Part shown: positions 1-64,000 of the stretch, piece after piece
How the letters are laid out: each line of letters opens with the position of its first letter
Numbering within the stretch: position 1 is the first letter of the stretch
Translations under genes and position numbers: made by a program
Assembly: GCF_014643635.1 (NCBI RefSeq)
Contig: NZ_BMJV01000001.1
Location: 62,001-126,000 of the forward strand
DNA from: Salipiger pallidus
GTDB taxonomy: Bacteria; Pseudomonadota; Alphaproteobacteria; Rhodobacterales; Rhodobacteraceae
Length of the DNA stretch: 64,000 nucleotides
Direction of reading: 5' to 3'
The notes under the pieces: model-generated
Database searches by the model: none
What the model saw: only the letters and a program-made list of their open reading frames with translations
Told to the model about the DNA's origin: nothing

Positions 1-12
1 GCTCCCTCCGCC

Positions 13-37
13 CCGGCCCGTCATGGGCCGGGTTTTG
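13..37 (+). terminator. Intrinsic terminator of a gene left of the window
   Basis: A stem of CCGGCCC and GGGCCGG closes a 5-base loop and is followed by GTTTT. It sits before the first gene and points away from any gene to its left, so it probably ends a plus-strand transcript that begins outside the window. Confidence 0.6.
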
Positions 38-87
38 GTGGTTTTGCCCATGGGTTTGATTGCGAAATCTTGACGTCTTAGACCTTT

Positions 88-102
88 TGGCACGTTCCTT
101 GC
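88..102 (+). promoter_or_regulatory. Sigma-54 (RpoN) type -24/-12 promoter
   Basis: The sequence TGGCACGTTCCTTGC matches the RpoN consensus TGGCACG-N4-TTGC at every fixed position, and the GG (89-90) and GC (101-102) dinucleotides are separated by exactly 10 bases. The expected transcription start is near 114, about 40 bases before the response regulator start at 154. No enhancer-binding-protein site was recognised upstream, but only 87 bases are available. The match is seen directly; function is inferred. Confidence 0.6.
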
Positions 103-153
103 CCGCGCCTTCCGGCTATCCTGTCCCGGAGGGTGAGGAGATCGAGGCAAATC

Positions 154-855
154 ATGACCAATCGCGCGCAACGTCTAACTGAGACCGGGCAGAACCGTGC
201 CCTCGTGGTGGATGACCACCCGCTGTTCTGCGATGCCCTCACCCTGACGCTTCAGTCCATTGCCGACTTCGAGGAAATCCGCACCGCCGGAACCCTCGAA
301 AAAGCGCTCGAGGTGGTGGCCCAAGGCGGTCAGCCGGATCTGGTGATCCTTGATCTCAACCTGCCGGACGTGAACGGGCTAGATGGGCTTGTGCGGCTGC
401 GCAATGCCGCGCCGGGGGCTGCGATCCTCATTGCCTCGTCCATGGCCGACAACCGGATGATCAGCCACGCCATAAAGGCCGGAGCCGATGGCTTCGTACC
501 GAAACATTCGCAGCGCTCCGTCTTCCGCCGCGCCTTCGAGGCGCTGGCCCGGGGCGAGGCCTTTACCCCCGACGGCTATATCGACCCCCACGGCCCCGGT
601 GACAGCGGCGCCGGCGACGCGCTGTCCCGGCTTGCCACATTGACCAACCAGCAGGCGCGCATCCTGTCGCTGATCTGCGAGGGCAAGCTGAACAAGCAGA
701 TCGCCTATGACCTGTCCATCGCGGAAACGACGGTGAAGGCCCATGTCACTGCGATCATGCGAAAACTCGGGGTCCACAGCCGCACGCAGGCAGTGCTGAT
801 CGCGCAAGAGGCGAACTTCAACCGGGTCTTGCCAACGGAAGGCACTGGCGCTTAA
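154..855 (+). CDS. LuxR/FixJ-type two-component response regulator
   Basis: This 233-residue protein has an N-terminal receiver domain and a C-terminal LuxR-type DNA-binding domain. The receiver shows the acidic pair Asp20-Asp21 and the probable phospho-acceptor Asp67 in the segment VILDLNLPDVNG. The C-terminal part has the typical NKQIAYDLSIAETTVKAHV helix-turn-helix. I chose ATG 154 because GAGG lies 6 bases upstream; a GTG at 133 would add seven residues without a better ribosome site. The gene is followed by a FIST sensor and a hybrid kinase on the same strand, so it is probably the output of that pair. A sigma-54 promoter lies 50 bases upstream. Confidence 0.85.
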   Translation: MTNRAQRLTETGQNRALVVDDHPLFCDALTLTLQSIADFEEIRTAGTLEKALEVVAQGGQPDLVILDLNLPDVNGLDGLVRLRNAAPGAAILIASSMADNRMISHAIKAGADGFVPKHSQRSVFRRAFEALARGEAFTPDGYIDPHGPGDSGAGDALSRLATLTNQQARILSLICEGKLNKQIAYDLSIAETTVKAHVTAIMRKLGVHSRTQAVLIAQEANFNRVLPTEGTGA

Positions 856-890
856 CCTGCTTCACCACATCGCTTGGGAGGGTCGATGTC

Positions 891-2099
891 GTGGACGGAG
901 CCAATGGGCACCCCACCGGGGAGGACATGCTGATAGACGCCCCATTCGGCGGCGCGTTGCGCGTTGCGCAGGTGGGCTGCGAGATCCGCTCGCCCGTGCG
1001 TGAGCTTGCCCAGCGGCTCGGGCCTGGTCCGTTCGAACTGGTCTGCCTCTTCGCCTCGCCGCAGGCGGATTTCCCGGCGCTGAACCGGGCCGCCAGCACG
1101 GCCTTCGGCACGGCGGACGTCTTTGCCTGCACCACCGCCGGAGAGATCGGCGAAAACGGCTACGAGGATGGCCAGATCATCGCCGTTGCCTTTCCGTCGT
1201 CGCTGTTCAAGGTCGATGCGCTGGTCATTGACGAGCTGGATTCGGTGAATGACAGCAAGCTGATCGACCAGCTGATGCAGCGGCGCCTTACCCTTGGCAT
1301 CGAAGCCCCTGACATGGCGTCGGAATTCGCCTTCCTCATGGTCGACGGCCTGTCCCTTCAGGAAGAGAATGTCGCCACGCTTCTGGCCTCGGCCATGGGG
1401 CCCATGCCGCTGTTCGGCGGGTCCACCGGCGATGGCACCGCCTTTGGCACCACCTGGCTGTCGCACAATGGGTGCATCCGCAGCAACGCCGCGCTTCTGG
1501 CGCTGGTGCGCTCTCGCTGGCAAGTCAAGGTGTTCAGCTTCGACCACCTGCTGCCCACCGAGGTGCGCATGGTCGTCACCGCCGCCGATCCCGGCCGCCG
1601 CAAGGTGACCGAGATCAACGCCGAGCCCGCGGCTCAGGAATACGCCCGCCTGCTGGGGCGTGATCCGGGGCTACTCGATACCTTCACCTTTGCGGCGCAT
1701 CCGGTGGTTGTCCGTCTGGGAGACAGCCACCATGTGCGCTCGATCCAGCGGCTCGATGACGATGGCAACATGGTTTTCTTCTCGGCCATCAACGAAGGCA
1801 TGGTGCTGACCCTTGCTCAGCATCAGGACATGGCCGGCCATCTCGAACAGGCACTGGCAGAACTTGCGAACGGCGGCGAGGCACCAGCTCAGATCCTTGG
1901 CTGCGATTGCGTGCTGCGCCGGGTCGAGGCCGGGCAGTTCCAGAAGACCCGCGAGATCTCGGAAATCCTGACCCGGCACAACGTGGTGGGCTTCAACACC
2001 TATGGCGAACAGTTCGGCGCCCTGCATGTGAACCAGACGCTGACCGGTGTCGCATTCTATGCCCCCGACGGTGAAGAGGATGCAGCGGGATGTCCCTGA
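891..2099 (+). CDS. FIST N/FIST C domain sensor protein (NosP-like)
   Basis: The protein (402 residues from GTG 891, with GGGAGG 9 bases upstream) reads as a FIST domain protein: an N-terminal FIST half with the CTTAGEIGENGY segment near residue 80 and a C-terminal half with the NVVGFNTYGEQFGALHVNQTL segment close to the end. FIST proteins are ligand-sensing partners of signalling proteins; some, called NosP, bind haem and nitric oxide and control a neighbouring hybrid kinase. The gene overlaps the following hybrid kinase by 10 bases, which supports a working pair. There are no signal peptide or membrane segments, so it should be cytoplasmic. The ligand cannot be told from sequence alone. Confidence 0.8.
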   Translation: MDGANGHPTGEDMLIDAPFGGALRVAQVGCEIRSPVRELAQRLGPGPFELVCLFASPQADFPALNRAASTAFGTADVFACTTAGEIGENGYEDGQIIAVAFPSSLFKVDALVIDELDSVNDSKLIDQLMQRRLTLGIEAPDMASEFAFLMVDGLSLQEENVATLLASAMGPMPLFGGSTGDGTAFGTTWLSHNGCIRSNAALLALVRSRWQVKVFSFDHLLPTEVRMVVTAADPGRRKVTEINAEPAAQEYARLLGRDPGLLDTFTFAAHPVVVRLGDSHHVRSIQRLDDDGNMVFFSAINEGMVLTLAQHQDMAGHLEQALAELANGGEAPAQILGCDCVLRRVEAGQFQKTREISEILTRHNVVGFNTYGEQFGALHVNQTLTGVAFYAPDGEEDAAGCP

Positions 2100-4306
2100 T
2101 CAACCCCGCCGACAGCCTCGAGCGGCAAAACGAGAAGCTTATCCGCATTGCCGCATCGCTCATGCGCCACGTCGAACACGGCACCGCGCAGTCGGGCGAG
2201 GCCTATGCCCAGTTCGAACGCGCCGCCCTGCTGGAAAAACGCGTGCGCGAGCGCACCATCGAGCTTGAGCGCACGCTCAACCTGCTGCACGAATCCAACA
2301 GCCAGCTGGCCCGCGCAAATGACGAGACCGAGGATGCCCGCCGCAACCTCGCCGACGCCATCGAAACGGTGTCCGAGGGCTTTGCGCTGTTTGATGGCGA
2401 CGACCGGCTGGTGATGTGCAACTCGCGCTTTTGCCGCGATTTCCGCGATACCGTACGCGACCTGCGCCCGGGGCTGGCCTTTGCCCATTACGTCGAACGG
2501 GTCAGCCGGTCGCGACACCTGTTCCTGCCCGAAGGGATCAGCGCCGCCGAATGGTGCGCCGAGCGTCTGCGTAAGCACGCGGACCGGCGGGCAATGTTCA
2601 ACGTGCGCCATGGTCAGGACCGCTGGCTGCAGGTGTCCGAACACCGCACGGCCAACGGAGGCACGGTCGTGCTTCAGACCGATGTGACGGACCTCATAAG
2701 GCTGGAACGGCAAGAGAGGCTGAAGCTCAAGGACAAGCAGACGCGGATGATCCGCGCCACTCTCGACCATCTCGATCAGGGGGTGTGCATCTTTGATGAA
2801 CACGGGCGGCTCGTGGCCTGGAACGAAAAGACCGGCACGCTGCTGAACCTGCCCGCCCGACGCCTGCATCTCGGGGCATCCTTCGCGGGGCTGCTGGAGC
2901 GTGTGGAACAGGAATTCCGCTTTTCCGACGCTGGTGACCGCGAGGCATTCATCACCTGGGCGGCGCTTGGCGGCCATCGCGGGCCTATCCACTTTGAACT
3001 GATGCGCGACACCGGTGCGATCATCCAGGTCTTTGGCCGTGGCATGCCTGACGGCGGTTTTCTGTTCTCATCCACCGATGTGACCGCCGAACGCGAAGCC
3101 GCGCGCCGCCTGACGGAAGTCAACGAGATGCTCGAGGCGCGGGTGATGGAGCGCACGCTCGAGCTCGAGGACGCGCTGTCGGCGGCCGAGCGAGCCAATG
3201 CCTCGAAATCCCGATTTGTCGCGGCGGCAAGCCATGATCTGCTGCAGCCCCTGTCGGCGGCCAAGCTCTTCATCTCGTCGCTGTCGGACCGGTCGCAATC
3301 ACCCGGCGACCGGGCGGTGCTCGACAAGGCGGAAAGCGCGCTCACCTCTGCCGAGCAGCTGATCGACGCGCTGCTGGACATCTCAAAGCTGGAATCCGAC
3401 GGTCTCAACTTCGACATCCGCCCTGTGGCGCTGCGCGAGATCCTCGGCCCCCTGCGGGACGAGATGGAGGTGCTTGCCGCCCGCAAGGGGCTGCGCCTGC
3501 GCATGGTGGACAGCTCCCTGACGGTCGAGACCGACCCGTCCTACCTGCGCCGCGTGGTCCAGAACCTCGTGGGCAACGCCATCCGCTATACCGCCGAAGG
3601 CACGGTGCTGGTGGGGGTGCGCCGCGCCGGAGGGGCCGCCCGGATCGAGGTCCGCGACACTGGCCCCGGCATTGCCGAGGATGACCAGTCCGCTATCTTC
3701 GAGGAATTTCACCGGCTCGATTCAGGGGCGTCGGCCAATGACGGGCTTGGCCTTGGCCTTGCCATCGTGGAACGCGCCTGTGCGCGGCTGGGGCACCCCC
3801 TTGGTCTCTGGTCCGAGCCGGGGCGCGGGTCGTGCTTCATGGTCAGCCTGCCGGTGCTGGGCAGCGTGGCACCCAAACGCGCCGCCTCGCCCACACCGGC
3901 GCGCCCGGCGGGTCTGGCGCAAGCGGGGCTCATCGTGCTGCTGGTCGAGAACGACCCGCAGCTGCGCCGCGCCATGACGGTGCTGATGGAGAGCTGGGGC
4001 GTCAACGTGATCGAAGCCGAGAACGCCGACGGCGCGCTCGAGCTGCTACAGGATCTGGAGATCACCCCCGATGCTCTGGTGCTTGACTACCAGCTTGGCG
4101 CGGGCATGTCCGGCACCCAGCTCTTCGGCGAGATCACCACGCGGCTGGGGCGGCTTCCTTGCGTCATCGTCTCGGCCGATCGGTCTGTTGCCCTGCGAGA
4201 GGCCTGCGACGGCCTCAGGATCGAGCTGCTAAGCAAGCCGGTGGATCGGCATCGGCTGGGCCGCTTCTTCGATGCGGTCGTGCGAGGCGGCATCGTGGCA
4301 GTGTAG
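2090..4306 (+). CDS. PAS-PAS hybrid sensor histidine kinase/response regulator (NahK-like)
   Basis: A soluble 738-residue kinase without membrane segments. In order: an N-terminal coiled coil (about 40-90), two PAS_7-like domains (about 90-200 and 220-335), a second coiled coil, a HisKA domain with His382 in AASHDLLQPL, a catalytic ATPase domain with the N box VQNLVGNAIRYT, DTGPGI and GLGLGLAI, and a C-terminal receiver (about 617-735) with Asp666 in ALVLDYQLG. The HDLLQPL form of the H box is typical of NahK/ErcS-type hybrid kinases, which pair with FIST proteins. It starts inside the last codons of the FIST gene, so the two are probably translationally coupled. Phosphate probably passes to the LuxR-type regulator encoded two genes upstream. 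Confidence 0.88.
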   Translation: MSLINPADSLERQNEKLIRIAASLMRHVEHGTAQSGEAYAQFERAALLEKRVRERTIELERTLNLLHESNSQLARANDETEDARRNLADAIETVSEGFALFDGDDRLVMCNSRFCRDFRDTVRDLRPGLAFAHYVERVSRSRHLFLPEGISAAEWCAERLRKHADRRAMFNVRHGQDRWLQVSEHRTANGGTVVLQTDVTDLIRLERQERLKLKDKQTRMIRATLDHLDQGVCIFDEHGRLVAWNEKTGTLLNLPARRLHLGASFAGLLERVEQEFRFSDAGDREAFITWAALGGHRGPIHFELMRDTGAIIQVFGRGMPDGGFLFSSTDVTAEREAARRLTEVNEMLEARVMERTLELEDALSAAERANASKSRFVAAASHDLLQPLSAAKLFISSLSDRSQSPGDRAVLDKAESALTSAEQLIDALLDISKLESDGLNFDIRPVALREILGPLRDEMEVLAARKGLRLRMVDSSLTVETDPSYLRRVVQNLVGNAIRYTAEGTVLVGVRRAGGAARIEVRDTGPGIAEDDQSAIFEEFHRLDSGASANDGLGLGLAIVERACARLGHPLGLWSEPGRGSCFMVSLPVLGSVAPKRAASPTPARPAGLAQAGLIVLLVENDPQLRRAMTVLMESWGVNVIEAENADGALELLQDLEITPDALVLDYQLGAGMSGTQLFGEITTRLGRLPCVIVSADRSVALREACDGLRIELLSKPVDRHRLGRFFDAVVRGGIVAV

Positions 4307-4320
4307 TGCACGGTTTTTGT

Positions 4321-5901
4321 TCAGCGCCCTTTGAAGAGCGAGCCGAGGATGCCCCGCACCAGACGTTTGCCGGTGGTGCCTGACAGCTCCTTCAACACCG
4401 CCTGCCCCAGCGCTTCGCCCACTGACTGCGGCGCACTGTAGCGACGCGACGTGGATTTGCCCGAGGTCTGCGCGCGAGACGCAGGATCATAACGGCGGGC
4501 ACGGGAGTATCCGCGCTCGGTGGGGGCTTCAGGCTCCGGCCGGGCCGCCTCGGCTTGCGTTGCGGCGGTCTTGGCGCGGGCGCGTAGCATCTCGTAGGCG
4601 CTGTGGCGGTCCACCGGGGTGTCATAGCGCCCTGCCAGGGGCGAGGCGTCGATCACCGCGCGGCGCTCGTCTTCAGTGATCGGGCCCAGTTGCGTGGACG
4701 GTGGGCGGATCAGCGTGCGCTGTACGATGCCGGGCACGCCCTTCTTTTGCAGCATGGAGGTCACCGCCTCACCAGTGCCCACCTCGCGGATGGCGGTTTC
4801 CGTGTCGAAGGCGGGGTTCGGGCGGTAGGTTTCGGCGGCAAGGCGCAGCGCCTTCCTGTCGCGCGCGGTGAAGGCTCGCAGCGCATGCTGCACCCGGTTG
4901 CCCAGCTGCCCGAGGATGTCCTCGGGAATGTCGTCGGGGTTTTGCGTGACGAAAAAAACCCCGACCCCCTTGGAGCGGATCAGCCGCGCCACCTGTTCGA
5001 CCTTGTCCACCAGCGCCTTGGGGGCGTCATCGAACAGCAGGTGCGCCTCATCGAAGAAGAACACGAGCTTCGGCTTGTCTGGGTTGCCCACCTCGGGGAG
5101 TTCCTCGAAAAGCTCGGACAGAAGCCACAGCAGGAAAGTGGCGTAAAACCGAGCCGATGCCATGAGCTGATCGGCGGCAAGGATGTTGACCTGCCCACGG
5201 CCGTCCGGCGCGGTGCGCATGAGATCCTCCAGCGCCAGCGCGGGTTCACCGAAAAATTCCGTTGCGCCTTGATTTTCCAGCACCAGGAGCCGGCGCTGGA
5301 TCGCGCCCACCGATGCTGTCGAGATATTGCCGTAGCGCAGGGACAACGCCTCGCGGTTCTCGCCCACCCAGACCAGCAGTGCGCGAAGGTCCTTGAGGTC
5401 CAGAAGCGGCAACCCCTCCTCGTCGGAGAGCCGGAAGGCGATGTTGAGAACGCCCTCCTGCGCTTCGGTCAACTCGAGTAGCCGGGCAAGCAGCAACGGC
5501 CCCATCTCGGCCACGGTGGCGCGCACCGGGTGGCCCTGCCGTCCGAAGACATCCCAGAACACCGCCGGGGTGTCATGGTATCGGTAATCATCGAAGCCGA
5601 TGGTGGCGCTGCGGTCCGTGAACGCCCCATGCAGCGGCGCGGTGTCGCGGCCCGCCCGGGCGAGACCGGACAGATCGCCCTTAACGTCGGACAGGAACAC
5701 CGGAACACCGGCGTTGGAAAACCCCTCCGCAAGGATCTGCAACGTCACCGTCTTGCCGGTGCCGGTCGCTCCGGCGATCAGCCCGTGGCGGTTGCCGTAG
5801 TTCAATGAAAGGAACTGCTTTTCCCGGTAGTTTTCGCCACCACCGCCTATAAAAACATCACTGCCCACGGCCGCCCCCCAAGTCTGCACGATGTTGAGCA
5901 T
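4321..5901 (-). CDS. HerA-like DUF853 (YjgR family) ATPase
   Basis: A 526-residue P-loop ATPase of the YjgR/DUF853 branch of HerA/FtsK-like enzymes. Walker A is GATGTGKT near residue 45 and Walker B is [12 protein letters not shown] near residue 280. The C-terminal region is Arg/Ala/Pro rich, then ends in a conserved-looking [14 protein letters not shown] tail. Length agrees with the E. coli relative (about 500). Its cellular role is not well established. The stop lies 15 bases from the stop of the convergent hybrid kinase. ATG 5901 is used; a GTG about 12 codons in is an alternative. Confidence 0.85.
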
Positions 5902-5935
5902 ACATTCTTAACCATTTGATGCCAGTATCCTTTTT

Positions 5936-6017
5936 GTCCAAGGCAACATGTCCTCTCCTGCCTTGGACTGACTTCCTCCCTGTCAGACTGGCCGCGCCTA
6001 CGGGTGCGGCCTTTTTT
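5936..6017 (+). ncRNA. Putative trans-acting sRNA with two anti-SD loops (CcsR/'cuckoo'-like)
   Basis: Three consecutive hairpins stand in a stretch with no gene. Hairpin 1 has perfect 10-base arms, GTCCAAGGCA (5936-5945) and TGCCTTGGAC (5959-5968), and a loop containing TCCTCTCC. Hairpin 2 has arms CTGAC (5968-5972) and GTCAG (5982-5986) around the loop TTCCTCCCT. Hairpin 3 (GGCCGC 5990-5995 with GCGGCC 6006-6011) is followed by six T residues and is an intrinsic terminator. C/U-rich loops complementary to Shine-Dalgarno sequences are the hallmark of the alphaproteobacterial CcsR/'cuckoo' RNAs. The only upstream gene is divergent, so the terminator has no coding gene to serve. The 5' end and promoter are not determined. 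Confidence 0.6.
5990..6017 (+). terminator. Intrinsic terminator of the putative sRNA
   Basis: The stem GGCCGC/GCGGCC is followed by TTTTTT. No plus-strand coding gene ends nearby: the HerA-like gene starts at 5901 and runs the other way. Confidence 0.7.
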
Positions 6018-6052
6018 GCTGCGCGCTCAACGTGGCCGGGCGATAATGGGAG

Positions 6053-6155
6053 TTGACCACCGCATGAGAGTTTCGTAGCGTCCGGGCAATGACAAAGTCG
6101 GCCAGTCCGACAGGGAGCAAGGGGAAAGGGGCCGCGAGGTCCCTTTTCTCTTTTG
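6053..6155 (+). ncRNA. Possible second small RNA ending in a GNRA-capped terminator
   Basis: TTGACC at 6053 and a weak TAGCGT at 6076 (17-base spacer) could form a promoter. Downstream are a hairpin GTCGG/CCGAC (6097-6111) and a 9-pair stem AAAGGGGCC/GGTCCCTTT (6125-6146, one G-U pair) capped by the tetraloop GCGA and followed by TCTCTTTT. This looks like an intrinsic terminator although no gene ends here. The -10 box is poor, so the element could instead be part of a leader of the IalB gene. Confidence 0.3.
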
Positions 6156-6274
6156 TAAAGCGCCCTTGCGACAGATCGCCGAGCCGTGAAGGCAAGGTTT
6201 TTCCCCCCTGACAGCACGTTTCGGCCATGCTACTTGGGCCCTGACGTATGAACATAGTCAAAGAGGAATTTTCC

Positions 6275-6973
6275 ATGAGCAGAAGGCTGAACATGCTCTG
6301 GGCGCTGCCGCTGATGGCAAGCCTGGGTGCCGCACCTGCGCTGGCACAGGACGCGACCGAAGGCGCAGAGGGCGCCACCACCGAAGCGCCCGCAAGCGGC
6401 GACACGGAAGCTCCCGAAAGCGGCGGCACGGAAGCGCCTGCAGGCGGCAGCAACATCGGCGGGCCGCTCTCCATGGGCGAGGCCGAGGGTAACACCGGCG
6501 CAGCCAAGGGTGGTCCCGAGAGCTACATCAAGGAAACCCACGGCGATTGGCAGCTGCAGTGCCTGCGCGTGCCCGAGGGGAGCGATGCGGAAGATCCCTG
6601 CCAGATGTACCAGCTGCTCAAGGATTCCGAAGGCAACAACGTTGCCGAAGTCAGCATGTTCCGCCTGTCGAACGGTGGCCAGGTCTCCGGTGGCGGCACT
6701 TTCGTGGTCCCGCTGGAAACCCTGCTGACTCAGAAGCTGGCGATTTCGGTCGATGGTGGTCAGGCCAAGCGCTATGATTTCTCGTTCTGCACCCGCATCG
6801 GCTGCTACGCGCGTGTCGGCTTTTCCCAAGAGGACATCGCACGGTTCAAGGGCGGCGCGGAAAGCACCATCCGGATCATTCCGGCGCTCGCACCGGACCA
6901 GACGGTCGAGCTGACCATGTCCCTGTCCGGGTTTACCGCCGCATATGACGAAACCACGGCCCTGCGCCAGTGA
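6275..6973 (+). CDS. Invasion-associated locus B (IalB) family exported protein
   Basis: A 232-residue secreted protein. ATG 6275 is chosen because AGAGGA lies 7 bases upstream and the product then begins with a clean Sec signal peptide ending in APALA before QD. A Glu/Gly/Ala/Thr-rich linker follows (about 25-70), then the IalB domain, recognisable from the HGDWQLQC segment, paired cysteines (CLR, DPC, SFC, GCYARVG) and the VPLETLLTQKLAISVDG segment. IalB proteins are periplasmic or envelope-associated; in most free-living alphaproteobacteria the role is unknown. The cysteines suggest disulfides. A bidirectional terminator follows. Confidence 0.85.
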   Translation: MSRRLNMLWALPLMASLGAAPALAQDATEGAEGATTEAPASGDTEAPESGGTEAPAGGSNIGGPLSMGEAEGNTGAAKGGPESYIKETHGDWQLQCLRVPEGSDAEDPCQMYQLLKDSEGNNVAEVSMFRLSNGGQVSGGGTFVVPLETLLTQKLAISVDGGQAKRYDFSFCTRIGCYARVGFSQEDIARFKGGAESTIRIIPALAPDQTVELTMSLSGFTAAYDETTALRQ

Positions 6974-7014
6974 TCGCAGACACCGGCCCTTCTTAGCCGG
7001 TGACATATACGGAA

Positions 7015-7047
7015 AAGGCCGCCCGGCGCATGCTGGGCGGCCTTTTT
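7015..7047. terminator. Bidirectional terminator between the IalB gene and lpxB
   Basis: The arms AAGGCCGCCC (7015-7024) and GGGCGGCCTT (7035-7044) have A residues on the left and T residues on the right, so they can end transcription from both convergent genes. A second stem, CACCGGC/GCCGGTG, lies at 6981-7002. Confidence 0.75.
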
Positions 7048-7065
7048 CATGCGGTGATGGCGGGA

Positions 7066-8235
7066 TCAGGCGCCCGCTTCGGGGCGACCGAGGCCACGCA
7101 GGACAGCCCGCGCAGCGCGCAGCCCGGGATGTTCACCCCCAAACCCCAGCCGATCCATGGTCATCTGCATCGCCTCGGCCTGTTGCTGCGGATGATCCAG
7201 CACCTGAAGCAAGGCGGCGGCAATGGGGCCGGGCCGGCAGGCCTTGCCGATAAACTCGGGCACGGCGCGGGTTTCGGACACGAGGTTGACCAGTGTCACG
7301 CTGTCTACGCGAAGCATTCGCCCTATGATCTGCCGAGACAACCAGCCCATGTCATAGGCGATGACCATGGGTGTTCCCGCCGCCGCCAGTTCCAGCGATA
7401 CGGTCCCAGAGGCCGCTAGCGCCACGTCTGCCGCTGCGAAAGCGGCACGCTTGCGGGCGGCGGCATCAACTCCGCTGTCGCGCGCATCGAGGATCAGCGG
7501 ATCACCGGGCCATTTGCCACACAGTTCCTTGACCAGATCCGCTACGGGCGCCGCAGCAGGGATCACCAGCCGCAGGTCCGGGCGGTCCCGCGTCAGGCGC
7601 TCTGCGACCGCACCAAACACCGGGGCGAGCCGCGTCACCTCGGACCGGCGTGAGCCCGGCAGGACCAGCGCCATGGGCGCATCGCCGATGCCAGCGGACT
7701 GTCGCCAGGCAAGCGCATCGCCCGCATCGGCCTGCGGGTCAGTGACCACCGGGTGACCCACGAAATCGCATTCCATCCCCGCCGCCTGCATGTAAGGCGG
7801 CTCGAAAGGCAGCAACGCAAGCACCTGGTCCACATGCGGCGCCATCTTTGCGGCGCGACCCGGACGCCATGCCCAGACCGTGGGAGCTACGTAATGAACG
7901 ACGCGTATATCACTGTTCTTCTTAACAAGTTCCGCAACGCGAAGATTGAACTCGGGCAAATCTATGGTCACCAGAACATCGGGCTTCGCCGCAACGATGG
8001 CATCGGCTGTCTCACGGATGCGCCGTTTGAGCGCGCTGTACTGGCGCAGGATCTCGGTGATCCCCATGACGCTGATCTCTTCCATCGGAAACAGGCTCTG
8101 CAGGCCCCGCGCGATCATGCGTTCCCCACCAATGCCGGTAAAGCTGACGTCGGGCACGAGGTCCGACAGACCTTCCATCAAAGCCGCGCCCAGCTTGTCG
8201 CCAGATGGCTCTCCCGCGATGACGAAAATCTCCAT
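7066..8235 (-). CDS. lpxB: Lipid-A-disaccharide synthase
   Basis: LpxB (389 residues) condenses UDP-2,3-diacylglucosamine with 2,3-diacylglucosamine 1-phosphate to give the lipid A disaccharide at the inner membrane. The start IFVIAGEPSGDKLGAALM and the segments HYVAPTVWAWRPGRA, LPGSRRSEV and ALAASGTVSLELAAAGTPMV are characteristic of this glycosyltransferase family. It is the last gene of the envelope run and overlaps lpxI by an ATGA junction, so translation is probably coupled. Confidence 0.95.
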   Translation of the reverse strand: MEIFVIAGEPSGDKLGAALMEGLSDLVPDVSFTGIGGERMIARGLQSLFPMEEISVMGITEILRQYSALKRRIRETADAIVAAKPDVLVTIDLPEFNLRVAELVKKNSDIRVVHYVAPTVWAWRPGRAAKMAPHVDQVLALLPFEPPYMQAAGMECDFVGHPVVTDPQADAGDALAWRQSAGIGDAPMALVLPGSRRSEVTRLAPVFGAVAERLTRDRPDLRLVIPAAAPVADLVKELCGKWPGDPLILDARDSGVDAAARKRAAFAAADVALAASGTVSLELAAAGTPMVIAYDMGWLSRQIIGRMLRVDSVTLVNLVSETRAVPEFIGKACRPGPIAAALLQVLDHPQQQAEAMQMTMDRLGFGGEHPGLRAARAVLRGLGRPEAGA

Positions 8236-9023
8236 CAGGCCCCGTCCCTGTTCCTGATCCAGAGGAACCGCCCCGCAGCGTCGAGCTGCGCCACGACGCG
8301 GTCGAGATCAAGCACCATGACCCCTTCATGGGACAGCACGATGCCCGTAAGTCCTTTCTCCACCACCTTTTCAATGGTCTGAGGTCCGATCACCGGGAGG
8401 TCGGCACGGCGGTCCTGACCCGGTTTCTCGGCCTTGTAAAGGATCGCGCCGCCGCCTGCTTCGAGGCCGTCGAGCATGGCGTCGGTACCCGCGTCATCCT
8501 CACGAGCGCGCACGCTGGAGGCATCGACAACGCAGGATTGGCCAAGATCGCGCTTTCCCTGTTCGCGGCTGACGAGATCACCGATCTTCGCGGCCTGCTC
8601 GTCGCCGTGTCGTGGGCGCGCGTGGGTCAGTACCCCGGCGGGCGGCAAAAGACGCGGTGCAGCCTCGTGGGCGCCGATAACGGTGATCCCCGCCTCTTCG
8701 AAGATCTCGATGATGGCACGCAGGGCGCCGTCATCACCCAGCTCAAGAGCGGCGGCAATGCGGGGCACCAGCGGCGCGGTGGCCGCGTCGATGACGGCGG
8801 GGTCGATGTCCGGTCGACGGATCGTCCCGCACATGCACAATCGGTCCACGCCACGTTCCACCAAACGCGACACAAGGGTTCCCAGCGTCTCGAGCCGGAA
8901 GGTCATGTCCGCAGACAGGCTATCAGGCGGCATATGTTCCAGAGCGCAGACGATCGGTGTCTGCCGACAGCTAGAGAATACCGCGCCCGGAAGGCCGCCC
9001 TGTCCCGCGATGAGCGCCAGCAT
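8235..9023 (-). CDS. lpxI: UDP-2,3-diacylglucosamine pyrophosphatase LpxI
   Basis: LpxI (262 residues, formerly DUF1009) hydrolyses UDP-2,3-diacylglucosamine to lipid X, the step done by LpxH in gamma- and betaproteobacteria. It begins MLALIAGQGGLP and carries the conserved segments LCMCGTIRRPDI, GDDGALRAIIEIFEEAGI and the C-terminal KPGQDRRADLPVIGPQTIE. Having lpxI instead of lpxH between lpxA and lpxB is typical of alphaproteobacteria. It starts 6 bases after the lpxA stop. Confidence 0.93.
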   Translation of the reverse strand: MLALIAGQGGLPGAVFSSCRQTPIVCALEHMPPDSLSADMTFRLETLGTLVSRLVERGVDRLCMCGTIRRPDIDPAVIDAATAPLVPRIAAALELGDDGALRAIIEIFEEAGITVIGAHEAAPRLLPPAGVLTHARPRHGDEQAAKIGDLVSREQGKRDLGQSCVVDASSVRAREDDAGTDAMLDGLEAGGGAILYKAEKPGQDRRADLPVIGPQTIEKVVEKGLTGIVLSHEGVMVLDLDRVVAQLDAAGRFLWIRNRDGA

Positions 9024-9029
9024 CCCCGG

Positions 9030-9815
9030 TCAGCCCGGCGTCAGGAAATGGCGGTCGCTGTCACCCAGGATGAAGGTAACGATTTCCTTAACATAGTCGC
9101 TTTGCGTCTCGTCCCCGAGCCGCCGGGCACGATCGGCAAAGGCGCCCTCGCCCTGGGCCAGCATCTGGAACGCGGCGCGCAGTGCGGTGATGTCTGCACG
9201 GCTGACACCGCGGCGCTTGAGACCCACGAGGTTCAGCCCATCAAGCTTGCCGCGCGGGGCCTGCACCAGGCCATAGGGGATGACATCGTTGGTCACCATG
9301 GTGACCGCTCCGATGATAGCGCCGTGGCCGATGCGCACCCACTGGTGCACACCCGAAAGGCCCCCGACGATGACGTCATCTTCGATCACGCAATGGCCCG
9401 CGATGGCGCTGTTGTTGACCAGGATCACACGGTTGCCGATCTGCACGTCATGAGCCACGTGGCAGCCTGCCATGAACAGACCGTCATCGCCCACACGGGT
9501 GACGCCGCCACCGCCCTCGGTGCCGCAGTTCATGGTGACATGTTCACGGATACGGTTGCGTTTGCCGACGATCAGCCGGCTGTCCTCGCCCTTGAACTTG
9601 AGATCCTGCGGGATCTCTCCGATCACCGCGAACGAGAACACGACGGTGTCCTCGCCGATCTCCGTGTCGCCGGTAATGACGACATGGGATTTCAGCTCGA
9701 CCCGGGGGCCAAGGACGGCCTCGGGTCCGACGTGGCAGAACGGGCCAATGATGCAGCCTTCCCCGATGCTGGCCCCGTCCTCCACGACGGCGGAAGGGTG
9801 AATCTGCGTGGTCAT
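9030..9815 (-). CDS. lpxA: Acyl-ACP--UDP-N-acetylglucosamine O-acyltransferase
   Basis: LpxA (261 residues) performs the first step of lipid A synthesis. It is a left-handed beta-helix of hexapeptide repeats ([26 protein letters not shown] and onward) with the catalytic-type histidine segment near [14 protein letters not shown] and the C-terminal helical cap. The start overlaps the fabZ stop as ATGA. FabZ and LpxA draw on the same (3R)-hydroxyacyl-ACP pool, so their pairing makes biochemical sense. Confidence 0.95.
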
Positions 9816-10273
9816 ACCGGCAGGTCCATCATCGCGGTGAAATCGGCCTCGGCAGCCATGTCGCCGTCAACGGTGGCGACCCCCCTGAACTTCCAGACCT
9901 TACCGCCCGGCTTGCCACGTACGGTGGTCAGCTCCATGCGCAGCTGGTCGCCAGGCACCACCATGCGGCGGAACTTGCAGTTGTCGATGGCCATGAAATA
10001 GACCTTGAGCTCCTTGTCCGCGAGATCAAGAGCCGTGCCCACCATCACCGCTGCGGTCTGCGCCATCGCCTCGACGATTGTGACGCCGGGCATGATCGGG
10101 TTTCCGGGAAAATGGCCCTGGAAATGCGGCTCGTTCATGGTGACGTTCTTGATCCCGACGGCGGATTTGATGCCGTCGATGTCGACCACACGATCCACCA
10201 GCAGGAACGGGTAGCGATGCGGCAGGATGCGCTGAATCAGCTGGATGTCCGCGGTAAGCAGCGTCTCTGTCAT
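9812..10273 (-). CDS. fabZ: (3R)-hydroxyacyl-ACP dehydratase
   Basis: FabZ (153 residues) dehydrates 3-hydroxyacyl-ACP in fatty acid elongation. The hot-dog fold signature is clear: [13 protein letters not shown], then the active-site histidine in [15 protein letters not shown] and the glutamate in [11 protein letters not shown]. It lies between ompH and lpxA in the usual order. Confidence 0.95.
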
Positions 10274-10375
10274 GGTGGGCCTTTTCCTGTCCGATTGTTG
10301 GGTCTGTCCCTAGCAACCCGCTGGCGGCAGGGCAAGCCGGGCGCGCGGCGCGGCGGCGGAACGCCGCGGCACGGT

Positions 10376-10990
10376 TCAGGGGGTGTCGTTCACCGCGTCA
10401 GCGATGCTTCCGGCGATGTCGTCAACGTCGATAGAACCATCTTCGACGGCGGCATCCACGTGGTCGATGGCGGTGTCGGTGATGTCCACCGCATCCACCG
10501 ACATCAGCACCTGACGCTTGTCCAGCACCACCAAGGCACCGGATTCACGCATGATCTGTCCGATCACCGGCTCAACCGTGGCAAGGAACAGCCTCCGTCG
10601 GCTTTCCGAGGCGTTGCCAAGCGCGCGGGCCTTGGCATCCTGTTCGCGCCGCAGCTCCTGCACCTTTTCGTCGAAGGCATTGGCCAGCTCGCGAAAGTCA
10701 GCCTGCTCCATGGTCCGGCGCTTTTCGGTCAGTGCCCGTTCTTCGGCGGTCAACTCGGCTTCGATGCGGCGGTTCTCGGCGGCGATGGCCGCGCCGCGCT
10801 CTTCAAGGGCTGCGGTGACAGCCTCCCCGTAGGCGCTTTCCGAAAACATCCGGTCGAAATCCACCGTCAGGATTGGGCTGACGGTGGCCCCTTGCTGCAA
10901 CAGCTCCTGCTGGGCGGTCGCCGGAACGGCAGCCGCCGCGATCCCGATGGACAGGACCGCGGCGGCACATTTGCGAAGATCGCCGACCAT
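10376..10990 (-). CDS. OmpH/Skp-family periplasmic chaperone
   Basis: A 204-residue OmpH/Skp-like protein that escorts unfolded outer-membrane proteins to BamA. ATG 10990 gives an Ala-rich signal peptide ending near PATAQQ; the open frame extends 125 codons upstream but that part is antisense to bamA-frame sequence and not protein-like. The middle (about 60-130) is a charged Glu/Arg/Ala coiled coil, as in Skp. The C-terminal tail is acidic and ends DAVNDTP. It starts one base from the bamA stop. Confidence 0.85.
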   Translation of the reverse strand: MVGDLRKCAAAVLSIGIAAAAVPATAQQELLQQGATVSPILTVDFDRMFSESAYGEAVTAALEERGAAIAAENRRIEAELTAEERALTEKRRTMEQADFRELANAFDEKVQELRREQDAKARALGNASESRRRLFLATVEPVIGQIMRESGALVVLDKRQVLMSVDAVDITDTAIDHVDAAVEDGSIDVDDIAGSIADAVNDTP

Positions 10991-10991
10991 G

Positions 10992-13373
10992 TCAGAACTT
11001 GGTCGAGATCGAGAAGCTGAAGTTCTGATCCTTGTCCCGCTCTTCCTTCTGCACGGCGCGCGAGAAGTTGAGGCGAAGCGGACCAAGCGCCGAATCCCAG
11101 AACACCGAGACGCCCAGCACGTGGCGGGCCGAGAAGTCCTCGTAAAGCACTTCATTGGTGGTGTTCGAGCTGGTGTAATCGGACAGGCCCCAGACCGACC
11201 CGACGTCATAGAAGACGCCACCGGTGATGCCGTATTCCTCTGGCAGACCCAGCGGGAACTCTGCTTCGAACCGCGCCACGGCAAAGTAGTTGCCGCCAAG
11301 GCTGTCATCCACGTCCGACGCACTGTCGTATTCACGCGGGCCGAGGCCGCCGTATTCAAAGCCACGGAAGGTGGAATCGTTCAGCAGGTAACGGTCGGTG
11401 ACGCGGCTTTCACCCTTGCTGTAATGCAGCGCGCCGGCATCGAAGGTGGCACGCAGCGTGACTTCCTCGTTGAGGACACGGGTCTGGGCAACCGCACGCA
11501 GGTTCGTCTTGACGAAGTTGCTGTCGCCGCCAACGCCGAACTCCTGCCCGAATTCCAGCAGGACGCCCGCGTTCGGGTTCAGCCCGGTGCGCCGGGTGTC
11601 ATAGCTCAGCAGGTAGGTCAGGCTGTGGTCGATGCGCGAGCCTTCGTCCTCTTCCGCCCGGATGATCTGGCCGGCGTCGTTCTCATAGGCGTTCTGGATA
11701 TCCGTGTAGCGCGCGCTGTAGCGCAGGGTCATCCGCGTGGTTTCGGACACCGGGAAAGTCAGGCTCGGGGTAAACGAGCCAGTGGTGGTGTCGTACTCGG
11801 AATACTGCTGATCGGTCTCGGTATAGTTCAGCGCAATCCCGAGCCGCAGATCCCGGCCAAGGAAGGCAGGTTCGGCAAAGTTGAAGTTGTAGGCAGACGC
11901 GCTCGACGCGGTGTTGATGCCGAAGGACAACTGCTGCCCGCGCCCGAGGAAGTTCTGTTCCGCGAAGGACAGCGCAAGGCCGAAACCACTGGAGGTCGAG
12001 TAGGACCCGCCGAAGCCGAGCGAGCCGGTAGGCGCCTCTTCCACGTTCACGTCCACGATGACCTGCTGCGGGGTCGACCCCTCGCGCGCCTCGACATCGG
12101 CATTGGCAAAGTAGCCAAGCGCACGGATGCGCTCTGCCGCCTGCCGGATGGCGCGCGGGTTGAAGGGGTCGCCCTCGGCAGTGTCGAACTGGCGCCGGAC
12201 CACGCGGTCCAGCGTGGTGGTGTTGCCCTCGATGTCGATGCGCTCAACGAACACGCGGCGGCCGCGGGTCAGCTGGAATTCGACGTCAAGGGTGAGGTCG
12301 CGCTCGTTGCGGGTGACCACCGGCTCGACACGCACGAAGTTCAGCCCCTGCCGGACTGCAAGCCGCTCCAGCCGGGCGATCTGGTTCTCGACGATCGACG
12401 GCGAATAGACACCGCCAGGGCTGGCGGTCAGCGCGTTCTGGAAGGAGGCGACATTGACCTCTGGCAGGTCCGATCCGACGGTGATGTTGCCGAAGTTGAA
12501 CTGCTGCCCTTCCTCAACGTTGAAGGTGATGAAGTAAGCATCCCGCTCGGCGCTCAGCTCGGAATTCACGCCCGTGATGCGGAAGTCGACATAGCCCCGC
12601 GACGCATAGAAATCCTGCAGCAGCTGCCGGTCGAAGGCGATGCGCTCCTCGATGAAGGTGTCGCTCCGGATAAGCGCCCGCAGGAAGCCGGCCTGCGTGG
12701 TCTCGAGCACGCGGCGCAGGCGACGGTCGGAATAGGCGCTGTTGCCCACGAAGCCGATGCGCTCGACCTCGGTGACGCCGCCTTCGAAGATCTCGTAGAC
12801 CAGGTCGACACGGTTATCGGACCGCCGGATGAGCTTTGGCGTCACCCGTGCGGAAATGCGCCCCTGCTCGGTGTAGGCTGCGGCGATGGTCGCAGCGTCC
12901 TCTTCAGCGATGGTGGGATTGTAGACCCGGCGCGACTGCGAGCGCACAAGCGGGGCAAGATCCTCGTCGTCAATGCGGCTGTTGCCCTCGAAGGCGACCG
13001 CGTTGACGGTGGGATATTCGGTCACGCTGATCACAAGCGTGTTGCCCTGCGGCACGATCTCGACCCGCTCGAACAGCCCCGAGGCCACAAGCCTCTGGTA
13101 GGCGTCGTTCAGCTCGGCCCCACTGACCGGGGCGCCGCGTGCGATTCCCGCGTAGCTGAGGATGGTTCCCTGCTCAATCCGCTGGTTGCCCTCGATGGAC
13201 ACGTTGCTGAACGAGAAGGTTTGCGCCATGACCGGCTTCGGTGCCGCGGTCAAAGCGACTGAAATCGCGACTGAAAGTGCTGCGAGAGAAGCACTTGTCC
13301 TGAAGATGCGCACAAAGCGCCGGGGCTTTTGCCCCGTTAGCCCGTAGGTCATACCGCCAATCCGTTCCGCCAT
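10992..13373 (-). CDS. bamA: Outer membrane protein assembly factor BamA
   Basis: BamA (793 residues) folds and inserts beta-barrel proteins in the outer membrane. It has a basic signal peptide (about 1-50, ending near PVMAQ), five POTRA domains beginning at FSFSNVSIEGNQRIEQG, and the C-terminal 16-strand surface-antigen barrel with the GGxYFAVARFEAEFPLGL segment and a terminal phenylalanine (ISTKF). ATG 13373 is used; ATG 13352 is an alternative and neither has a strong ribosome site. It follows rseP, with a small membrane protein gene between them. Confidence 0.95.
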   Translation of the reverse strand: MAERIGGMTYGLTGQKPRRFVRIFRTSASLAALSVAISVALTAAPKPVMAQTFSFSNVSIEGNQRIEQGTILSYAGIARGAPVSGAELNDAYQRLVASGLFERVEIVPQGNTLVISVTEYPTVNAVAFEGNSRIDDEDLAPLVRSQSRRVYNPTIAEEDAATIAAAYTEQGRISARVTPKLIRRSDNRVDLVYEIFEGGVTEVERIGFVGNSAYSDRRLRRVLETTQAGFLRALIRSDTFIEERIAFDRQLLQDFYASRGYVDFRITGVNSELSAERDAYFITFNVEEGQQFNFGNITVGSDLPEVNVASFQNALTASPGGVYSPSIVENQIARLERLAVRQGLNFVRVEPVVTRNERDLTLDVEFQLTRGRRVFVERIDIEGNTTTLDRVVRRQFDTAEGDPFNPRAIRQAAERIRALGYFANADVEAREGSTPQQVIVDVNVEEAPTGSLGFGGSYSTSSGFGLALSFAEQNFLGRGQQLSFGINTASSASAYNFNFAEPAFLGRDLRLGIALNYTETDQQYSEYDTTTGSFTPSLTFPVSETTRMTLRYSARYTDIQNAYENDAGQIIRAEEDEGSRIDHSLTYLLSYDTRRTGLNPNAGVLLEFGQEFGVGGDSNFVKTNLRAVAQTRVLNEEVTLRATFDAGALHYSKGESRVTDRYLLNDSTFRGFEYGGLGPREYDSASDVDDSLGGNYFAVARFEAEFPLGLPEEYGITGGVFYDVGSVWGLSDYTSSNTTNEVLYEDFSARHVLGVSVFWDSALGPLRLNFSRAVQKEERDKDQNFSFSISTKF

Positions 13374-13444
13374 AATCTTTTTTTACGTGAGTACCTAGAT
13401 TGGGGAACCTTGTCAAAAGCCGAAGCGGCTTTTCGGTGACCGTC

Positions 13445-13570
13445 TTAGAGAGATCCCAGGAATGCCCCAAGGTACAGCGCGCCAACGATGAAGCCGATAC
13501 ACAGTAGGCGATCCCAGTTGATCTGGAACAGAAGGCTGAGGCCGCGATAGCCGGACTGGAGGGTATGCAT
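13445..13570 (-). CDS. Small single-span membrane protein (41 aa)
   Basis: From ATG 13570 the frame encodes 41 residues with one clear transmembrane segment, LLCIGFIVGALYLGAFLGSL, running to the C-terminus after an amphipathic start (MHTLQSGYRGLSLLFQINWD). The YRGLSLL..N.DRLL pattern reads like a conserved family of tiny Rhodobacteraceae proteins, from memory. It sits between rseP and bamA on the same strand. A longer open frame upstream runs through a palindrome and is not favoured. Function unknown. Confidence 0.55.
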   Translation of the reverse strand: MHTLQSGYRGLSLLFQINWDRLLCIGFIVGALYLGAFLGSL

Positions 13571-13591
13571 GGTAGATTGCCCGATAGATTG

Positions 13592-13611
13592 GGCGCGGCC
13601 CGGGCCGCGCC
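13592..13611. repeat. 20-bp perfect GC palindrome between rseP and the small membrane gene
   Basis: The arms GGCGCGGCCC and GGGCCGCGCC form a perfect palindrome without a T run. The 243 bases between 13570 and 13814 hold this, a shorter palindrome GGGCGGCCGCCC at 13659-13670, and no gene that I can support. It may be a processing or attenuation hairpin in the rseP-bamA transcript. Confidence 0.5.
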
Positions 13612-13813
13612 ATGGGTGAATTGCCGGAAGGTCTAGTTCAATAATATGGCTGAACTTGGGCGGCCGCCCGGGCACCGATCGGATGCTGCGCCGCAGCTAC
13701 AGACCGGCAGTGCCCCTCTTCACGGCCAAATCGCACGCCGTCCCTGCTCCCTTTGCCACAAGTCTTCCAAGGACAACGAGGGGCAGCGCCCGCCGTTGCC
13801 GCAGGCACCATGG

Positions 13814-15157
13814 TCAGGGGCAGAACAGATCGTTGGTCAGGGCAAAGGTCATCAACGCAAGGATCAGGAACAGGCCCACCGACATGAGCACGTTCAGCGC
13901 CCGGTCCGACGGCGGTTTGCCGGTGACGCCTTCCCAAGCATGGAACACAAGGTGCCCACCATCGAGCACCGGAACCGGGAACAGGTTCAGCAGACCCACG
14001 GCGGTGGAGAGCACCGCGATAAAGGTGATGAAGCTCTGCCCGCCCTGGCTTGCCATGGCCCCGGATGTCTGCGCTATGCTGATCGGCCCAGACAGGTTGC
14101 ACGACGAGATCTTACCCACAGCCATGTGCCACAGGCCCGACAGCGATCCTGTGACGATGTCCCAGGTGCGCTCCACTCCGCCGGTGAAGGCCTCGACGGG
14201 CCCGACGAAACCAGTGGCCGGCTCGAAGGCAAGCCCGCCGACGATGCCGATGCGGTACACGGCCTGATAACCGCCTTCCGGCAGCGGCTCATCGGTCCGC
14301 TTGGGGGTCATGGACAGCGGGATCTCGGTCCCGTCACGCCAGACCACCAGGTCGAGCGGCGCACCTTCTGAGCCTTCGACCTTGTCCTTCAGCTGCTGGA
14401 AGGCATAGGCCGGCTCTCCGCCGATGGAGGTAATGATATCGCCGGGCTCGATCCCCGCCTCGAAGGCTGCCGAACGCGGCACCACCTGGGTGGCGATGGG
14501 CGGATAGACATAGGGCCCGTCCACGGTCATTTCGCTGCCGTCGCGTTCCACAACATAAGGCAGCACCGGCTCTTCCGGCAGCGCCTGCATGAAGGCCTCA
14601 AACCCAGCGCCATCGTCGAAGGACGGCATGGTCTGGCCGTCAATGGTCAGGATCACGTCCCCCTGGCGCAGTTCCTGAGCGGTGGGCAGTGCCCGTAGCT
14701 CTCCAACGGTGAAGGGGTCGGCCACCCTGCCCTGCACCATGAAAAGACAGGTGAAGATCACGATGGTCAGGATGAAGTTGAACACAGGCCCGGCGGCCAC
14801 CGTGGCCGACCGTGCCCAGAGCGGCGCGCCGTTCATGGTGCGGCGGCGTTCCTCGGGGCTGAGCTCGGCCAGGGCGTCCTCGTCGGCCCCTCCACTGGCA
14901 TTGGCATCGCCTTTGAACTTGACGTAGCCGCCAAACGGCAGCGCGGCGATCTGCCATTTCGTGCCGCGCTTGTCATAGCGCGACACCAGCACCGGTCCGA
15001 AGCCAAGGCTGAACACGTCTGCATCGATTCCCGACCAGCGGCCAACGATGTAATGTCCATATTCATGGATGGCGACGATGATCGAAAGGGCGATCACGAA
15101 GAAGGCGAGGGTGTAGAGAAGACCTCCGAATTGCGGGATCAACGTCGAAATATCCAA
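13814..15157 (-). CDS. rseP: RIP zinc metalloprotease RseP
   Basis: A site-2 intramembrane protease (447 residues) that cleaves membrane-anchored regulators and signal-peptide remnants. The zinc motif HEYGH is at residues 31-35 inside the first membrane helix; the second motif is LNLFPVPVLDGGHL near the C-terminus. A PDZ domain with SAAFEAGIEPGDIITSIGG lies between. I favour TTG 15157 as start because AGGCGACAGG precedes it and the family normally begins just before the first helix; the open frame reaches further upstream into dxr, but that part is not protein-like. It lies in the dxr-rseP-bamA order usual for proteobacteria. Confidence 0.9.
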   Translation of the reverse strand: MDISTLIPQFGGLLYTLAFFVIALSIIVAIHEYGHYIVGRWSGIDADVFSLGFGPVLVSRYDKRGTKWQIAALPFGGYVKFKGDANASGGADEDALAELSPEERRRTMNGAPLWARSATVAAGPVFNFILTIVIFTCLFMVQGRVADPFTVGELRALPTAQELRQGDVILTIDGQTMPSFDDGAGFEAFMQALPEEPVLPYVVERDGSEMTVDGPYVYPPIATQVVPRSAAFEAGIEPGDIITSIGGEPAYAFQQLKDKVEGSEGAPLDLVVWRDGTEIPLSMTPKRTDEPLPEGGYQAVYRIGIVGGLAFEPATGFVGPVEAFTGGVERTWDIVTGSLSGLWHMAVGKISSCNLSGPISIAQTSGAMASQGGQSFITFIAVLSTAVGLLNLFPVPVLDGGHLVFHAWEGVTGKPPSDRALNVLMSVGLFLILALMTFALTNDLFCP

Positions 15158-15208
15158 AACCTGTCGCCTCTTTATCGTTTCGTCATCGTCCGGTCGGACG
15201 GTCGTTCC

Positions 15209-15230
15209 GGTGCCGGAGGCCTCCGGCACC
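15209..15230. repeat. 22-bp perfect palindrome between dxr and rseP
   Basis: The arms GGTGCCGGAGG and CCTCCGGCACC are adjacent and perfect, 4 bases beyond the dxr stop. There is no T run, so it is more likely an intercistronic hairpin than a terminator. Confidence 0.5.
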
Positions 15231-15233
15231 CTA

Positions 15234-16409
15234 TCAGCTTGCGGCTTGCATGCCCATGATTTCGTCCGCGGTGATACGGGCGAGATGGTCGGCAGAGCGC
15301 ACGTTATCAAGTGTGAACCCGGCATGAATGAGGCTGTCTTGGGCCGAAACACAGGTTAGTGTTTCCTCCACGACACGCGCCATGTCGTTGAACCCGATCC
15401 GCCGGTCGATGAACGCATCGAGCGCGCGCTCCTTGGCAGCGTTGAACACCGCGCCCGTAAGCCCGCCCGCCTGCATCACCTCGCGTGCTAGCCGCAGCGC
15501 GGGCCAGCGCGTCTCGGACGCCTCGCGGAAGGTGAACTGGCCCAGCTTCACGAGATCAAGCCGCTCGACCGGCAGCGCCTGCCGGGCCGGGTGGTGCAGC
15601 GCAAAGCCGATGGCGTGGCGCATGTCGGCTGGCCCCACATGGGCCATGAGGGCTCCGTCCCGGAACCCCACCAGAGCGTGTATCATCGATTCAGGATGAA
15701 CAACGACCTCTATCATTCCCGGCTCGATCCCAAAGAATTCCTTGGTCTCAATGAGTTCCAGCGCCTTGTTGAACATGGAGGCGGAATCAATCGTGATCCG
15801 CTGCCCCATCGCCCAGTTGGGATGGGTCGCAGCCTGCTCAGGCGTGGCTTGCGCCAGCTGTTCAAGTGGCCAATCGCGGAACGCTCCGCCACTGGCGGTG
15901 ATAATCACCCGCTCAACCGCGGCCAAGTCCTCGCCGATGAGGGCCTGGAAGACAGCGGAATGCTCGCTGTCCACGGGCAGGATTTTGGCACTAGTGGCGC
16001 GCGCGGTCTCCATCATCAGAGGGCCGGCGCAGACCATGCTTTCCTTGTTGGCCAGCGCAAGGCTCGCACCCTGCTCCAGCGCGTGCAGGCCTGGGGCCAA
16101 GCCCGCCGCGCCGACGATGGCCGACATCACCCAGTCTGCCGGTCGCTGCGCCGCCTCGATCAGCGCCGATTCACCCGCGGCCGCCTCGACACCGCTTCCG
16201 GCAAGCGCATCGCGCAGGTCCGCCAGACGCTCGGGGTCGGCGGTCACTGCCACTTCGGCGTCAAACTCGATGGCATCGCGGGCCAGCCGTTCGATGTTGC
16301 CAGCGCCCGTCAGAGCAACGACGCGGTATGCCTCGCGGTCACGCCTCACCAGGTCGAGCGTGTTCTGCCCGATGGAGCCGGTGGCCCCGAATACGGAAAT
16401 ACGTCGCAT
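15234..16409 (-). CDS. dxr: 1-deoxy-D-xylulose 5-phosphate reductoisomerase
   Basis: Dxr (391 residues) makes 2-C-methylerythritol 4-phosphate, the committed step of non-mevalonate isoprenoid synthesis. It begins with the NADPH-binding motif ISVFGATGSIGQNTLDLV and shows ALANKESMVCAGPLM, LPVDSEHSAVFQAL and TASGGAFRDWP, which hold substrate and metal ligands. ATG 16409 has GAAGGGG upstream at good spacing; a GTG sits one codon earlier. It supplies isoprenoid precursors for UppS encoded two genes upstream. Confidence 0.95.
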   Translation of the reverse strand: MRRISVFGATGSIGQNTLDLVRRDREAYRVVALTGAGNIERLARDAIEFDAEVAVTADPERLADLRDALAGSGVEAAAGESALIEAAQRPADWVMSAIVGAAGLAPGLHALEQGASLALANKESMVCAGPLMMETARATSAKILPVDSEHSAVFQALIGEDLAAVERVIITASGGAFRDWPLEQLAQATPEQAATHPNWAMGQRITIDSASMFNKALELIETKEFFGIEPGMIEVVVHPESMIHALVGFRDGALMAHVGPADMRHAIGFALHHPARQALPVERLDLVKLGQFTFREASETRWPALRLAREVMQAGGLTGAVFNAAKERALDAFIDRRIGFNDMARVVEETLTCVSAQDSLIHAGFTLDNVRSADHLARITADEIMGMQAAS

Positions 16410-16430
16410 CACAGCCCCTTCAGAGCGCGG

Positions 16431-17216
16431 TCACAGTCCCGGGGGGAAGTCGATGATTTGCCCCGCGATGAGCAGGAACAGCGCCGCGCCCAGCATGCCG
16501 TCAAACCGGTCCAGCAGGCCGCCATGCCCCGGCAGCAGGTTCGAGCTATCCTTGACCCCTGCCCGCCGCTTGATGGTGCTTTCGGCCATGTCACCGATCT
16601 GGCTCGCCATGGAAATGGCGATGGAAATGCCCATGAGGCCGAAGCCAGCATAGGTGGTGCCAGCGAACAGCAGACCGACGATGGCCGCGCCGATCCAACC
16701 GGCGATGGCCCCGGACCATGTCTTCTTGGGCGACACACGCGGCCAGAGCTTCGGCCCGCCAAAGATGCGCCCGGCGAAATATCCGCCCACGTCGGTGATG
16801 ACGACCACGCAGGTCAGCCACAGCATCCAGACGATTCCGAGCTCGGCACGCACGGACATGAAACCATAGCCCGCCAGAAGGATCATCGCGGTGAACACCG
16901 CGTAGGTCACGCCGCCCCGCTCCATCCGGCCAAAACCGGCCATTGACGGTAGCAGCAGCAGCGGCAGCGCAAAGGACGCGGGCAGGTAGATCGAGGCCAA
17001 TGCGCAGCCCCCCGCCAGCCCGCCCAGCAGGTTGGCTGACTTGTCGCGGTTGGTGTCGACCATGCGCACCAGTTCCCACACCATGATGCCGCAGGCTGCC
17101 GAGATGAACAGGCGCCACGCGATACCGCCGATCCACACGGTGACCAGCGCGATGGCGATGAGGATCGCCGCAGAGATCATCCGCGGCTTCAGATCGTTCC
17201 AACGGGAAGATGTCAT
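16431..17216 (-). CDS. cdsA: Phosphatidate cytidylyltransferase
   Basis: CdsA (261 residues) makes CDP-diacylglycerol at the inner membrane for phospholipid synthesis. It has about seven to eight hydrophobic helices and the family signature near the C-terminus (SPKKTWSGAIAGWIGA followed by SQIGDMAESTIKRRAGVKDSS and PGHGGLLDRFDGML). ATG 17216 overlaps the uppS stop region (ATGA), so coupling with uppS is likely; an upstream extension in the same frame is antisense-like and not used. Confidence 0.93.
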   Translation of the reverse strand: MTSSRWNDLKPRMISAAILIAIALVTVWIGGIAWRLFISAACGIMVWELVRMVDTNRDKSANLLGGLAGGCALASIYLPASFALPLLLLPSMAGFGRMERGGVTYAVFTAMILLAGYGFMSVRAELGIVWMLWLTCVVVITDVGGYFAGRIFGGPKLWPRVSPKKTWSGAIAGWIGAAIVGLLFAGTTYAGFGLMGISIAISMASQIGDMAESTIKRRAGVKDSSNLLPGHGGLLDRFDGMLGAALFLLIAGQIIDFPPGL

Positions 17217-17938
17217 GCCCGGACGCCTCCATAGCGTCTGTCCCGCGTGCCATAGGCGGACACGAGACGGGAAAATTCCTCGGCCCCGAAATCGGGCCAG
17301 AGCGTGTCGACGAACTCGTATTCCGCATAGGCCGACTGCCACAGCAGAAAGTTCGAGATGCGCGCCTCGCCGGAGGTCCGGATGACAAGATCCGGGTCCG
17401 GCAGCACGCAGGTGTCGAGGTAGCGCGGCAGCGTCTCCTCGTCCACCGAGGCTGGATCGAGCTTGCCCGCCGCGACGTCCTCGGCCAGCCGGCGTGTGGC
17501 GCGGGCCACCTCATCACGGCCGCCATAATTGATGGCGATGGTCAGGTTCACCCCGGTGCAGTCCACGGTCATCTGCTCTAGCTCGTCCATGAGGCGCACC
17601 AGCTTGTGGTCGAGCCGCACCCGGTCGCCGATGAAGCGCACCTGCACGTTCTCGGCCTTGAGCGCCCTCGCCTCCTTGGTGATGTAGCGCCGGAACAGGC
17701 TCATGAGACCGGCCACCTCGGACTGGGTGCGCTTCCAGTTCTCGGTCGAAAAAGCGAAGATCGTCAGATACTTGACGCCTACATCAGGACAGGCCTGGAC
17801 GATCTCGCGAACGCGCTTGGCGCCGGCGTGGTGACCAAAGAGCCTTGGCCGCCCGCGCGCCTGCGCCCAGCGGCCATTGCCATCCATGATGACGGCGACA
17901 TGACGCGGCCCGGCGCCCTCGCGGATCGGTTTGCCCAT
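17213..17938 (-). CDS. uppS: Undecaprenyl diphosphate synthase
   Basis: UppS (241 residues) builds the C55 lipid carrier for peptidoglycan and O-antigen. The cis-prenyltransferase signature HVAVIMDGNGRWAQARG contains the catalytic Asp, and the later segments TIFAFSTENWKR, YGGRDEV and DLVIRTSGEARISNFLLWQSAYAE are complete. ATG 17938 is chosen because GGGAGG lies upstream and the family starts just before this motif. Confidence 0.95.
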   Translation of the reverse strand: MGKPIREGAGPRHVAVIMDGNGRWAQARGRPRLFGHHAGAKRVREIVQACPDVGVKYLTIFAFSTENWKRTQSEVAGLMSLFRRYITKEARALKAENVQVRFIGDRVRLDHKLVRLMDELEQMTVDCTGVNLTIAINYGGRDEVARATRRLAEDVAAGKLDPASVDEETLPRYLDTCVLPDPDLVIRTSGEARISNFLLWQSAYAEYEFVDTLWPDFGAEEFSRLVSAYGTRDRRYGGVRA

Positions 17939-18081
17939 GCGACTGCGTCCTCCCTGCGGCCCGGTCGTGGACCGGTTCTCCAGCCCCGGTGACCCGGCAT
18001 GTTCCGTCTCGTGACCCGGCGTGTCCGATGCCCGCCCGGATGGGCCGGACATCTTTGCCGCGCGCGAAAAGATCCGCAGGC

Positions 18082-18645
18082 TCAAACCTGCATAATCTCT
18101 TCCTGCTTGGTCTCCAGGGCGCTGTCCACCTTCTTGATGTAGGTGTCGGTCAGGTCCTGCACCTCGGATTCCCAGAACTTCTGGTCGTCCTCGGCCATGC
18201 CGTCGCCCTTGGCCTTCTTGATCTGGTCCATGCCGTCGCGCCGCACGTTGCGGATCGAGACCCGGGCATGCTCGGCGTACTGGCCGGCCACCTTCGTCAG
18301 CTCGCGGCGGCGCTCTTCGTTCAGCTCGGGGATCGGCAGCATGATGATGGTGCCGTTCATTTGGGGGTTGATGCCCAGCCCGCTCTCGCGGATCGCCTTC
18401 TCGACCTTGTTCACCATCGACTTGTCCCAGACATTGATGGTGACCATGCGCGGCTCGGGGACGTTGACCGTGCCGACTTGGTTGATCGGGGTCATCTGCC
18501 CGTAAGCCTCGACCTGCACCGGCTCCAGCATGGAGGCCGAGGCGCGGCCCGTACGGAGCGATGCGAATTCCGTACGCAGGTTTGCCATGGCGCCGTCCAT
18601 GCGGCGCTTGAGGTCGTCCGTGTCCAGTTCGAATTCTTCAGCCAT
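18082..18645 (-). CDS. frr: Ribosome recycling factor
   Basis: Frr (187 residues) splits post-termination ribosomes together with EF-G. From ATG 18645 the protein has the normal length and motifs: [36 protein letters not shown], and the C-terminal [19 protein letters not shown] segment. The 166 bases between frr and pyrH contain a copy of the dispersed repeat element. Confidence 0.95.
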
Positions 18646-18742
18646 GATAAATCTTGCCCGCTCAGATGGTTCTCTATTCGGGCCACGTTCTAGAGCAGCG
18701 TCGCCCGGATGTATAGCCTCGCCTCGAAAGCGTGGACCCCTG

Positions 18743-18800
18743 CTTCTTCTCTTGGAAAAATACGCCGGGGGGGGGCGAAGGCGGGGGCAGAGCCCCCTCG
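18743..18800. repeat. Dispersed 3'-end element, copy A
   Basis: The block reads CTTGGAAAAATACGCCGGGG, then a G-rich spacer, then GGGGGCAGAGCCCCC. Read on the minus strand it is a small GC hairpin followed later by TATTTTTC, starting 11 bases after the pyrH stop. Copies B (51721-51793) and C (63400-63462) share the A-rich/CCGGGG core and the GC hairpin. Confidence 0.6.
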
Positions 18801-18811
18801 GCCATGCCCTC

Positions 18812-19537
18812 TCAGCCGACCTTGGTGTAGGTGCCCTGCCCTGCAAGGATGCCGCGGAAGCCGCCCGGCTCGTCCAGCGGGAAGACGATGATCGGCAGGT
18901 TGTTGTCCCGCGACAGCGCGATGGCAGATGCGTCCATGACCTTGAGGTTCTTCACCAGAACGTCGTCGTAGCTCACGCTGTCATAACGCTTGGCATTGGG
19001 GTTGGTGCGCGGGTCGCTGTCGTAGACCCCGTCGGTGCCATTCTTGCCCATGAACAGCGCCTCGCAGGCCATTTCGTTGGCCCGCAGCGCCGAGGCGGTG
19101 TCGGTGGTGAAATAGGGATTGCCGGTGCCCGCGGCAAAGATGCACACCCGCTTCTTCTCGAGATGGCGCACGGCGCGGCGGCGGATGTAGGGCTCGGCCA
19201 CCTCGTCCATGCGGATCGCGCTGATGACGCGGGTGAAGACGCCCAGCTCTTCGAGCGACGACTGCATCGCCAGTGCGTTCATCACGGTGGCCAGCATCCC
19301 CATGTAATCGGCGGTGGTCCGCTCCATCCCCTGCGCCGAGCCCGCAAGCCCGCGGAAGATGTTGCCGCCACCGATGACCATGCAGATCTCGACACCCATG
19401 TCGTGCACCGACTTGATCTCACGGGCGATGCGCTCGACCGTTGGCGGATGCAACCCATAGCCTTGGTCGCCCATGAGCGCCTCTCCCGAGATTTTCAGCA
19501 GCACGCGCTTGTAGGTGGTCTGCGGGATCTCGGTCAT
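18812..19537 (-). CDS. pyrH: UMP kinase
   Basis: PyrH (241 residues) phosphorylates UMP to UDP. Motifs of the bacterial UMP kinase family are intact: [47 protein letters not shown] and [19 protein letters not shown] 19537 has GGAG six bases upstream; ATG 19549 has no ribosome site. It leads the frr-uppS-cdsA-dxr run. The usual upstream partners rpsB and tsf are not next to it here; miaA lies divergently instead. Confidence 0.95.
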
Positions 19538-19662
19538 GTTGCGCTCCATGGCTGCTGGGGTCTAGGATCGGGGCCATATGTGGCGGAAAATGCGCCCGCC
19601 CGCAATGCCGTGAATGCGCCCGATAGCAACCCGATGACGCACCGACCCCAAGGAGAGACCGC

Positions 19663-20559
19663 TTGGCCGACAGACTGACCAGCCTTGCGCCGGATCGCCA
19701 CCGGCATGTGCTGATTGCAGGCCCCACCGCCAGCGGCAAGTCGGCGCTGGCGCTTGAGATCGCGGCGCGCGACGGCGGTATCGTGGTCAATGCCGACGCG
19801 CTGCAGGTGTTCGACGACTGGCGCGTGCTGTCGGCCCGCCCCTCGCCCGAGGAAGAGGCGCAGGCGCCCCACGCGCTGTATGGTCACGTGCCGGGCACAC
19901 AGGCCTATTCCGTCGGGCAATGGCTGCGCGATCTCCAGCCGTTGGTGGCGGGCGGTGAGCGGCTTATCATCACCGGTGGCACCGGGCTGTATTTCACCGC
20001 GCTCACCGAGGGGCTGGCCGAGATCCCTGCCACGCCTGCGCCGCTGCGCGCGCGGGCAATGACGCGGATCGAGGCCGAAGGTCATGACGGCATGGCAGCT
20101 GAGCTTGACCCCGAGAGCCGCGCCCGGATCGACCTTGCCAACCCCATGCGGGTGCAGCGCGCTTGGGAGGTGCTTCAGGCCACCGGGCGCGGCATCGCAG
20201 CATGGCAGGATGACACGCCGCCGCCGCTGCTGCCGCTGACCGAAGTGCAGCCGATTCTCTTTGATGCGCCCAAGGACTGGCTCACCCCCCGCATCGAACG
20301 GCGCTTTGCGGCGATGATCGCGGGCGGCGCACTGGACGAGGCGCGGGCCAACCTGGACGGTTGGCGGCCCGATCTGCCCTCGGCCAAGGCCATCGGCGCC
20401 GCCGAGCTCATCGCGCATCTGCGTGGCGAGATGAGCCTCGAGGACGCGTCGGAGCGTGCAACCATCCTCACCCGGCAATTTGCCAAGCGGCAGCGAAGCT
20501 GGTTCCGGGCACGCATGGCCGGCTGGCCGGTGATCTCGACCGCAGAACTGCCAGCGTGA
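19663..20559 (+). CDS. miaA: tRNA dimethylallyltransferase
   Basis: MiaA (298 residues) adds the dimethylallyl group to A37 of tRNAs reading U-starting codons. The P-loop [11 protein letters not shown], the segment [10 protein letters not shown] (tRNA/catalytic Asp) and [16 protein letters not shown] are visible. The start is TTG 19663, supported by AGGAGA six bases upstream and the absence of a suitable ATG in frame. The stop overlaps the GTG of a decayed AraC-type gene. Confidence 0.92.
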
Positions 20560-21062
20560 GCAGCTCCCGCGCTTCCGGCGCCGTCTCCGGCACGGACACG
20601 CGGGGCACACCGCTGGCACGGGGCGCACCGGATCGCTGGGCCAGCTGGCGAACTGACACTACCGCCTTCTGCATGACCGGCCGGACCACACGCTGGTCTG
20701 GCTGACCCGGGGACAGGGTCGCGCCATCCTAAACGGTCTGCGCATGGGGGCTGGGCGCCTGTATCGCGCTCTATCTCCCGGCAAGCGTTTTGTATTTAAT
20801 TGGCTCCGGTGCGCGCAGCCTTGGCCTTGTCCTGCATTCTCCACCGGTGATGGGCGAACTCTGGCCCGACATGCCCTGCGTATTTTGGGTGCGTGACGGC
20901 AAGGCACCGGGCAAGCTGACCGGCTTGCTGGGCGCAGGCTGCACGCGGCGCAGGACCTTTTGGCGCAGCCACAGGCACCCGTGAACCGCATTGCAGAAAA
21001 CCTCGGGTTTTACAGCGCGACCTTTTCGCCCGCTTTACCCGCAATAACACCGACCTCCCCGA
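20557..21062 (+). pseudogene. Decayed AraC-family transcriptional regulator
   Basis: Fragments of an AraC-type regulator can be read only by changing frame. Piece 1 (20557-20668) reads TPLARGAPDRWASWRTD; piece 2 (from 20669) reads LHDRPDHTLVWLTRGQGR; piece 3 (about 20754-20935) reads CIALYLPASVLYLIGSG and LGLVLHSPP; piece 4 (from 20939) reads LHAAQDLLAQ...NRIAENLGFYSATF and after another shift FARFTRNNT, the second helix-turn-helix of AraC proteins. Much of the middle, including the first helix-turn-helix, is deleted. It follows miaA directly. The match to the AraC domain is by pattern, not by search. The rest of the gap to 21225 holds no gene I can support. Confidence 0.65.
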
Positions 21063-21224
21063 CCGAGATCCGGCATCGTGTCAAGCCCGGCCCGCGCCGA
21101 AGCGGCTTTGCACGATGATAACCGCAGTCGTGATAGACCTTGCATGGTGCGGGGCCAGGATCTGCTATAGTTTTCCTGTAAGGCGCACTCCGTCGCGTAC
21201 GGAACGGCACAGCAAGGACAGGGC

Positions 21225-22907
21225 ATGACACAGTATCGCAAGCCCGGCGAGATCCACCCGGCAGCTCTCGCCCATGCAAGGGAGCTGTCGGCGGGGCAGA
21301 TCGACCGTCGCGAATTCCTCACTCGGACCACGGGCCTTGGCCTGTCGGCGGCCACGGCCTATGCGCTTGGCGGCCTTGGCAGTCCGGCCGTGGCACAGAC
21401 CTCGGACGAGGCGATGGCGGACACGCGCGACACCTTGCGCATCCAGATGGAGGTTCGTCCGCTGCGTGACCCGCGCCGCGCCGACTGGTCCGAGATCGCC
21501 AACATCTACCGCGGCTGGCTTGAGTATCTCGTGGAGTACGAGCGCGACGGCACCGTGCGCGGCATGCTTCTAGAAGATTGGGAGGTCAGCGACGACGCCA
21601 CCCGCTACCTGCTGCATCTGCGCCCCGAGGTGCGCTGGAACAATGGCGACGCCTTCACCGCCGCCGATGTCACCCGAATGTTCGCCTACTGGTGCGACCG
21701 CAGCGCCGAGGGCAATTCCATGGCTGGCCGCCTTGCGGTTCTCGTGGACCCCGAAACCGGCATGCTGGCCGAGGGCGCGGTGACGGCCCTCGATGACCTC
21801 ACCGTGGAATTGCTGCTGCCCGCTCCGGATGTCACCCTGATGGTCGGCCTGTCCGACTATCCTGCCGCTCTGGTCCATGCCAGCCACGATCCCGAAACGA
21901 TGCTGGAAAACCCCGTTGGAACAGGCCCTTATCTTCCACAGCTTCTAGATCCCGCAAACCGCGCGGTGCTGCAGCGCAACCACGATCATGACTGGTGGGG
22001 CGACACCGCCGAAGGCTGGGGCGGCGCCACTATCGAACGGATCGAGTTCATTGATTATGGCACCGATCCGGCAAGCTGGCTTGCCGCCGCCAAGGCTGGC
22101 GACATCGACATGCTATACGAGAACATCGGCGATTTCATCGCGCTGGCTGATGACATCGGCTGGCAGCGTTCCGAGGTGGTCACCGGCTCGACGGTGGTGC
22201 TGCGCGGCAACCAGCAGGCCCGGGTCGGCGCCACGATGCCATACGCCGACCTGCGCGTGCGACGAGCCTTGCAGCTGGCCATCGACAACGAGATCATGCT
22301 CGAGCTCGGTCATGCCGGCCTTGGGCTCGTGGCGCAGAACCACCACGTCGCGCCGGTGCACCCAGATTACGCAGATATCGGCCCCACGCCTTTCGACCCC
22401 GCGCAGGCACGGGTGATGATGGAAGAGGCCGGAATGACGGAGTTCGAGCACGACCTCGTCACCCTTGATGACGGGCTGGCCATGCGCGCCGGCGATGCGG
22501 CTGCGGCGATGCTGCGCGATGCGGGCTTCACAGTGACCCGCACGGTCCTGCCCGGGTCACGCTTCTGGTCGGAGTGGCAAAGCTACCCGCTGTCGATCAC
22601 CGAATGGAACCACCGCCCCCTCGGGATACAGGTGCTGGCGCTGGCCTACCGGTCTGGTGAGCCATGGAATGAAAGCGCCTACGCCAACCCCGACTTCGAC
22701 GCGCTTGTGGCCGAGGCGTTGACCATCGCCGACGCAGAGGCGCGCAAGGACACCATGGCAAAGCTAGAACGCATGTTGCAGGAGGACGGCGTCATCGTAC
22801 AGCCCTTCTGGCGCTCGCTTTACCGTCACGCACGCCGCGGCGTCACCGGAGCCGAGATCCACCCGTCTTTCGAGATCCACCTTTATAAGCTGGGCCTCGA
22901 CGGCTAG
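21225..22907 (+). CDS. ABC transporter solute-binding protein, family 5, Tat-exported
   Basis: A 560-residue extracellular solute-binding protein of the peptide/nickel (SBP_bac_5) type. A twin-arginine signal, DRREFL at 27-32 followed by a hydrophobic stretch and SPAVAQ, indicates folded export. Typical segments are RYLLHLRPEVRWNNGDAFTAADV, VGTGPY and the C-terminal LERMLQEDGVIVQPFWRSLYR. No permease or ATPase genes lie nearby, so it is an orphan here and its substrate is unknown. The ribosome site AAGGACAGGGC precedes ATG 21225. Confidence 0.85.
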   Translation: MTQYRKPGEIHPAALAHARELSAGQIDRREFLTRTTGLGLSAATAYALGGLGSPAVAQTSDEAMADTRDTLRIQMEVRPLRDPRRADWSEIANIYRGWLEYLVEYERDGTVRGMLLEDWEVSDDATRYLLHLRPEVRWNNGDAFTAADVTRMFAYWCDRSAEGNSMAGRLAVLVDPETGMLAEGAVTALDDLTVELLLPAPDVTLMVGLSDYPAALVHASHDPETMLENPVGTGPYLPQLLDPANRAVLQRNHDHDWWGDTAEGWGGATIERIEFIDYGTDPASWLAAAKAGDIDMLYENIGDFIALADDIGWQRSEVVTGSTVVLRGNQQARVGATMPYADLRVRRALQLAIDNEIMLELGHAGLGLVAQNHHVAPVHPDYADIGPTPFDPAQARVMMEEAGMTEFEHDLVTLDDGLAMRAGDAAAAMLRDAGFTVTRTVLPGSRFWSEWQSYPLSITEWNHRPLGIQVLALAYRSGEPWNESAYANPDFDALVAEALTIADAEARKDTMAKLERMLQEDGVIVQPFWRSLYRHARRGVTGAEIHPSFEIHLYKLGLDG

Positions 22908-22912
22908 GCGCC

Positions 22913-24061
22913 TCAGTCCTCCAAAAGAGGCTCGTACCGCTTGTCGGTCAGGGTCTTGAGAAAGGCCACCAGCGCATCGATGCGCTGATCATCAAGCGCG
23001 GGGCCGATGGTCAACTCGTCCATGGCGATGTTCTCCGCCACTTCTGGCGGACCGAAGGGGGCGCCGGTTTCGGGGTTGATTTTCCGGGCCTCGTTGCGCG
23101 TGTTGTAGGTGTTGTAGAACAGGATCACCGTGCGCAGATCCTCGAAAATGCCGTTATGCATGTAGGGCGCAGTCACAGCAACGTTGCGCAAGGTGGGCGT
23201 CCGGTAGCGCCCCATGGTCTCGGGCGGCGCTCCGGTGCCGGCGTTGCCATGAAGCCCGCCATCCTTGACCGTCACCGCGTTACGCTCGCGCAGTAGGCGG
23301 TTCTCGGGAACGCCGAGGTTGTAATAGCGATAGTCAGAAAACGTCTCTTCGGGGTCAATGGCGCTTGCCTGCAGCTGGTGGCACTGGTTGCAGTTGGTGA
23401 ACTGCTGGGAGAAGAACAGCAGCCGCCCAAGCTCTTCCTGCTTGGTCAGCTCTACCTCGCCGCGCAGGAAGCGGTCGTAGCGGGAATCGAAGGTGGCGAA
23501 CTCCGCGCCGCGCTCGAAGGCAGCGATGGCGCTGGTCATCGCGTCATAGGCGCTGTCCGGATCGTCCAGAACCCCGGCCCCGTACAATGCCGGGAAGGCC
23601 TGCGCATAGGCGGGATCGTCGCGCAGGCGGGCGGCGATGGCCTCGCGCCCGTCCATCCCCATCTCGAGTGGGTTGAGCGGAGGCCCGCCTGCCTGCTCTT
23701 CGAGCGTGCCGGCCCGGCCATCGTGGAACAACCCGCCGACCCATTCGCCATCCTCGGCCCGGCCAAAGCCGGGGATATAGGCGGCATAGGTGGCGGTGGG
23801 CGCATTGCGATCCCCGACCGAGGCCCCATCGTCACCAATGGACGCCGCACCGCGCGGGTCGGCAAAGCCATATTCGGGATCATGGCAGGTGGCGCAGCTT
23901 TGTGTGCGGTTGCGCGACAGGTTCACGTCGAAGAACAGCGCTCGCCCCAGCGCTTCGGCGGTCTGCGGCACCTCGGGCGCGGTGGAGCGCACCGCCGACG
24001 CGGCAAGCCCCGCGACAAGCGCGGCGGCAACGGCTAAACTGTAGATCGGGGCGGATCGCAT
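22913..24061 (-). CDS. Di-haem cytochrome c peroxidase/MauG-family protein
   Basis: A 382-residue exported protein with two c-type haem sites: CATCH in RTQSCATCHDPEYGFADPRG (about 57) and CNQCH in QQFTNCNQCHQLQ (about 220). A signal peptide ends near SAVRS. The segments GLFHDGRAGTLEEQAGGPPLNP and YMHNGIFEDLRTVILFYN are typical of bacterial di-haem peroxidases and MauG relatives. It should act in the periplasm, reducing peroxide or oxidising a protein partner. Stops five bases from the end of the convergent solute-binding protein gene. Confidence 0.88.
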   Translation of the reverse strand: MRSAPIYSLAVAAALVAGLAASAVRSTAPEVPQTAEALGRALFFDVNLSRNRTQSCATCHDPEYGFADPRGAASIGDDGASVGDRNAPTATYAAYIPGFGRAEDGEWVGGLFHDGRAGTLEEQAGGPPLNPLEMGMDGREAIAARLRDDPAYAQAFPALYGAGVLDDPDSAYDAMTSAIAAFERGAEFATFDSRYDRFLRGEVELTKQEELGRLLFFSQQFTNCNQCHQLQASAIDPEETFSDYRYYNLGVPENRLLRERNAVTVKDGGLHGNAGTGAPPETMGRYRTPTLRNVAVTAPYMHNGIFEDLRTVILFYNTYNTRNEARKINPETGAPFGPPEVAENIAMDELTIGPALDDQRIDALVAFLKTLTDKRYEPLLED

Positions 24062-24146
24062 GGCAGGCTCCTGCGCACGGGATTTTCCGCCTGTCTAGCG
24101 CCCTGCCCGGCCAGCGTCAATTTCCGATGGTTTTAGTCGGAAAGGC

Positions 24147-24764
24147 TCAACTGCCCCAGATGGTTTTCACGTAATTTCTTGTCTCGCGGTAAGGCGGCAC
24201 GCCGCCGTGCTTGACCACCGCCCCGGGGCCGGCGTTGTAGGCAGCCAGCGCTAGCCGCCACGAGCCGAAGGCCTGATACTGCTGCTTGAGATAACGCGCT
24301 CCGCCCTCGAGGTTCTGCGCCGGATCGTGCGGGTCGACACCAAGCTGGCGGGCGGTGAACGGCATCAGCTGGGCAAGCCCGATGGCCCCCTTGTGCGAAA
24401 GGGCGCGGGGATTGAAGTTCGATTCCTGCTTCACGAGGCGCAGGAACAGATCCTCCGGGATGCCGTTGCGCCGTGCGGCCCCGCGCGCGAGATCAGCATA
24501 GGCGCCATTGTACGCACCGCGGTAGACCGGCTGGCTCGCCGCCTCGTCACCGCCCATGGGGCCCCACTTCGTCGGCGTCACCACCGATGGTGCGGCAAGG
24601 CGGACCTTGCTGCGCTTTTCTTCGTAGGCGCGCTTTTCAAGCACCCCGGTCTGCTGGCGGAATTGCATCCGGTTGCTGGAAAACAGGCCGTCGGCCGAGG
24701 CGGACGTCGCCCCCAGCGCAGCACACACAAGCACGGGCAGAACCCGCTTCGCCAAACCTCGCAT
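24147..24764 (-). CDS. SLT-type lytic transglycosylase
   Basis: A 205-residue periplasmic muramidase-like enzyme. A signal peptide ends near SASA; the SLT domain (about 95-205) has the catalytic Glu in [22 protein letters not shown], then [27 protein letters not shown] and [16 protein letters not shown] 24764 is preferred over the TTG one codon earlier. It starts about 260 bases from the divergent ssb gene. Confidence 0.88.
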
Positions 24765-24952
24765 CAATCACCCTGTCCTGGTCTTCACTATCCCTGAGGC
24801 GCACTATACGGATCACGCCGATTTTCGCCACCCCCGGGCCATGCAGCGCGCAGACACCCGCCGATGCGCCAGCAGAGCCCCCTGTTTGGGCAGGAAATCA
24901 TTAACTATGTCGCGTCATGATGGAATGCGCCGCGAGGGCCGTTCGCCGGTGG

Positions 24953-24970
24953 CGTCCCCCCGGGGGGACG
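24953..24970. repeat. 18-bp perfect GC palindrome upstream of ssb
   Basis: CGTCCCCCC followed directly by GGGGGGACG, 58 bases before ssb. There is no T run. It may be a leader hairpin or operator; the rest of the 264-base gap between the transglycosylase gene and ssb shows nothing clear. Confidence 0.45.
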
Positions 24971-25028
24971 TGTAAACCTGACGGCCAACCCCATCGGGGA
25001 AGAATCGGAACAAAGACATGAGGACGAC

Positions 25029-25577
25029 ATGGCCGGATCGGTGAACAAGGTGATCCTGGTGGGCAATCTCGGGGCGGACCCCGAGACGCGCACCTTCCAG
25101 AACGGGGGCAAGGTCTGCAACCTGCGCATCGCGACCTCTGAGAACTGGAAGGACCGCAACACCGGCGAGCGCCGCGAGCGGACCGAATGGCATTCGGTCG
25201 CGATCTTCTCGGAGCCGCTGGCGCGCATCGCCGAGCAATACCTGCGCAAGGGCTCCAAGGTCTACATCGAAGGCCAGCTGGAAACCCGCAAGTGGCAGGA
25301 CCAGTCCGGCGCGGACCGCTACAGCACCGAAGTTGTGCTGCGCCCCTACCGTGGCGAACTGACGCTTCTGGACAGCCGCCAAGGCGGCGGTGGCGGCGAC
25401 TTCGGTGGTGGCTCGGGCGGCGGCAACTATGGCGGCGGCGGTGGTGACTACAGCGGTGGCGGCGGCGATTACGGCGGCGGCTCCGGTGGAGGCTACGGCG
25501 GCGGGTCCAGCGGCGGCTCCGGCGGTGGTGGCGGTCGCGCCCCATCGCGCGATCTGGACGACGAAATCCCGTTCTAA
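25029..25577 (+). CDS. ssb: Single-stranded DNA-binding protein
   Basis: SSB (182 residues) coats single-stranded DNA in replication, repair and recombination. The OB fold (1-115) begins [18 protein letters not shown] and includes [22 protein letters not shown] and [18 protein letters not shown] Gly-rich spacer of about 55 residues follows, and the acidic partner-binding tip LDDEIPF ends the protein. No GAAC-N7-GAAC SOS site is seen upstream, unlike lexA. Confidence 0.96.
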
Positions 25578-25603
25578 GGCGCCAGCGCCCCATTGCACAT
25601 CCA

Positions 25604-25633
25604 AACGGCCCGCCAGATTGGCGGGCCGTTCTT
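25604..25633 (+). terminator. Terminator of ssb
   Basis: AACGGCCCGCC and GGCGGGCCGTT form a perfect 11-pair stem around AGATT, followed by CTTCATT. It lies between ssb and the convergent Ppx/GppA gene. Confidence 0.65.
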
Positions 25634-25664
25634 CATTCTGGATCAGGCGGTTGGGGCTCGCTTT

Positions 25665-26777
25665 TCAGAGAGGTCCGTCCTCGAGCACACCGTCCGCCGA
25701 CATCTGCGCGTAAAGCAGCCCTTCGCGCAGGCCACGGTCTGCAACGGACAGCCGGTCCGTGGGCCAGATCCGCAAAAGCGCCTGCAAAATCGCCGCCCCG
25801 GACATGATAAGAGCCTGCCGGTCCTCCCCGATGCGTGGATCCTTGCGCCGCCCTGCCGGCCCCATCTCGAGGTAGCGGGCGATCACCGTTTCGATCTGGT
25901 CCGAGGTCATGCGCAGCCCGTCCACCTTGGTCCGGTCATACCGCCGCAGCCCCAGATGAGACGCCGCCACCGTGGTCACCGTGCCGCTGGTGCCGACGAT
26001 CTGGAACCCCTCGCGTGCCTGCGCATCCTTGTAGGGCGCGAATTCCGCGAGGTTTTCTTCGAAGAACCAGCTCATCAAGGCATAGCGGGCCGCGTCGTCC
26101 TCCACGTCCGAGAACTGGTCGCGGAGCGTGGCCACCCCGAGGGGCACGGAAATCCAGTCGACCACCTTGGCGGCGGGAAACGGGCTTTCGGGCGGATGGA
26201 ACCCCGCATGCAACCGCATGATCGCCGCAGGCCGGTCGCGCCGGGGGACGGAGTTGAGGTCGATCCACACAAGCTCGGTCGAGCCGCCGCCGATATCCAC
26301 AACCAGTAGCTGTTCGGTCCGCGTTGAAACCAGCGGCGCACAGGAAATCACGGCCAGCCGGGCTTCTTCCTCTGGCTGGATGATCTCGAGTTGGAGGCCG
26401 GTTTCGCGCTTCACTTGACGCATGAAATCGCGGGCATTGACCGCACGGCGGCAGGCCTCGGTGGCCACGAGCCGCATGCGTTCCACCCCGTGACGGCGGA
26501 TCTTTTGCTGACACACCCGCAAGGCACCGATGGTGCGTTGCATGGAGGCACGCGACAGCCGCCCGCTCCTTTCGAGGCCGTGCCCGAGCTGGACCGACTT
26601 GGAAAACGAGTCCACCACATGGAACTGGCTGCCCTTTGGCTGGGCAATCAGCATGCGGCACGAATTTGTACCCAGATCCAGAGCGGCATAAAGCGCGCTC
26701 GGATCGGGCGGTTGGGGCGCGGAGTTCTCTACCGGCTTTGGGAAAACGTCCGCACCTCTGGGACGCCTTGGCGCCAT
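25665..26777 (-). CDS. Ppx/GppA-family phosphatase (exopolyphosphatase/pppGpp phosphohydrolase)
   Basis: A 370-residue ASKHA-fold phosphatase acting on polyphosphate or (p)ppGpp. The phosphate-binding motifs are LYAALDLGTNSCRMLIAQP near residue 33, the EEEARL catalytic-type glutamate segment (about 155), VVDIGGGSTELVW (about 180) and VGTSGTVTTVAA (about 270). It has only the core domain and lacks the long C-terminal HD region of E. coli Ppx/GppA. The choice between the two substrates cannot be made from sequence. Confidence 0.88.
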   Translation of the reverse strand: MAPRRPRGADVFPKPVENSAPQPPDPSALYAALDLGTNSCRMLIAQPKGSQFHVVDSFSKSVQLGHGLERSGRLSRASMQRTIGALRVCQQKIRRHGVERMRLVATEACRRAVNARDFMRQVKRETGLQLEIIQPEEEARLAVISCAPLVSTRTEQLLVVDIGGGSTELVWIDLNSVPRRDRPAAIMRLHAGFHPPESPFPAAKVVDWISVPLGVATLRDQFSDVEDDAARYALMSWFFEENLAEFAPYKDAQAREGFQIVGTSGTVTTVAASHLGLRRYDRTKVDGLRMTSDQIETVIARYLEMGPAGRRKDPRIGEDRQALIMSGAAILQALLRIWPTDRLSVADRGLREGLLYAQMSADGVLEDGPL

Positions 26778-26851
26778 GTCTGAGCGCCTTTCCGAATTTT
26801 AAGTTGGGATCAGGATACGCGGCGTGTCCCGGTGGCGCAAGCACCATGGGC

Positions 26852-27378
26852 CTACGCCCCGAAAGGATTGTCGAAAAATGTCATCGAGAAGTCGTTTTCC
26901 GGGACCTCCAAGTGTCGCAGGGCATCGCGTGTAGCGGGCTGAAGGTCATCGATCAAAACCCTGTGACTGCTCGGATTTTTTCAGTCTAAGCCGCACCGGC
27001 GGCCCGGTCTGTGCGGCAAGGTCGTCGCTTAAGGTGCCCGGCTCGGAGCTACGGCGCACCCGGTCAAGGCGCCCAAGGTCCGGGCTGGTGACAAGCCATA
27101 TCCGAAGGACGTGATGCCGGATGAGCGAAGCGGCCCGATTGCCCCTCTTGATGCCAGAAGAAGACGTCGGGATCGGGGTCCATGGGCAGGTTCACCACCC
27201 CGCCCCGCAGCGTGCGGCTGTTGCGAGGCTCGTGCAGCTCAATCACCGGGCGGGTGCAGGCCGACAGCATGCGTTTCAGCGGGTCGTGGGTGGCGCAGAG
27301 CCGCCGCCAGCCTTCGCACCTTTCCCAGAGCCGGGAGCGACAGAGGCGGTGCCGCAGTCCAGACGCTGCTCCGCCTCA
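26852..27378 (-). pseudogene. Relic of an unidentified protein-coding gene
   Basis: The minus strand carries protein-like pieces in different frames. From the stop at 27376 the frame reads RSRLWERCEGWRRLCATHDP, then VIELHEPRNSRTLRGGVVNL and FFWHQEGQSGRF, and stops at 27064. A second frame takes over with LGRLDRVRRSSEPGTLSDDL. A third, ending at the TAG of 26852-26854, reads TRDALRHLEVPENDFSMTFF then DNPFGA. Composition fits coding DNA with frameshifts and stops. I do not recognise the family. The stretch 26778-26851 and 27380-27540 otherwise shows nothing. Confidence 0.4.
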
Positions 27379-27541
27379 CCCGGAAGCGGAACCGCGGGGG
27401 CAATCCGAGCCAGCGCGGCCTTGACCGCCGATCATCCGGACTTCGGCACAGCCCTGTAGGCGACCCGGCATTTATGCGTGGCCATCACCATACACGCCCT
27501 GCCCATAAGCGCCGGACAGCGCTGCCACCACGCGGGTAACA

Positions 27542-27576
27542 TGAGGAACTTTCATAGTTTCTATGGAAAATTTTCA
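27542..27576 (+). promoter_or_regulatory. Two tandem MetR-like boxes before the metF operon
   Basis: TGAGGAACTTTCA (27542-27554) and TGGAAAATTTTCA (27564-27576) each differ from the MetR consensus TGAA-N5-TTCA at one position. Their starts are 22 bases apart, about two helical turns, so they would lie on one face of the DNA. Between them is the inverted repeat CATAG-TTT-CTATG. The operon starts at 27712. Function is inferred. Confidence 0.45.
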
Positions 27577-27711
27577 GTTCCGCTCATATGGCGCCGCGCG
27601 CCGGGCTGGCGTAGGAAGGCGTCGCTCATCGCGCCGCTTGTGTCGGAACCGGAACCTGCGGCGCGCTTACCTCACGCTACTATCGTCCTTACCGGACCCG
27701 GAGACGCTACC

Positions 27712-28017
27712 ATGCCCGACGTCACCATCGTCTATTGGCGGGACATTCCCGCGCAGATCATCGTCGGCCGCGGCCGACGCGGCGCCAAGGCGCCCCTGCC
27801 CGAACGCTTCGAACAGGCGATCGACCGGGCGGCGATGAAGGTCGGGGCAGCGGACACGGACGCCTATCTTGCCGAATGGCGTAAGGGCGAACCCTACCCG
27901 GTGGACGGAGATGCACAGGCCGCGGCGGATGCCGAAGCCGCCCGCATCGATGCCGAATACGATCAGGCCCGTATCAAGGCGCTGATCGCAAACGATGGAT
28001 GGGCGCCGCCCGAATGA
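27712..28017 (+). CDS. Small 'virulence factor' family protein (PF13769-like)
   Basis: From ATG 27712 (GGAG upstream) the product is 101 residues, starting MPDVTIVYWRDIPAQIIVGRG, with RGAKAPLPERFEQAIDRAAMK and AYLAEWRKGEP, features of a small conserved protein family labelled 'virulence factor' in databases without good experimental ground. No signal or membrane segments. It overlaps metF by an ATGA junction, so its job is probably linked to one-carbon or methionine metabolism. Confidence 0.75.
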   Translation: MPDVTIVYWRDIPAQIIVGRGRRGAKAPLPERFEQAIDRAAMKVGAADTDAYLAEWRKGEPYPVDGDAQAAADAEAARIDAEYDQARIKALIANDGWAPPE

Positions 28018-28958
28018 GCACGAAGGATTGGCTGATGGGTCTTCTGAACTTCCGCAAACCGAAAGCGACCCCCGCACATGGCGGTCTTGACGATCTGCTG
28101 GGCGGCTACTCCATCGAGGTGATGCCGCGCACCGCCGAGAAGGTCGAGGATTTCCGCGCCATCCTGCCGAAAGGCACCCGCGTCTACATCGCCCACATTC
28201 AGGGCACCCCGATCGAGGACATGGTCGCCACCGCTGCGCGCATCGCCGGCGAAGGCTTTGATGTCATGCCGCATTTTCCCGCCCGCATCATCAAGGATGA
28301 GGCCACGCTAACGGACTGGATCGCCCGCTACCAAGGCGAAGCAGGTGTGAAGCAGGCGTTGGTCCTCGCGGGCGGTGTCTCCGAGCCCGAGGGCGAATTC
28401 CACAGCTCCATGCAGCTGCTGGAAACCGGCGCCTTCGACCGCGCGGGCTTTGAGCGGCTGCACGTGGCCGGCCACCCCGAGGGCAACCGCGACATCGACA
28501 TGGACGGCGGCGACACGTCGGTGATGGAAGCGGCCCGCTGGAAGCAAGCGTTCTCCGAACGTACCGATGCGCAGATGGCCATGGTCACCCAGTTCGCCTT
28601 CGAGGCGGGCCCGGTGTTGGACTGGGCGCAGCGGCTGCGGGACGGCGGTGTGGACCTGCCGGTGCACATCGGGCTTGCGGGGCCGGCCAAGCTTCAGACG
28701 CTGATCAAGTTCGCGATCGCCTGCGGTGTCGGCCCGTCGCTGAAGGTCCTCCAGAAGCGCGCGCTTGACGTGAGCAAGCTGGTGATGCCCTACGAGCCCA
28801 CCGAGATTGCTGTGGAACTGGCCGCTCGGAAGGCGCAAGCCAATGATTTTCCTGTAGAGCAGGTGCATCTCTTCCCGCTTGGCGGTATCAAGACCTGCGC
28901 CGCATGGGCAACCGAACATGGCGGCGCGGCAACGCAACCGGCCGCCTCGGCGGTCTGA
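28014..28958 (+). CDS. metF: Methylenetetrahydrofolate reductase
   Basis: A 314-residue MTHFR-family TIM barrel that reduces 5,10-methylene-THF to 5-methyl-THF. The segments SIEVMPRTAEKVEDF, LVLAGGVSEPEGEFHSS, HVAGHPEGNRDIDMDGGD and VHIGLAGPAKLQTLIKFAIACGVG fit the flavin/folate-binding pattern, though it is more divergent than E. coli MetF. It provides the methyl donor used by the pterin methyltransferase encoded two genes downstream. ATG 28014 overlaps the preceding stop; five upstream codons in the same frame are not used. Confidence 0.82.
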   Translation: MSTKDWLMGLLNFRKPKATPAHGGLDDLLGGYSIEVMPRTAEKVEDFRAILPKGTRVYIAHIQGTPIEDMVATAARIAGEGFDVMPHFPARIIKDEATLTDWIARYQGEAGVKQALVLAGGVSEPEGEFHSSMQLLETGAFDRAGFERLHVAGHPEGNRDIDMDGGDTSVMEAARWKQAFSERTDAQMAMVTQFAFEAGPVLDWAQRLRDGGVDLPVHIGLAGPAKLQTLIKFAIACGVGPSLKVLQKRALDVSKLVMPYEPTEIAVELAARKAQANDFPVEQVHLFPLGGIKTCAAWATEHGGAATQPAASAV

Positions 28959-28977
28959 ACACCCGGAACGGACCTTC

Positions 28978-29625
28978 ATGAAAGCCCTGCTCTTCGATCT
29001 TGACGGAACCCTGTTGATCTCCGACCCGCTGCACATCGCGGTGTTTGGGGATCTCTTCGCCGAACGGGACATGGAGTTTTCCGAGGAGTTCTATGAGCGC
29101 CAGATCCACGGCTCGCACAATGCCGACATCTTCCCAAAGCTGTTCCCGGGCGAAGACCCCGAGGCGCTGGCCGAGGAAAAGGAAGCGCGCTTTCGCGAGC
29201 GGCTGACCACGGGCACCCCGCCCATGGCCGGCGCGCGGGCGTTGCTGGATCTGGCCCGGGACAAGGGCTGGGCGCTGGCGGTGGTCACCAATGCGCCACG
29301 CATCAACGCCGAGCACATGCTGAAGGCCATCGGCCTGCGGGACGATTTCGAGGTGCTGGTGATCGGCGACGAATGTGCCAAGGGCAAGCCCGATCCCGAA
29401 CCCTATCTCGAGGCGATGCGCCAGCTGGGCGTACGCCCGCAGGATTGCATTGCCTTCGAGGACAGCCAGAGCGGCATGCGCGCCGCCGCCCGGTCCGGGG
29501 CCTACCCGGTGGGCATCTGTTCGGGTCTGGCGCCCGACCGGCTGTTCGAGGCGGGCGCAAAGGCCGCCATCGAAGATTACGAAGACGACGCGCTGCAAGC
29601 CATCCTTGCGCGCCTTGAGGAGTAA
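28978..29625 (+). CDS. HAD superfamily hydrolase (subfamily IA)
   Basis: A 215-residue phosphatase of the HAD-IA type. Motif I is LLFDLDGTLLISD at the N-terminus, motif II VVTNAPR (about 100), motif III Lys in CAKGKPDPEPYLEAM, motif IV CIAFEDSQSGMRAA. The alpha-helical cap lies between motif I and II. ATG 28978 starts at the conserved motif. Its place between metF and the methyl-THF methyltransferase suggests a substrate tied to this pathway, perhaps a damaged or phosphorylated cofactor, but this is inference. Confidence 0.85.
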   Translation: MKALLFDLDGTLLISDPLHIAVFGDLFAERDMEFSEEFYERQIHGSHNADIFPKLFPGEDPEALAEEKEARFRERLTTGTPPMAGARALLDLARDKGWALAVVTNAPRINAEHMLKAIGLRDDFEVLVIGDECAKGKPDPEPYLEAMRQLGVRPQDCIAFEDSQSGMRAAARSGAYPVGICSGLAPDRLFEAGAKAAIEDYEDDALQAILARLEE

Positions 29626-29631
29626 GAAGAC

Positions 29632-30684
29632 ATGACCAGGACCGTTATCGAGTCCCAGAGCAAGACCGTCACCATCGGCTTCGACGAGCCGTTCTGCGTG
29701 ATCGGCGAGCGCATCAACCCCACCGGCCGCAAGAAGCTCGCAGCCGAACTTGAGGCCGGTGACTACTCGACCGTCGAAAATGACGCCATCGCGCAGGTGG
29801 CGGCCGGGGCCGCGGTGCTCGATATCAACGCGGGCGTGGTCTACAACTCGAACCCCAACCCCAACGAGACCGAGCCGCCCCTCATGCGTTCCATCGTCGA
29901 GCTGGTGCAGGGCCTCGTGGACGTGCCCCTGTGCATCGACAGCTCCGTGCCAGGCGCGCTCGAGGCCGGGCTCGAGGCTGCCAATGGCCGCCCGCTGCTG
30001 AACTCGGTCACCGGCGAGGAAGAGCGTCTCGAGCTGGTCCTGCCGCTGGTCAAGAAATACAACGTGCCGGTCGTGGCGATCTCGAACGACGACACCGGGA
30101 TTTCCGAAGACCCCGACGTGCGCTTTGCCGTGGCCAAGAAGATCGTGGAGCGCGCTGCCGATTTCGGCATTCCCGCCCATGACATCGTGGTCGATCCGCT
30201 GGTGATGCCCATCGGCGCCATGGCAACCGCGGGCCAGCAGGTGTTCGCCCTCGTGCGCCGCCTGCGCGACGAGCTTGGAGTGAACACCACCTGCGGCGCG
30301 TCGAACATCAGCTTCGGCCTGCCCAACCGTCACGGCATCAACAACGCTTTCCTGCCCATGGCAATCGGCGCCGGCATGACCTCGGCCATCATGAACCCCG
30401 TGGCCCTGCCGGTCACACAAAAGGCCATCGCCGAGAAGAAGGCCGCCGTGGAGGCCGCCGGTATCGTCCTGCCGGAAGGCATGGATGACGAGACCTTCGT
30501 GAGCCTCTTCGGCCTTGGATCCACCACCTCGAGGGCCGGCAAGGAGATGGAGGCGATCCGCGCCGCCAACCTGCTCAACAACCAGGATCCGCACGGCGGG
30601 TCGTGGATTGCCTTCAACAAGGCCGGCGACCAAGGCGGGCCGACCAGTGGACGCCGGGGTGGCGGTCGTCGTCGGCGCGGCTGA
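29632..30684 (+). CDS. Methyltetrahydrofolate:corrinoid methyltransferase (split MetH pterin module)
   Basis: A 350-residue pterin-binding TIM barrel equivalent to the methyl-THF domain of MetH. Signatures are FCVIGERINPTGRKKLAAEL, AAVLDINAGV, LCIDSSVPGALEAGLEA, LLNSVTGEEERLE and TTCGASNISFGLPNR. The C-terminal 20 residues are Gly/Arg rich. Alone it can only move the methyl group from methyl-THF to a corrinoid protein, which is encoded at 33475. It starts six bases after the HAD gene. Confidence 0.9.
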   Translation: MTRTVIESQSKTVTIGFDEPFCVIGERINPTGRKKLAAELEAGDYSTVENDAIAQVAAGAAVLDINAGVVYNSNPNPNETEPPLMRSIVELVQGLVDVPLCIDSSVPGALEAGLEAANGRPLLNSVTGEEERLELVLPLVKKYNVPVVAISNDDTGISEDPDVRFAVAKKIVERAADFGIPAHDIVVDPLVMPIGAMATAGQQVFALVRRLRDELGVNTTCGASNISFGLPNRHGINNAFLPMAIGAGMTSAIMNPVALPVTQKAIAEKKAAVEAAGIVLPEGMDDETFVSLFGLGSTTSRAGKEMEAIRAANLLNNQDPHGGSWIAFNKAGDQGGPTSGRRGGGRRRRG

Positions 30685-30727
30685 ACCACGCCTTACTTGA
30701 TAAAACACGCACGTTGAACACGCAGGC

Positions 30728-30757
30728 GGGGTGCCATAAGGGTGCCCCGTCTTTCGG
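30728..30757 (+). terminator. Probable terminator after the pterin methyltransferase gene
   Basis: GGGGTGCC and GGTGCCCC pair with two G-U wobbles around ATAAG and are followed by GTCTTTCGGTTTT. It would end the metF transcript before the promoter region of the homocysteine methyltransferase. Confidence 0.45.
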
Positions 30758-30784
30758 TTTTCAGGCGCTGTTCACGGGGGCGGT

Positions 30785-30819
30785 TTCATAATCATTGTGA
30801 GGATTATGAATTTGCTTCA
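30785..30819 (+). promoter_or_regulatory. Inverted repeat plus consensus MetR box before the homocysteine methyltransferase gene
   Basis: TTCATAATC (30785-30793) and GATTATGAA (30802-30810) form a perfect 9-base inverted repeat with an 8-base spacer. Sharing its last bases is TGAATTTGCTTCA (30807-30819), an exact match to the MetR consensus TGAA-N5-TTCA with the favoured central T. The gene starts at 30869. Confidence 0.5.
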
Positions 30820-30868
30820 CCGGCGCCGTTATGGAAAACCAGCCACCAGATACAAAGGCTGACCACTG

Positions 30869-31885
30869 ATGTCCGACGCTCTTTCCGAACTTCTTGCCAC
30901 ACGCGACTGGCTTCTGGCCGATGGCGCGACCGGCACGAATCTTTTCAACATGGGTCTCAGCTCGGGCGATGCGCCGGAGTTCTGGAACGTGGATCACCCT
31001 GATCGCATTCGCGCGCTCTACAAGGGCGCCGTGGACGCTGGCTCGGACATCTTCCTCACCAACAGCTTCGGCGGCAACGCCTCGCGGCTGAAACTGCACG
31101 ACGCCGCCCACCGCGCCCACGAACTGAGCCGCATTTCGGCCGAACTGGGCCGTGACGTGGCCGATGCCTCCGGCCGCAAGGTGGTCGTCGCGGGCTCGGT
31201 CGGCCCCACCGGCGAGATCATGGGCGCCGTCGGCACGCTCAGCCACGAAAGCGCCGTGGAGATGTTCGAGGAAACCGCGCAGGGCCTCAAGGATGGTGGC
31301 GCGGATGTGCTCTGGGTCGAGACGATCTCGGCCCCCGAGGAATTCCGCGCCGCGGCCGAGGCCTTTGCCAATGTCGGCATGCCCTGGTGCGGCACCATGA
31401 GCTTCGACACCGCTGGGCGCACCATGATGGGCGTGACCAGCCAGGACTTCGTGGGCCTCGTGGACGAGCTGCCCAACCCGCCGCTGGCCTTCGGCGCCAA
31501 CTGCGGCGTGGGCGCGTCGGACCTGATGCGCACGGTACTGGGCTTTACCGCCACGGGCACCGAACGCCCGGTGATCGCCAAGGGCAACGCCGGCATTCCG
31601 CGCTACGAGGATGGCCATATCCACTATAACGGCACGCCCGAACTGATGGCGCAATATGCCTGCCTTGCCCGCGATGCCGGCGCGAAGATCATCGGCGGCT
31701 GCTGCGGCACCATGCCGGAACACCTGAGTGCCATGCGCGCGGCGCTGGAAACCCAGCCGCGCGAGCCGCGCCCGACGCTGGAACAGGTGGCCGAAGTGCT
31801 TGGCGGGTTCAGCTCGGACAACGACGGCACCGGCGATATGTCGGACGCGCCAAAGCGCGAGCGGCGCGGGCGTCGTCGCAGCTGA
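30869..31885 (+). CDS. Homocysteine S-methyltransferase module (split MetH; BHMT-like)
   Basis: A 338-residue homocysteine-binding TIM barrel, often labelled betaine-homocysteine methyltransferase. It shows the N-terminal LLADGATGTNLFNMGL, the first zinc Cys in FGANCGVG and the paired zinc Cys in IIGGCCGTMPEHLSAM. The C-terminal tail is Arg rich. With the pterin protein upstream and the corrinoid protein downstream it would complete a three-part cobalamin-dependent methionine synthase. It has its own putative regulatory region. Confidence 0.88.
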   Translation: MSDALSELLATRDWLLADGATGTNLFNMGLSSGDAPEFWNVDHPDRIRALYKGAVDAGSDIFLTNSFGGNASRLKLHDAAHRAHELSRISAELGRDVADASGRKVVVAGSVGPTGEIMGAVGTLSHESAVEMFEETAQGLKDGGADVLWVETISAPEEFRAAAEAFANVGMPWCGTMSFDTAGRTMMGVTSQDFVGLVDELPNPPLAFGANCGVGASDLMRTVLGFTATGTERPVIAKGNAGIPRYEDGHIHYNGTPELMAQYACLARDAGAKIIGGCCGTMPEHLSAMRAALETQPREPRPTLEQVAEVLGGFSSDNDGTGDMSDAPKRERRGRRRS

Positions 31886-31930
31886 CGCCGTTGGCGAAAA
31901 CTTAACCACCCCGGTGACAGACTCGAGCGC

Positions 31931-32161
31931 ATGCAACCTGCGCCCCTGCCCATCTCGCCGGATCTTTGGCTCACGCAGCTTTTCGCATCGCGTACCGCTG
32001 CGACGGGCGGCGTGGTGCGGCGCAAGACACGGGATATCGAACGGATTGTCGGACATGAGCGTTTCATGGCGGAACTGGACAGGCACGGCTTTCGGGCCGT
32101 GCAGAACGGAGGGCAGACCATCGTGTTCTGCAACCGTGAGCCGGCGCATGTCCTGCGATGA
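31931..32161 (+). CDS. Small conserved protein of unknown function (76 aa)
   Basis: The 76-residue product has LWLTQLFASRTAATGGVVRR, IERIVGHERFMAELDRHGFR and ends VFCNREPAHVLR. I recall similar Roseobacter proteins, sometimes wrongly labelled phosphoribosylanthranilate isomerase; the length rules out that enzyme. No membrane segment. It lies 45 bases after the homocysteine methyltransferase gene and may share its transcript. Confidence 0.65.
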   Translation: MQPAPLPISPDLWLTQLFASRTAATGGVVRRKTRDIERIVGHERFMAELDRHGFRAVQNGGQTIVFCNREPAHVLR

Positions 32162-32181
32162 CCGCGCTGCGGCGAGGCTGG

Positions 32182-32205
32182 GCAAATTCCTTGCAAGGAA
32201 TTTGC
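32182..32205. repeat. 24-bp perfect palindrome
   Basis: GCAAATTCCTTG is followed directly by its exact reverse complement CAAGGAATTTGC. It lies between the small conserved gene and the convergent radical SAM gene. It could act as a bidirectional terminator-like stem or be a genome-wide palindromic repeat. Confidence 0.7.
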
Positions 32206-32222
32206 GGTCCCGGCGCGCAGGC

Positions 32223-33308
32223 TCAGAACAGGCTCAGCTGGTCTCCGGCCCGTGGCGGCGGCGCGAAGAGATCCGTGCGCAGCGGCGGCAGCCTGCGGTC
32301 GAGGCCGAGGCGCCGCGCCGCCCGTGCAAACCGCTTGCCGATCAGCTCCGCATGCGGCCCATCGCCGCGCATCCGGTGATGCCACTGGCTGCTGTAGACC
32401 TCGCCCCCGTGCATTTCGCGCAGCCGGGCCATGACCCGCGCGGCGCGGTCCGGGTAATGCTCGGCCAACCAGTCCTGCCACAGCGGGGCCACCTCGCGCG
32501 GCAGTCGCAGCATAATCCAGCTTGCCGCCGAAGCCCCCGCCTCTGCCCCGGCTTCGAGGAGGCGTTCGACCTCGTGATCGGTCAGCCCCGGCACCACCGG
32601 GGAGACCATGAGCCGGACCTCTATGCCTGCAGCGCTCAGGCGCCGTATGGTCTCGAGTCGACGCTTTGGGGGCGGAACGCGCGGCTCCATTTTGCGGCTC
32701 AGCCCGGCGTCGAGCGTGGTGATGGAGATACCGACCCGGGCCAGACCACGCGCGGCCATGTCCGACAGTATGTCGATGTCGCGCTCGATCAGCGTGCCCT
32801 TGGTGACGATGCCCACCGGATGCCGGAAAGCGCGCAGCACTTCGAGACAGCCGCGCATGATGCCCCGGTCCCGCTCGATGGGCTGGTACGGATCGGTGTT
32901 GGTGCCGATGGCCACTGCCTCCGGCACGTAACGCTGCGCACGCAGCTCGCGCGCGAGCACCTCCGGTGCGTCCGGTCGGGCCACCAGCCGCGTTTCGAAA
33001 TCAAGCCCCGGCGACAGACCGAGGTAGGCATGACTTGGCCGCGCAAAGCAGTAGATGCAGCCATGCTCGCACCCCCTGTAGGGGTTGATGGTGCGGTCGA
33101 AGGGGATGTCCGGCGAACGCACGTAGTTGATCAGGCTGCGGGGCCGTTCCTCGCTGACCTCGGTGCGCAGGGGCGGCAGATCATCGTTGCGGTCCCATCC
33201 ATCGTCCACTGCCTCCCGGGCATGGCGTTCGAACCGACCGCTGTCGCTGGTCGCCGCGCCCCGCCCGCGGCGCCGTTCGGAGGGGATAAAGCGCATGCCG
33301 TCCTGCAT
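32223..33308 (-). CDS. PA0069-family radical SAM protein
   Basis: A radical SAM enzyme (361 residues from ATG 33308) of the PA0069/SplB-like group. The iron-sulfur motif CEHGCIYC is in NPYRGCEHGCIYCFARPSHAYLG; FETRLVARPDAPEVLARELR and IGTNTDPYQPIERD follow. The N-terminal FIPSERRRGRGA is typical. Alternative starts lie at 33296 and 33356. The substrate is unknown. It stands between two parts of the split methionine synthase but on the opposite strand, so a link is only suggested by position. Confidence 0.85.
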   Translation of the reverse strand: MQDGMRFIPSERRRGRGAATSDSGRFERHAREAVDDGWDRNDDLPPLRTEVSEERPRSLINYVRSPDIPFDRTINPYRGCEHGCIYCFARPSHAYLGLSPGLDFETRLVARPDAPEVLARELRAQRYVPEAVAIGTNTDPYQPIERDRGIMRGCLEVLRAFRHPVGIVTKGTLIERDIDILSDMAARGLARVGISITTLDAGLSRKMEPRVPPPKRRLETIRRLSAAGIEVRLMVSPVVPGLTDHEVERLLEAGAEAGASAASWIMLRLPREVAPLWQDWLAEHYPDRAARVMARLREMHGGEVYSSQWHHRMRGDGPHAELIGKRFARAARRLGLDRRLPPLRTDLFAPPPRAGDQLSLF

Positions 33309-33474
33309 GGCACGACCATAGAACGTATGCGGAACATCCGCAACAGCGGCCCTCATGCGTCGTTGACGCGCCCGCGCGTGTCGCAAATATTCAAGCGTCT
33401 GTCGCTCCTCGGCGTCAGGCAGGAAGATGACCACCCCCGCGTGCAAAGCCACGCCAGAACCCGGGAAGACGCCC

Positions 33475-34179
33475 ATGTCCGATGAAGAAGACGACATCAT
33501 CCTGAGCGAACTCGACGACGACGAGCTTGTCGAACAGATGTTCGATGACCTCTACGACGGCATGAAGGACGAGATCGTCGAAGGCGTGAACATCCTGCTT
33601 GAACGCGGATGGCAGCCCTACGACATCCTCACCAAGGCGCTGGTCGGCGGCATGACCGTGGTCGGCAACGACTTCCGCGACGGTATCCTCTTCGTACCCG
33701 AGGTGCTTCTGGCCGCAAACGCCATGAAGGGCGGCATGGGGATCCTCAAGCCTCTGCTGGCCGAAACCGGCGCGCCGACCATCGGCAAGATGGTCATCGG
33801 CACTGTCAAGGGCGACATCCACGACATCGGCAAGAACCTCGTGGCGATGATGATGGAGGGCGCGGGCTTCGAGGTGATCGACCTCGGGATCAACAACCCG
33901 GTCGAGAACTACATCGACAAGGCCGCCGCCGAGAAGGCCGACATCATCGGCATGTCCGCTCTTCTGACCACCACCATGCCCTACATGAAGGTGGTCATCG
34001 ACACGATGAAGGAACAGGGCATCCGCGACGATTACGTTGTGCTCGTGGGCGGCGCACCGCTCAACGAGGAGTTCGGCAAGGCCATCGGTGCCGACGCCTA
34101 TTGCCGCGACGCTGCGGTCGCGGTGGAAACCGCCAAGTCGCTCATGGCTCGCCGCCACAACCAGGCCGGCATGGCCTGA
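33475..34179 (+). CDS. Corrinoid (B12-binding) protein, split MetH cobalamin module
   Basis: A 234-residue corrinoid protein like MtbC/MetH cobalamin modules. An N-terminal helical cap domain (about 15-100) precedes the Rossmann-like B12 domain with GDIHDIGKNL, where His116 should be the lower cobalt ligand; SALLTTTMPYM and VLVGGAPLNEEF follow. It would carry the methyl group from the pterin protein to the homocysteine protein. ATG 33475 is chosen over an ATG 16 codons earlier that begins in an unlikely N-terminus. Confidence 0.9.
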   Translation: MSDEEDDIILSELDDDELVEQMFDDLYDGMKDEIVEGVNILLERGWQPYDILTKALVGGMTVVGNDFRDGILFVPEVLLAANAMKGGMGILKPLLAETGAPTIGKMVIGTVKGDIHDIGKNLVAMMMEGAGFEVIDLGINNPVENYIDKAAAEKADIIGMSALLTTTMPYMKVVIDTMKEQGIRDDYVVLVGGAPLNEEFGKAIGADAYCRDAAVAVETAKSLMARRHNQAGMA

Positions 34180-34341
34180 ACCAGCCGCGCCGGGCAGCCC
34201 TTGCCCGGCGCCGCCCCAATGATGCGCCCTGACATGGCAACCTAACGGAAGGTTCATGGTTTACGCCAACAGTCGTTGAAAGCTGGGAAATTCGGCTTAT
34301 ATTCGTGAAAAGACCCGATCTGATGTGCAGAGGAGTGCAGC

Positions 34342-34515
34342 ATGCCGGTGACCCATTTCGTGACCATGATCGTTGCAGTTCTTGCACTTTCTGGGCTGAC
34401 CCTCTGGGCGTTCCTGTCCTGGGGCGCCGGTACGGTGGTTCCGCTGCTTCTGGCCGCAGGGCTTGCACTTCGCTGGGCCATGTCGCCCGTCAAGCTTGAC
34501 GATGGACACGCCTGA
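34342..34515 (+). CDS. Small membrane protein (57 aa) coupled to the DUF1638 gene
   Basis: A 57-residue frame from ATG 34342 with AGGAG six bases upstream. It encodes two hydrophobic spans: HFVTMIVAVLALSGLTLWAF and VVPLLLAAGLALRWA, separated by LSWGAG, and ends KLDDGHA. The stop overlaps the start of the DUF1638 gene by 14 bases, an arrangement that favours a real, translationally coupled gene. Function unknown; it may anchor a partner at the membrane. Confidence 0.65.
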   Translation: MPVTHFVTMIVAVLALSGLTLWAFLSWGAGTVVPLLLAAGLALRWAMSPVKLDDGHA

Positions 34516-35260
34516 CCGCCCGGTTCCGGTTGCAGTCGCACCGACCTTGGCCAGCCGTACCAGAAGCCACACAAGGGTTGTGGCAACGATCCCCGACGAT
34601 CAGACCCTGACCGAGAAAGGCTTTGACGCTGCGCCCGATACAGAGGCAGACACGAGGCCTGGCATGGTGCCCGAGGCCGAGCGCCTTCTGGTGATCGCCT
34701 GTGGCGCTCTTGCGCGTGAGATCATAGCCATTCGCGACGCATCCGGCTTGTCGCATATCGATCTGACCTGCCTCCCCGCCATCCTTCACAACCATCCGGA
34801 CCGGATCACAGGCGCGGTGGAAGACGCCGTGCAGAAGCACAAAGGCAGCCACGCCCGGATCTTCGTCGCCTACGCCGACTGCGGCACCGGAGGACAGCTC
34901 AGGACCGCCTGTGACCGTCTCGGGGTCGAGATGATCGACGGCCCCCATTGCTACGCCTTCTACGAGGGGCTGACCCAGTTCGCCGAGCGCGACGACGCCA
35001 CCAGCTTTTACCTCACCGATTTCCTTGTCCGGCAGTTCGATGCCTTCGTGTGGAAGCCGCTGGGCCTCGACCGCCACCCCGAGCTGCGGGATATGTATTT
35101 CGGCAATTACAGGTCACTGGTCTACCAAGCACAGACCGATGATCCGGAGCTGGACGTGCGTGCGCGCATCTGCGCCGACAGGCTGGGGCTACGCTACGAA
35201 CGCAGACTTACCGGCTACGGGGATCTCGGGGCCGCGCTTCGTGACTGGGTCAGGGACTGA
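34502..35260 (+). CDS. DUF1638 protein
   Basis: A 252-residue protein from ATG 34502. After about 60 variable residues comes the DUF1638 domain: LLVIACGALAREIIAI, DLTCLPAILHNHPDRI, IFVAYADCGTGGQL, HCYAFYEGLTQFAE and FYLTDFLVRQFDAFVWKPLG. Conserved Cys and His residues could bind a metal. DUF1638 genes often neighbour corrinoid methyltransferase genes, as here. Its molecular role is not known to me; help in corrinoid loading or reactivation is a possible inference. Confidence 0.82.
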   Translation: MDTPDRPVPVAVAPTLASRTRSHTRVVATIPDDQTLTEKGFDAAPDTEADTRPGMVPEAERLLVIACGALAREIIAIRDASGLSHIDLTCLPAILHNHPDRITGAVEDAVQKHKGSHARIFVAYADCGTGGQLRTACDRLGVEMIDGPHCYAFYEGLTQFAERDDATSFYLTDFLVRQFDAFVWKPLGLDRHPELRDMYFGNYRSLVYQAQTDDPELDVRARICADRLGLRYERRLTGYGDLGAALRDWVRD

Positions 35261-35357
35261 CGCGCTCCAATAGGGGCGCTCAGTGACCGAAGGCCGGTGA
35301 CTGACAAGCTGGTTGCTTCAAGCCAGTCCCCAAGCGCTTCAGACCCAAGTCCCCGGC

Positions 35358-36989
35358 TCAGCCGCCCGTGGTACGTCGCAGCAGCGCCGAAACCGGCACC
35401 ATAGCCACGCTGCTGGCGCGGTCCTGAAGCCCCCAGAGCAGCAGCGCCGACACTGTGTCGGCCCGCAGCCGTCCAAGCATCACGACGCCCTCTTCCTGCC
35501 GCGCCTTGAACGCGGCCTGGTCGAGGAAGCGGCGCATCACGCGTGGATCCTGCCCTTGCCCGTCAAAATCGCGGAACACACTGATGGCGGGTACGCCTTC
35601 GCGCTGCGCGAGGGTTTGTCCGGTGTTGAACCCTCTGGGTTGCAGCAGCAGCCCATGGCCGGACTGCGACAGGTAGCCTGCCGCCTGCTCGGTCATGGCG
35701 CGGCCCGCCTGCAGTCCCATGACGGGATCCTCCATCACGGCCACCGCTTCGGGCACGGCCCCAAGCGCCCCTTCGAGCGCCACCTCGAGATCCGAAGCCT
35801 GCGCCCCCTCTGGCGCGCCGGCGATGGTCAAAACCTCAAACCCCTCCGCGCGGTAGGCTGCGGCGGTCGCGGCAGCGTCGGGATGCGACGGTGAGATCGC
35901 GAAGCTGACCGGGAACGGAAATTCCCCCACGGAGTCCGGCCCCAGCGGCCCGCTGCCATCGTCGATCAGGACGATCGACATCCACGGATCCTCGGGCGCT
36001 GCATCAAATGCTGCGGCAAAGCGGCGAATGGGCCGACTGTCATCGACCTCGGCATCGGAGTTTGGCGCGGCGCTGTCTCCGCCAATGCTCGGTAGGCGGC
36101 TGGACGATGCGCTGCCGTTGCGGTTGATCAATGTGCCGGCACGGGTGCCGATGATTTCACGCGGCGCGTCGCTGTCATCGGTGTCCGTGGCAGCTTCAGG
36201 GGCTTCGGCTACTTCCGGGTCGGCCTCGGGCGTGATCTGTGGCATCACGCGCGGCTGCACCTGGGCCATTTGCTCCGGGGCCTCCGCAGCCTCAACAGGA
36301 GCGTCAGCCGGGTCCGCCTCGATGGCTGCAGTTTCGGCCCGATCATCGGCGGGCGCAGGGGCGGCCTCCGGCTCCGGATCAAGGCCCAGTATAGGTTCGG
36401 CAGAGGCCGTGTCGATCTCGGGGGTGGTGTCCGGCCCGGGCGTCTGCGGTGCGTCGGGAAGCTCCTCAAGGCGCGCTTCCGGGTCGGAGACCCCGGCGTT
36501 GGCGCGAGGCGCTTCCGACTCGGCGGGCTGCTCGGGCAGTGGCGTGATCTGCGTTGTCGCCTCTGGCGGGGTATCGTTGTCCGCGGCACCGGACGGAACA
36601 CTGTCGGCGGGCGCGCTGGACGCGGTGTCCGGCAGCGCCGGGGCCTCGGGGCGGCCTGCTGTGCCGTCCGATTCCATGCCTTGGGCGGGCATGACCGGTG
36701 CAGCGGCATCAGGCTGCGGAGACTGCATCGCCATCTGCGGCTCTTGGGTTTCGGTCACAGGCGGCTCGGAGGGGGGCAATGGCTCGAGGTCCGAGGCAGG
36801 CTCTTCGGACGTGACCACGGGCTCCTGCTGCATAGCGCCCGGCATGACGCTATCTGAGCCTTTTGGATCCGGAGCGGTCCGTTCGGCAATCTGCCGGTCC
36901 GGCGGCCCTACCGCGATGGCCAGCACCCCGGCCCCGGCCACAGACACCACGGAGCCGATCACGATCCCAGCCACAAAACCCTTCGACAT
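35358..36989 (-). CDS. Divergent polysaccharide deacetylase family protein (YibQ-like)
   Basis: A 543-residue exported protein. ATG 36989 yields MSKGFVAGIVIGSVVSVAGAGVLAIAV, a membrane anchor or signal. A long low-complexity Pro/Glu/Ala/Asp-rich linker (about 40-330) follows. The C-terminal 210 residues hold the divergent deacetylase domain: WMSIVLIDDGSGPLG, VSFAISPSHPDAAATAAAYRAEGFEVL and GLLLQPRGFNTGQTLAQREG. The catalytic state is uncertain for this subfamily. It is divergent from trpG. Confidence 0.83.
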   Translation of the reverse strand: MSKGFVAGIVIGSVVSVAGAGVLAIAVGPPDRQIAERTAPDPKGSDSVMPGAMQQEPVVTSEEPASDLEPLPPSEPPVTETQEPQMAMQSPQPDAAAPVMPAQGMESDGTAGRPEAPALPDTASSAPADSVPSGAADNDTPPEATTQITPLPEQPAESEAPRANAGVSDPEARLEELPDAPQTPGPDTTPEIDTASAEPILGLDPEPEAAPAPADDRAETAAIEADPADAPVEAAEAPEQMAQVQPRVMPQITPEADPEVAEAPEAATDTDDSDAPREIIGTRAGTLINRNGSASSSRLPSIGGDSAAPNSDAEVDDSRPIRRFAAAFDAAPEDPWMSIVLIDDGSGPLGPDSVGEFPFPVSFAISPSHPDAAATAAAYRAEGFEVLTIAGAPEGAQASDLEVALEGALGAVPEAVAVMEDPVMGLQAGRAMTEQAAGYLSQSGHGLLLQPRGFNTGQTLAQREGVPAISVFRDFDGQGQDPRVMRRFLDQAAFKARQEEGVVMLGRLRADTVSALLLWGLQDRASSVAMVPVSALLRRTTGG

Positions 36990-37180
36990 CACCTGTGCCT
37001 CTGCCTTGCCTCGCAAGGGCGATCCGCCCCGCCTGTTGCCTTGCGCTCCGCACCTTGACCGGCGCGCTGATGGGCGGGTCCTGTCCCGAACCCTTTGACG
37101 GCGCATCCCCTTGACGCTGCACCGTCCTCGGGCGCATGTATACCCCCAACACGACCCTGCCTTCCAGCCGAGATTGCCCC

Positions 37181-37762
37181 ATGCTTCTGCTCATCGACAA
37201 CTATGACAGCTTCACCTGGAACCTCGTGCACTACGTGGGCGAGCTGGGCACCGATGTGAGGGTGGTCCGCAACGATGCTCTGACCGTGCAGGACGCCATT
37301 GCGATGAACCCCGCGGGCATCCTGCTGAGCCCTGGCCCCTGTGATCCCGACCAGGCAGGCATCTGCCTTGCCCTGACCGAAGCCGCCGCCGAAACCCGCA
37401 CGCCGCTCTTCGGCGTCTGCCTTGGGCACCAGACCATCGGCCAGAGCTTTGGTGGCAAGGTGGTCCAGCATTCCGAGATCGTGCACGGCAAGATGGGCAC
37501 CATGCATCACGACGACACCGGCGTGTTTGCCGGCCTGCCCAGCCCTTATGAGGCAACCCGCTACCATTCGCTGGTGGTAGAGCGTGAGAGCCTGCCCGAT
37601 TGCCTTGTCCCCAATGCGTGGCTGGAGGACGGCACCATCATGGGCCTGCGCCACCGCGACCTGCCTATCCACGGCGTGCAGTTCCACCCCGAGAGCATCG
37701 CCTCGGAGCATGGGCACGCCCTGATCCAGAACTTCCTGAAGACCATGAAAGTCCCTGCATGA
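37181..37762 (+). CDS. trpG: Anthranilate synthase glutamine amidotransferase subunit
   Basis: TrpG (193 residues) supplies ammonia from glutamine to anthranilate synthase. The class I amidotransferase triad is visible: Cys in [13 protein letters not shown] and His-Glu in [13 protein letters not shown]; the entry [17 protein letters not shown] is typical. trpE is not in the window. ATG 37181 is chosen over an upstream start in a poor N-terminus. First gene of a six-gene ATGA-coupled chain. Confidence 0.95.
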
Positions 37763-38781
37763 GCGACCGCCTCAAGCCGTTGATCGGCACCGCCGCCACC
37801 CGTCCGCTCACGCGCGAGGAGGCCGAGACCGCCTTTGACGTGCTGTTCGAGGGTGAAGCGACCCCGGCCCAGATGGGTGGCTTTCTCATGGCCCTGCGGA
37901 CCCGTGGCGAAACGGTGGAAGAATATGCCGCCGCCGCCAGCGTCATGCGCTCGAAGGGTCACAAAGTCGATGGGCCCGCGGGCGCCATCGACATCGTCGG
38001 CACTGGCGGTGATGGCAAGGGCACGCTGAACATCTCGACTGCGACGGCCTTCGTGGTCGCCGGCGCTGGCGTGACTGTTGCAAAGCACGGCAACCGCAAC
38101 CTGTCGTCGAAGTCGGGCTCAGCCGATGCCATCGCCCAGATGGGCATCGAGGTGATGCTGCCCGCTACAGCCATCGCCCCCATCCTGCGTGACGTGGGCA
38201 TCTGCTTCATGATGGCCCCCATGCACCATCCGGCGATGAAGCATGTTGCCCCGGTGCGCATGGAACTTGGGACAAGAACGATCTTCAACATACTGGGGCC
38301 GCTCACAAATCCCGCCGGGGTCAAGCGCCAGCTCACCGGCGCCTTTTCCCGTGAGATGATCCGCCCAATGGCCGAGACCCTCGCCGCGCTTGGGTCGGAG
38401 CGGGCCTGGCTGGTGCACGGCTCGGACGGAACGGACGAGCTGGCGATTTCCGGAATGAGCTGGCTTGCCGCGCTCGAAGAGGACGGCACCGTGCGCGAAA
38501 GTGAGATCCACCCCGAGGATGCGGGCCTGCCGGTCCATCCCTTCGAGGAGATCGTGGGCGGCACCCCGGCCGAGAACGCCGAGGCCTTCCGCGCCCTGCT
38601 GAACGGCACAAAGACCGCTTACCGCGACGCAGTGTTGCTAAACTCCGCCGCCGCGTTGGTGGTCGCCGGAGCCGCGGACGATCTGCGTGCCGGGGCCGAC
38701 ATGGCGCGCGCAAGCATCGACAGCGGCGCGGCACTGGCCAAGGTCACGGCTCTGGCAGAGGCCTCGCAGAAGGCCGCATGA
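37759..38781 (+). CDS. trpD: Anthranilate phosphoribosyltransferase
   Basis: TrpD (340 residues) transfers phosphoribose from PRPP to anthranilate. Motifs: [52 protein letters not shown] and [10 protein letters not shown]. It starts within the trpG stop (ATGA). Confidence 0.96.
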
Positions 38782-39434
38782 GCGCCCTTGTCCCGCCCAA
38801 CTGGGCGCATCTGCCGTTCTTCACCGAGGATCTGCCCCGCATCGACGCCTCGCTTTCAGGCGTGGCGGACGTCCTGCCGCCAGAACATCAGCGCTTCGCG
38901 GCGCTCGAGGCCGCCGCGCCCGATGATGTGCGCGTGGTAATCCTTGGGCAGGACCCCTACCCGACGCCCGGCCACGCCCATGGGCTGGCCTTCTCGGTCG
39001 AACCGGATGTGCGGCCTTTGCCGCGCTCTCTGGGCAACATCTTCAAGGAGCTCGACGCCGAATTCGGCGCGGTGCCGCCGAACGGAGACCTCCGGTTCTG
39101 GGCCGCCCAAGGGGTGCTTTTGCTCAACACCGCGCTGTCGGTGCCTGCCCGGAACGCTGGGGCCCATGCCCGGCTTGGCTGGTCGAAACTTACGTCGCAA
39201 GTGCTTGAAACCCTGTCGGAACGCCCCCGTGCCTTCATCCTCTGGGGAAACCATGCGCAGAGCTTTGCCAAACACATTCACGGGGATGAACACCTTGTGC
39301 TGACATCAGCCCACCCGTCTCCGCTGTCCGCAAGACGCGGCTTTTTCGGCTCGCGCCCCTTTTCCCGCGTGAACGAGTGGCTTAATGCAAGGGGCGAACC
39401 CCCGATCAACTGGACCACGCCGGAGGCCCGATGA
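38778..39434 (+). CDS. ung: Uracil-DNA glycosylase, family 1
   Basis: Ung (218 residues) removes uracil from DNA. The water-activating loop is [21 protein letters not shown] with Asp59; the usual residue after GQDPY is His, and here it is Pro62. The Phe stack (LAFSV), the uracil-specifying Asn in LLLNTALSV and the DNA-binding [13 protein letters not shown] loop with its His are present. It is inserted between trpD and trpC with ATGA overlaps on both sides, which is unusual because the usual neighbour order is trpGDC. Confidence 0.93.
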
Positions 39435-40234
39435 CACAGACGATCCTCGACAAGATCAAGGCCTACAAGCTCGAAGAGGTCGCCGCTGACAAGGCCGCCG
39501 TGCCCTACGCCGAGGTTGAGGCCGCTGCGCGCGCGGCTTCTCCGGTGCGTCCCTTTGCAGAAGCGCTTCGTAAGGCATCGGCCACAGGCTATGGCCTGAT
39601 TGCCGAGGTCAAGAAAGCGTCGCCGTCCAAGGGACTGATCCGCGAAGATTTTCATCCCGCGACACTCGCAGCCGCTTATGAGCGTGGCGGTGCCACCTGC
39701 CTGTCGGTGCTTACCGATACGCCATCTTTCCAGGGCGCCAAGCCTTTCCTGACCGAGGCACGTGCGGCGACGTCACTGCCAGCGCTGCGCAAGGATTTCA
39801 TGTACGACACCTACCAGGTGGCCGAAGCCCGCGCCCTTGGCGGTGACTGCATCCTCATCATCATGGCAAGCGTCTCGGACGCGCAGGCGGCCGAGCTCGA
39901 GGATGCCGCCCTTGGCTGGGGTATGGACGCCCTGATCGAGGTGCACGACGCCAGCGAACTGGAAAGAGCCCTTCGCCTGAAGTCCCCACTGATCGGCATA
40001 AACAATCGCAATCTCAAGACCTTCGAGACCACGCTTGATACTTCGCGTGAACTGTCGAAGGGTGTCGGCGATGATCGCCTTCTGATCTCTGAATCGGGTC
40101 TGAACACGCCTGAAGACCTTGCGGATATGGCATCTTGCGGGGCGCGGACGTTCCTCATCGGAGAAAGTCTCATGCGCAAGGAAGACGTCGAGCAGGCCAC
40201 GCGCGATCTGCTGCGCAATCCGGTGCCCGCATGA
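39431..40234 (+). CDS. trpC: Indole-3-glycerol phosphate synthase
   Basis: TrpC (267 residues) closes the indole ring. The TIM barrel signatures are [48 protein letters not shown] and [13 protein letters not shown]. It carries no fused PRAI domain. ATGA overlaps connect it to ung and moaC. Confidence 0.96.
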
Positions 40235-40707
40235 GCGGCCTTACCCATTTTGACGCCAAGGGCGATGCCCACATGGTCGATGTCTCGGAAAAGGCAGTGA
40301 CTGCCCGCATCGCGACGGCGGAAGCCTACGTCAAGATGGCTCCTGAAACCTTTGATATCATTACTGAAGGTCGGGCCAAAAAAGGTGACGTGATCGGCAT
40401 TGCCCGGCTTGCGGGCATCATGGGTGCGAAGAAGACGCCGGATCTCATCCCGCTGTGCCACCCGCTCCCCGTGTCCAAGGTCTCGGTTGACCTGATCCCG
40501 GACCCGGAACTTCCGGGCCTGCGGATCGAGGCGACGGTCAAGACCACCGGCCAGACCGGCGTGGAGATGGAGGCCCTGACCGCCGCTTCCACCGCGGCGC
40601 TCACGGTCTATGACATGGCTAAGGCCGTTGATCGCGCCATGGTGATTGGCGGCCTTCGCGTGGTTCTGAAAGACGGTGGAAAATCAGGAAGATACGAGGC
40701 GACATGA
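40231..40707 (+). CDS. moaC: Cyclic pyranopterin monophosphate synthase
   Basis: MoaC (158 residues) works with MoaA to make cyclic pyranopterin monophosphate, the first molybdenum-cofactor intermediate. Motifs: [60 protein letters not shown] and [15 protein letters not shown] 40231 overlaps the trpC stop. Confidence 0.96.
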
Positions 40708-41870
40708 TCACCGTATCCGAAGCGCTCGACCGACTGTTCTCACTGGTGGAGCCGCTCGGAATCGAAGAGGTTCCGCTGTTGGGGGCCTCCGGCCGGGTGC
40801 TTGCCGCCCCGGTTGAGGCAATGCGCGATCAGCCGCCCTTTGCCGCCTCGGCCATGGATGGCTATGCCGTGACAGACGCCCGTCCGGGCATGAGCTTTGA
40901 CGTGATCGGCGAAGCCGCAGCGGGGGCGCGGTTCGACGGTCTTGTCGGCGCCGGACAGGCGGTCCGGATCTTCACCGGTGCGCCGGTACCCGAAGGCGCC
41001 ACCACCGTGGTCATCCAGGAGGATATTGATCGCGACGGCGGGCGCATCACCATCACCGACCGCTTCAGCCGCGGCGACCATATACGCCCCGCTGCAGGGG
41101 ATTTCCGCAAGGGTGACCGCATCGATGCACCTCGTCGGCTGGGCCCACAGGACATCGCCTTGATGGCGTCCATGAACATCGCCAGAGTTCCGGTGATCCG
41201 TCGTCCGAAAGTGGCGCTGATCTCCACCGGGGATGAACTGGTGATGCCCGGAGAGCAGCCGGGGCCGGATCAGATCATCGCTTCGAACACCTTCGGTCTG
41301 CATGCCCTTCTGCGCGACCTGGGCGCCGAGCCAAGGCTGATGCCAATCGCCCGTGACACCGAAACGTCCCTGCGCAACGTGTTCGGCATGGTGGATGATG
41401 CGGACCTCGTGGTGACCATTGGCGGGGCTTCTGTCGGGGATCATGACCTCGTGGCCAAGGTGGCCGGAGACATGGGCCTTGATCGAGCCTTCCACAAAGT
41501 GGCAATGCGCCCGGGCAAGCCCCTCATGTCGGGACGGCTGGGCAATGCCATGATGATCGGCCTGCCCGGAAATCCCGTTTCTGCAATGGTTTGTGGGTAT
41601 GTTTTCATCGCCCCCGTCATCCGCGCGATGCAAGGGCTTGGCCGCGAAGCCGTTTCCCGCACCACGGCGCCACTGGTCGCGCCGCTCGAGGCCAACGGCC
41701 TGCGCGAGCACTACATGCGCGCCCGGCTCGGCCCCGACGGAGTGTCCGCGTTCGACAGGCAGGACAGCTCGTTGCTCAGCATCCTCGGCGAAGCCGACGC
41801 ATTGATCGTGCGGCCCCCGCACGATCCCCCAAGGAACACCGGCGACATCGTGCAAATCGTTCGCCTCTAA
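40704..41870 (+). CDS. moeA: Molybdopterin molybdotransferase
   Basis: MoeA (388 residues) inserts molybdate into adenylated molybdopterin. Motifs: [51 protein letters not shown] and [14 protein letters not shown], followed by the C-terminal barrel. It is the last gene of the coupled chain; the lexA promoter follows within 85 bases. Confidence 0.95.
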
Positions 41871-41892
41871 GCGAAATCCGCATGGCATGGCG

Positions 41893-41921
41893 TTGACACA
41901 AAACGAGAACATGGCTAGAAC
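41893..41921 (+). promoter_or_regulatory. lexA promoter with SOS operator
   Basis: TTGACA (41893-41898) and TAGAAC (41916-41921) are separated by 17 bases. The alphaproteobacterial LexA box GAAC-N7-GAAC occupies 41907-41921, covering the -10 region, which fits autorepression. A further GAAC lies at 41927-41930. Confidence 0.75.
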
Positions 41922-41953
41922 AAAAGGAACCAACAACAGCGGGAACACGCGAC

Positions 41954-42649
41954 ATGCTGACCAGAAAACAACTGGATCTTCTTGATTTCATCAACAAGCG
42001 ACTGCAGCGCGACGGTGTTCCCCCCAGCTTTGATGAAATGAAGGAAGCGCTTGATCTTAGGTCGAAATCCGGGATCCATCGCCTGATCACCGCGCTCGAG
42101 GAGCGGGGCTTCATCCGTCGGTTGGCCCACCGTGCCCGCGCCATCGAGATCGTGAAGCTGCCCGAAAGCCTTGGCGGCAAGCCGCAGGGTTTTTCCCCCG
42201 AGGTCATCGACGGCGACCGCCCCGATGGGCGCCCTGCCAATGCGCAGCCCATCAGCAATATCGAGGCAATGGAGCTGCCGGTGCTGGGCCGCATCGCCGC
42301 CGGCGTGCCGATCCAAAGCATTTCCGACAATCCGCCGAACATTGCTGTTCCGGGCGCCATGCTCAGCTCGAACGCCAAGCACTACGCTCTTGAAGTCAAA
42401 GGCGATTCCATGATTGGCGCAGGGATCAACGATGGCGATGTCGTGATCATCCGCGAATCCGGATCGGCCGACAACGGCGATATCGTGGTGGCGCAGGTCG
42501 ATGGTTACGAAGCAACGCTCAAACGGTTCCGAAAGAAGGGTGACACCATCGTTCTCGAAGCGGCCAACCCGGCTTACGAGCCGCGTGTGCTGCCGTCCGG
42601 ATCGGTCAAGGTTCAGGGCCGTCTCGTCGGATTGATCCGGACCTACTGA
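41954..42649 (+). CDS. lexA: LexA repressor
   Basis: LexA (231 residues) represses SOS genes and cleaves itself when RecA is activated. It has the winged helix domain ([20 protein letters not shown], then [20 protein letters not shown]), the Ala-Gly cleavage site in [10 protein letters not shown], the catalytic Ser in [11 protein letters not shown] and the Lys in [11 protein letters not shown]. Its 3' end overlaps the convergent comEC gene by 44 bases. Confidence 0.95.
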
Positions 42650-44765
42650 ACGTCTGTTCCGGCGGCTGGGGCGCGAGGCGCTCCAGCCATGCCGAAGCAA
42701 GAACAAGCCAGTCTCTGACCTCGGGCCAATTGTTCCGGTCCGCCCGGTGCCACAATCGCGCCCCCGCGGCAGTTTCAAAGCGCGGCCCCTCTGGCACCAG
42801 CCAGACGGCGACTGATCCGGTCTTCCGGAGACGCTTCGGGTCGTAGATGTCACAATTGGGATGGTCCGGCAGGTCCACGCTGGAGACCACCAGCCCGGGC
42901 GTCTGACAACCTTCGAAGCTTTCCGCTGCGCGCTTGCCTTGCAGGTGTGTGACCTCCAGCCCCGCGAAATGGATGCGCGCCTGACGCTCCGGGGCCCCAC
43001 CGGGCCATAGCGCGGCAGCTCCCGCCTGATCGCGGCTGTCTCCGTCATTTTCGAGCCATATCCCCGCAACGAAGCTTGCACCCCGGTCCCGCGACAAGGC
43101 GCGACCCCGTTCGGTCATGGCTCCCACGAGGGTGCCGGTGTCGGCGATGAGCAGGTCGGGCCGGCTCGCACTGCTCCACAGGATGGCCGCCACCAGCATC
43201 GGGACAAAGCCTGCCCAGCGGGTCCGGCCATGCCAGAGGGCGATGAACAGCGCCCCGAGGGCCAGCAGCGGCAATACCGTGCCATCGGGGGCCACGATGC
43301 GCCCGACGGATCCGTCCCAGCCCGACACTGTCCGCGCGACGGTCAGGATCCACCAAAGACCGATCTCCATGACCCGGAGCGCCAGCCAGTCGAGGCCCAG
43401 CGGCATCAGCAGCGCCGCCACCACTGCCATAGGCACCACGAGCACGCCCATCACTGGCACCGAAACCAGATTCGCAACCAACCCGTAGTGGGACATCAGG
43501 TTGAAATGGGCCATGGCAACCGGTGCTGTCGCCAGGGACGCGGTGATGGATGACACCAACAGCGACACCCCCGGGCGTGCCCATCCCGGCGCGCCGCTTT
43601 CAAGGCGCGCCTCCCGCAGCCACCCGAAGACCACCACCAGCGCGACAGTCGCGGCGAAGGACATCTGGAACCCGGGGCCCAGCAATGCCTCGGGGCGCAG
43701 CACCAGCACGACGAGCGCCGCCAGCGCCACCGCCCTCAGCGACAGCGCGCGGCGGTCGAAGATCACAGCGAGCAGCATCACCGACACCATCACGAAGGCC
43801 CGTTCGGTCGCGACGTTGCCTCCCGATAGGGCGAGATACCCGGAGGCGGCCACCAGCGCCACCCCTGCGGCCAGCTTCTTGCCGGGCCAACGGTGGCGAC
43901 TGTGGGTATGCAGCAGGAACCCCAACCGGGCCGCGCCAAAGACGAAGCCCGCGAGCAGCCCCATGTGCAGGCCCGAAATCGCCAGCAGATGCGCGAGGTT
44001 GCTGTGTCGCAGCGCCTCGAGCGTCTCCTGTCCCATCCCCGAGCGATCGCCGGTCATGATGGCTGCGGCAAAGGCGCCCGTCTCGCCCGGCAGTAGTCGC
44101 TGGACCCGGGCCGACAGCCACATGCGCGTCTTGGAGATCCATTGCCCACTTGCTGGAGGCTCCAGCAAAAGCAGAGGCGTGCGGGTGTAGCCGACGGCCC
44201 CGAGCCCGAGGAACCATGCGTGTCGGCGGAAATCGAAGCCCCCGGGTTCTGCAGCGCCCCCGGGGGCAGACAAATGGCCGGTGGTTATCACCACCTGACC
44301 CGGCTTCGGGTCAAGGAATCCCTGGTCGCCATGCAGCGATACCCGCACCTGCGCCGGCGTGTCATCAGGTGCCATGCGCCTCAGAACCACGCGGTCGAGT
44401 GTCAGCCGGACCGCGTCAGAGGCAGAGCGGTCGATCTTGACCACGCGGCCCTCAATGGGGCCGTAATAGCGGAAATCCAGTTGCGGGCCGGCCACCATGT
44501 GCGCCCGAAGCCCGGCGAGGGCGAGTCCCAGCCCGATCAGCCCGGCCGCGACGACGAGGGGTGCGTGCCCCACCCAAAGTCGCCGCGCCAAGGCCACCGC
44601 CACCAGCCCGAGCGCCCCCGACAGGACAAGCGCCCAAGGCGGTGGTTCGGTTGACAGCGAGAAATACAGCCCGATCCCGCCGGCCAGCGCCACAGGCACC
44701 CAGGGAAACAGGTGTCCCCGCTGACCGGTCAACCCCTCCTGAAGCCGTGCCGCGATCTGCCGCAT
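42606..44765 (-). CDS. comEC: ComEC/Rec2-family DNA uptake channel protein
   Basis: A 719-residue polytopic membrane protein thought to pass transforming DNA through the inner membrane. An N-terminal membrane hairpin and DUF4131-type region (1-200) precede the Competence domain with [32 protein letters not shown] and [18 protein letters not shown]. The C-terminal lactamase-like part is short and lacks a clear HxHxDH motif. The last 14 codons are antisense to the end of lexA. Confidence 0.88.
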
Positions 44766-44953
44766 ACTTATCCCCGCTCTTCGGCCCGGACGCCAGCTTC
44801 CGTCTTCTGGTCCTGCCGCCCGGCCCCGTACTTGCCCCTGACCCGTCCGGTGGGTAAGGAACGCCCTAAGACCGTAGCTCCGTCATGGTTACCGGGCCGT
44901 TAATGCCAACACCGCGGACCGTGACGGCTCAAGGCCACTGAAGAAGGTACCGC

Positions 44954-46399
44954 ATGTCCGCCGCATCCTCCGCCGACACCCCGTCCACCGACCGCCCGGT
45001 TGTCACCCGTTTCGCCCCGTCGCCCACCGGCTACCTGCACATCGGCGGCGCCCGCACCGCCCTGTTCAACTGGCTCTACGCACGCGGCCGCGGTGGCCGT
45101 TTCCTGCTGCGCATCGAGGACACGGACCGTGCGCGTTCGACCCCCGAGGCAACGGCGGCAATCCTCAAGGGCTTGGCGTGGCTTGGCCTCGATCATGACG
45201 GCGAGGTGGTGAGCCAGTTCGAAGGCGCTGCCCGTCACGCTGAGGTGGTCAACGAACTGCTGGCCAAGGGTCAGGCCTACAAGTGCTTCTCGACCCAAGA
45301 GGAAATCGAGGCCTTCCGCGAAGCTGCCCGCGCCGAGGGCCGCAGCACCCTGTTCCGCAGCCCGTGGCGCGATGCCGATCCGGCGACCCACCCCGATGCG
45401 CCTTACGTGATCCGCCTGCGCACCGCCGAGGATGGCGAGACCGTCATCAACGACGAAGTTCAGGGCCGCGTCGCGATCCGCAACGATCAGCTTGACGACA
45501 TGATCCTGTTACGCTCGGATGGCACTCCGGTGTATATGCTGGCGGTGGTCGTGGACGACCACGACATGGGCGTGACCCATGTGATCCGGGGGGACGATCA
45601 CCTGAACAACGCGGCACGGCAGATGGGCATCTACACCGCCATGGGCTGGCCGCTGCCGGTCTATGCCCACATCCCGCTGATCCACGGCCCCGACGGCAAG
45701 AAGCTGTCGAAGCGCCACGGCGCCCTCGGGGTCGATGAATACCAGAAGATCGGCTACCCCGCCGCGGGCATGCGCAACTACCTGGCCCGCCTCGGCTGGA
45801 GCCACGGCGACGACGAATTCTTCACCGATGAGCAGGCGATGGAATGGTTCGATCTTGGCGGAATCGGCAAGGCCCCTGCACGGCTGGATTTCAAGAAGCT
45901 CGATCACGTCTGCGGACAGCACATCGCCGCCGCGGACGATGCTGCACTGCTGCATGAAATCGAGGCATTTCTTGACGTCACCGATCAGCCGGCACTTGAT
46001 GCGACGCAACGTGACGGCCTGACGCGCGGCATGTATTGCCTGAAAGAGCGCGCGAAAACGATCCCGGAACTGCTTGAAAAGGCTGAGTTCGTTCTGGCGA
46101 AAGCGCCGCTGCAGCCGGACGAGAAGGCGCAAAAGGCGTTGGATGATGTATCCCGTGGTATACTGGCGACATTGACGCCGCAGCTGCAAAGTGCTAGCTG
46201 GTCGCGGGATGAACTTGAGGGGTTGATGGCGGCGTTTGCCGAAGCACAGGGGACGAAGTTCGGCAAGCTTGCCGCCCCCCTGCGTGCCGCGCTTGCCGGC
46301 CGTGCCGTGACCCCTAGTGTATTCGACATGATGCTGGTGCTCGGCAAGGAGGAGACAATCCTTCGCATTGAGCAGGCAGCAACCCCGGCCGCCAGCTGA
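44954..46399 (+). CDS. gltX: Glutamate--tRNA ligase
   Basis: GltX (481 residues) charges tRNA-Glu. The HIGH-type motif is [20 protein letters not shown], the KMSKS-type motif is [12 protein letters not shown], and the helical anticodon-binding half is complete. AGAAGG precedes ATG 44954. It lies after the divergent comEC; the 188-base gap shows no clear feature. Many alphaproteobacteria carry two GltX types; specificity for tRNA-Gln cannot be judged here. Confidence 0.95.
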
Positions 46400-46473
46400 C
46401 GGCGACGGTCGGGGAATGGGCCTGACGGCGCTAACCTAGCGGACCGCAAGGCCATGTGCAGAATGATCGCCCA

Positions 46474-46491
46474 GGCGCAGCTCGCTGCGCC
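46474..46491 (+). terminator. Possible weak terminator between gltX and gltA
   Basis: GGCGCAG and CTGCGCC form a 7-pair stem around CTCG, followed by CCAGGCCTTTTC. The T run is short and offset, so it may be only a leader hairpin of gltA. Confidence 0.3.
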
Positions 46492-46520
46492 CAGGCCTTT
46501 TCGAAAGGAACGACGAAAGC

Positions 46521-47819
46521 ATGGCTGACACCCCGACCAAGACCGCAAAGCTGACAATCGACGACAAGAGCTTCGATCTGCCGATCTACTCGCCCACAGC
46601 AGGGCCGGATGTTCTCGACATCCGCAAGCTCTATGGCCAGGCGGGCGTGTTCACCTACGATCCGGGCTTCACCTCGACCGCGAGCTGCGACAGCACCATC
46701 ACGTTCATCGACGGTGACAAGGGCGAGCTGCTGCACCGGGGCTACCCGATCGACCAGCTGGCGGAAAAGTCGCATTACCTCGAGGTCTGCTATCTGCTGC
46801 TTTACGGCGAGCTGCCGTCGGCTGCCGAGCTTGAGAAATTCGAAAACACCATCACCCGCCACACCATGCTGCACGAACAGATGCAGTATTTCTTCCGTGG
46901 CTTTCGCCGTGACGCGCACCCGATGGCGACCATGGTGGGCGTGGTCGGTGCCATGTCGGCGTTCTACCATGACAGCACCGACATCGCCGATCCGCACCAG
47001 CGCGAGATCGCGTCGCACCGCCTCATTGCCAAGATGCCGACCATCGCGGCATGGGCCTACAAGTACTCGATCGGCCAGCCTTTCGTGTACCCGCGCAACG
47101 ATCTGAGCTATGCGGCAAACTTCCTGCACATGTGCTTCAGCGTTCCGGCCGAGGATTACCACGTCGATCCGATCCTGAGCCGCGCCATGGACCGGATCTT
47201 CACCCTGCACGCGGATCACGAGCAGAACGCTTCGACTTCGACGGTGCGTCTGGCATCGTCCTCGGGCGCGAACCCGTTCGCCTGCATCGCGGCTGGCATC
47301 GCCTGCCTCTGGGGCCCGGCACATGGCGGCGCCAACCAGGCTTGCCTCGAGATGCTCAAGGAAATCGGCACCCCCGACAAGATCCCCGAGTACATCGCCC
47401 GCGCCAAGGACAAGAACGATCCGTTCCGCCTCATGGGCTTCGGCCACCGCGTCTACAAGAACCACGACCCTCGCGCGACGGTGATGAAGAAGTCCGCGGA
47501 CGAGGTACTGGACCTGCTCGGGGTCGAGAACAACCCGATCCTCGCCACCGCTAAGGCGCTGGAAGAGGCCGCGCTCAAGGACGACTACTTCGCCGAGAAG
47601 AAGCTGTTCCCGAACGTCGACTTCTACTCGGGCATCATCCTCGAGGCGATGGGCTTCCCGACTTCGATGTTCACGCCGATCTTCGCGCTGTCGCGCACTG
47701 TCGGCTGGGTGTCGCAGTGGAAGGAAATGCTGAACGATCCGCAGAACAAGATCGGTCGTCCGCGCCAGCTGTACCTCGGCAGCACCACCCGCGACTACAC
47801 CGACATCGAGAACCGTTGA
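46521..47819 (+). CDS. gltA: Citrate synthase
   Basis: GltA (432 residues) is the hexameric, Gram-negative type that feeds acetyl-CoA into the TCA cycle. Motifs: the [23 protein letters not shown]-terminal domain, [17 protein letters not shown] with the catalytic His, [15 protein letters not shown], and [13 protein letters not shown]; the catalytic Asp lies in [23 protein letters not shown] precedes ATG 46521. Confidence 0.96.
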
Positions 47820-47841
47820 GTTCCGGTTTTCCAAGGACATG

Positions 47842-47873
47842 AAAGGCCGCCCTTAACTGGGCGGCCTTTTTTA
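47842..47873 (+). terminator. Terminator of gltA
   Basis: AAAGGCCGCCC and GGGCGGCCTTT pair around a 6-base loop and run into TTTTTT. Confidence 0.85.
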
Positions 47874-48003
47874 TGGGTGCGACATGGCGTGATCGGGCCT
47901 TGCGTCGAAGCGGTGGCATTGCATCCGCCCGGCAATGCAATAGATCAGGTCCCGAAGCCCGCAAGGCACCCTGCCAAGCCACTTCGCCGGGCAGCACCTC
48001 TTC

Positions 48004-48237
48004 TCAGTGTAGGCTGAGGATCACCGAGATGTCCCGCGCCGTCAGCCCGTCCATCAATTTGCGCTCGTCGCCGTTGAGGGTCTTGCCTTCGGCCACGCGG
48101 GCTTGGATCGTTTGAGCGATCTGGCTGGTCGACTGGTAATAAAGGTCGGGCTGTTCGCGGCTCAGCTCCTCGACCATCCGGGTGAGGATCACCTTCTGCC
48201 GTTCGGCATCGGTTTCGGATTTCTTTTCCTGCAGCAT
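48004..48237 (-). CDS. Small hypothetical protein (77 aa)
   Basis: A 77-residue charged, probably helical protein: VILTRMVEELSREQPDLYYQ, then IAQTIQARVAEGKTLNGDER and KLMDGLTARDISVILSLH. GAAAAGG lies shortly before ATG 48237. No known domain recognised and no membrane segment. It is downstream of the crotonase gene on the same strand. Confidence 0.5.
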   Translation of the reverse strand: MLQEKKSETDAERQKVILTRMVEELSREQPDLYYQSTSQIAQTIQARVAEGKTLNGDERKLMDGLTARDISVILSLH

Positions 48238-48304
48238 GGCGCACCTTTTCCTGAGCTTCTATTGAGATAGGCCCGCTGGCACGGGCGGTAAACCCCGAGG
48301 CGGC

Positions 48305-49081
48305 TCAGCGGCCTTCGAACTGCGGGGCGCGCTTGTCGAGGAAGGCCTCGACCCCTTCGCGAAAATCCTGCGTCCTGCCGCAGTCCCCCTGCAACTGCGC
48401 TTCCAGCGCAAGCTGGCCCGCAAGGTCATTCTCGAAGGCGCCGCGAAGGGCGGTCTTAATGCGGGCATAGGCTTCGGTGGGCCCGCTCGCCAGCTGTGCG
48501 GCGCGTGCCTTCCATGCAGCGTCGAACTCTTCGGAGGGAACCGCTTCCCAGATCATACCCCAGGCTTCGGCCTTGCGCGCCGGAATGCGGTCAGCGAAAA
48601 GCGCCGCACCCATGGCCTTGGCAAGACCCATCTGGCGCGGCAGGGCCCATGTGCCGCCCGCGTCGGGGATAAGGCCGATCCGCGTGAAGGCCTGCATGAA
48701 GAACGCGTCTTCCGAAGCAATCACCACGTCATGCACCAACGCAAGGTTCGCGCCGGCCCCCGCCGCCGCGCCGTTCACCGCAGCAATGGTCGGCACCGGG
48801 CAGTCCACGATGGCCTTCAGCATCGGCTCGTATTCCTCGCGCAGCACTGCCTCGAGATCGAGCTTCGCCACCGCGTCCCGGTCACCCAGATCCTGCCCCG
48901 AGCAGAATGCCCGGCCGTCGCCGGTCAGCACCACCACCCGCGCCTCGCGGCCACCCCGGCTGACGGCATCAGTGATCTCAGCCCGCATGGTGGTGTCGAG
49001 CGCGTTCATCACGTCGGGCCGCGCGAGAGTGATCTGCGCCACGCCATCTGTGAGGTCATAGCGAATGGTCGAATAGCTCAT
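48305..49081 (-). CDS. Enoyl-CoA hydratase/isomerase (crotonase family, PaaG-like)
   Basis: A 258-residue crotonase-fold enzyme. The oxyanion-hole segments are DGRAFCSGQDLGDRDAV and AAVNGAAAGAGANLALVHDVVIASEDAFF; FTRIGLIPDAGGTWALPRQMG follows. The pattern is close to 2-(1,2-epoxy-1,2-dihydrophenyl)acetyl-CoA isomerase (PaaG), but no other phenylacetate genes are nearby, so the substrate is open. ATG 49081 is used; 28 upstream codons in the frame look non-coding. Confidence 0.85.
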   Translation of the reverse strand: MSYSTIRYDLTDGVAQITLARPDVMNALDTTMRAEITDAVSRGGREARVVVLTGDGRAFCSGQDLGDRDAVAKLDLEAVLREEYEPMLKAIVDCPVPTIAAVNGAAAGAGANLALVHDVVIASEDAFFMQAFTRIGLIPDAGGTWALPRQMGLAKAMGAALFADRIPARKAEAWGMIWEAVPSEEFDAAWKARAAQLASGPTEAYARIKTALRGAFENDLAGQLALEAQLQGDCGRTQDFREGVEAFLDKRAPQFEGR

Positions 49082-49185
49082 CGGGGGTCTCCTGCCTCTC
49101 GTGTTGGGGCATGAAACACCGCCGACGCGCCCGGACAAAGCCAAACGCGGCGTCACAGCTCGCAAGTCAGGATATGACGTCAGGC

Positions 49186-49659
49186 CTAGCGGTCGGACCG
49201 ATCGAGGATCTCGCGCAGGCGCCGTTCCTCGTCCGCATCGAGCCGCGCCTCGGTGGGGGCATCGGCCCTTGCGCGGCCCCGCAGGTACACCGCACCGCCC
49301 CCAGCCGCCGCGACGAACAGCAGTGGCCCGGCCGCCCAGAGCAGCCAGTTCCAGCCGCCGGTGGTGGGCGACAGCAGCACAAATTCGCCATAACGATCCA
49401 CGAGATAGGCGATCACCTCTTCGTCACTGTCCCCGGCCACAAGCCGTTCGCGCACCAGCAGGCGCAAATCGCGCGCCAGCGCGGCATTGCTGTCGTCGAT
49501 GTTCTCGTTCTGGCAGACAAGGCAGCGCAGCCCCTTCGACAGCTCGCGCGCCCGCGCCTCGAGCGCGGGATCGTCGAGGATCTCGTCGGGCTGCACGGCG
49601 AACACCGGACCGCTGAGGCTTGCGGCAAGCGCAAGGGCGGTGACGAGACGGCGCATCAT
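49186..49659 (-). CDS. ccmH: Cytochrome c-type biogenesis protein CcmH
   Basis: CcmH (157 residues) is a periplasm-facing thiol protein that keeps apocytochrome c reduced for haem attachment. A signal peptide ends near PVFA; the redox motif is [14 protein letters not shown]; a membrane helix (about 105-130) is followed by an Arg/Glu-rich tail. It overlaps ccmF by ATGA. The fused CcmI part found in E. coli CcmH is absent. Confidence 0.93.
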
Positions 49660-51632
49660 TCTGCGGGCACTCCCTTTGCCGGGGCCGCCTTGCGCGCGCC
49701 CGCGGCAACGCGGAAACGACGGTCCGACAGGCTCAGCGCGCCGCCGAGGGCCATCAGGAACGCACCCCCCCAGATCCAGTTGGCAAGCGGCTTCACATAG
49801 ACCCGCATGGTCCAGCCGCCATCCTGCTGCCGGTCGCCAAGCACCACATAGATGTCACGCAAGAAGCGGTAGTCGATGGCGGCCTCGGTCGTGGGCATCT
49901 TGGCCACGGGATAGGTGCGCTTTTGCGGGTAGAGATGCGCGATCTCGCCGCCCTGCCCGTCTGCCTTGCGTACCGACACCTCGCCCTGATCGGCGAACCA
50001 GTTCGGCCCCTGAATGCGTTGCACATCCAGAAGGGTGATTTCGTAAGCGCCCACGGTGAACGGCTCGTTCAGGGACGCGGCGCGGATGTCTTCCTCCTGC
50101 CACGCCATGAGCCCGGCGATCCCCGCCATGGTCACCCCGAGGCCCGCATGGGCGACGACGCGGCCCCAGTCAGCGCGCGGCAGCCGAGCAAGCCGGCGCA
50201 GGTCCCGCGACTGCCCAAGCTTCGACAGGATGTCGATCACCGCGCCGCAAATCAGCCAGGTCCCGAGGAACATGCCGATGGGGCCCAGAAGGCTGCGCCC
50301 GGTCTGCATGGTCCAGAAAAGCGCTCCCACGGCCACGGCAAGTGCCAGCGCGGGTGCCAGTTGTCGCATGGCCCGGCCGACCTTGCCGCGCTTCCAGCCC
50401 AGCAGGGAGCCCAATGGCAGCAGCAGGCCTAGGATCACCATGAACGGCGTGAAGGCCATATTGAAGAACGGTGCCCCGACGCTCAGCTTGCGGTCAAAGG
50501 CCATTTCGGCCACCAGCGGCCACAGCGTGCCCACAAAGACCACGAAACAGGCCACCGCCAGCAGGATGTTGTTGGCCACCAGCGCGGATTCCCTGCTGAC
50601 CACGCCAAAAACGCCCTTGGCCTGCATGATACCCGCCCGCGCGGCGTAAAGCGTCAGCGCGCCGCCGGTAAAGATGACCAGGATGGCAAGGATGAACACG
50701 CCGCGCTCCGGGTCGGTGGCAAAGGCATGCACCGATGTCAGCACACCCGACCGGACGATGAAGGTGCCGATGAGCGAGAACCCGAAGGCAAGGATCGCCA
50801 GCAGTATGGTCCAGCTTTTCAGCGCCTCGCGCTTTTCCACGACGATGGCGGAATGCAGCAGGGCGGCGGCCAGAAGCCAGGGCATGAAGGACGCATTCTC
50901 GACCGGATCCCAGAACCAGAAACCGCCCCAGCCAAGCTCGTAATAGGCCCACCACGACCCCAGCGCGATGCCGATGGTCAGCATGACCCAGCTCAGCAAT
51001 GTCCAGGGCCGCACCCAGCGGCCCCAGGCGGCATCCACCCGACCCTCAATCAGCGCAGCCACGGCAAAGCTGAAGCAGATGCTCAGGCCCACGTAGCCGA
51101 GGTAAAGGAACGGCGGATGGAAGGCGAGACCGGGATCCTGCAGCAGAGGGTTGAGATCCTGCCCGTCAAAGGGCGGCGTCTCGAGCCGCAGGAACGGGTT
51201 CGAGGTCCACAGAATGAACGCATAAAAGGCGACCCCCACCATGGCCTGAACCGACAGCACCCGCGCCCGCAAGGTAGGCGGCAGGTTGCCCCCGAACCAC
51301 GCGGCCATGGCCCCGAACAGCGCAAGGATCAGCACCCACAGCAGCATCGAGCCCTCGTGGTTCCCCCAAACGCCGGAGATCTTGTAGAGCAGCGGTTTGG
51401 CCGAATGGCTGTTAAGCACCACCAACCGCAATGAGAAGTCGGAAACGATGAAGGCATGGGTCAGCGCGGCAAAACTGCCGGCGACCAGCAAAAGCTGCGC
51501 GGTGGCGGCAGGCTCGGCCACGGCCATCCAGCCGGGCAAGCGCCGTGACGCGCCGATCATCGGAACCACTGCCTGCACGCAGGCCACAAGAAACGCGAGG
51601 ATAAGCGCGAAATGTCCAAGTTCGGTAACCAT
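49656..51632 (-). CDS. ccmF: Haem lyase CcmF
   Basis: CcmF (658 residues) ligates haem to apocytochrome c in the system I pathway. It is a polytopic membrane protein with the WWD haem-handling motif in [20 protein letters not shown] and conserved His residues around it (for example [13 protein letters not shown]). ATG 51632 gives the normal start [12 protein letters not shown]. ccmE is not immediately upstream; the dispersed repeat and a holin gene lie there instead. Confidence 0.94.
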
Positions 51633-51720
51633 GGCCCACCTATAGAAGAGGCGCGCCCTGCCCGACAATCGAAATCACGCAACCTGCAGGTAACGCTTTT
51701 GTCGCAGGGCGTTCTCTAGC

Positions 51721-51793
51721 CTTGGATTTCCTTTGACAAAAAATATCCCGGGGAGGAATGGCCGAAGGCCAGGAGGGGCAGCGCCCCTCACGG
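51721..51793. repeat. Dispersed 3'-end element, copy B
   Basis: The block contains TTTGACAAAAAATATCCCGG, then GGCCGAAGGCC and AGGGGCAGCGCCCCT. It begins three bases after the holin stop when read on the minus strand. The same core occurs at 18743 and 63400. Confidence 0.6.
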
Positions 51794-51795
51794 CG

Positions 51796-52392
51796 TCACG
51801 ATCCTCCCAGCGCCCGCCATTCGGCAAGCGCTGGGTTGTCACCGGCGCCTGCAAGTGGGTCTGGGGCGCCCCCGGCAGTCCAACCACCCCCGACAGTTGC
51901 AGCGCGATGGGCTTCGGCTTCTGCCCGCAGCGCCTCGAGCCCGCGCAGTTGTCCCATAACCTCGGGCACCGCCGCGACGGTAGCAGCCATCTCGCGGCGA
52001 AACTGCTGCCCCTTGGTCTGATGGCGCGCACCAAAGTAAAAGCCGACGATCGCCACAAGAAGCCACCACAGCGGCTCCGGCACAAGGGCGATGCCGGTCA
52101 TGCGCTCGGCGAACCATACCGGGTCCACCATGGCCGAAGTGAACAGCCCCAGCGTCCCAAGCGCCATCGCCGGGCGCGGCACACGGTTGAGCCCATCCAT
52201 GATCCGGTCGAACCGCGACTGCTTGGAGCGCGCAAGAAATTCCGCCGCGAACTGCTCCAGCGCTGCGTCCTGCAGTCCTGCATCGCGGCTTGCCTGCGCC
52301 TCGGCGTTAACCCTGAACACTTCGGCGGTGTCGCGGATCACGTTTGCACCGCCTCCGAACAGCAGTCCCATGAGCTTGTCGATCATCGCCAT
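51796..52392 (-). CDS. 3TM holin of gene-transfer-agent type
   Basis: A 198-residue protein resembling the GTA_holin_3TM family. It begins MIDKLMGLLFGGGANVIRDTAEVF, has a helical middle and hydrophobic spans AMALGTLGLFTSAMVDPVWF and LVPEPLWWLLVAIVGFYFGA, and a cytoplasmic C-terminal tail. It overlaps the muramidase gene by 10 bases. In Rhodobacter capsulatus a comparable holin/endolysin pair, placed away from the GTA structural genes, lyses producing cells. No head or tail genes are in this window. Confidence 0.75.
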   Translation of the reverse strand: MAMIDKLMGLLFGGGANVIRDTAEVFRVNAEAQASRDAGLQDAALEQFAAEFLARSKQSRFDRIMDGLNRVPRPAMALGTLGLFTSAMVDPVWFAERMTGIALVPEPLWWLLVAIVGFYFGARHQTKGQQFRREMAATVAAVPEVMGQLRGLEALRAEAEAHRAATVGGGWTAGGAPDPLAGAGDNPALAEWRALGGS

Positions 52393-53003
52393 GTCGCCAC
52401 CCGAGCCTGGAACTCCGCGTCGCTCATGTGAAAGCGGGGCGAGATGAACTGCTCGGCGCGCCGGATCCAGCCACCCTTCCCGCCTGCCCGGGTCCTCGCG
52501 TATTTTCGGCTTGCGGGGCGGGCATCGGCGAGTGTGAAATAGTAGTTGCGCCGGGCGATGCCATAGGCGTCGGCGATGTGGTCCGCCGCGCGGTCATGGG
52601 CGCGGCGGCAGGCAGCGATGGTGACCGGCCCGATGATGCCGTCGACACTTAGCCGTTCGCCCATCTCGATCAGCAGTCGCTGCAGGATCTTCACCGCGTT
52701 GGTGCCGGCGTTGACGTACATGTCGAAAACCGACGCATGCAGCGCTTCGGGCAATTCCTCGATCCGGGGGCGATCAAAATAGTCGCGCATGAATATCTCG
52801 ACCGCCTGCGCCCGGTCTAGTCCCTGCACGTCACGGGCATCGATGTCACCGTCACCGTCTAAGTCCATCCCGAGGCGGCGCATGGTGTGGATCGTAACGC
52901 CGTGGTTCGTGGCACCGCCAGGGTCATCAGGGTCATTCACATAGCCCCCCTCACGGGCGACGATCTGGTCGGCGATTTGCCGGACGTGGTTGGTTGCGGT
53001 CAT
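52383..53003 (-). CDS. Holin-associated N-acetylmuramidase (GH108)
   Basis: A 206-residue endolysin. The GH108 catalytic Glu18 is in IVAREGGYVNDPDDPGGATN; FDMYVNAGTNAVKILQRLL and VDGIIGPVTIAACRRAHD form the C-terminal peptidoglycan-binding part. It has no signal peptide, so it should need the holin encoded next to it. A short GDGDID stretch (about 50) could bind calcium. A CtrA-like half site (TTAA-N7-TTCC at 53087) lies upstream but is too weak to call. Confidence 0.85.
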   Translation of the reverse strand: MTATNHVRQIADQIVAREGGYVNDPDDPGGATNHGVTIHTMRRLGMDLDGDGDIDARDVQGLDRAQAVEIFMRDYFDRPRIEELPEALHASVFDMYVNAGTNAVKILQRLLIEMGERLSVDGIIGPVTIAACRRAHDRAADHIADAYGIARRNYYFTLADARPASRKYARTRAGGKGGWIRRAEQFISPRFHMSDAEFQARVATWR

Positions 53004-53122
53004 GTCAGCTCTCCCGCGGATCAGCCTCGGACAACGGGGACCCCAAACATGGGGGCTCCCCTGAGACAGAACTTGCCAACAGTTGGTTAACCGATCGTTC
53101 CACCACCGACCGGAGCCTGGTC

Positions 53123-53521
53123 ATGCAAGTTTTGACAGCCGATGAGATCATCAGCCTTCTTCGGCTCGCGCCTCAGCCGGAGGGTCGCCACTGCAGTCAG
53201 ACTTGGGCCATCCCACCGGCGCAGTGGACCAAGCGATCCTCGGGAGCCTGCACCCTTTTCCTTCTCAAGCGTTATGTGCGCAGCCACTGGCGCCGGGCCG
53301 GTGCCTACGAGATCTGGCTGAGGCACGCGGGCGCGCCGCTGGCGCTGGTAATCGCGCATACCGATGCGGATCCGCGCCGGGATCTGCGGCCGGGACCGAA
53401 CCTTCCATCAGGTGACTGACCGCAACAAGAGGTGCCCAGAGAACGGTGGCCGGCCGCGCGCAGCAAGGGGGGGACCGGATGCGTCTCAGCTGCACCGTCA
53501 CCCCCGGCTTCGACATTTGCT
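53123..53521 (+). pseudogene. Broken cupin (DUF985, Cupin_5) gene
   Basis: From ATG 53123 the frame reads LTADEIISLLRLAPQPEG, TLFLLKRYVRSHWRRAGAYE and HAGAPLALVIAHTDADPRRD, the pattern of DUF985 cupins, and is cut by TGA at 53417-53419. The same frame continues after the stop with QQEVPRERWPAARS, as in the family, and then a shift near the G run at 53466 is needed to read LSCTVTPGFDI, the usual C-terminal motif, ending at TAG 53519-53521. One nonsense change plus one frameshift explain the whole. Some metal-site residues (GGHYRQT-like, here GRHCSQT) are also altered. Confidence 0.7.
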
Positions 53522-53560
53522 AGTTGCGCGAAATGTCAGGGAAATTTCTATTCCAACACG

Positions 53561-53587
53561 AAAAAGGCCGGGGAACTCCCCGGCCTT
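53561..53587 (-). terminator. Terminator of the PRC-barrel gene
   Basis: On the plus strand AAAAAGGCCGGGGAACTCCC continues with CGGCCTT: a stem AAGGCCGGGGA/TCCCCGGCCTT. Read on the minus strand it ends in TTTTT, right after the stop at 53612. Confidence 0.8.
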
Positions 53588-53611
53588 CCTTCGAAACATG
53601 TGATGTGCCGA

Positions 53612-54457
53612 TCAGTTGGCGAAGGATTCGTCGACGTCGGGCATCTCCATCATCTGGTCTTTGGTGTAGTTGGTGACGATCACGTAGGTGCCATCATCGA
53701 TCGGCATCAGCTTCACGTCATCAAGCGAGATGTGGATGTGCTTGTCGCCAATGTCGAGGAAACCGCCGACTTCGGCAACAACGCCCTCGAGGGAACCGTC
53801 AGAGCTCAGAACGATGTCTTCGATCGAACCGACATTGTCCCAGTCTTCGGAGACCGTGTCATAGCCACCCATGTCGGAGCCCGATGCCATCTCATCATTG
53901 CCTTCGGGGGCCATGGTGCTGTCGCCTTGGGCCATCTCGGTGTCGGCGGTCGGCTCCATCGCGGCGTCGCCTTCAGCCATCTCGGCATCACCTTCCGTCG
54001 CCATGGTGGTGTCGCCTTCGGCAGCGGCAGCGTCGTCCATTTCGACGTCGCCTGCGTCAGCGTTGACGGCGTACACTGCACCACCAAGGATGTCACGGAC
54101 GCGGATCAGACCATCTTCGTCATTTGCGAAAAGATCACCGGTGTCGGCCATCGTTTCGTTCATCTCGGATCCGGCTTCATCAGCGGCCTGCTGCATTTCC
54201 TGGCCGGCTTCTTCCATCTCCTGACCAGCTTCGTCGGCAGCCTGTTCCATCTCCTGACCGGCTTCCTCAGCGCCGCCTTCGATGGCCTCACCGGTGTTTT
54301 CCGCAGCCTGCTCCGCGTTCTCGCCGGCCTGCTCCAGGTTCTGCTCAACCGAGCTGTCGGCTTCGTTCATGGTGGTGTTTTCGTCGGCGGTCTGGGCGTA
54401 ACCTGCGGTACCCGCGGTAAGCGCGATTGCAGCGACGGTCATGGTAAGGCGTTTCAT
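53612..54457 (-). CDS. Exported low-complexity PRC-barrel protein
   Basis: A 281-residue acidic protein from ATG 54457 (CGGAGG upstream). A signal peptide ends near GYAQT. Residues about 35-105 are a Glu/Gln/Ala-rich coiled coil with repeated EAGQEME/AADEAGQ units; about 145-200 is a Met/Glu/Gly/Asp-rich stretch of MATEGDAEMAEGD-type repeats. Two PRC-barrel-like parts (IRVRDILGGAVYAVN and VGSIEDIVLSSDGSLEGVVAEVGGFLDIG) flank this insert, so the barrel seems interrupted by it. It probably acts in the periplasm; role unknown, a stress or envelope function is a guess. Confidence 0.75.
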   Translation of the reverse strand: MKRLTMTVAAIALTAGTAGYAQTADENTTMNEADSSVEQNLEQAGENAEQAAENTGEAIEGGAEEAGQEMEQAADEAGQEMEEAGQEMQQAADEAGSEMNETMADTGDLFANDEDGLIRVRDILGGAVYAVNADAGDVEMDDAAAAEGDTTMATEGDAEMAEGDAAMEPTADTEMAQGDSTMAPEGNDEMASGSDMGGYDTVSEDWDNVGSIEDIVLSSDGSLEGVVAEVGGFLDIGDKHIHISLDDVKLMPIDDGTYVIVTNYTKDQMMEMPDVDESFAN

Positions 54458-54551
54458 CGTGAAGTTCCTCCGTTTGGTGTCGTCATTGTCGACGTCTGCC
54501 CACACAACACGCGAAAAGCGGGCACCGTTCCTCACGACACCCGCTTTCCTA

Positions 54552-54567
54552 ATGACAAAATTGTCAT
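54552..54567. promoter_or_regulatory. Inverted repeat upstream of the PRC-barrel gene
   Basis: ATGACAA and TTGTCAT flank AA. It lies between the pgi stop and the PRC-barrel start (95 bases upstream of it) and could be an operator. No regulator is recognised. Confidence 0.35.
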
Positions 54568-54573
54568 GGAACT

Positions 54574-56157
54574 TTACGACGCATTCCCGTGCACGAATGC
54601 GAGGAGCGCCTGGGTCGATCCGTCCTTATTTTCGGCGCTTTGTTGGCCCGACACCATGGGGCCAAGCGCGGTTGCCAGCTCCTTGCCCAGTTCCACGCCC
54701 CACTGGTCATAGGAGTTGATGTCGAGGATCACGCCTTCGACGAATACCCGGTGTTCATAGAGCGCCACGATGCGACCCAGCATCTCAGGGGTGAGCTGCG
54801 GATAGATCAGTGTGGTGGATGGCCGGTTGCCCGGGAACACCCGGTGCCGGGCCTGCCTCTCCAGCTCATCACCCTCGAACGTGCCAGCGACCTTGCCGCG
54901 CGCCTCTTCAAGGTCGCGGCCACGCATCAGCGCCTCGGACTGCGCGAGGCAGTTGGCCACCAGAAGCTCGTGATGGTGGCGCAATTCCGGCTCATGCCCG
55001 CGGGCGGCCACGAGGAACTCGCACGGCACCACGCGTGTGCCCTGATGGATCAGCTGGTAGAACGCGTGCTGACCGTTGGTGCCCGGCTCGCCCCAGACCA
55101 CGGGGCCGGAGTTGCAGGCAAGGTCCTTGCCGTCCATGCTGACGCCCTTGCCATTGCTCTCCATCTCCAGCTGCTGAAGATAGGCGGGCAGTCGGGCAAG
55201 GCGGTTGTCATAGGGCAGCACCGCGCGGGTGCCGTGGCCCAGCACCTGATTGTGCCACATGCCCACGAGGGCCAGCATCACCGGCATGTTGTCCGCCAAC
55301 GGCGTGTTGCGGAAATGCAGATCCATGGACTCGCCGCCCTTGAGGAAGGCGCGGAAATCCTCGGGGCCGACGGCGATCATCATGGAAAGACCAATGGGCC
55401 CCCACATGGAATAACGTCCGCCGACCCAGTCCTCGAAGCCGAAAACACGGCTTTCCGGGATACCCCATTCGCCCGCCTTCTCGCGGTTCGACGACAGCGC
55501 GATGAACTTGCCATCGGTGGTCTGCCCGTTCGCCTCGAGCCAGTCCCACGCGGTCTTGCCGTTGGTCATGGTTTCGATGGTGGTGAAGGTCTTGGACGCG
55601 ATGATGAAGATCGTCGTCGCCGGGTTACAGCGCTTCAGCGTGTCCGCGATGTCGGCGCCGTCGACGTTGGACACGAAGTGGCAACGTGGGCCGTCATGAA
55701 AGGGCGCCAGCGCGATGGTGCCCATCTTGGGGCCAAGGTCCGAGCCGCCGATGCCGATGTTGACCACGTCGGTTACATCGCTGGCGCGGATCTCGCGGGC
55801 CAGCTCTTCCATGCGGCCAAGGGTGCCGAGCACCTCGGGCATCACGTCGTCGCCGTCCACCAGCACCGGCGTGCCGGTGAGGTTACGCAGTGCAGTATGC
55901 AACACGGCGCGGCCTTCGGTTTCGTTGATCTTGTCACCCGCGAACATCGCCTCGGCGCGGGCACCGACCTTGGCGTCCTCGGCGACCTTCAGCAGCGCGG
56001 CGACCACCTCGGCATCCAGCTGGGTCTTGGAGTAATCCAGCACCATGCCGTCTTGCTCGACCGAAAAGCTCTGCGCCCGGGTGGCATCCTCAGCAAACAG
56101 GCCATCGATCCGGCGCCTTTCGCGTGCGGCCGCAAGGCGTTTCAGCTCATCCCACAT
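54574..56157 (-). CDS. pgi: Glucose-6-phosphate isomerase
   Basis: Pgi (527 residues) interconverts glucose 6-phosphate and fructose 6-phosphate. Motifs: VVNIGIGGSDLGPKM, IASKTFTTIETMTN, GGRYSMWGPIGLSMMIAVG, and EFLVAARGHEPELRHHHELLVANCLAQSEALMRG with the catalytic His. ATG 56157 gives MWDELKRLAAAR; the frame extends upstream without protein-like character. It follows pgl by 136 bases. Confidence 0.95.
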   Translation of the reverse strand: MWDELKRLAAARERRRIDGLFAEDATRAQSFSVEQDGMVLDYSKTQLDAEVVAALLKVAEDAKVGARAEAMFAGDKINETEGRAVLHTALRNLTGTPVLVDGDDVMPEVLGTLGRMEELAREIRASDVTDVVNIGIGGSDLGPKMGTIALAPFHDGPRCHFVSNVDGADIADTLKRCNPATTIFIIASKTFTTIETMTNGKTAWDWLEANGQTTDGKFIALSSNREKAGEWGIPESRVFGFEDWVGGRYSMWGPIGLSMMIAVGPEDFRAFLKGGESMDLHFRNTPLADNMPVMLALVGMWHNQVLGHGTRAVLPYDNRLARLPAYLQQLEMESNGKGVSMDGKDLACNSGPVVWGEPGTNGQHAFYQLIHQGTRVVPCEFLVAARGHEPELRHHHELLVANCLAQSEALMRGRDLEEARGKVAGTFEGDELERQARHRVFPGNRPSTTLIYPQLTPEMLGRIVALYEHRVFVEGVILDINSYDQWGVELGKELATALGPMVSGQQSAENKDGSTQALLAFVHGNAS

Positions 56158-56293
56158 GGTCGTGTCTCTCTTTTGTTGTCTGGTTAGCCTCGGACCATAC
56201 GCGATGGCCCGGTCATCGCAGCGCCATGCTGTCAGCGCTATCAAAACGAAACGACGCCCCCCCCCGGACCATGCCGGAGGGGCCGCTTTCAGT

Positions 56294-56971
56294 TCATTCG
56301 GCCCAGTGGACCGTTGCCTCATCGAGGATGGCGTTGATCGGCGCCTCGATGGCGGGCAGACCCTTGGCCTTGGCCAGAACCTCGCGCTTTTCGCGGCCGT
56401 AGATCAGGATGTGCTTCTTCATCGCTCCGTCCAGCGCCGACGCCGACAGGGTGATGCGCGGCTCGGGCGCGCCGGGCGCGCGCATCGGCAGAAGAATGGG
56501 CGCGTCGGGCGACAGCGCCTCCTCAAGTTTGTCGGCCTCGGGGAAGATCGAGGCGGTGTGCATGTCCGCCCCCATGCCCAGAAGCACCACCGCCAGAGGC
56601 AGCGACGGCGCGATGGCATCGGCCAGCTCCGCCAGCTTGTCCTCGGGGGTCTCCGCCTCCGCGTAAAGCGGCAGCAGGCGTGCCGCCGATGCGCGGTCGG
56701 TCAGGAGACGCTCACGCAACAGGCGTGTGTTGGACCGGTCCGAGCTTTCCGGCACCCAGCGTTCGTCGGTCAGCAGCACATCGACGCGCGACCAGTCGAG
56801 ATCGGCGGCGCAAAGCGCGTCGAACACCGGCCCGGGCGAGGTCCCGCCCGGCACGGCAAGCGCCGCGCGGTCCTGATGGGACAGCGCAGCTCGCAGCTCT
56901 CCTGCGATCTGGCTGGCAAGGTCGATCGCGAGCATTTCGCGGTCAGCGTATTCCTTGAAGTCGTAGGTCAT
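56294..56971 (-). CDS. pgl: 6-phosphogluconolactonase
   Basis: Pgl (225 residues) hydrolyses 6-phosphogluconolactone, the product of Zwf. Motifs: LAVPGGTSPGPVFDAL, RVDVLLTDERWVPESSDRSN and LPLAVVLLGMGADMHTASIFPEA. ATG 56971 overlaps the zwf stop (ATGA) and has GGAGGA upstream. Confidence 0.93.
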   Translation of the reverse strand: MTYDFKEYADREMLAIDLASQIAGELRAALSHQDRAALAVPGGTSPGPVFDALCAADLDWSRVDVLLTDERWVPESSDRSNTRLLRERLLTDRASAARLLPLYAEAETPEDKLAELADAIAPSLPLAVVLLGMGADMHTASIFPEADKLEEALSPDAPILLPMRAPGAPEPRITLSASALDGAMKKHILIYGREKREVLAKAKGLPAIEAPINAILDEATVHWAE

Positions 56972-58428
56972 CCCTTGATGCTCCTCCATCGGCGGCCGTC
57001 GCGGTTGATGAGAAACGCCGCATCATCCGGACCGGCACTGCCGGCGTCGTAGGGTTTGGGGTTGTCCCCCCGGCGTTCCCAGCCTTCGATCAGCGGATCG
57101 GTCCAGGCCCATGCGGCCTCGACCTCATCACCGCGCATGAAAAGCGTCTGGTTGCCGCGGATCACGTCCATAATAAGCCGCTCGTAGGCGTCGGTCACAT
57201 CCTCCGCCTGCTCGCCAAGCGCATCGGCAAAGGTCATGTCCAGCGGCACGTCCACAAGACGCATGCCCCCCGGGCCCGGTTCCTTGATGGTCACGCCAAG
57301 GGTCATGCCCTCGTTCGGCTGCAGGCGGATCGACAGCACGTTGCGGTGACGCCCCGAGTCGATGCCGAAGATCGAATGCGGGGTTTCCTTGAAGACGATG
57401 GCGATCTCCGACGCGCGTCCGCTCAGCCGCTTGCCGGTGCGCAGGTAGAAGGGCGTGTTCGCCCAACGCCAGTTCGAGATAAAACACTTGAGCGCGATGT
57501 AGCTCTCGGTCTTCGAGGCGGGATTCTCCGCATCCTCGCGGTAGGAGGCGCAGGTCCCGTCCGAGGTGTACTGCCCCCGCACGATCTGGTCCGGGTCTAC
57601 CGGGTCCAGCGCGCGGATCACCTTGAGCTTCTCATCGCGCACCGCATCCGCCTCGAAGCGCGCGGGCGGCTCCATGGCAATGAGGCACAGCAGCTGCATC
57701 AGGTGGTTCTGCACCATGTCCCGCATGGCGCCGGAGTTGTCATAGTAGGACCCGCGCCCACCGACGCCGACGGTCTCGGCCACAGTGATCTGGATGTGGT
57801 CGATGTACTGGGCGTTCCACAGCGGTTCGAACAGCATGTTGCCGAAACGGACGGCCATGAGGTTCTGCACCGTCTCCTTCCCGAGGTAGTGGTCGATCCG
57901 GTAGATCTGGTCCTCGTAGAAATGCTGCGCCAGCTCTTCGTTGAGGGCGCGCGCGGTCTCGAGATCGTGGCCGAATGGCTTTTCCACCACGATGCGCGAC
58001 TCGCGCTGCGCCAGCCCGTGGCTGCGAAGCTGCTCGGCCAGCGGGCCGAAGAGGTTCGGACCGACCGAGAAGTAGAAGGCGCGCACCCGCTCCTCGTCAT
58101 CGACGAGCAGCTCCTGCAGTTCCTTCCACCCACCTTCGCCCATGGCGTCCACGGGCACGTAGCTCAGGTGCCGGAGGAAATCCTCCACGGCGTCCTTGTC
58201 GGCAGAGTGCTTGCCAGCGTGTTCTTCGATGGCGGCGCGGATCAGGTCCCGGTAGCCGGCATCGTCCATGTCGGCGCGGGCCGCGCCAATGATGCGGCTT
58301 TCGGTCGGGATCTGGCCTGCGACGAAGCGACGGAAAAGGCCGGGAAGGATCTTGCGCTGTGCAAGATCACCGGTGCCGCCGAAGATCACAAGATCGAACG
58401 GGCTTACGGGAATGACGCGGGATACCAT
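56968..58428 (-). CDS. zwf: Glucose-6-phosphate 1-dehydrogenase
   Basis: Zwf (486 residues) oxidises glucose 6-phosphate with NAD(P)+. The nucleotide motif is VIFGGTGDLAQRKILPGLFR, the active-site motif RIDHYLGKETVQNLMAVRFGN. It is the first gene of zwf-pgl-pgi, which sends glucose into the Entner-Doudoroff and pentose phosphate routes. A LacI-type palindrome lies 57 bases upstream of the start. Confidence 0.96.
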   Translation of the reverse strand: MVSRVIPVSPFDLVIFGGTGDLAQRKILPGLFRRFVAGQIPTESRIIGAARADMDDAGYRDLIRAAIEEHAGKHSADKDAVEDFLRHLSYVPVDAMGEGGWKELQELLVDDEERVRAFYFSVGPNLFGPLAEQLRSHGLAQRESRIVVEKPFGHDLETARALNEELAQHFYEDQIYRIDHYLGKETVQNLMAVRFGNMLFEPLWNAQYIDHIQITVAETVGVGGRGSYYDNSGAMRDMVQNHLMQLLCLIAMEPPARFEADAVRDEKLKVIRALDPVDPDQIVRGQYTSDGTCASYREDAENPASKTESYIALKCFISNWRWANTPFYLRTGKRLSGRASEIAIVFKETPHSIFGIDSGRHRNVLSIRLQPNEGMTLGVTIKEPGPGGMRLVDVPLDMTFADALGEQAEDVTDAYERLIMDVIRGNQTLFMRGDEVEAAWAWTDPLIEGWERRGDNPKPYDAGSAGPDDAAFLINRDGRRWRSIKG

Positions 58429-58484
58429 CGGTGGCCTGTCTCCGATTCTCTGTATTTCTTGCGGTTCAGGGCGAACGGGAAGTC

Positions 58485-58496
58485 GTTAGCGCTAAC
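58485..58496. promoter_or_regulatory. LacI-family type operator before zwf
   Basis: GTTAGCGCTAAC is a perfect 12-bp palindrome with the central CG step typical of LacI-family operators. It sits 57 bases before zwf. The candidate regulator gene is not in the window. The 266-base gap to the divergent nucleoside hydrolase gene shows nothing else clear. Confidence 0.55.
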
Positions 58497-58694
58497 CACG
58501 CGGCCTTCCCTAACCCAATCGTTTCGCGGAGTCTAACACCACGTCAGCGGTCTGCAATGCGTGCGGGGCAAAAGCCCGACAGTTGAGCAAATGCCGGTTC
58601 AATTTGACAGGCGAAAGCGCGCCATGTCCTCACGGCCTGCTTGAACGGGCTGACCGGGCATGCGACCCATTGCGCGCAGCTCGAAAGGACCCCG

Positions 58695-59633
58695 ATGCCC
58701 CAACGTATCATCATCGACACCGACCCTGGCCAGGACGACGCGGTTGCAATTCTGCTGGCTCTTGCCTCGCCCGAAGACATCGAGGTGCTGGGCATCACCG
58801 CCGTTGCCGGGAACGTGCCGCTGAATCTGACCGTGCTGAATGCTCGCAAGGTGTGTGAACTTGCAGGTCGTCCCGACGTCCCGGTCTATGCCGGCTGCGA
58901 CCGCCCCCTGCGCAAGCCGCTGGTCACCGCCGAGCACGTACACGGCAAGACCGGCCTCGACGGGCCGGACCTGCCAGAACCCACCATGCCGGTGCAAGCC
59001 CAGCACGGGGTGGATTTCATCATCGACACCCTGCGCAACGAACCTGAAGGCACGGTTACGCTGTGCCCGCTGGGTCCGCTCACCAACATCGCCACCGCGT
59101 TCGAGCGCGCGCCCGACATCAAGTCGCGGGTCAAGCGCATCGTCCTCATGGGCGGTGCCTATTTCGAGGTGGGCAACATCACCCCCGCGGCCGAGTTCAA
59201 CATCTACGTCGACCCCGAAGCCGCGGCAGCGGTCTTTGCCTCGGGCGTTCCCATCACGGTGCTGCCGCTGGACGTGACACACAAGGCGCTGGTCACGACC
59301 GCCCGCAACGAGGCGTTCCGCGCGCTTGGCACGGAGGTTGGTATCGCCGTGGCCGAGATGACCGACTTTTTCGAACGTTTCGACCGGGAGAAATACGGCT
59401 CGGACGGCGCGCCCCTGCATGATCCCTGCGTTACCGCGTGGCTGATCCGCCCCGACCTGTTCTCCGGGCGCGAGATCAACGTCGAGATCGAGGTGGACAG
59501 CCCCCTCACCCGCGGCATGACCGTGGCCGACTGGTGGGGCGTGACCGATCGCCCGGCCAATGCCTTTTTCATTGGCGATCTCGATGCGGACGGCTTTTTC
59601 GACCTGCTCACCGAGCGGCTGGCGCGTCTCTGA
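58695..59633 (+). CDS. Inosine/uridine-preferring nucleoside hydrolase
   Basis: A 312-residue IunH-family enzyme that cleaves ribonucleosides into base and ribose. The calcium-binding motif IIIDTDPGQDDAVAILLAL is at the N-terminus; LCPLGPLTNIATA, VLMGGAYFEVGNITPAAEFNIYVDPEAA and the C-terminal DPCVTAWLI are present. GAAAGGA precedes ATG 58695. Purine or pyrimidine preference cannot be told. Confidence 0.92.
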   Translation: MPQRIIIDTDPGQDDAVAILLALASPEDIEVLGITAVAGNVPLNLTVLNARKVCELAGRPDVPVYAGCDRPLRKPLVTAEHVHGKTGLDGPDLPEPTMPVQAQHGVDFIIDTLRNEPEGTVTLCPLGPLTNIATAFERAPDIKSRVKRIVLMGGAYFEVGNITPAAEFNIYVDPEAAAAVFASGVPITVLPLDVTHKALVTTARNEAFRALGTEVGIAVAEMTDFFERFDREKYGSDGAPLHDPCVTAWLIRPDLFSGREINVEIEVDSPLTRGMTVADWWGVTDRPANAFFIGDLDADGFFDLLTERLARL

Positions 59634-59699
59634 TCCGACAGCCCCCTAGTTTCCCGTAACCAGTTCCCGGTTTGCCCTGATCCCAGCGAGGCCCCTTCG

Positions 59700-60146
59700 A
59701 TGAAATCCCTCCACCTCGCCGACCTGTCGGATGCCGACAAGGTTGTTGCCATGACGCTTGCGTTCCATGCAGAGCAGGGCTTTGACAGCGACGAAGACCA
59801 TGTGCGCGGTGCCATCCTCCCACTGCTCGAGGGCATTCCTCACGGTGCCCTCTGGGTCATCGGTCCGCGCAAGTCTCCGGTGGGGTATGTCGCGGTGAGC
59901 TTCGGCTGGAGCCTGGAGTTCGGTGGCCTCGACGCCGTGGTGGACGAGATCTACGTGCGCCCCGCCGTGCGCCGCCGGGGCATGGGCGGCGATGCGCTGC
60001 ACCAGCTGTCGCTGGGCCTACGCGAGGGCGGCATCCGCGCCATGCACCTGGAGGTGGCGCGCGCCGACGAGCAGGCGCAGCGCTTTTACCGCCGCAACCG
60101 CTTTGCGCTGAGGGACGACTATGTCTTCATGAGCCGCGTGCTCTGA
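59700..60146 (+). CDS. GNAT-family N-acetyltransferase
   Basis: A 148-residue single-domain acetyltransferase. Motif A for acetyl-CoA is VDEIYVRPAVRRRGMGGDAL, followed by LEVARADEQAQRFYRRNRF. The acceptor substrate is unknown. It lies between the nucleoside hydrolase gene and selO on the same strand. Confidence 0.88.
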   Translation: MKSLHLADLSDADKVVAMTLAFHAEQGFDSDEDHVRGAILPLLEGIPHGALWVIGPRKSPVGYVAVSFGWSLEFGGLDAVVDEIYVRPAVRRRGMGGDALHQLSLGLREGGIRAMHLEVARADEQAQRFYRRNRFALRDDYVFMSRVL

Positions 60147-60189
60147 CACCCCCCTTACTTTCGCGGCCCGGGGACACTACGTTTCCGCT

Positions 60190-61611
60190 ATGACCCTGCA
60201 CATTCCTTTCGACAACAGCTACGCCCGCCTGCCGGATGGCTTCTTCACCCGGCTCGACCCAACGGCAGTCAGCACGCCCAGTCTGGTGGCTTTCAACCAG
60301 CCGCTGGCGGACAGCCTCGGGATAACGGGCTATGACGACAACCGCCTTGCCGAACTGCTGTCCGGCAACGTGCTCCCCGAGGGCGCAGAGCCCTTGGCGC
60401 AGATTTATGCCGGCCATCAGTTCGGTGGGTTCTCGCCCCAGCTGGGGGATGGTCGGGCGCATTTGCTCGGCGAGGTCGTCGGCAAGGACGGCATCCGCCG
60501 CGACATCCAGCTCAAGGGCTCTGGCCCCACACCTTATTCGCGGCGGGGTGACGGGCGCGCGTGGCTTGGGCCGGTGCTGCGCGAATACGTGGTGTCCGAG
60601 GCGATGCATGCGCTCGGCGTGCCCACCACCCGCGCCCTTGCTGCCGTGCGTACCGGCGAGCCGATCCTCCGCGAAAACGGCCCCGTGCCGGGCGCTGTCC
60701 TGACCCGCGTGGCGCAAAGCCACATCCGCGTCGGGACCTTCGAGCTTTTCGCCTCGCGCGGCGAGAAGGACGCACTGAAGATCCTCTTTAAGCACACCCG
60801 CGACCGGCACTACCCAGACGCTGATGGCCCCGAGGCGCTGTTGCAACAGGCCTGCGACCGGCAGGCGGCGCTGGTCATGCAGTGGATGTCCCTCGGCTTC
60901 ATCCACGGGGTGATGAACACCGACAACTGCACCCTTTCGGGCGAGACCATCGACTACGGCCCCTGCGCCTTCATGGACAGCTACCATGCGGGACAGGTCT
61001 TTTCCTCCATCGACCGCGACGGGCGCTATGCCTTCGGCGCGCAGGCGGACATCATCATCTGGAACATGGCGCAGCTGGCCACCTGCCTCGTGCCGCTGAT
61101 GCCCGACGAGGATGCCGCCGTGGAACGCTTTACCGAGATCGTGCACGGCATGGCGGACACCCTGCGCCGCGAGTGGCTGAAGCGCTTTTGCGCCAAGGTC
61201 GGCATCGCTACCCCCAGCCCTGAAGATGGCGCGCTGGTGGGCGAGCTGCTGAAGCTGATGCAAACAGACAGGGCAGATTTCACAAACACCTTCCGCGCGC
61301 TTCTGGGCGATGATGCCCGCGACCAGTTCACCGACCGCGCAGCGTTCGACGCGTGGGAGACCCGCTGGCGCAAGCGCATCGAGAGCGAGCCGGACCCCGA
61401 GGGCCTTATGCGCCGCACGAACCCGGCGGTGATCCCTCGCAATCACCGGATCGAGCAGATGATCGCCGCCGCAGTCGAAGGCGACGATGCCCCGTTCCAC
61501 CGCCTCAACGCCGTTCTCTCGCGCCCCTTCGACGAGGCCCCCGAGGACGAGGACCTGCGCCGTCCGCCCACCGAGGCCGAGATCGTCCCTGCCACCTTCT
61601 GCGGCACCTGA
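60190..61611 (+). CDS. selO: Protein adenylyltransferase SelO
   Basis: SelO (473 residues, YdiU family) is a pseudokinase that transfers AMP to protein Ser/Thr/Tyr residues, linked to redox homeostasis. The segments IYAGHQFGGFSPQLGDGRAHLLGEV, IQLKGSGPTPYSRRGDGRAWLGPVLREYVVSEAMHALG, GFIHGVMNTDNCTLSGETIDYGPCAFMD are full length. The C-terminal PATFCGT carries Cys where vertebrate SelO has selenocysteine. Confidence 0.94.
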   Translation: MTLHIPFDNSYARLPDGFFTRLDPTAVSTPSLVAFNQPLADSLGITGYDDNRLAELLSGNVLPEGAEPLAQIYAGHQFGGFSPQLGDGRAHLLGEVVGKDGIRRDIQLKGSGPTPYSRRGDGRAWLGPVLREYVVSEAMHALGVPTTRALAAVRTGEPILRENGPVPGAVLTRVAQSHIRVGTFELFASRGEKDALKILFKHTRDRHYPDADGPEALLQQACDRQAALVMQWMSLGFIHGVMNTDNCTLSGETIDYGPCAFMDSYHAGQVFSSIDRDGRYAFGAQADIIIWNMAQLATCLVPLMPDEDAAVERFTEIVHGMADTLRREWLKRFCAKVGIATPSPEDGALVGELLKLMQTDRADFTNTFRALLGDDARDQFTDRAAFDAWETRWRKRIESEPDPEGLMRRTNPAVIPRNHRIEQMIAAAVEGDDAPFHRLNAVLSRPFDEAPEDEDLRRPPTEAEIVPATFCGT

Positions 61612-61706
61612 TGCGGCATTGCGGGGCGGACACTTAACACTTTTTCGGTCGGCGCCGCTCTGCCACTGTGGCGCCGACACATGACACTCTTGGGAGGGAA
61701 ACACGC

Positions 61707-62423
61707 ATGGGCATGATGAAAACACTGGCAAAGGTCGCCATCGGATATGCCGCCGCGCGCGGAGTGGACCGCATGTCCGGCGGGCGCGGCATTGGCGGTT
61801 TGATGGGCGGCAAGGCGCAGCTCAAGGGGTCCGAGCCGGGCACTGCGCAACAGGCCCAGCTGGGCCAGATGATGGGCGGCGGCGGGCTGTCCGACATGGT
61901 CGCGAAGTTCCAGCAGGGCGGACTTGGCGCCATGATGGGCGGGGCCGGTCAAGGCGCCGGCCTCGCAGGCATGCTCTCCGCCGCCGGCGGGGCCGCCGCT
62001 GCCGGTGGTGCCGGCGTCGGCGCCCTGCTCGACCAGTTCAACAAGACCGGCGCTACCAGCCCCGAGGCCGAGGCCATTGCCGGTCTGATGCTGCGCGCCA
62101 TGATCCAGGCCGCCAAGTCCGACGGCGAAATCGACGCCGCCGAAAAGGCCCGCATCGTGGAAAGCGTCGGAGAAGATGCCACCCCCGAGGACATGGCCTT
62201 CGTGCGCGACCAGCTTTCCGCACCGCTCGACCCCGAGGGTCTGGCAAAGGACACCCCGGAGACCGCGAAGCCACAGGTCTATTCCGCCGCGCTGATGACC
62301 ATTGTGGTGGACACGGATGAAGAAGCGGAATTCCTCGACCGGCTTGCCAAGTCCATGGGACTGAGCGAAACGGTGGTGAACCAGCTTCACATGCAGATGG
62401 GCGTGCAACCGCTCTACGCCTGA
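61707..62423 (+). CDS. DUF533 (TerB-like) protein
   Basis: A 238-residue protein from ATG 61707 (GGGAGGG upstream). The N-terminal half is Gly/Ala/Met rich and probably membrane-associated (GLAGMLSAAGGAAAAGGAGV); the C-terminal half is the helical DUF533/TerB-like domain with LMLRAMIQAAKSDGEIDAAE and YSAALMTIVVDTDEEAEFLD. Function unknown; such domains are thought to bind metals or sit at membranes. Confidence 0.82.
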   Translation: MGMMKTLAKVAIGYAAARGVDRMSGGRGIGGLMGGKAQLKGSEPGTAQQAQLGQMMGGGGLSDMVAKFQQGGLGAMMGGAGQGAGLAGMLSAAGGAAAAGGAGVGALLDQFNKTGATSPEAEAIAGLMLRAMIQAAKSDGEIDAAEKARIVESVGEDATPEDMAFVRDQLSAPLDPEGLAKDTPETAKPQVYSAALMTIVVDTDEEAEFLDRLAKSMGLSETVVNQLHMQMGVQPLYA

Positions 62424-62475
62424 CCTTTCGGGCGCCTGCGCAACGCGGCCCCGCCCGGTCGGAAAGGACGATGTC

Positions 62476-63366
62476 ATGCCAGCCAGTTCCGGCCCGACCA
62501 ACTCCAGCAAGGGTATTGCCCTTGCAGCCTTCGGCGCGCTGATCTTGACGCCGGATGCGCTCTTTATGCGGCTGTCCGGCATGGACGGCTGGCAGATGAT
62601 GGCATGGCGTGGGCTGTGTACCGGAGCAATGTTCTGGGGGATCTGGCTTGTGCTCCGTCGCCCCGGGGGCGGTGTTCGCGGTCTCGCCCGCCCGGCGGCG
62701 GCAGTGCTGGTTCTGGCCCATTTCCTCAATGCGCTGCTGTTCCCACTGGGCATTTCCTCGGCGCCGGTGGCGGTTGTGCTGCTGGCGGTCGCAACAATGC
62801 CGGTTTGCGCCGCGCTGATGTCGCGGCTCGTTCTGGGCGAGCCAACCTCCGTCCGCACATGGGCCGCCATCGCTGCGGTCCTGACGGGTATCATCATCGC
62901 GGTCAGCGAAGGGCACGCGCTGTCGCTCGATCCAGCGGCGCTTCTCGGTGCGGCCTGCGGCCTTGGCGTGGCGCTCTGCCTTGCCACCACCTTCGTCACC
63001 TTGCGCCGGGCGCCGGACCTGCCATTGCTGCCGGCGCTGGGCTGCGGCAGCGCCCTTGCCGGCCTTATGGGGCTTGCGATCACAGGGCCTGCGCAGATGA
63101 CGGATGGCAACGTACCGTCCATCCTGGTGACCGGCCTTGTGATCCTGCCCGCATCGTTCTTCGCCCTCTCCAGCGCGTCGCGCCTGACGCAGGCGGCCAA
63201 TGTCGGCCTTCTCATGTTGCTGGAGACGGTGCTTGGCCCGGCATGGGTCTGGCTCGGCCTCGGCGAGGCCCCGTCCGAGCGCATGCTCATTGGCGCAGCC
63301 ATCGTGGTGGGCAGCCTCGCGCTTTACATCGCTGCCCCGCGTCGTCGCCGCGCCCTGCCCGCCTGA
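62476..63366 (+). CDS. DMT superfamily (EamA) transporter
   Basis: A 296-residue permease with about ten hydrophobic helices in two EamA repeats: LAAFGALILTPDALFMRLSG opens repeat 1 and LLGAACGLGVALCLATTFV opens repeat 2. It ends with a basic tail, APRRRRALPA. The substrate is unknown; family members export amino acids or metabolites. GGAAAGGA precedes ATG 62476. Confidence 0.88.
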   Translation: MPASSGPTNSSKGIALAAFGALILTPDALFMRLSGMDGWQMMAWRGLCTGAMFWGIWLVLRRPGGGVRGLARPAAAVLVLAHFLNALLFPLGISSAPVAVVLLAVATMPVCAALMSRLVLGEPTSVRTWAAIAAVLTGIIIAVSEGHALSLDPAALLGAACGLGVALCLATTFVTLRRAPDLPLLPALGCGSALAGLMGLAITGPAQMTDGNVPSILVTGLVILPASFFALSSASRLTQAANVGLLMLLETVLGPAWVWLGLGEAPSERMLIGAAIVVGSLALYIAAPRRRRALPA

Positions 63367-63399
63367 TCGGACGCGGCCCGGCGAAAGCCCGGCCCGCCG

Positions 63400-63462
63400 C
63401 CGTCTTCTCTTGAAAAATATACCGGGGTAGTCGCCGCAGGAGACGGTCGCAGAGCCCCCTGT
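63400..63462. repeat. Dispersed 3'-end element, copy C
   Basis: The block reads TTCTCTTGAAAAATATACCG then GGG, a degenerate middle, and CGCAGAGCCCCCTG. It lies in the gap between the transporter and the convergent AlaX-like gene; the remaining 215-base gap shows nothing else. Confidence 0.6.
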
Positions 63463-63581
63463 GATCAGGGCGATCATCCCAAACTCCCGCTCCGAAGACC
63501 GCCCTACACCAGGCCACCGTGTCGCGACCGTTTGTGCTGCGGCGAGGTCCGTCAAATGCCCTGAGAAGGCCGCCCTTGGTG

Positions 63582-64000
63582 TCAATCGAGGGTAATGTTC
63601 ACCCGGCGGTTCTGCTTGCCCTTGTTCTCGATCTTGCCCAGCCGGATGCGTCCGATCTCACCGGTGCGGGCCACGTGGGTGCCGCCGCAGGGCTGCAGGT
63701 CCACCTGGTCCCGCCCCATGCCGATACGTACAAGCCGCACCTGCCCCTGACCTCGGGGGGGGTGCACGGACATGGTCTTCACCAGCTCGGGGCTGGCATC
63801 GAGCACGGCTTCGTCGATCCAGTCCTCACTCACCACCAGGTCGCGATCCACCATGCGGTTCATCTCGGCCTCGAGCGCTTCGCGATCCTCAGGCGGCTCG
63901 GGCATCGCGAAATCAAGCCGACCGGACCCGGCGCCGATCTGCCCACCGGTCACCGGCAGCGGGATCACGACCGACAGCAGATGCAACGCCGTGTGCACCC
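63582..64000 (-). CDS. AlaX-like alanyl-tRNA editing protein, 5' part outside the window
   Basis: The visible 139 residues are the C-terminal part of an AlaX/SAD-type editing protein that hydrolyses mischarged tRNA-Ala. Zinc ligands are in HTALHLLS at the window edge and CGGTHV further on; the domain ends KIENKGKQNRRVNITLD. The frame is open to position 64000, so the true start (about 100 codons upstream in this family) lies beyond the window. Confidence 0.85.
   Translation of the reverse strand, partial: VHTALHLLSVVIPLPVTGGQIGAGSGRLDFAMPEPPEDREALEAEMNRMVDRDLVVSEDWIDEAVLDASPELVKTMSVHPPRGQGQVRLVRIGMGRDQVDLQPCGGTHVARTGEIGRIRLGKIENKGKQNRRVNITLD

Follow-up and report, generated by a model that had tools for sequence, protein, structure and literature searches.

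To which family does the small RNA encoded between the HerA-like ATPase gene and the IalB-family gene of Salipiger pallidus belong, and what might it act upon? A sequence-only reading of the 64,000-nucleotide stretch analysed here (the window) had described this segment as a probable anti-Shine-Dalgarno (anti-SD) RNA of the CcsR/cuckoo type. Our analysis points to a two-RNA locus, in which RNA1 (5936-6017) and RNA2 (6088-6154) are transcribed in the same direction, flanked by the divergent HerA-like ATPase gene on one side and, on the other, by the IalB-family gene and then lpxB on the opposite strand (Table 1). RNA2, the complementary neighbour of RNA1, is absent from the sequence-only reading; it begins ~70 nt downstream of RNA1 and surfaced as a second conserved unit in the aligned loci. 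At gathering scores, Rfam gave zero matches in the entire window.

Table 1. Positions in the window, strand and basis of the features of the RNA1-RNA2 locus
Feature	Position	Strand	Basis
herA-like ATPase gene	4321..5868	-	ORF call; Pfam HerA_C, 736.9 bits; start judged by eye from relatives
RNA1 promoter block ATACA..CTTAACC.TT....TGCCAGTAT	5900..5928	+	putative -10 CAGTAT at 5923-5928; function inferred
RNA1, ~82-nt anti-SD sRNA of SorX/SorY type	5936..6017	+	fold, BLASTN, Rfam, compensatory changes; 5' end inferred from putative -10
RNA1 stem-loop 1	5936..5968	+	10 bp, loop ACATGTCCTCTCC; compensatory changes
RNA1 anti-SD core TTCCTCCCTGT	5973..5983	+	invariant from the second T to the last; first T in at least 90% (28 sequences)
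RNA1 segment CTCCCTGTCAGACTGGCC	5976..5993	+	complementary at 17/18 positions to RNA2 6100-6117; sequence, cofold
RNA1 intrinsic terminator	5990..6017	+	9-bp GC stem 5990-6011, then T6 at 6012-6017; compensatory pairs
RNA2 promoter	6053..6081	+	sequence pattern: -35 TTGACC 6053-6058, spacer 17, -10 TAGCGT 6076-6081
RNA2, ~67-nt sRNA, putative SD-mimic/antagonist, likely UdsE/RSs2778 ortholog	6088..6154	+	ends inferred
RNA2 hairpin GTCGG-CCAGT-CCGAC	6097..6111	+	U-A to C-G in 5/26 and to U-G in 3/26 sequences
RNA2 pairing block AGTCCGACAGGGAG	6104..6117	+	pairs at 14 positions with the SorX and SorY cores of the same genome (one G-U)
RNA2 intrinsic terminator AAAGGGGCC-GCGA-GGTCCCTTT, then TCTCTTTT	6125..6154	+	sequence, alignment; not flagged by a simple terminator scan
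IalB-family gene, downstream of RNA2	6275..6973	+	Pfam IalB, 121.8 bits

For the herA-like gene, the GTG at 5868, which by eye matches the starts of its relatives, seems preferable to the longest-ORF start at 5901; the latter falls within the promoter-like sequence of herA itself (5866-5901 of the window, minus strand). Convergent with herA lies an ORF of 738 amino acids (2090-4306, plus strand), which by eye resembles a hybrid sensor kinase with PAS-like repeats and a receiver domain.

Folding of positions 5900-6030 yielded -50.3 kcal/mol (z = -5.88), equalled by none of 200 dinucleotide shuffles, which confirmed the two hairpins and terminator proposed for RNA1. Stem 1 is a perfect helix (5936-5945/5959-5968, plus strand) with the arms GTCCAAGGCA and TGCCTTGGAC, whereas the second stem has only 4 bp, TGAC/GTCA (5969-5972/5982-5985), closing the loop TTCCTCCCT. 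BLASTN matched RNA1 in 32 of 61 genomes, counting its own and each of the 19 others sampled from the genus; the weakest matches, such as that of G037, span scarcely beyond the terminator. An alignment of 28 sequences (A2, leaving out L004 and L029) shows no variation in UCCUCCCUGU or in the greater part of the terminator arms. Of the 17 consensus pairs, which lie in stem 1 and the terminator, 12 are changed on both sides in one sequence or more, so that the compensatory changes set as a check by the sequence-only reading were indeed found. An intergenic, terminator-ended sRNA gene of the anti-SD type is thus borne out.

In RNA1 the conserved feature is UUCCUCCCUGU, which links stem 1 to the terminator. 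The second hairpin, a weak one, has no single register: across 107 RNA1-RNA2 loci, nearly all from different genera, GAC/GTC is exact in 40, and 65 can form at least three pairs when the register is allowed to slide. As a family-wide structure, this hairpin was ruled out by that count. A motif of the CCUCU/CCUCC type occurs in the first-hairpin region of only 32 of the 107 loci. The arrangement with anti-SD motifs in both loops is present in the window but is not kept across the family. The 13-nt exact target of loop 1, which includes an AUG (AGGAGAGGACATG), is not conserved as an exact target in the 20 genomes of the genus; 19 of the 20 hold it antisense to RNA1 itself, and the five other sites, in five genomes, each precede a different gene.

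Upstream of stem 1, the conserved promoter block contains at a short distance a CAnnnT that suits a -10 box, with the A at its second position kept at 1.00 and the T at its sixth at 0.88. This profile was anchored on TTAA (found in 105 of the 107 loci, 101 of which were used), so that the conservation of TTAA itself arises by construction. The block overlaps the promoter-like sequence of herA on the minus strand (CTGGCA 5925-5920 and TATGCT 5902-5897, spacer 17). With a model that we built for RNA1, 175 of 198 genomes of the family gave a match at E<=0.001, a count that also includes paralogs caught by the model.

Comparison of RNA1 with Rfam revealed that it is closest to SorX (RF02784), with 29.8 bits (E 4e-5) over model positions 1-73 of 73, below the cut-off of 46.6. 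It also matched SorY (RF02651) end to end (1-83 of 83) with 20.5 bits, below a cut-off of 111 bits that is so narrow that only one of the 198 family genomes passes it, and mmgR/suhB (RF00519) with 20.7 bits (E 0.086), below the cut-off of 41. Among the nine Rfam matches listed for RNA1, none is a CcsR or cuckoo model, although Rfam may not contain one. RNA1 possesses the 5' hairpin, CCUCCCUGU and terminator of the informal SorX/SorY-type group. It shares with SorX of Rhodobacter sphaeroides the layout of hairpin, CUCCCUGU and terminator, and it resembles SorY of that species, an sRNA with its own promoter followed by 5' hairpin, CCUCCCUGU and terminator. Its location between the divergent herA and ialB does not fit the origin of SorX from the ompR-1 3' UTR.

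The same genome holds a SorX gene at C2:96136-96206 (84 bits, above the cut-off), a SorY-like gene at C1:168424-168507 (59.2 bits) and a CcsR-like CCTCCTCCC tandem at C1:1078766-1079295. As these are separate loci, RNA1 is, judged by its sequence, a third gene of the SorX/SorY type: a real sRNA of an ordinary kind, and a new paralog. An orthologous relationship of RNA1 to either SorX or SorY was ruled out, as better candidates for both lie elsewhere in the genome. The CcsR-like array (loci L323, L325 and L327 of G000) contains at least seven CCTCCTCCC motifs, some of its repeats being nearly identical.

CcsR/cuckoo RNAs carry anti-SD motifs in two hairpin loops. The assignment of RNA1 to them has in its favour the CCUCCC-type core, the hairpin architecture and a host in the same bacterial family as R. 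sphaeroides, and a pyrimidine-rich anti-SD motif is indeed common to RNA1 and CcsR1-4. However, the tandem array elsewhere in the genome already largely contradicts this assignment, the core of RNA1 lacks CCUCCUCCC, the best-matching models are those of SorX and SorY, and the first-loop motif is sparse among relatives. Tandem copies of CCUCCUCCC behind a DUF1127 gene are not found at the RNA1 locus. CcsR1-4 are co-transcribed with ccaF1 and then processed, unlike RNA1, which is a lone gene located elsewhere. Altogether, membership of RNA1 in the CcsR/cuckoo group, as the sequence-only reading had it, appears very improbable.

RNA2 has a promoter pattern of its own, TTGAC-N17-TANNNT, found in 129 of 140 loci (with a spacer of exactly 17 in 126) versus none of 286 control windows; 10 of the 11 loci without it are those whose RNA2 core escaped the strict pattern. 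The consensus, from an alignment (A3) that left out L004, L019, L024 and L029, consists of a small hairpin, G(U/C)CGG-CC(A/G)GU-CCG(A/G)C, followed by single-stranded AGGGAG and the terminator. The RNA2 model matched 179 of the 198 family genomes at E<=0.01 and, counted from the table of matches, 156 at E<=1e-8. The 140 loci represent 140 of these 179 genomes, mostly the best-scoring ones. The strict RNA2 core is present in 130 of the 140 loci, where the upstream RNA1, judged partly by eye, was recognised in 110, degenerate in five and unrecognised in 15, one of which is masked; the other 10 are RNA2 variants, eight with an RNA1-like core upstream. Leaving out the 10 that missed the strict pattern, 18 without CCTCCC upstream and five picked at a wrong or degenerate core gave the 107 loci used above.

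Beyond the family, 82 of 289 genomes sampled from the class matched the RNA2 model at E<=0.01, yet only four reached at least 40 bits, all of them of the same family; the best match outside it has 28.6 bits, and many weak matches in this sample cover the terminator alone. Convincing matches thus appear confined to the Rhodobacteraceae among the genomes searched. The exact 28-base core occurs in 98 stretches, and the 80 that were listed belong to Rhodobacter, Cereibacter, Tabrizicola, Gemmobacter, Pseudorhodobacter and the like, and to unclassified bins; the search for RNA2 on plasmids gave zero matches. One IMG/VR contig (L426:12583-12603) carries the exact core ~120 bases from its end, perhaps as host DNA in a viral bin. 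Three genomes (G035, G159 and G086) have six to seven RNA2-model matches each, which could be terminators only or real copies.

The locus could be placed in R. sphaeroides, since the SorX and SorY matches of genome G094 (at 2598225 and 1632645) fall at the positions published for strain 2.4.1 (2,598,224 and 1,632,642), and we took G094 as that strain. On the minus strand of its chromosome 1, RNA1 (1426674-1426760) and RNA2 (1426522-1426597) have a catalase gene on one side and an IalB gene on the other; beyond the catalase lies the gene of a LysR-type regulator. The HerA-like neighbour pointed out by the sequence-only reading is thus genuine and divergent in the window, but it is not a fixed partner. 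The stretch around this pair (L147, ~1.427 Mb) also includes a redoxin gene. With catalase, LysR-type regulator and redoxin genes near, the R. sphaeroides locus appears embedded in peroxide-defence genes.

What RNA2 might bind is suggested by its complementarity. At 17 of 18 positions, its segment GGCCAGUCCGACAGGGAG is the reverse complement of CUCCCUGUCAGACUGGCC of RNA1. A run of 14 uninterrupted pairs, one of them G-U, joins AGUCCGACAGGGAG to CUCCCUGUUGGACU in the cores of the SorX and SorY-like genes of the same genome. In R. sphaeroides, the pairing of RNA2 with SorY is the same, whereas that with SorX is bulged. The net cofolding energies of RNA2 with RNA1, SorX and SorY are -15.1, -21.2 and -19.6 kcal/mol in S. 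pallidus, and -16.4, -21.3 and -19.0 kcal/mol in R. sphaeroides. Of 150 dinucleotide shuffles of RNA2 per pair, one equalled the cofold with R. sphaeroides SorX and none equalled any of the other five. RNA2 thus shows the extended complementarity to regulatory sRNAs, above that of shuffles, expected of a sponge. A whole-genome pattern search, allowing one mismatch in 13 fixed bases, returned 11 sites compared to three for the control, four of the 11 being RNA1, RNA2, SorX and the SorY-like gene.

The substitutions within the 14-nt block of RNA2 provide what we regard as the strongest sequence argument for this pairing. Across 137 loci (three of the 140 were not found), 106 of 117 changed cells remain pairable with the SorX/SorY core, and 113 of the 117 changes sit where the partner is U or G; this tally counts sequences, not events. 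G2, U3 and G10-G12, at which any change would break a pair (the partners of G10-G12 being C), are invariant. A9, which lies outside the hairpin, is A in 83 loci and G in 54, and never C or U. The 11 changes that break a pair are seven of the 31 at A1 and four at G14. Positions 4-8 are constrained by the hairpin too, whereas A9, A13 and G10-G12 are not. Taken together, pairing of RNA2 with these cores appears well supported at the sequence level.

Evidence from coevolution is less clear. In the 107 loci, RNA1 and RNA2 of the same locus bind each other slightly better than partners swapped between loci (mean -36.90 versus -36.36; 0 of 20000 permutations), and shuffled RNA2 cores reach -18.2 +- 3.8 with RNA1. 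The CTT variant of RNA1 and the AAG variant of RNA2 are associated (8/2/5/92, Fisher 1.6e-7), yet five of 13 AAG-type RNA2 face a non-CTT RNA1, and in L013, L014 and L016-L020 RNA1 has ACUUGCC while RNA2 has GGCCGGU. When 26 genomes chosen for the trait are placed on an rpoB tree (of 30, two had no rpoB match and two more, G075 and G064, were left out), the covariation is not significant (sign test p 0.5-1). The CTT of RNA1 changes six times on this tree and the AAG of RNA2 only twice; in four independent pairs, RNA2 follows RNA1 in one or two, never goes the opposite way, and shows no difference in two or three. Because the double change is not significant on the tree, coevolution of the two RNAs is unproven, and covariation was dropped as proof despite the Fisher table.

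These results bear on the possibility that RNA1 acts only on mRNAs and that RNA2 is an unrelated sRNA, or a ribosome- or protein-binding RNA, the complementarity being a by-product of conserved G/C-rich cores. The lack of significant covariation on the tree fits such an RNA2, as does its persistence in 14 unmasked loci where, judged by eye, no RNA1 is recognisable; moreover, the hairpin accounts for part of the conserved block, and RNA2 binds the 3' tail of the 16S rRNA with -16.0 kcal/mol when the cost of its own folding is ignored. Against this stand the pairing of 14 contiguous bases with SorX and SorY, which recurs in two genera (bulged for R. sphaeroides SorX) and which shuffles hardly ever reproduce, the restriction of A9 to purines with G10-G12 fixed, and the outcome of the pattern search, so that we regard an unrelated RNA2 as unlikely.

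The same 14 loci imply that RNA1 cannot be the only partner of RNA2. At E<=1e-8, RNA2 was found in 156 of 189 genomes with a SorX-type match versus none of nine without (Fisher 4e-7, a test that, like the permutation of cognate pairs, ignores phylogeny), and three of these nine do hold a weak RNA2-model match at E<=0.01. The co-occurrence with SorX and the presence of RNA2 without RNA1 agree better with an antagonist of several sRNAs than with one reserved for RNA1.

RNA2 may be known already. In R. sphaeroides, katE, which is under OxyR control, is RSP_2779; its IalB neighbour is therefore probably RSP_2778, and RNA2 is most likely UdsE (formerly RSs2778), with RNA1 as an alternative, an identification made by name and place (RSP_2778 beside RSP_2779), not by coordinates. 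The accessible portions of the UdsE reports describe a 5'-UTR-derived sRNA with its 5' end at a transcription start site, confirmed by northern blot, involving RNase E and PNPase, preceded by a promoter that is not of the RpoHI/RpoHII type, and co-transcribed with the downstream gene by RT-PCR. The same portions state no partner, function, sponge role or wide conservation. In the available parts of the sRNA reports on P. denitrificans (PMC5107571) and Ruegeria pomeroyi (PMC4809877), no sRNA was mapped to the RNA1/RNA2 locus. No sponge for SorX/SorY was seen in the partial literature searched, to which the original SorX, SorY and CcsR papers did not belong; the one paper there that mentions an sRNA sponge together with SorX and SorY names these two solely among its references.

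The co-transcription of UdsE is as compatible with a leader as with a sponge. RNA2 might chiefly be the leader of ialB, to which RNA1, SorX and SorY bind and thereby alter terminator read-through or RNase E cleavage, in turn controlling ialB. The 5'-UTR origin, co-transcript and processing enzymes given in those UdsE excerpts agree with this role, and the IalB gene comes next after RNA2 in both the window and R. sphaeroides. RNA2, however, has a strong terminator of its own, after which a promoter-like sequence of ialB (CTGACA...CATGCTA, at about 6208-6232) was recognised by eye, and its pairing block lies outside the terminator stem. A role mainly as leader is accordingly improbable in our judgement.

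We therefore lean, with moderate confidence, towards RNA2 as a constitutive Shine-Dalgarno mimic that, from a two-RNA locus, titrates the stress-induced anti-SD sRNAs SorX and SorY and the possibly likewise induced RNA1. RNA1 would be a trans-acting sRNA of the SorX/SorY group, protected by stem 1 and the terminator, and its exposed UUCCUCCCUGU would cover the Shine-Dalgarno regions of the mRNAs that it targets, the mode of action assumed for its relatives. RNA2 would be made constitutively from its own near-consensus sigma-70-type promoter; its ACAGGGAG, along with the AGUCCG freed when the small hairpin opens, would imitate a target and base-pair with the core common to RNA1, SorX and SorY. 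RNA2 would thus function as a standing antagonist, or sponge, setting a threshold above which the stress-induced sRNAs act. From the features of the locus, we infer expression of both RNAs in S. pallidus, pairing in the cell, the antagonism and its direction, constitutive expression, and involvement of RNases or Hfq.

A broader version is more tentative, and we hold it as a possibility somewhat short of an even case: RNA2/UdsE may be a dedicated constitutive mimic that the Rhodobacteraceae have kept since ancient times, chiefly to buffer the whole set of paralogous CUCCCUGU anti-SD stress sRNAs. RNA1 and RNA2 would then be an sRNA/anti-sRNA pair, and SorX and SorY would owe their conserved UGUUGGACU extension to pairing with RNA2, not with mRNAs. 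So far, work on SorX, SorY and their kin has treated each as a stress regulator of its own. A conserved antagonist shared by them and located next to a third paralog would, if true, join them into one network with a set point, explain why the SorX/SorY core is conserved beyond its anti-SD part, and give a function to an RNA already visible on northern blots.

RNA2 and its apparent fit to the whole SorX/SorY group are not described in the literature searched. UdsE was published as a UTR-derived sRNA, whereas RNA2 is here proposed to be an SD-mimicking antagonist. RNAs that pair with regulatory sRNAs, as proposed for RNA2, include SroC, SkatA and StsR, the last acting on UpsM. Unlike these, RNA2 would be a neighbouring, separately transcribed and family-wide mimic that serves several paralogous anti-SD sRNAs.
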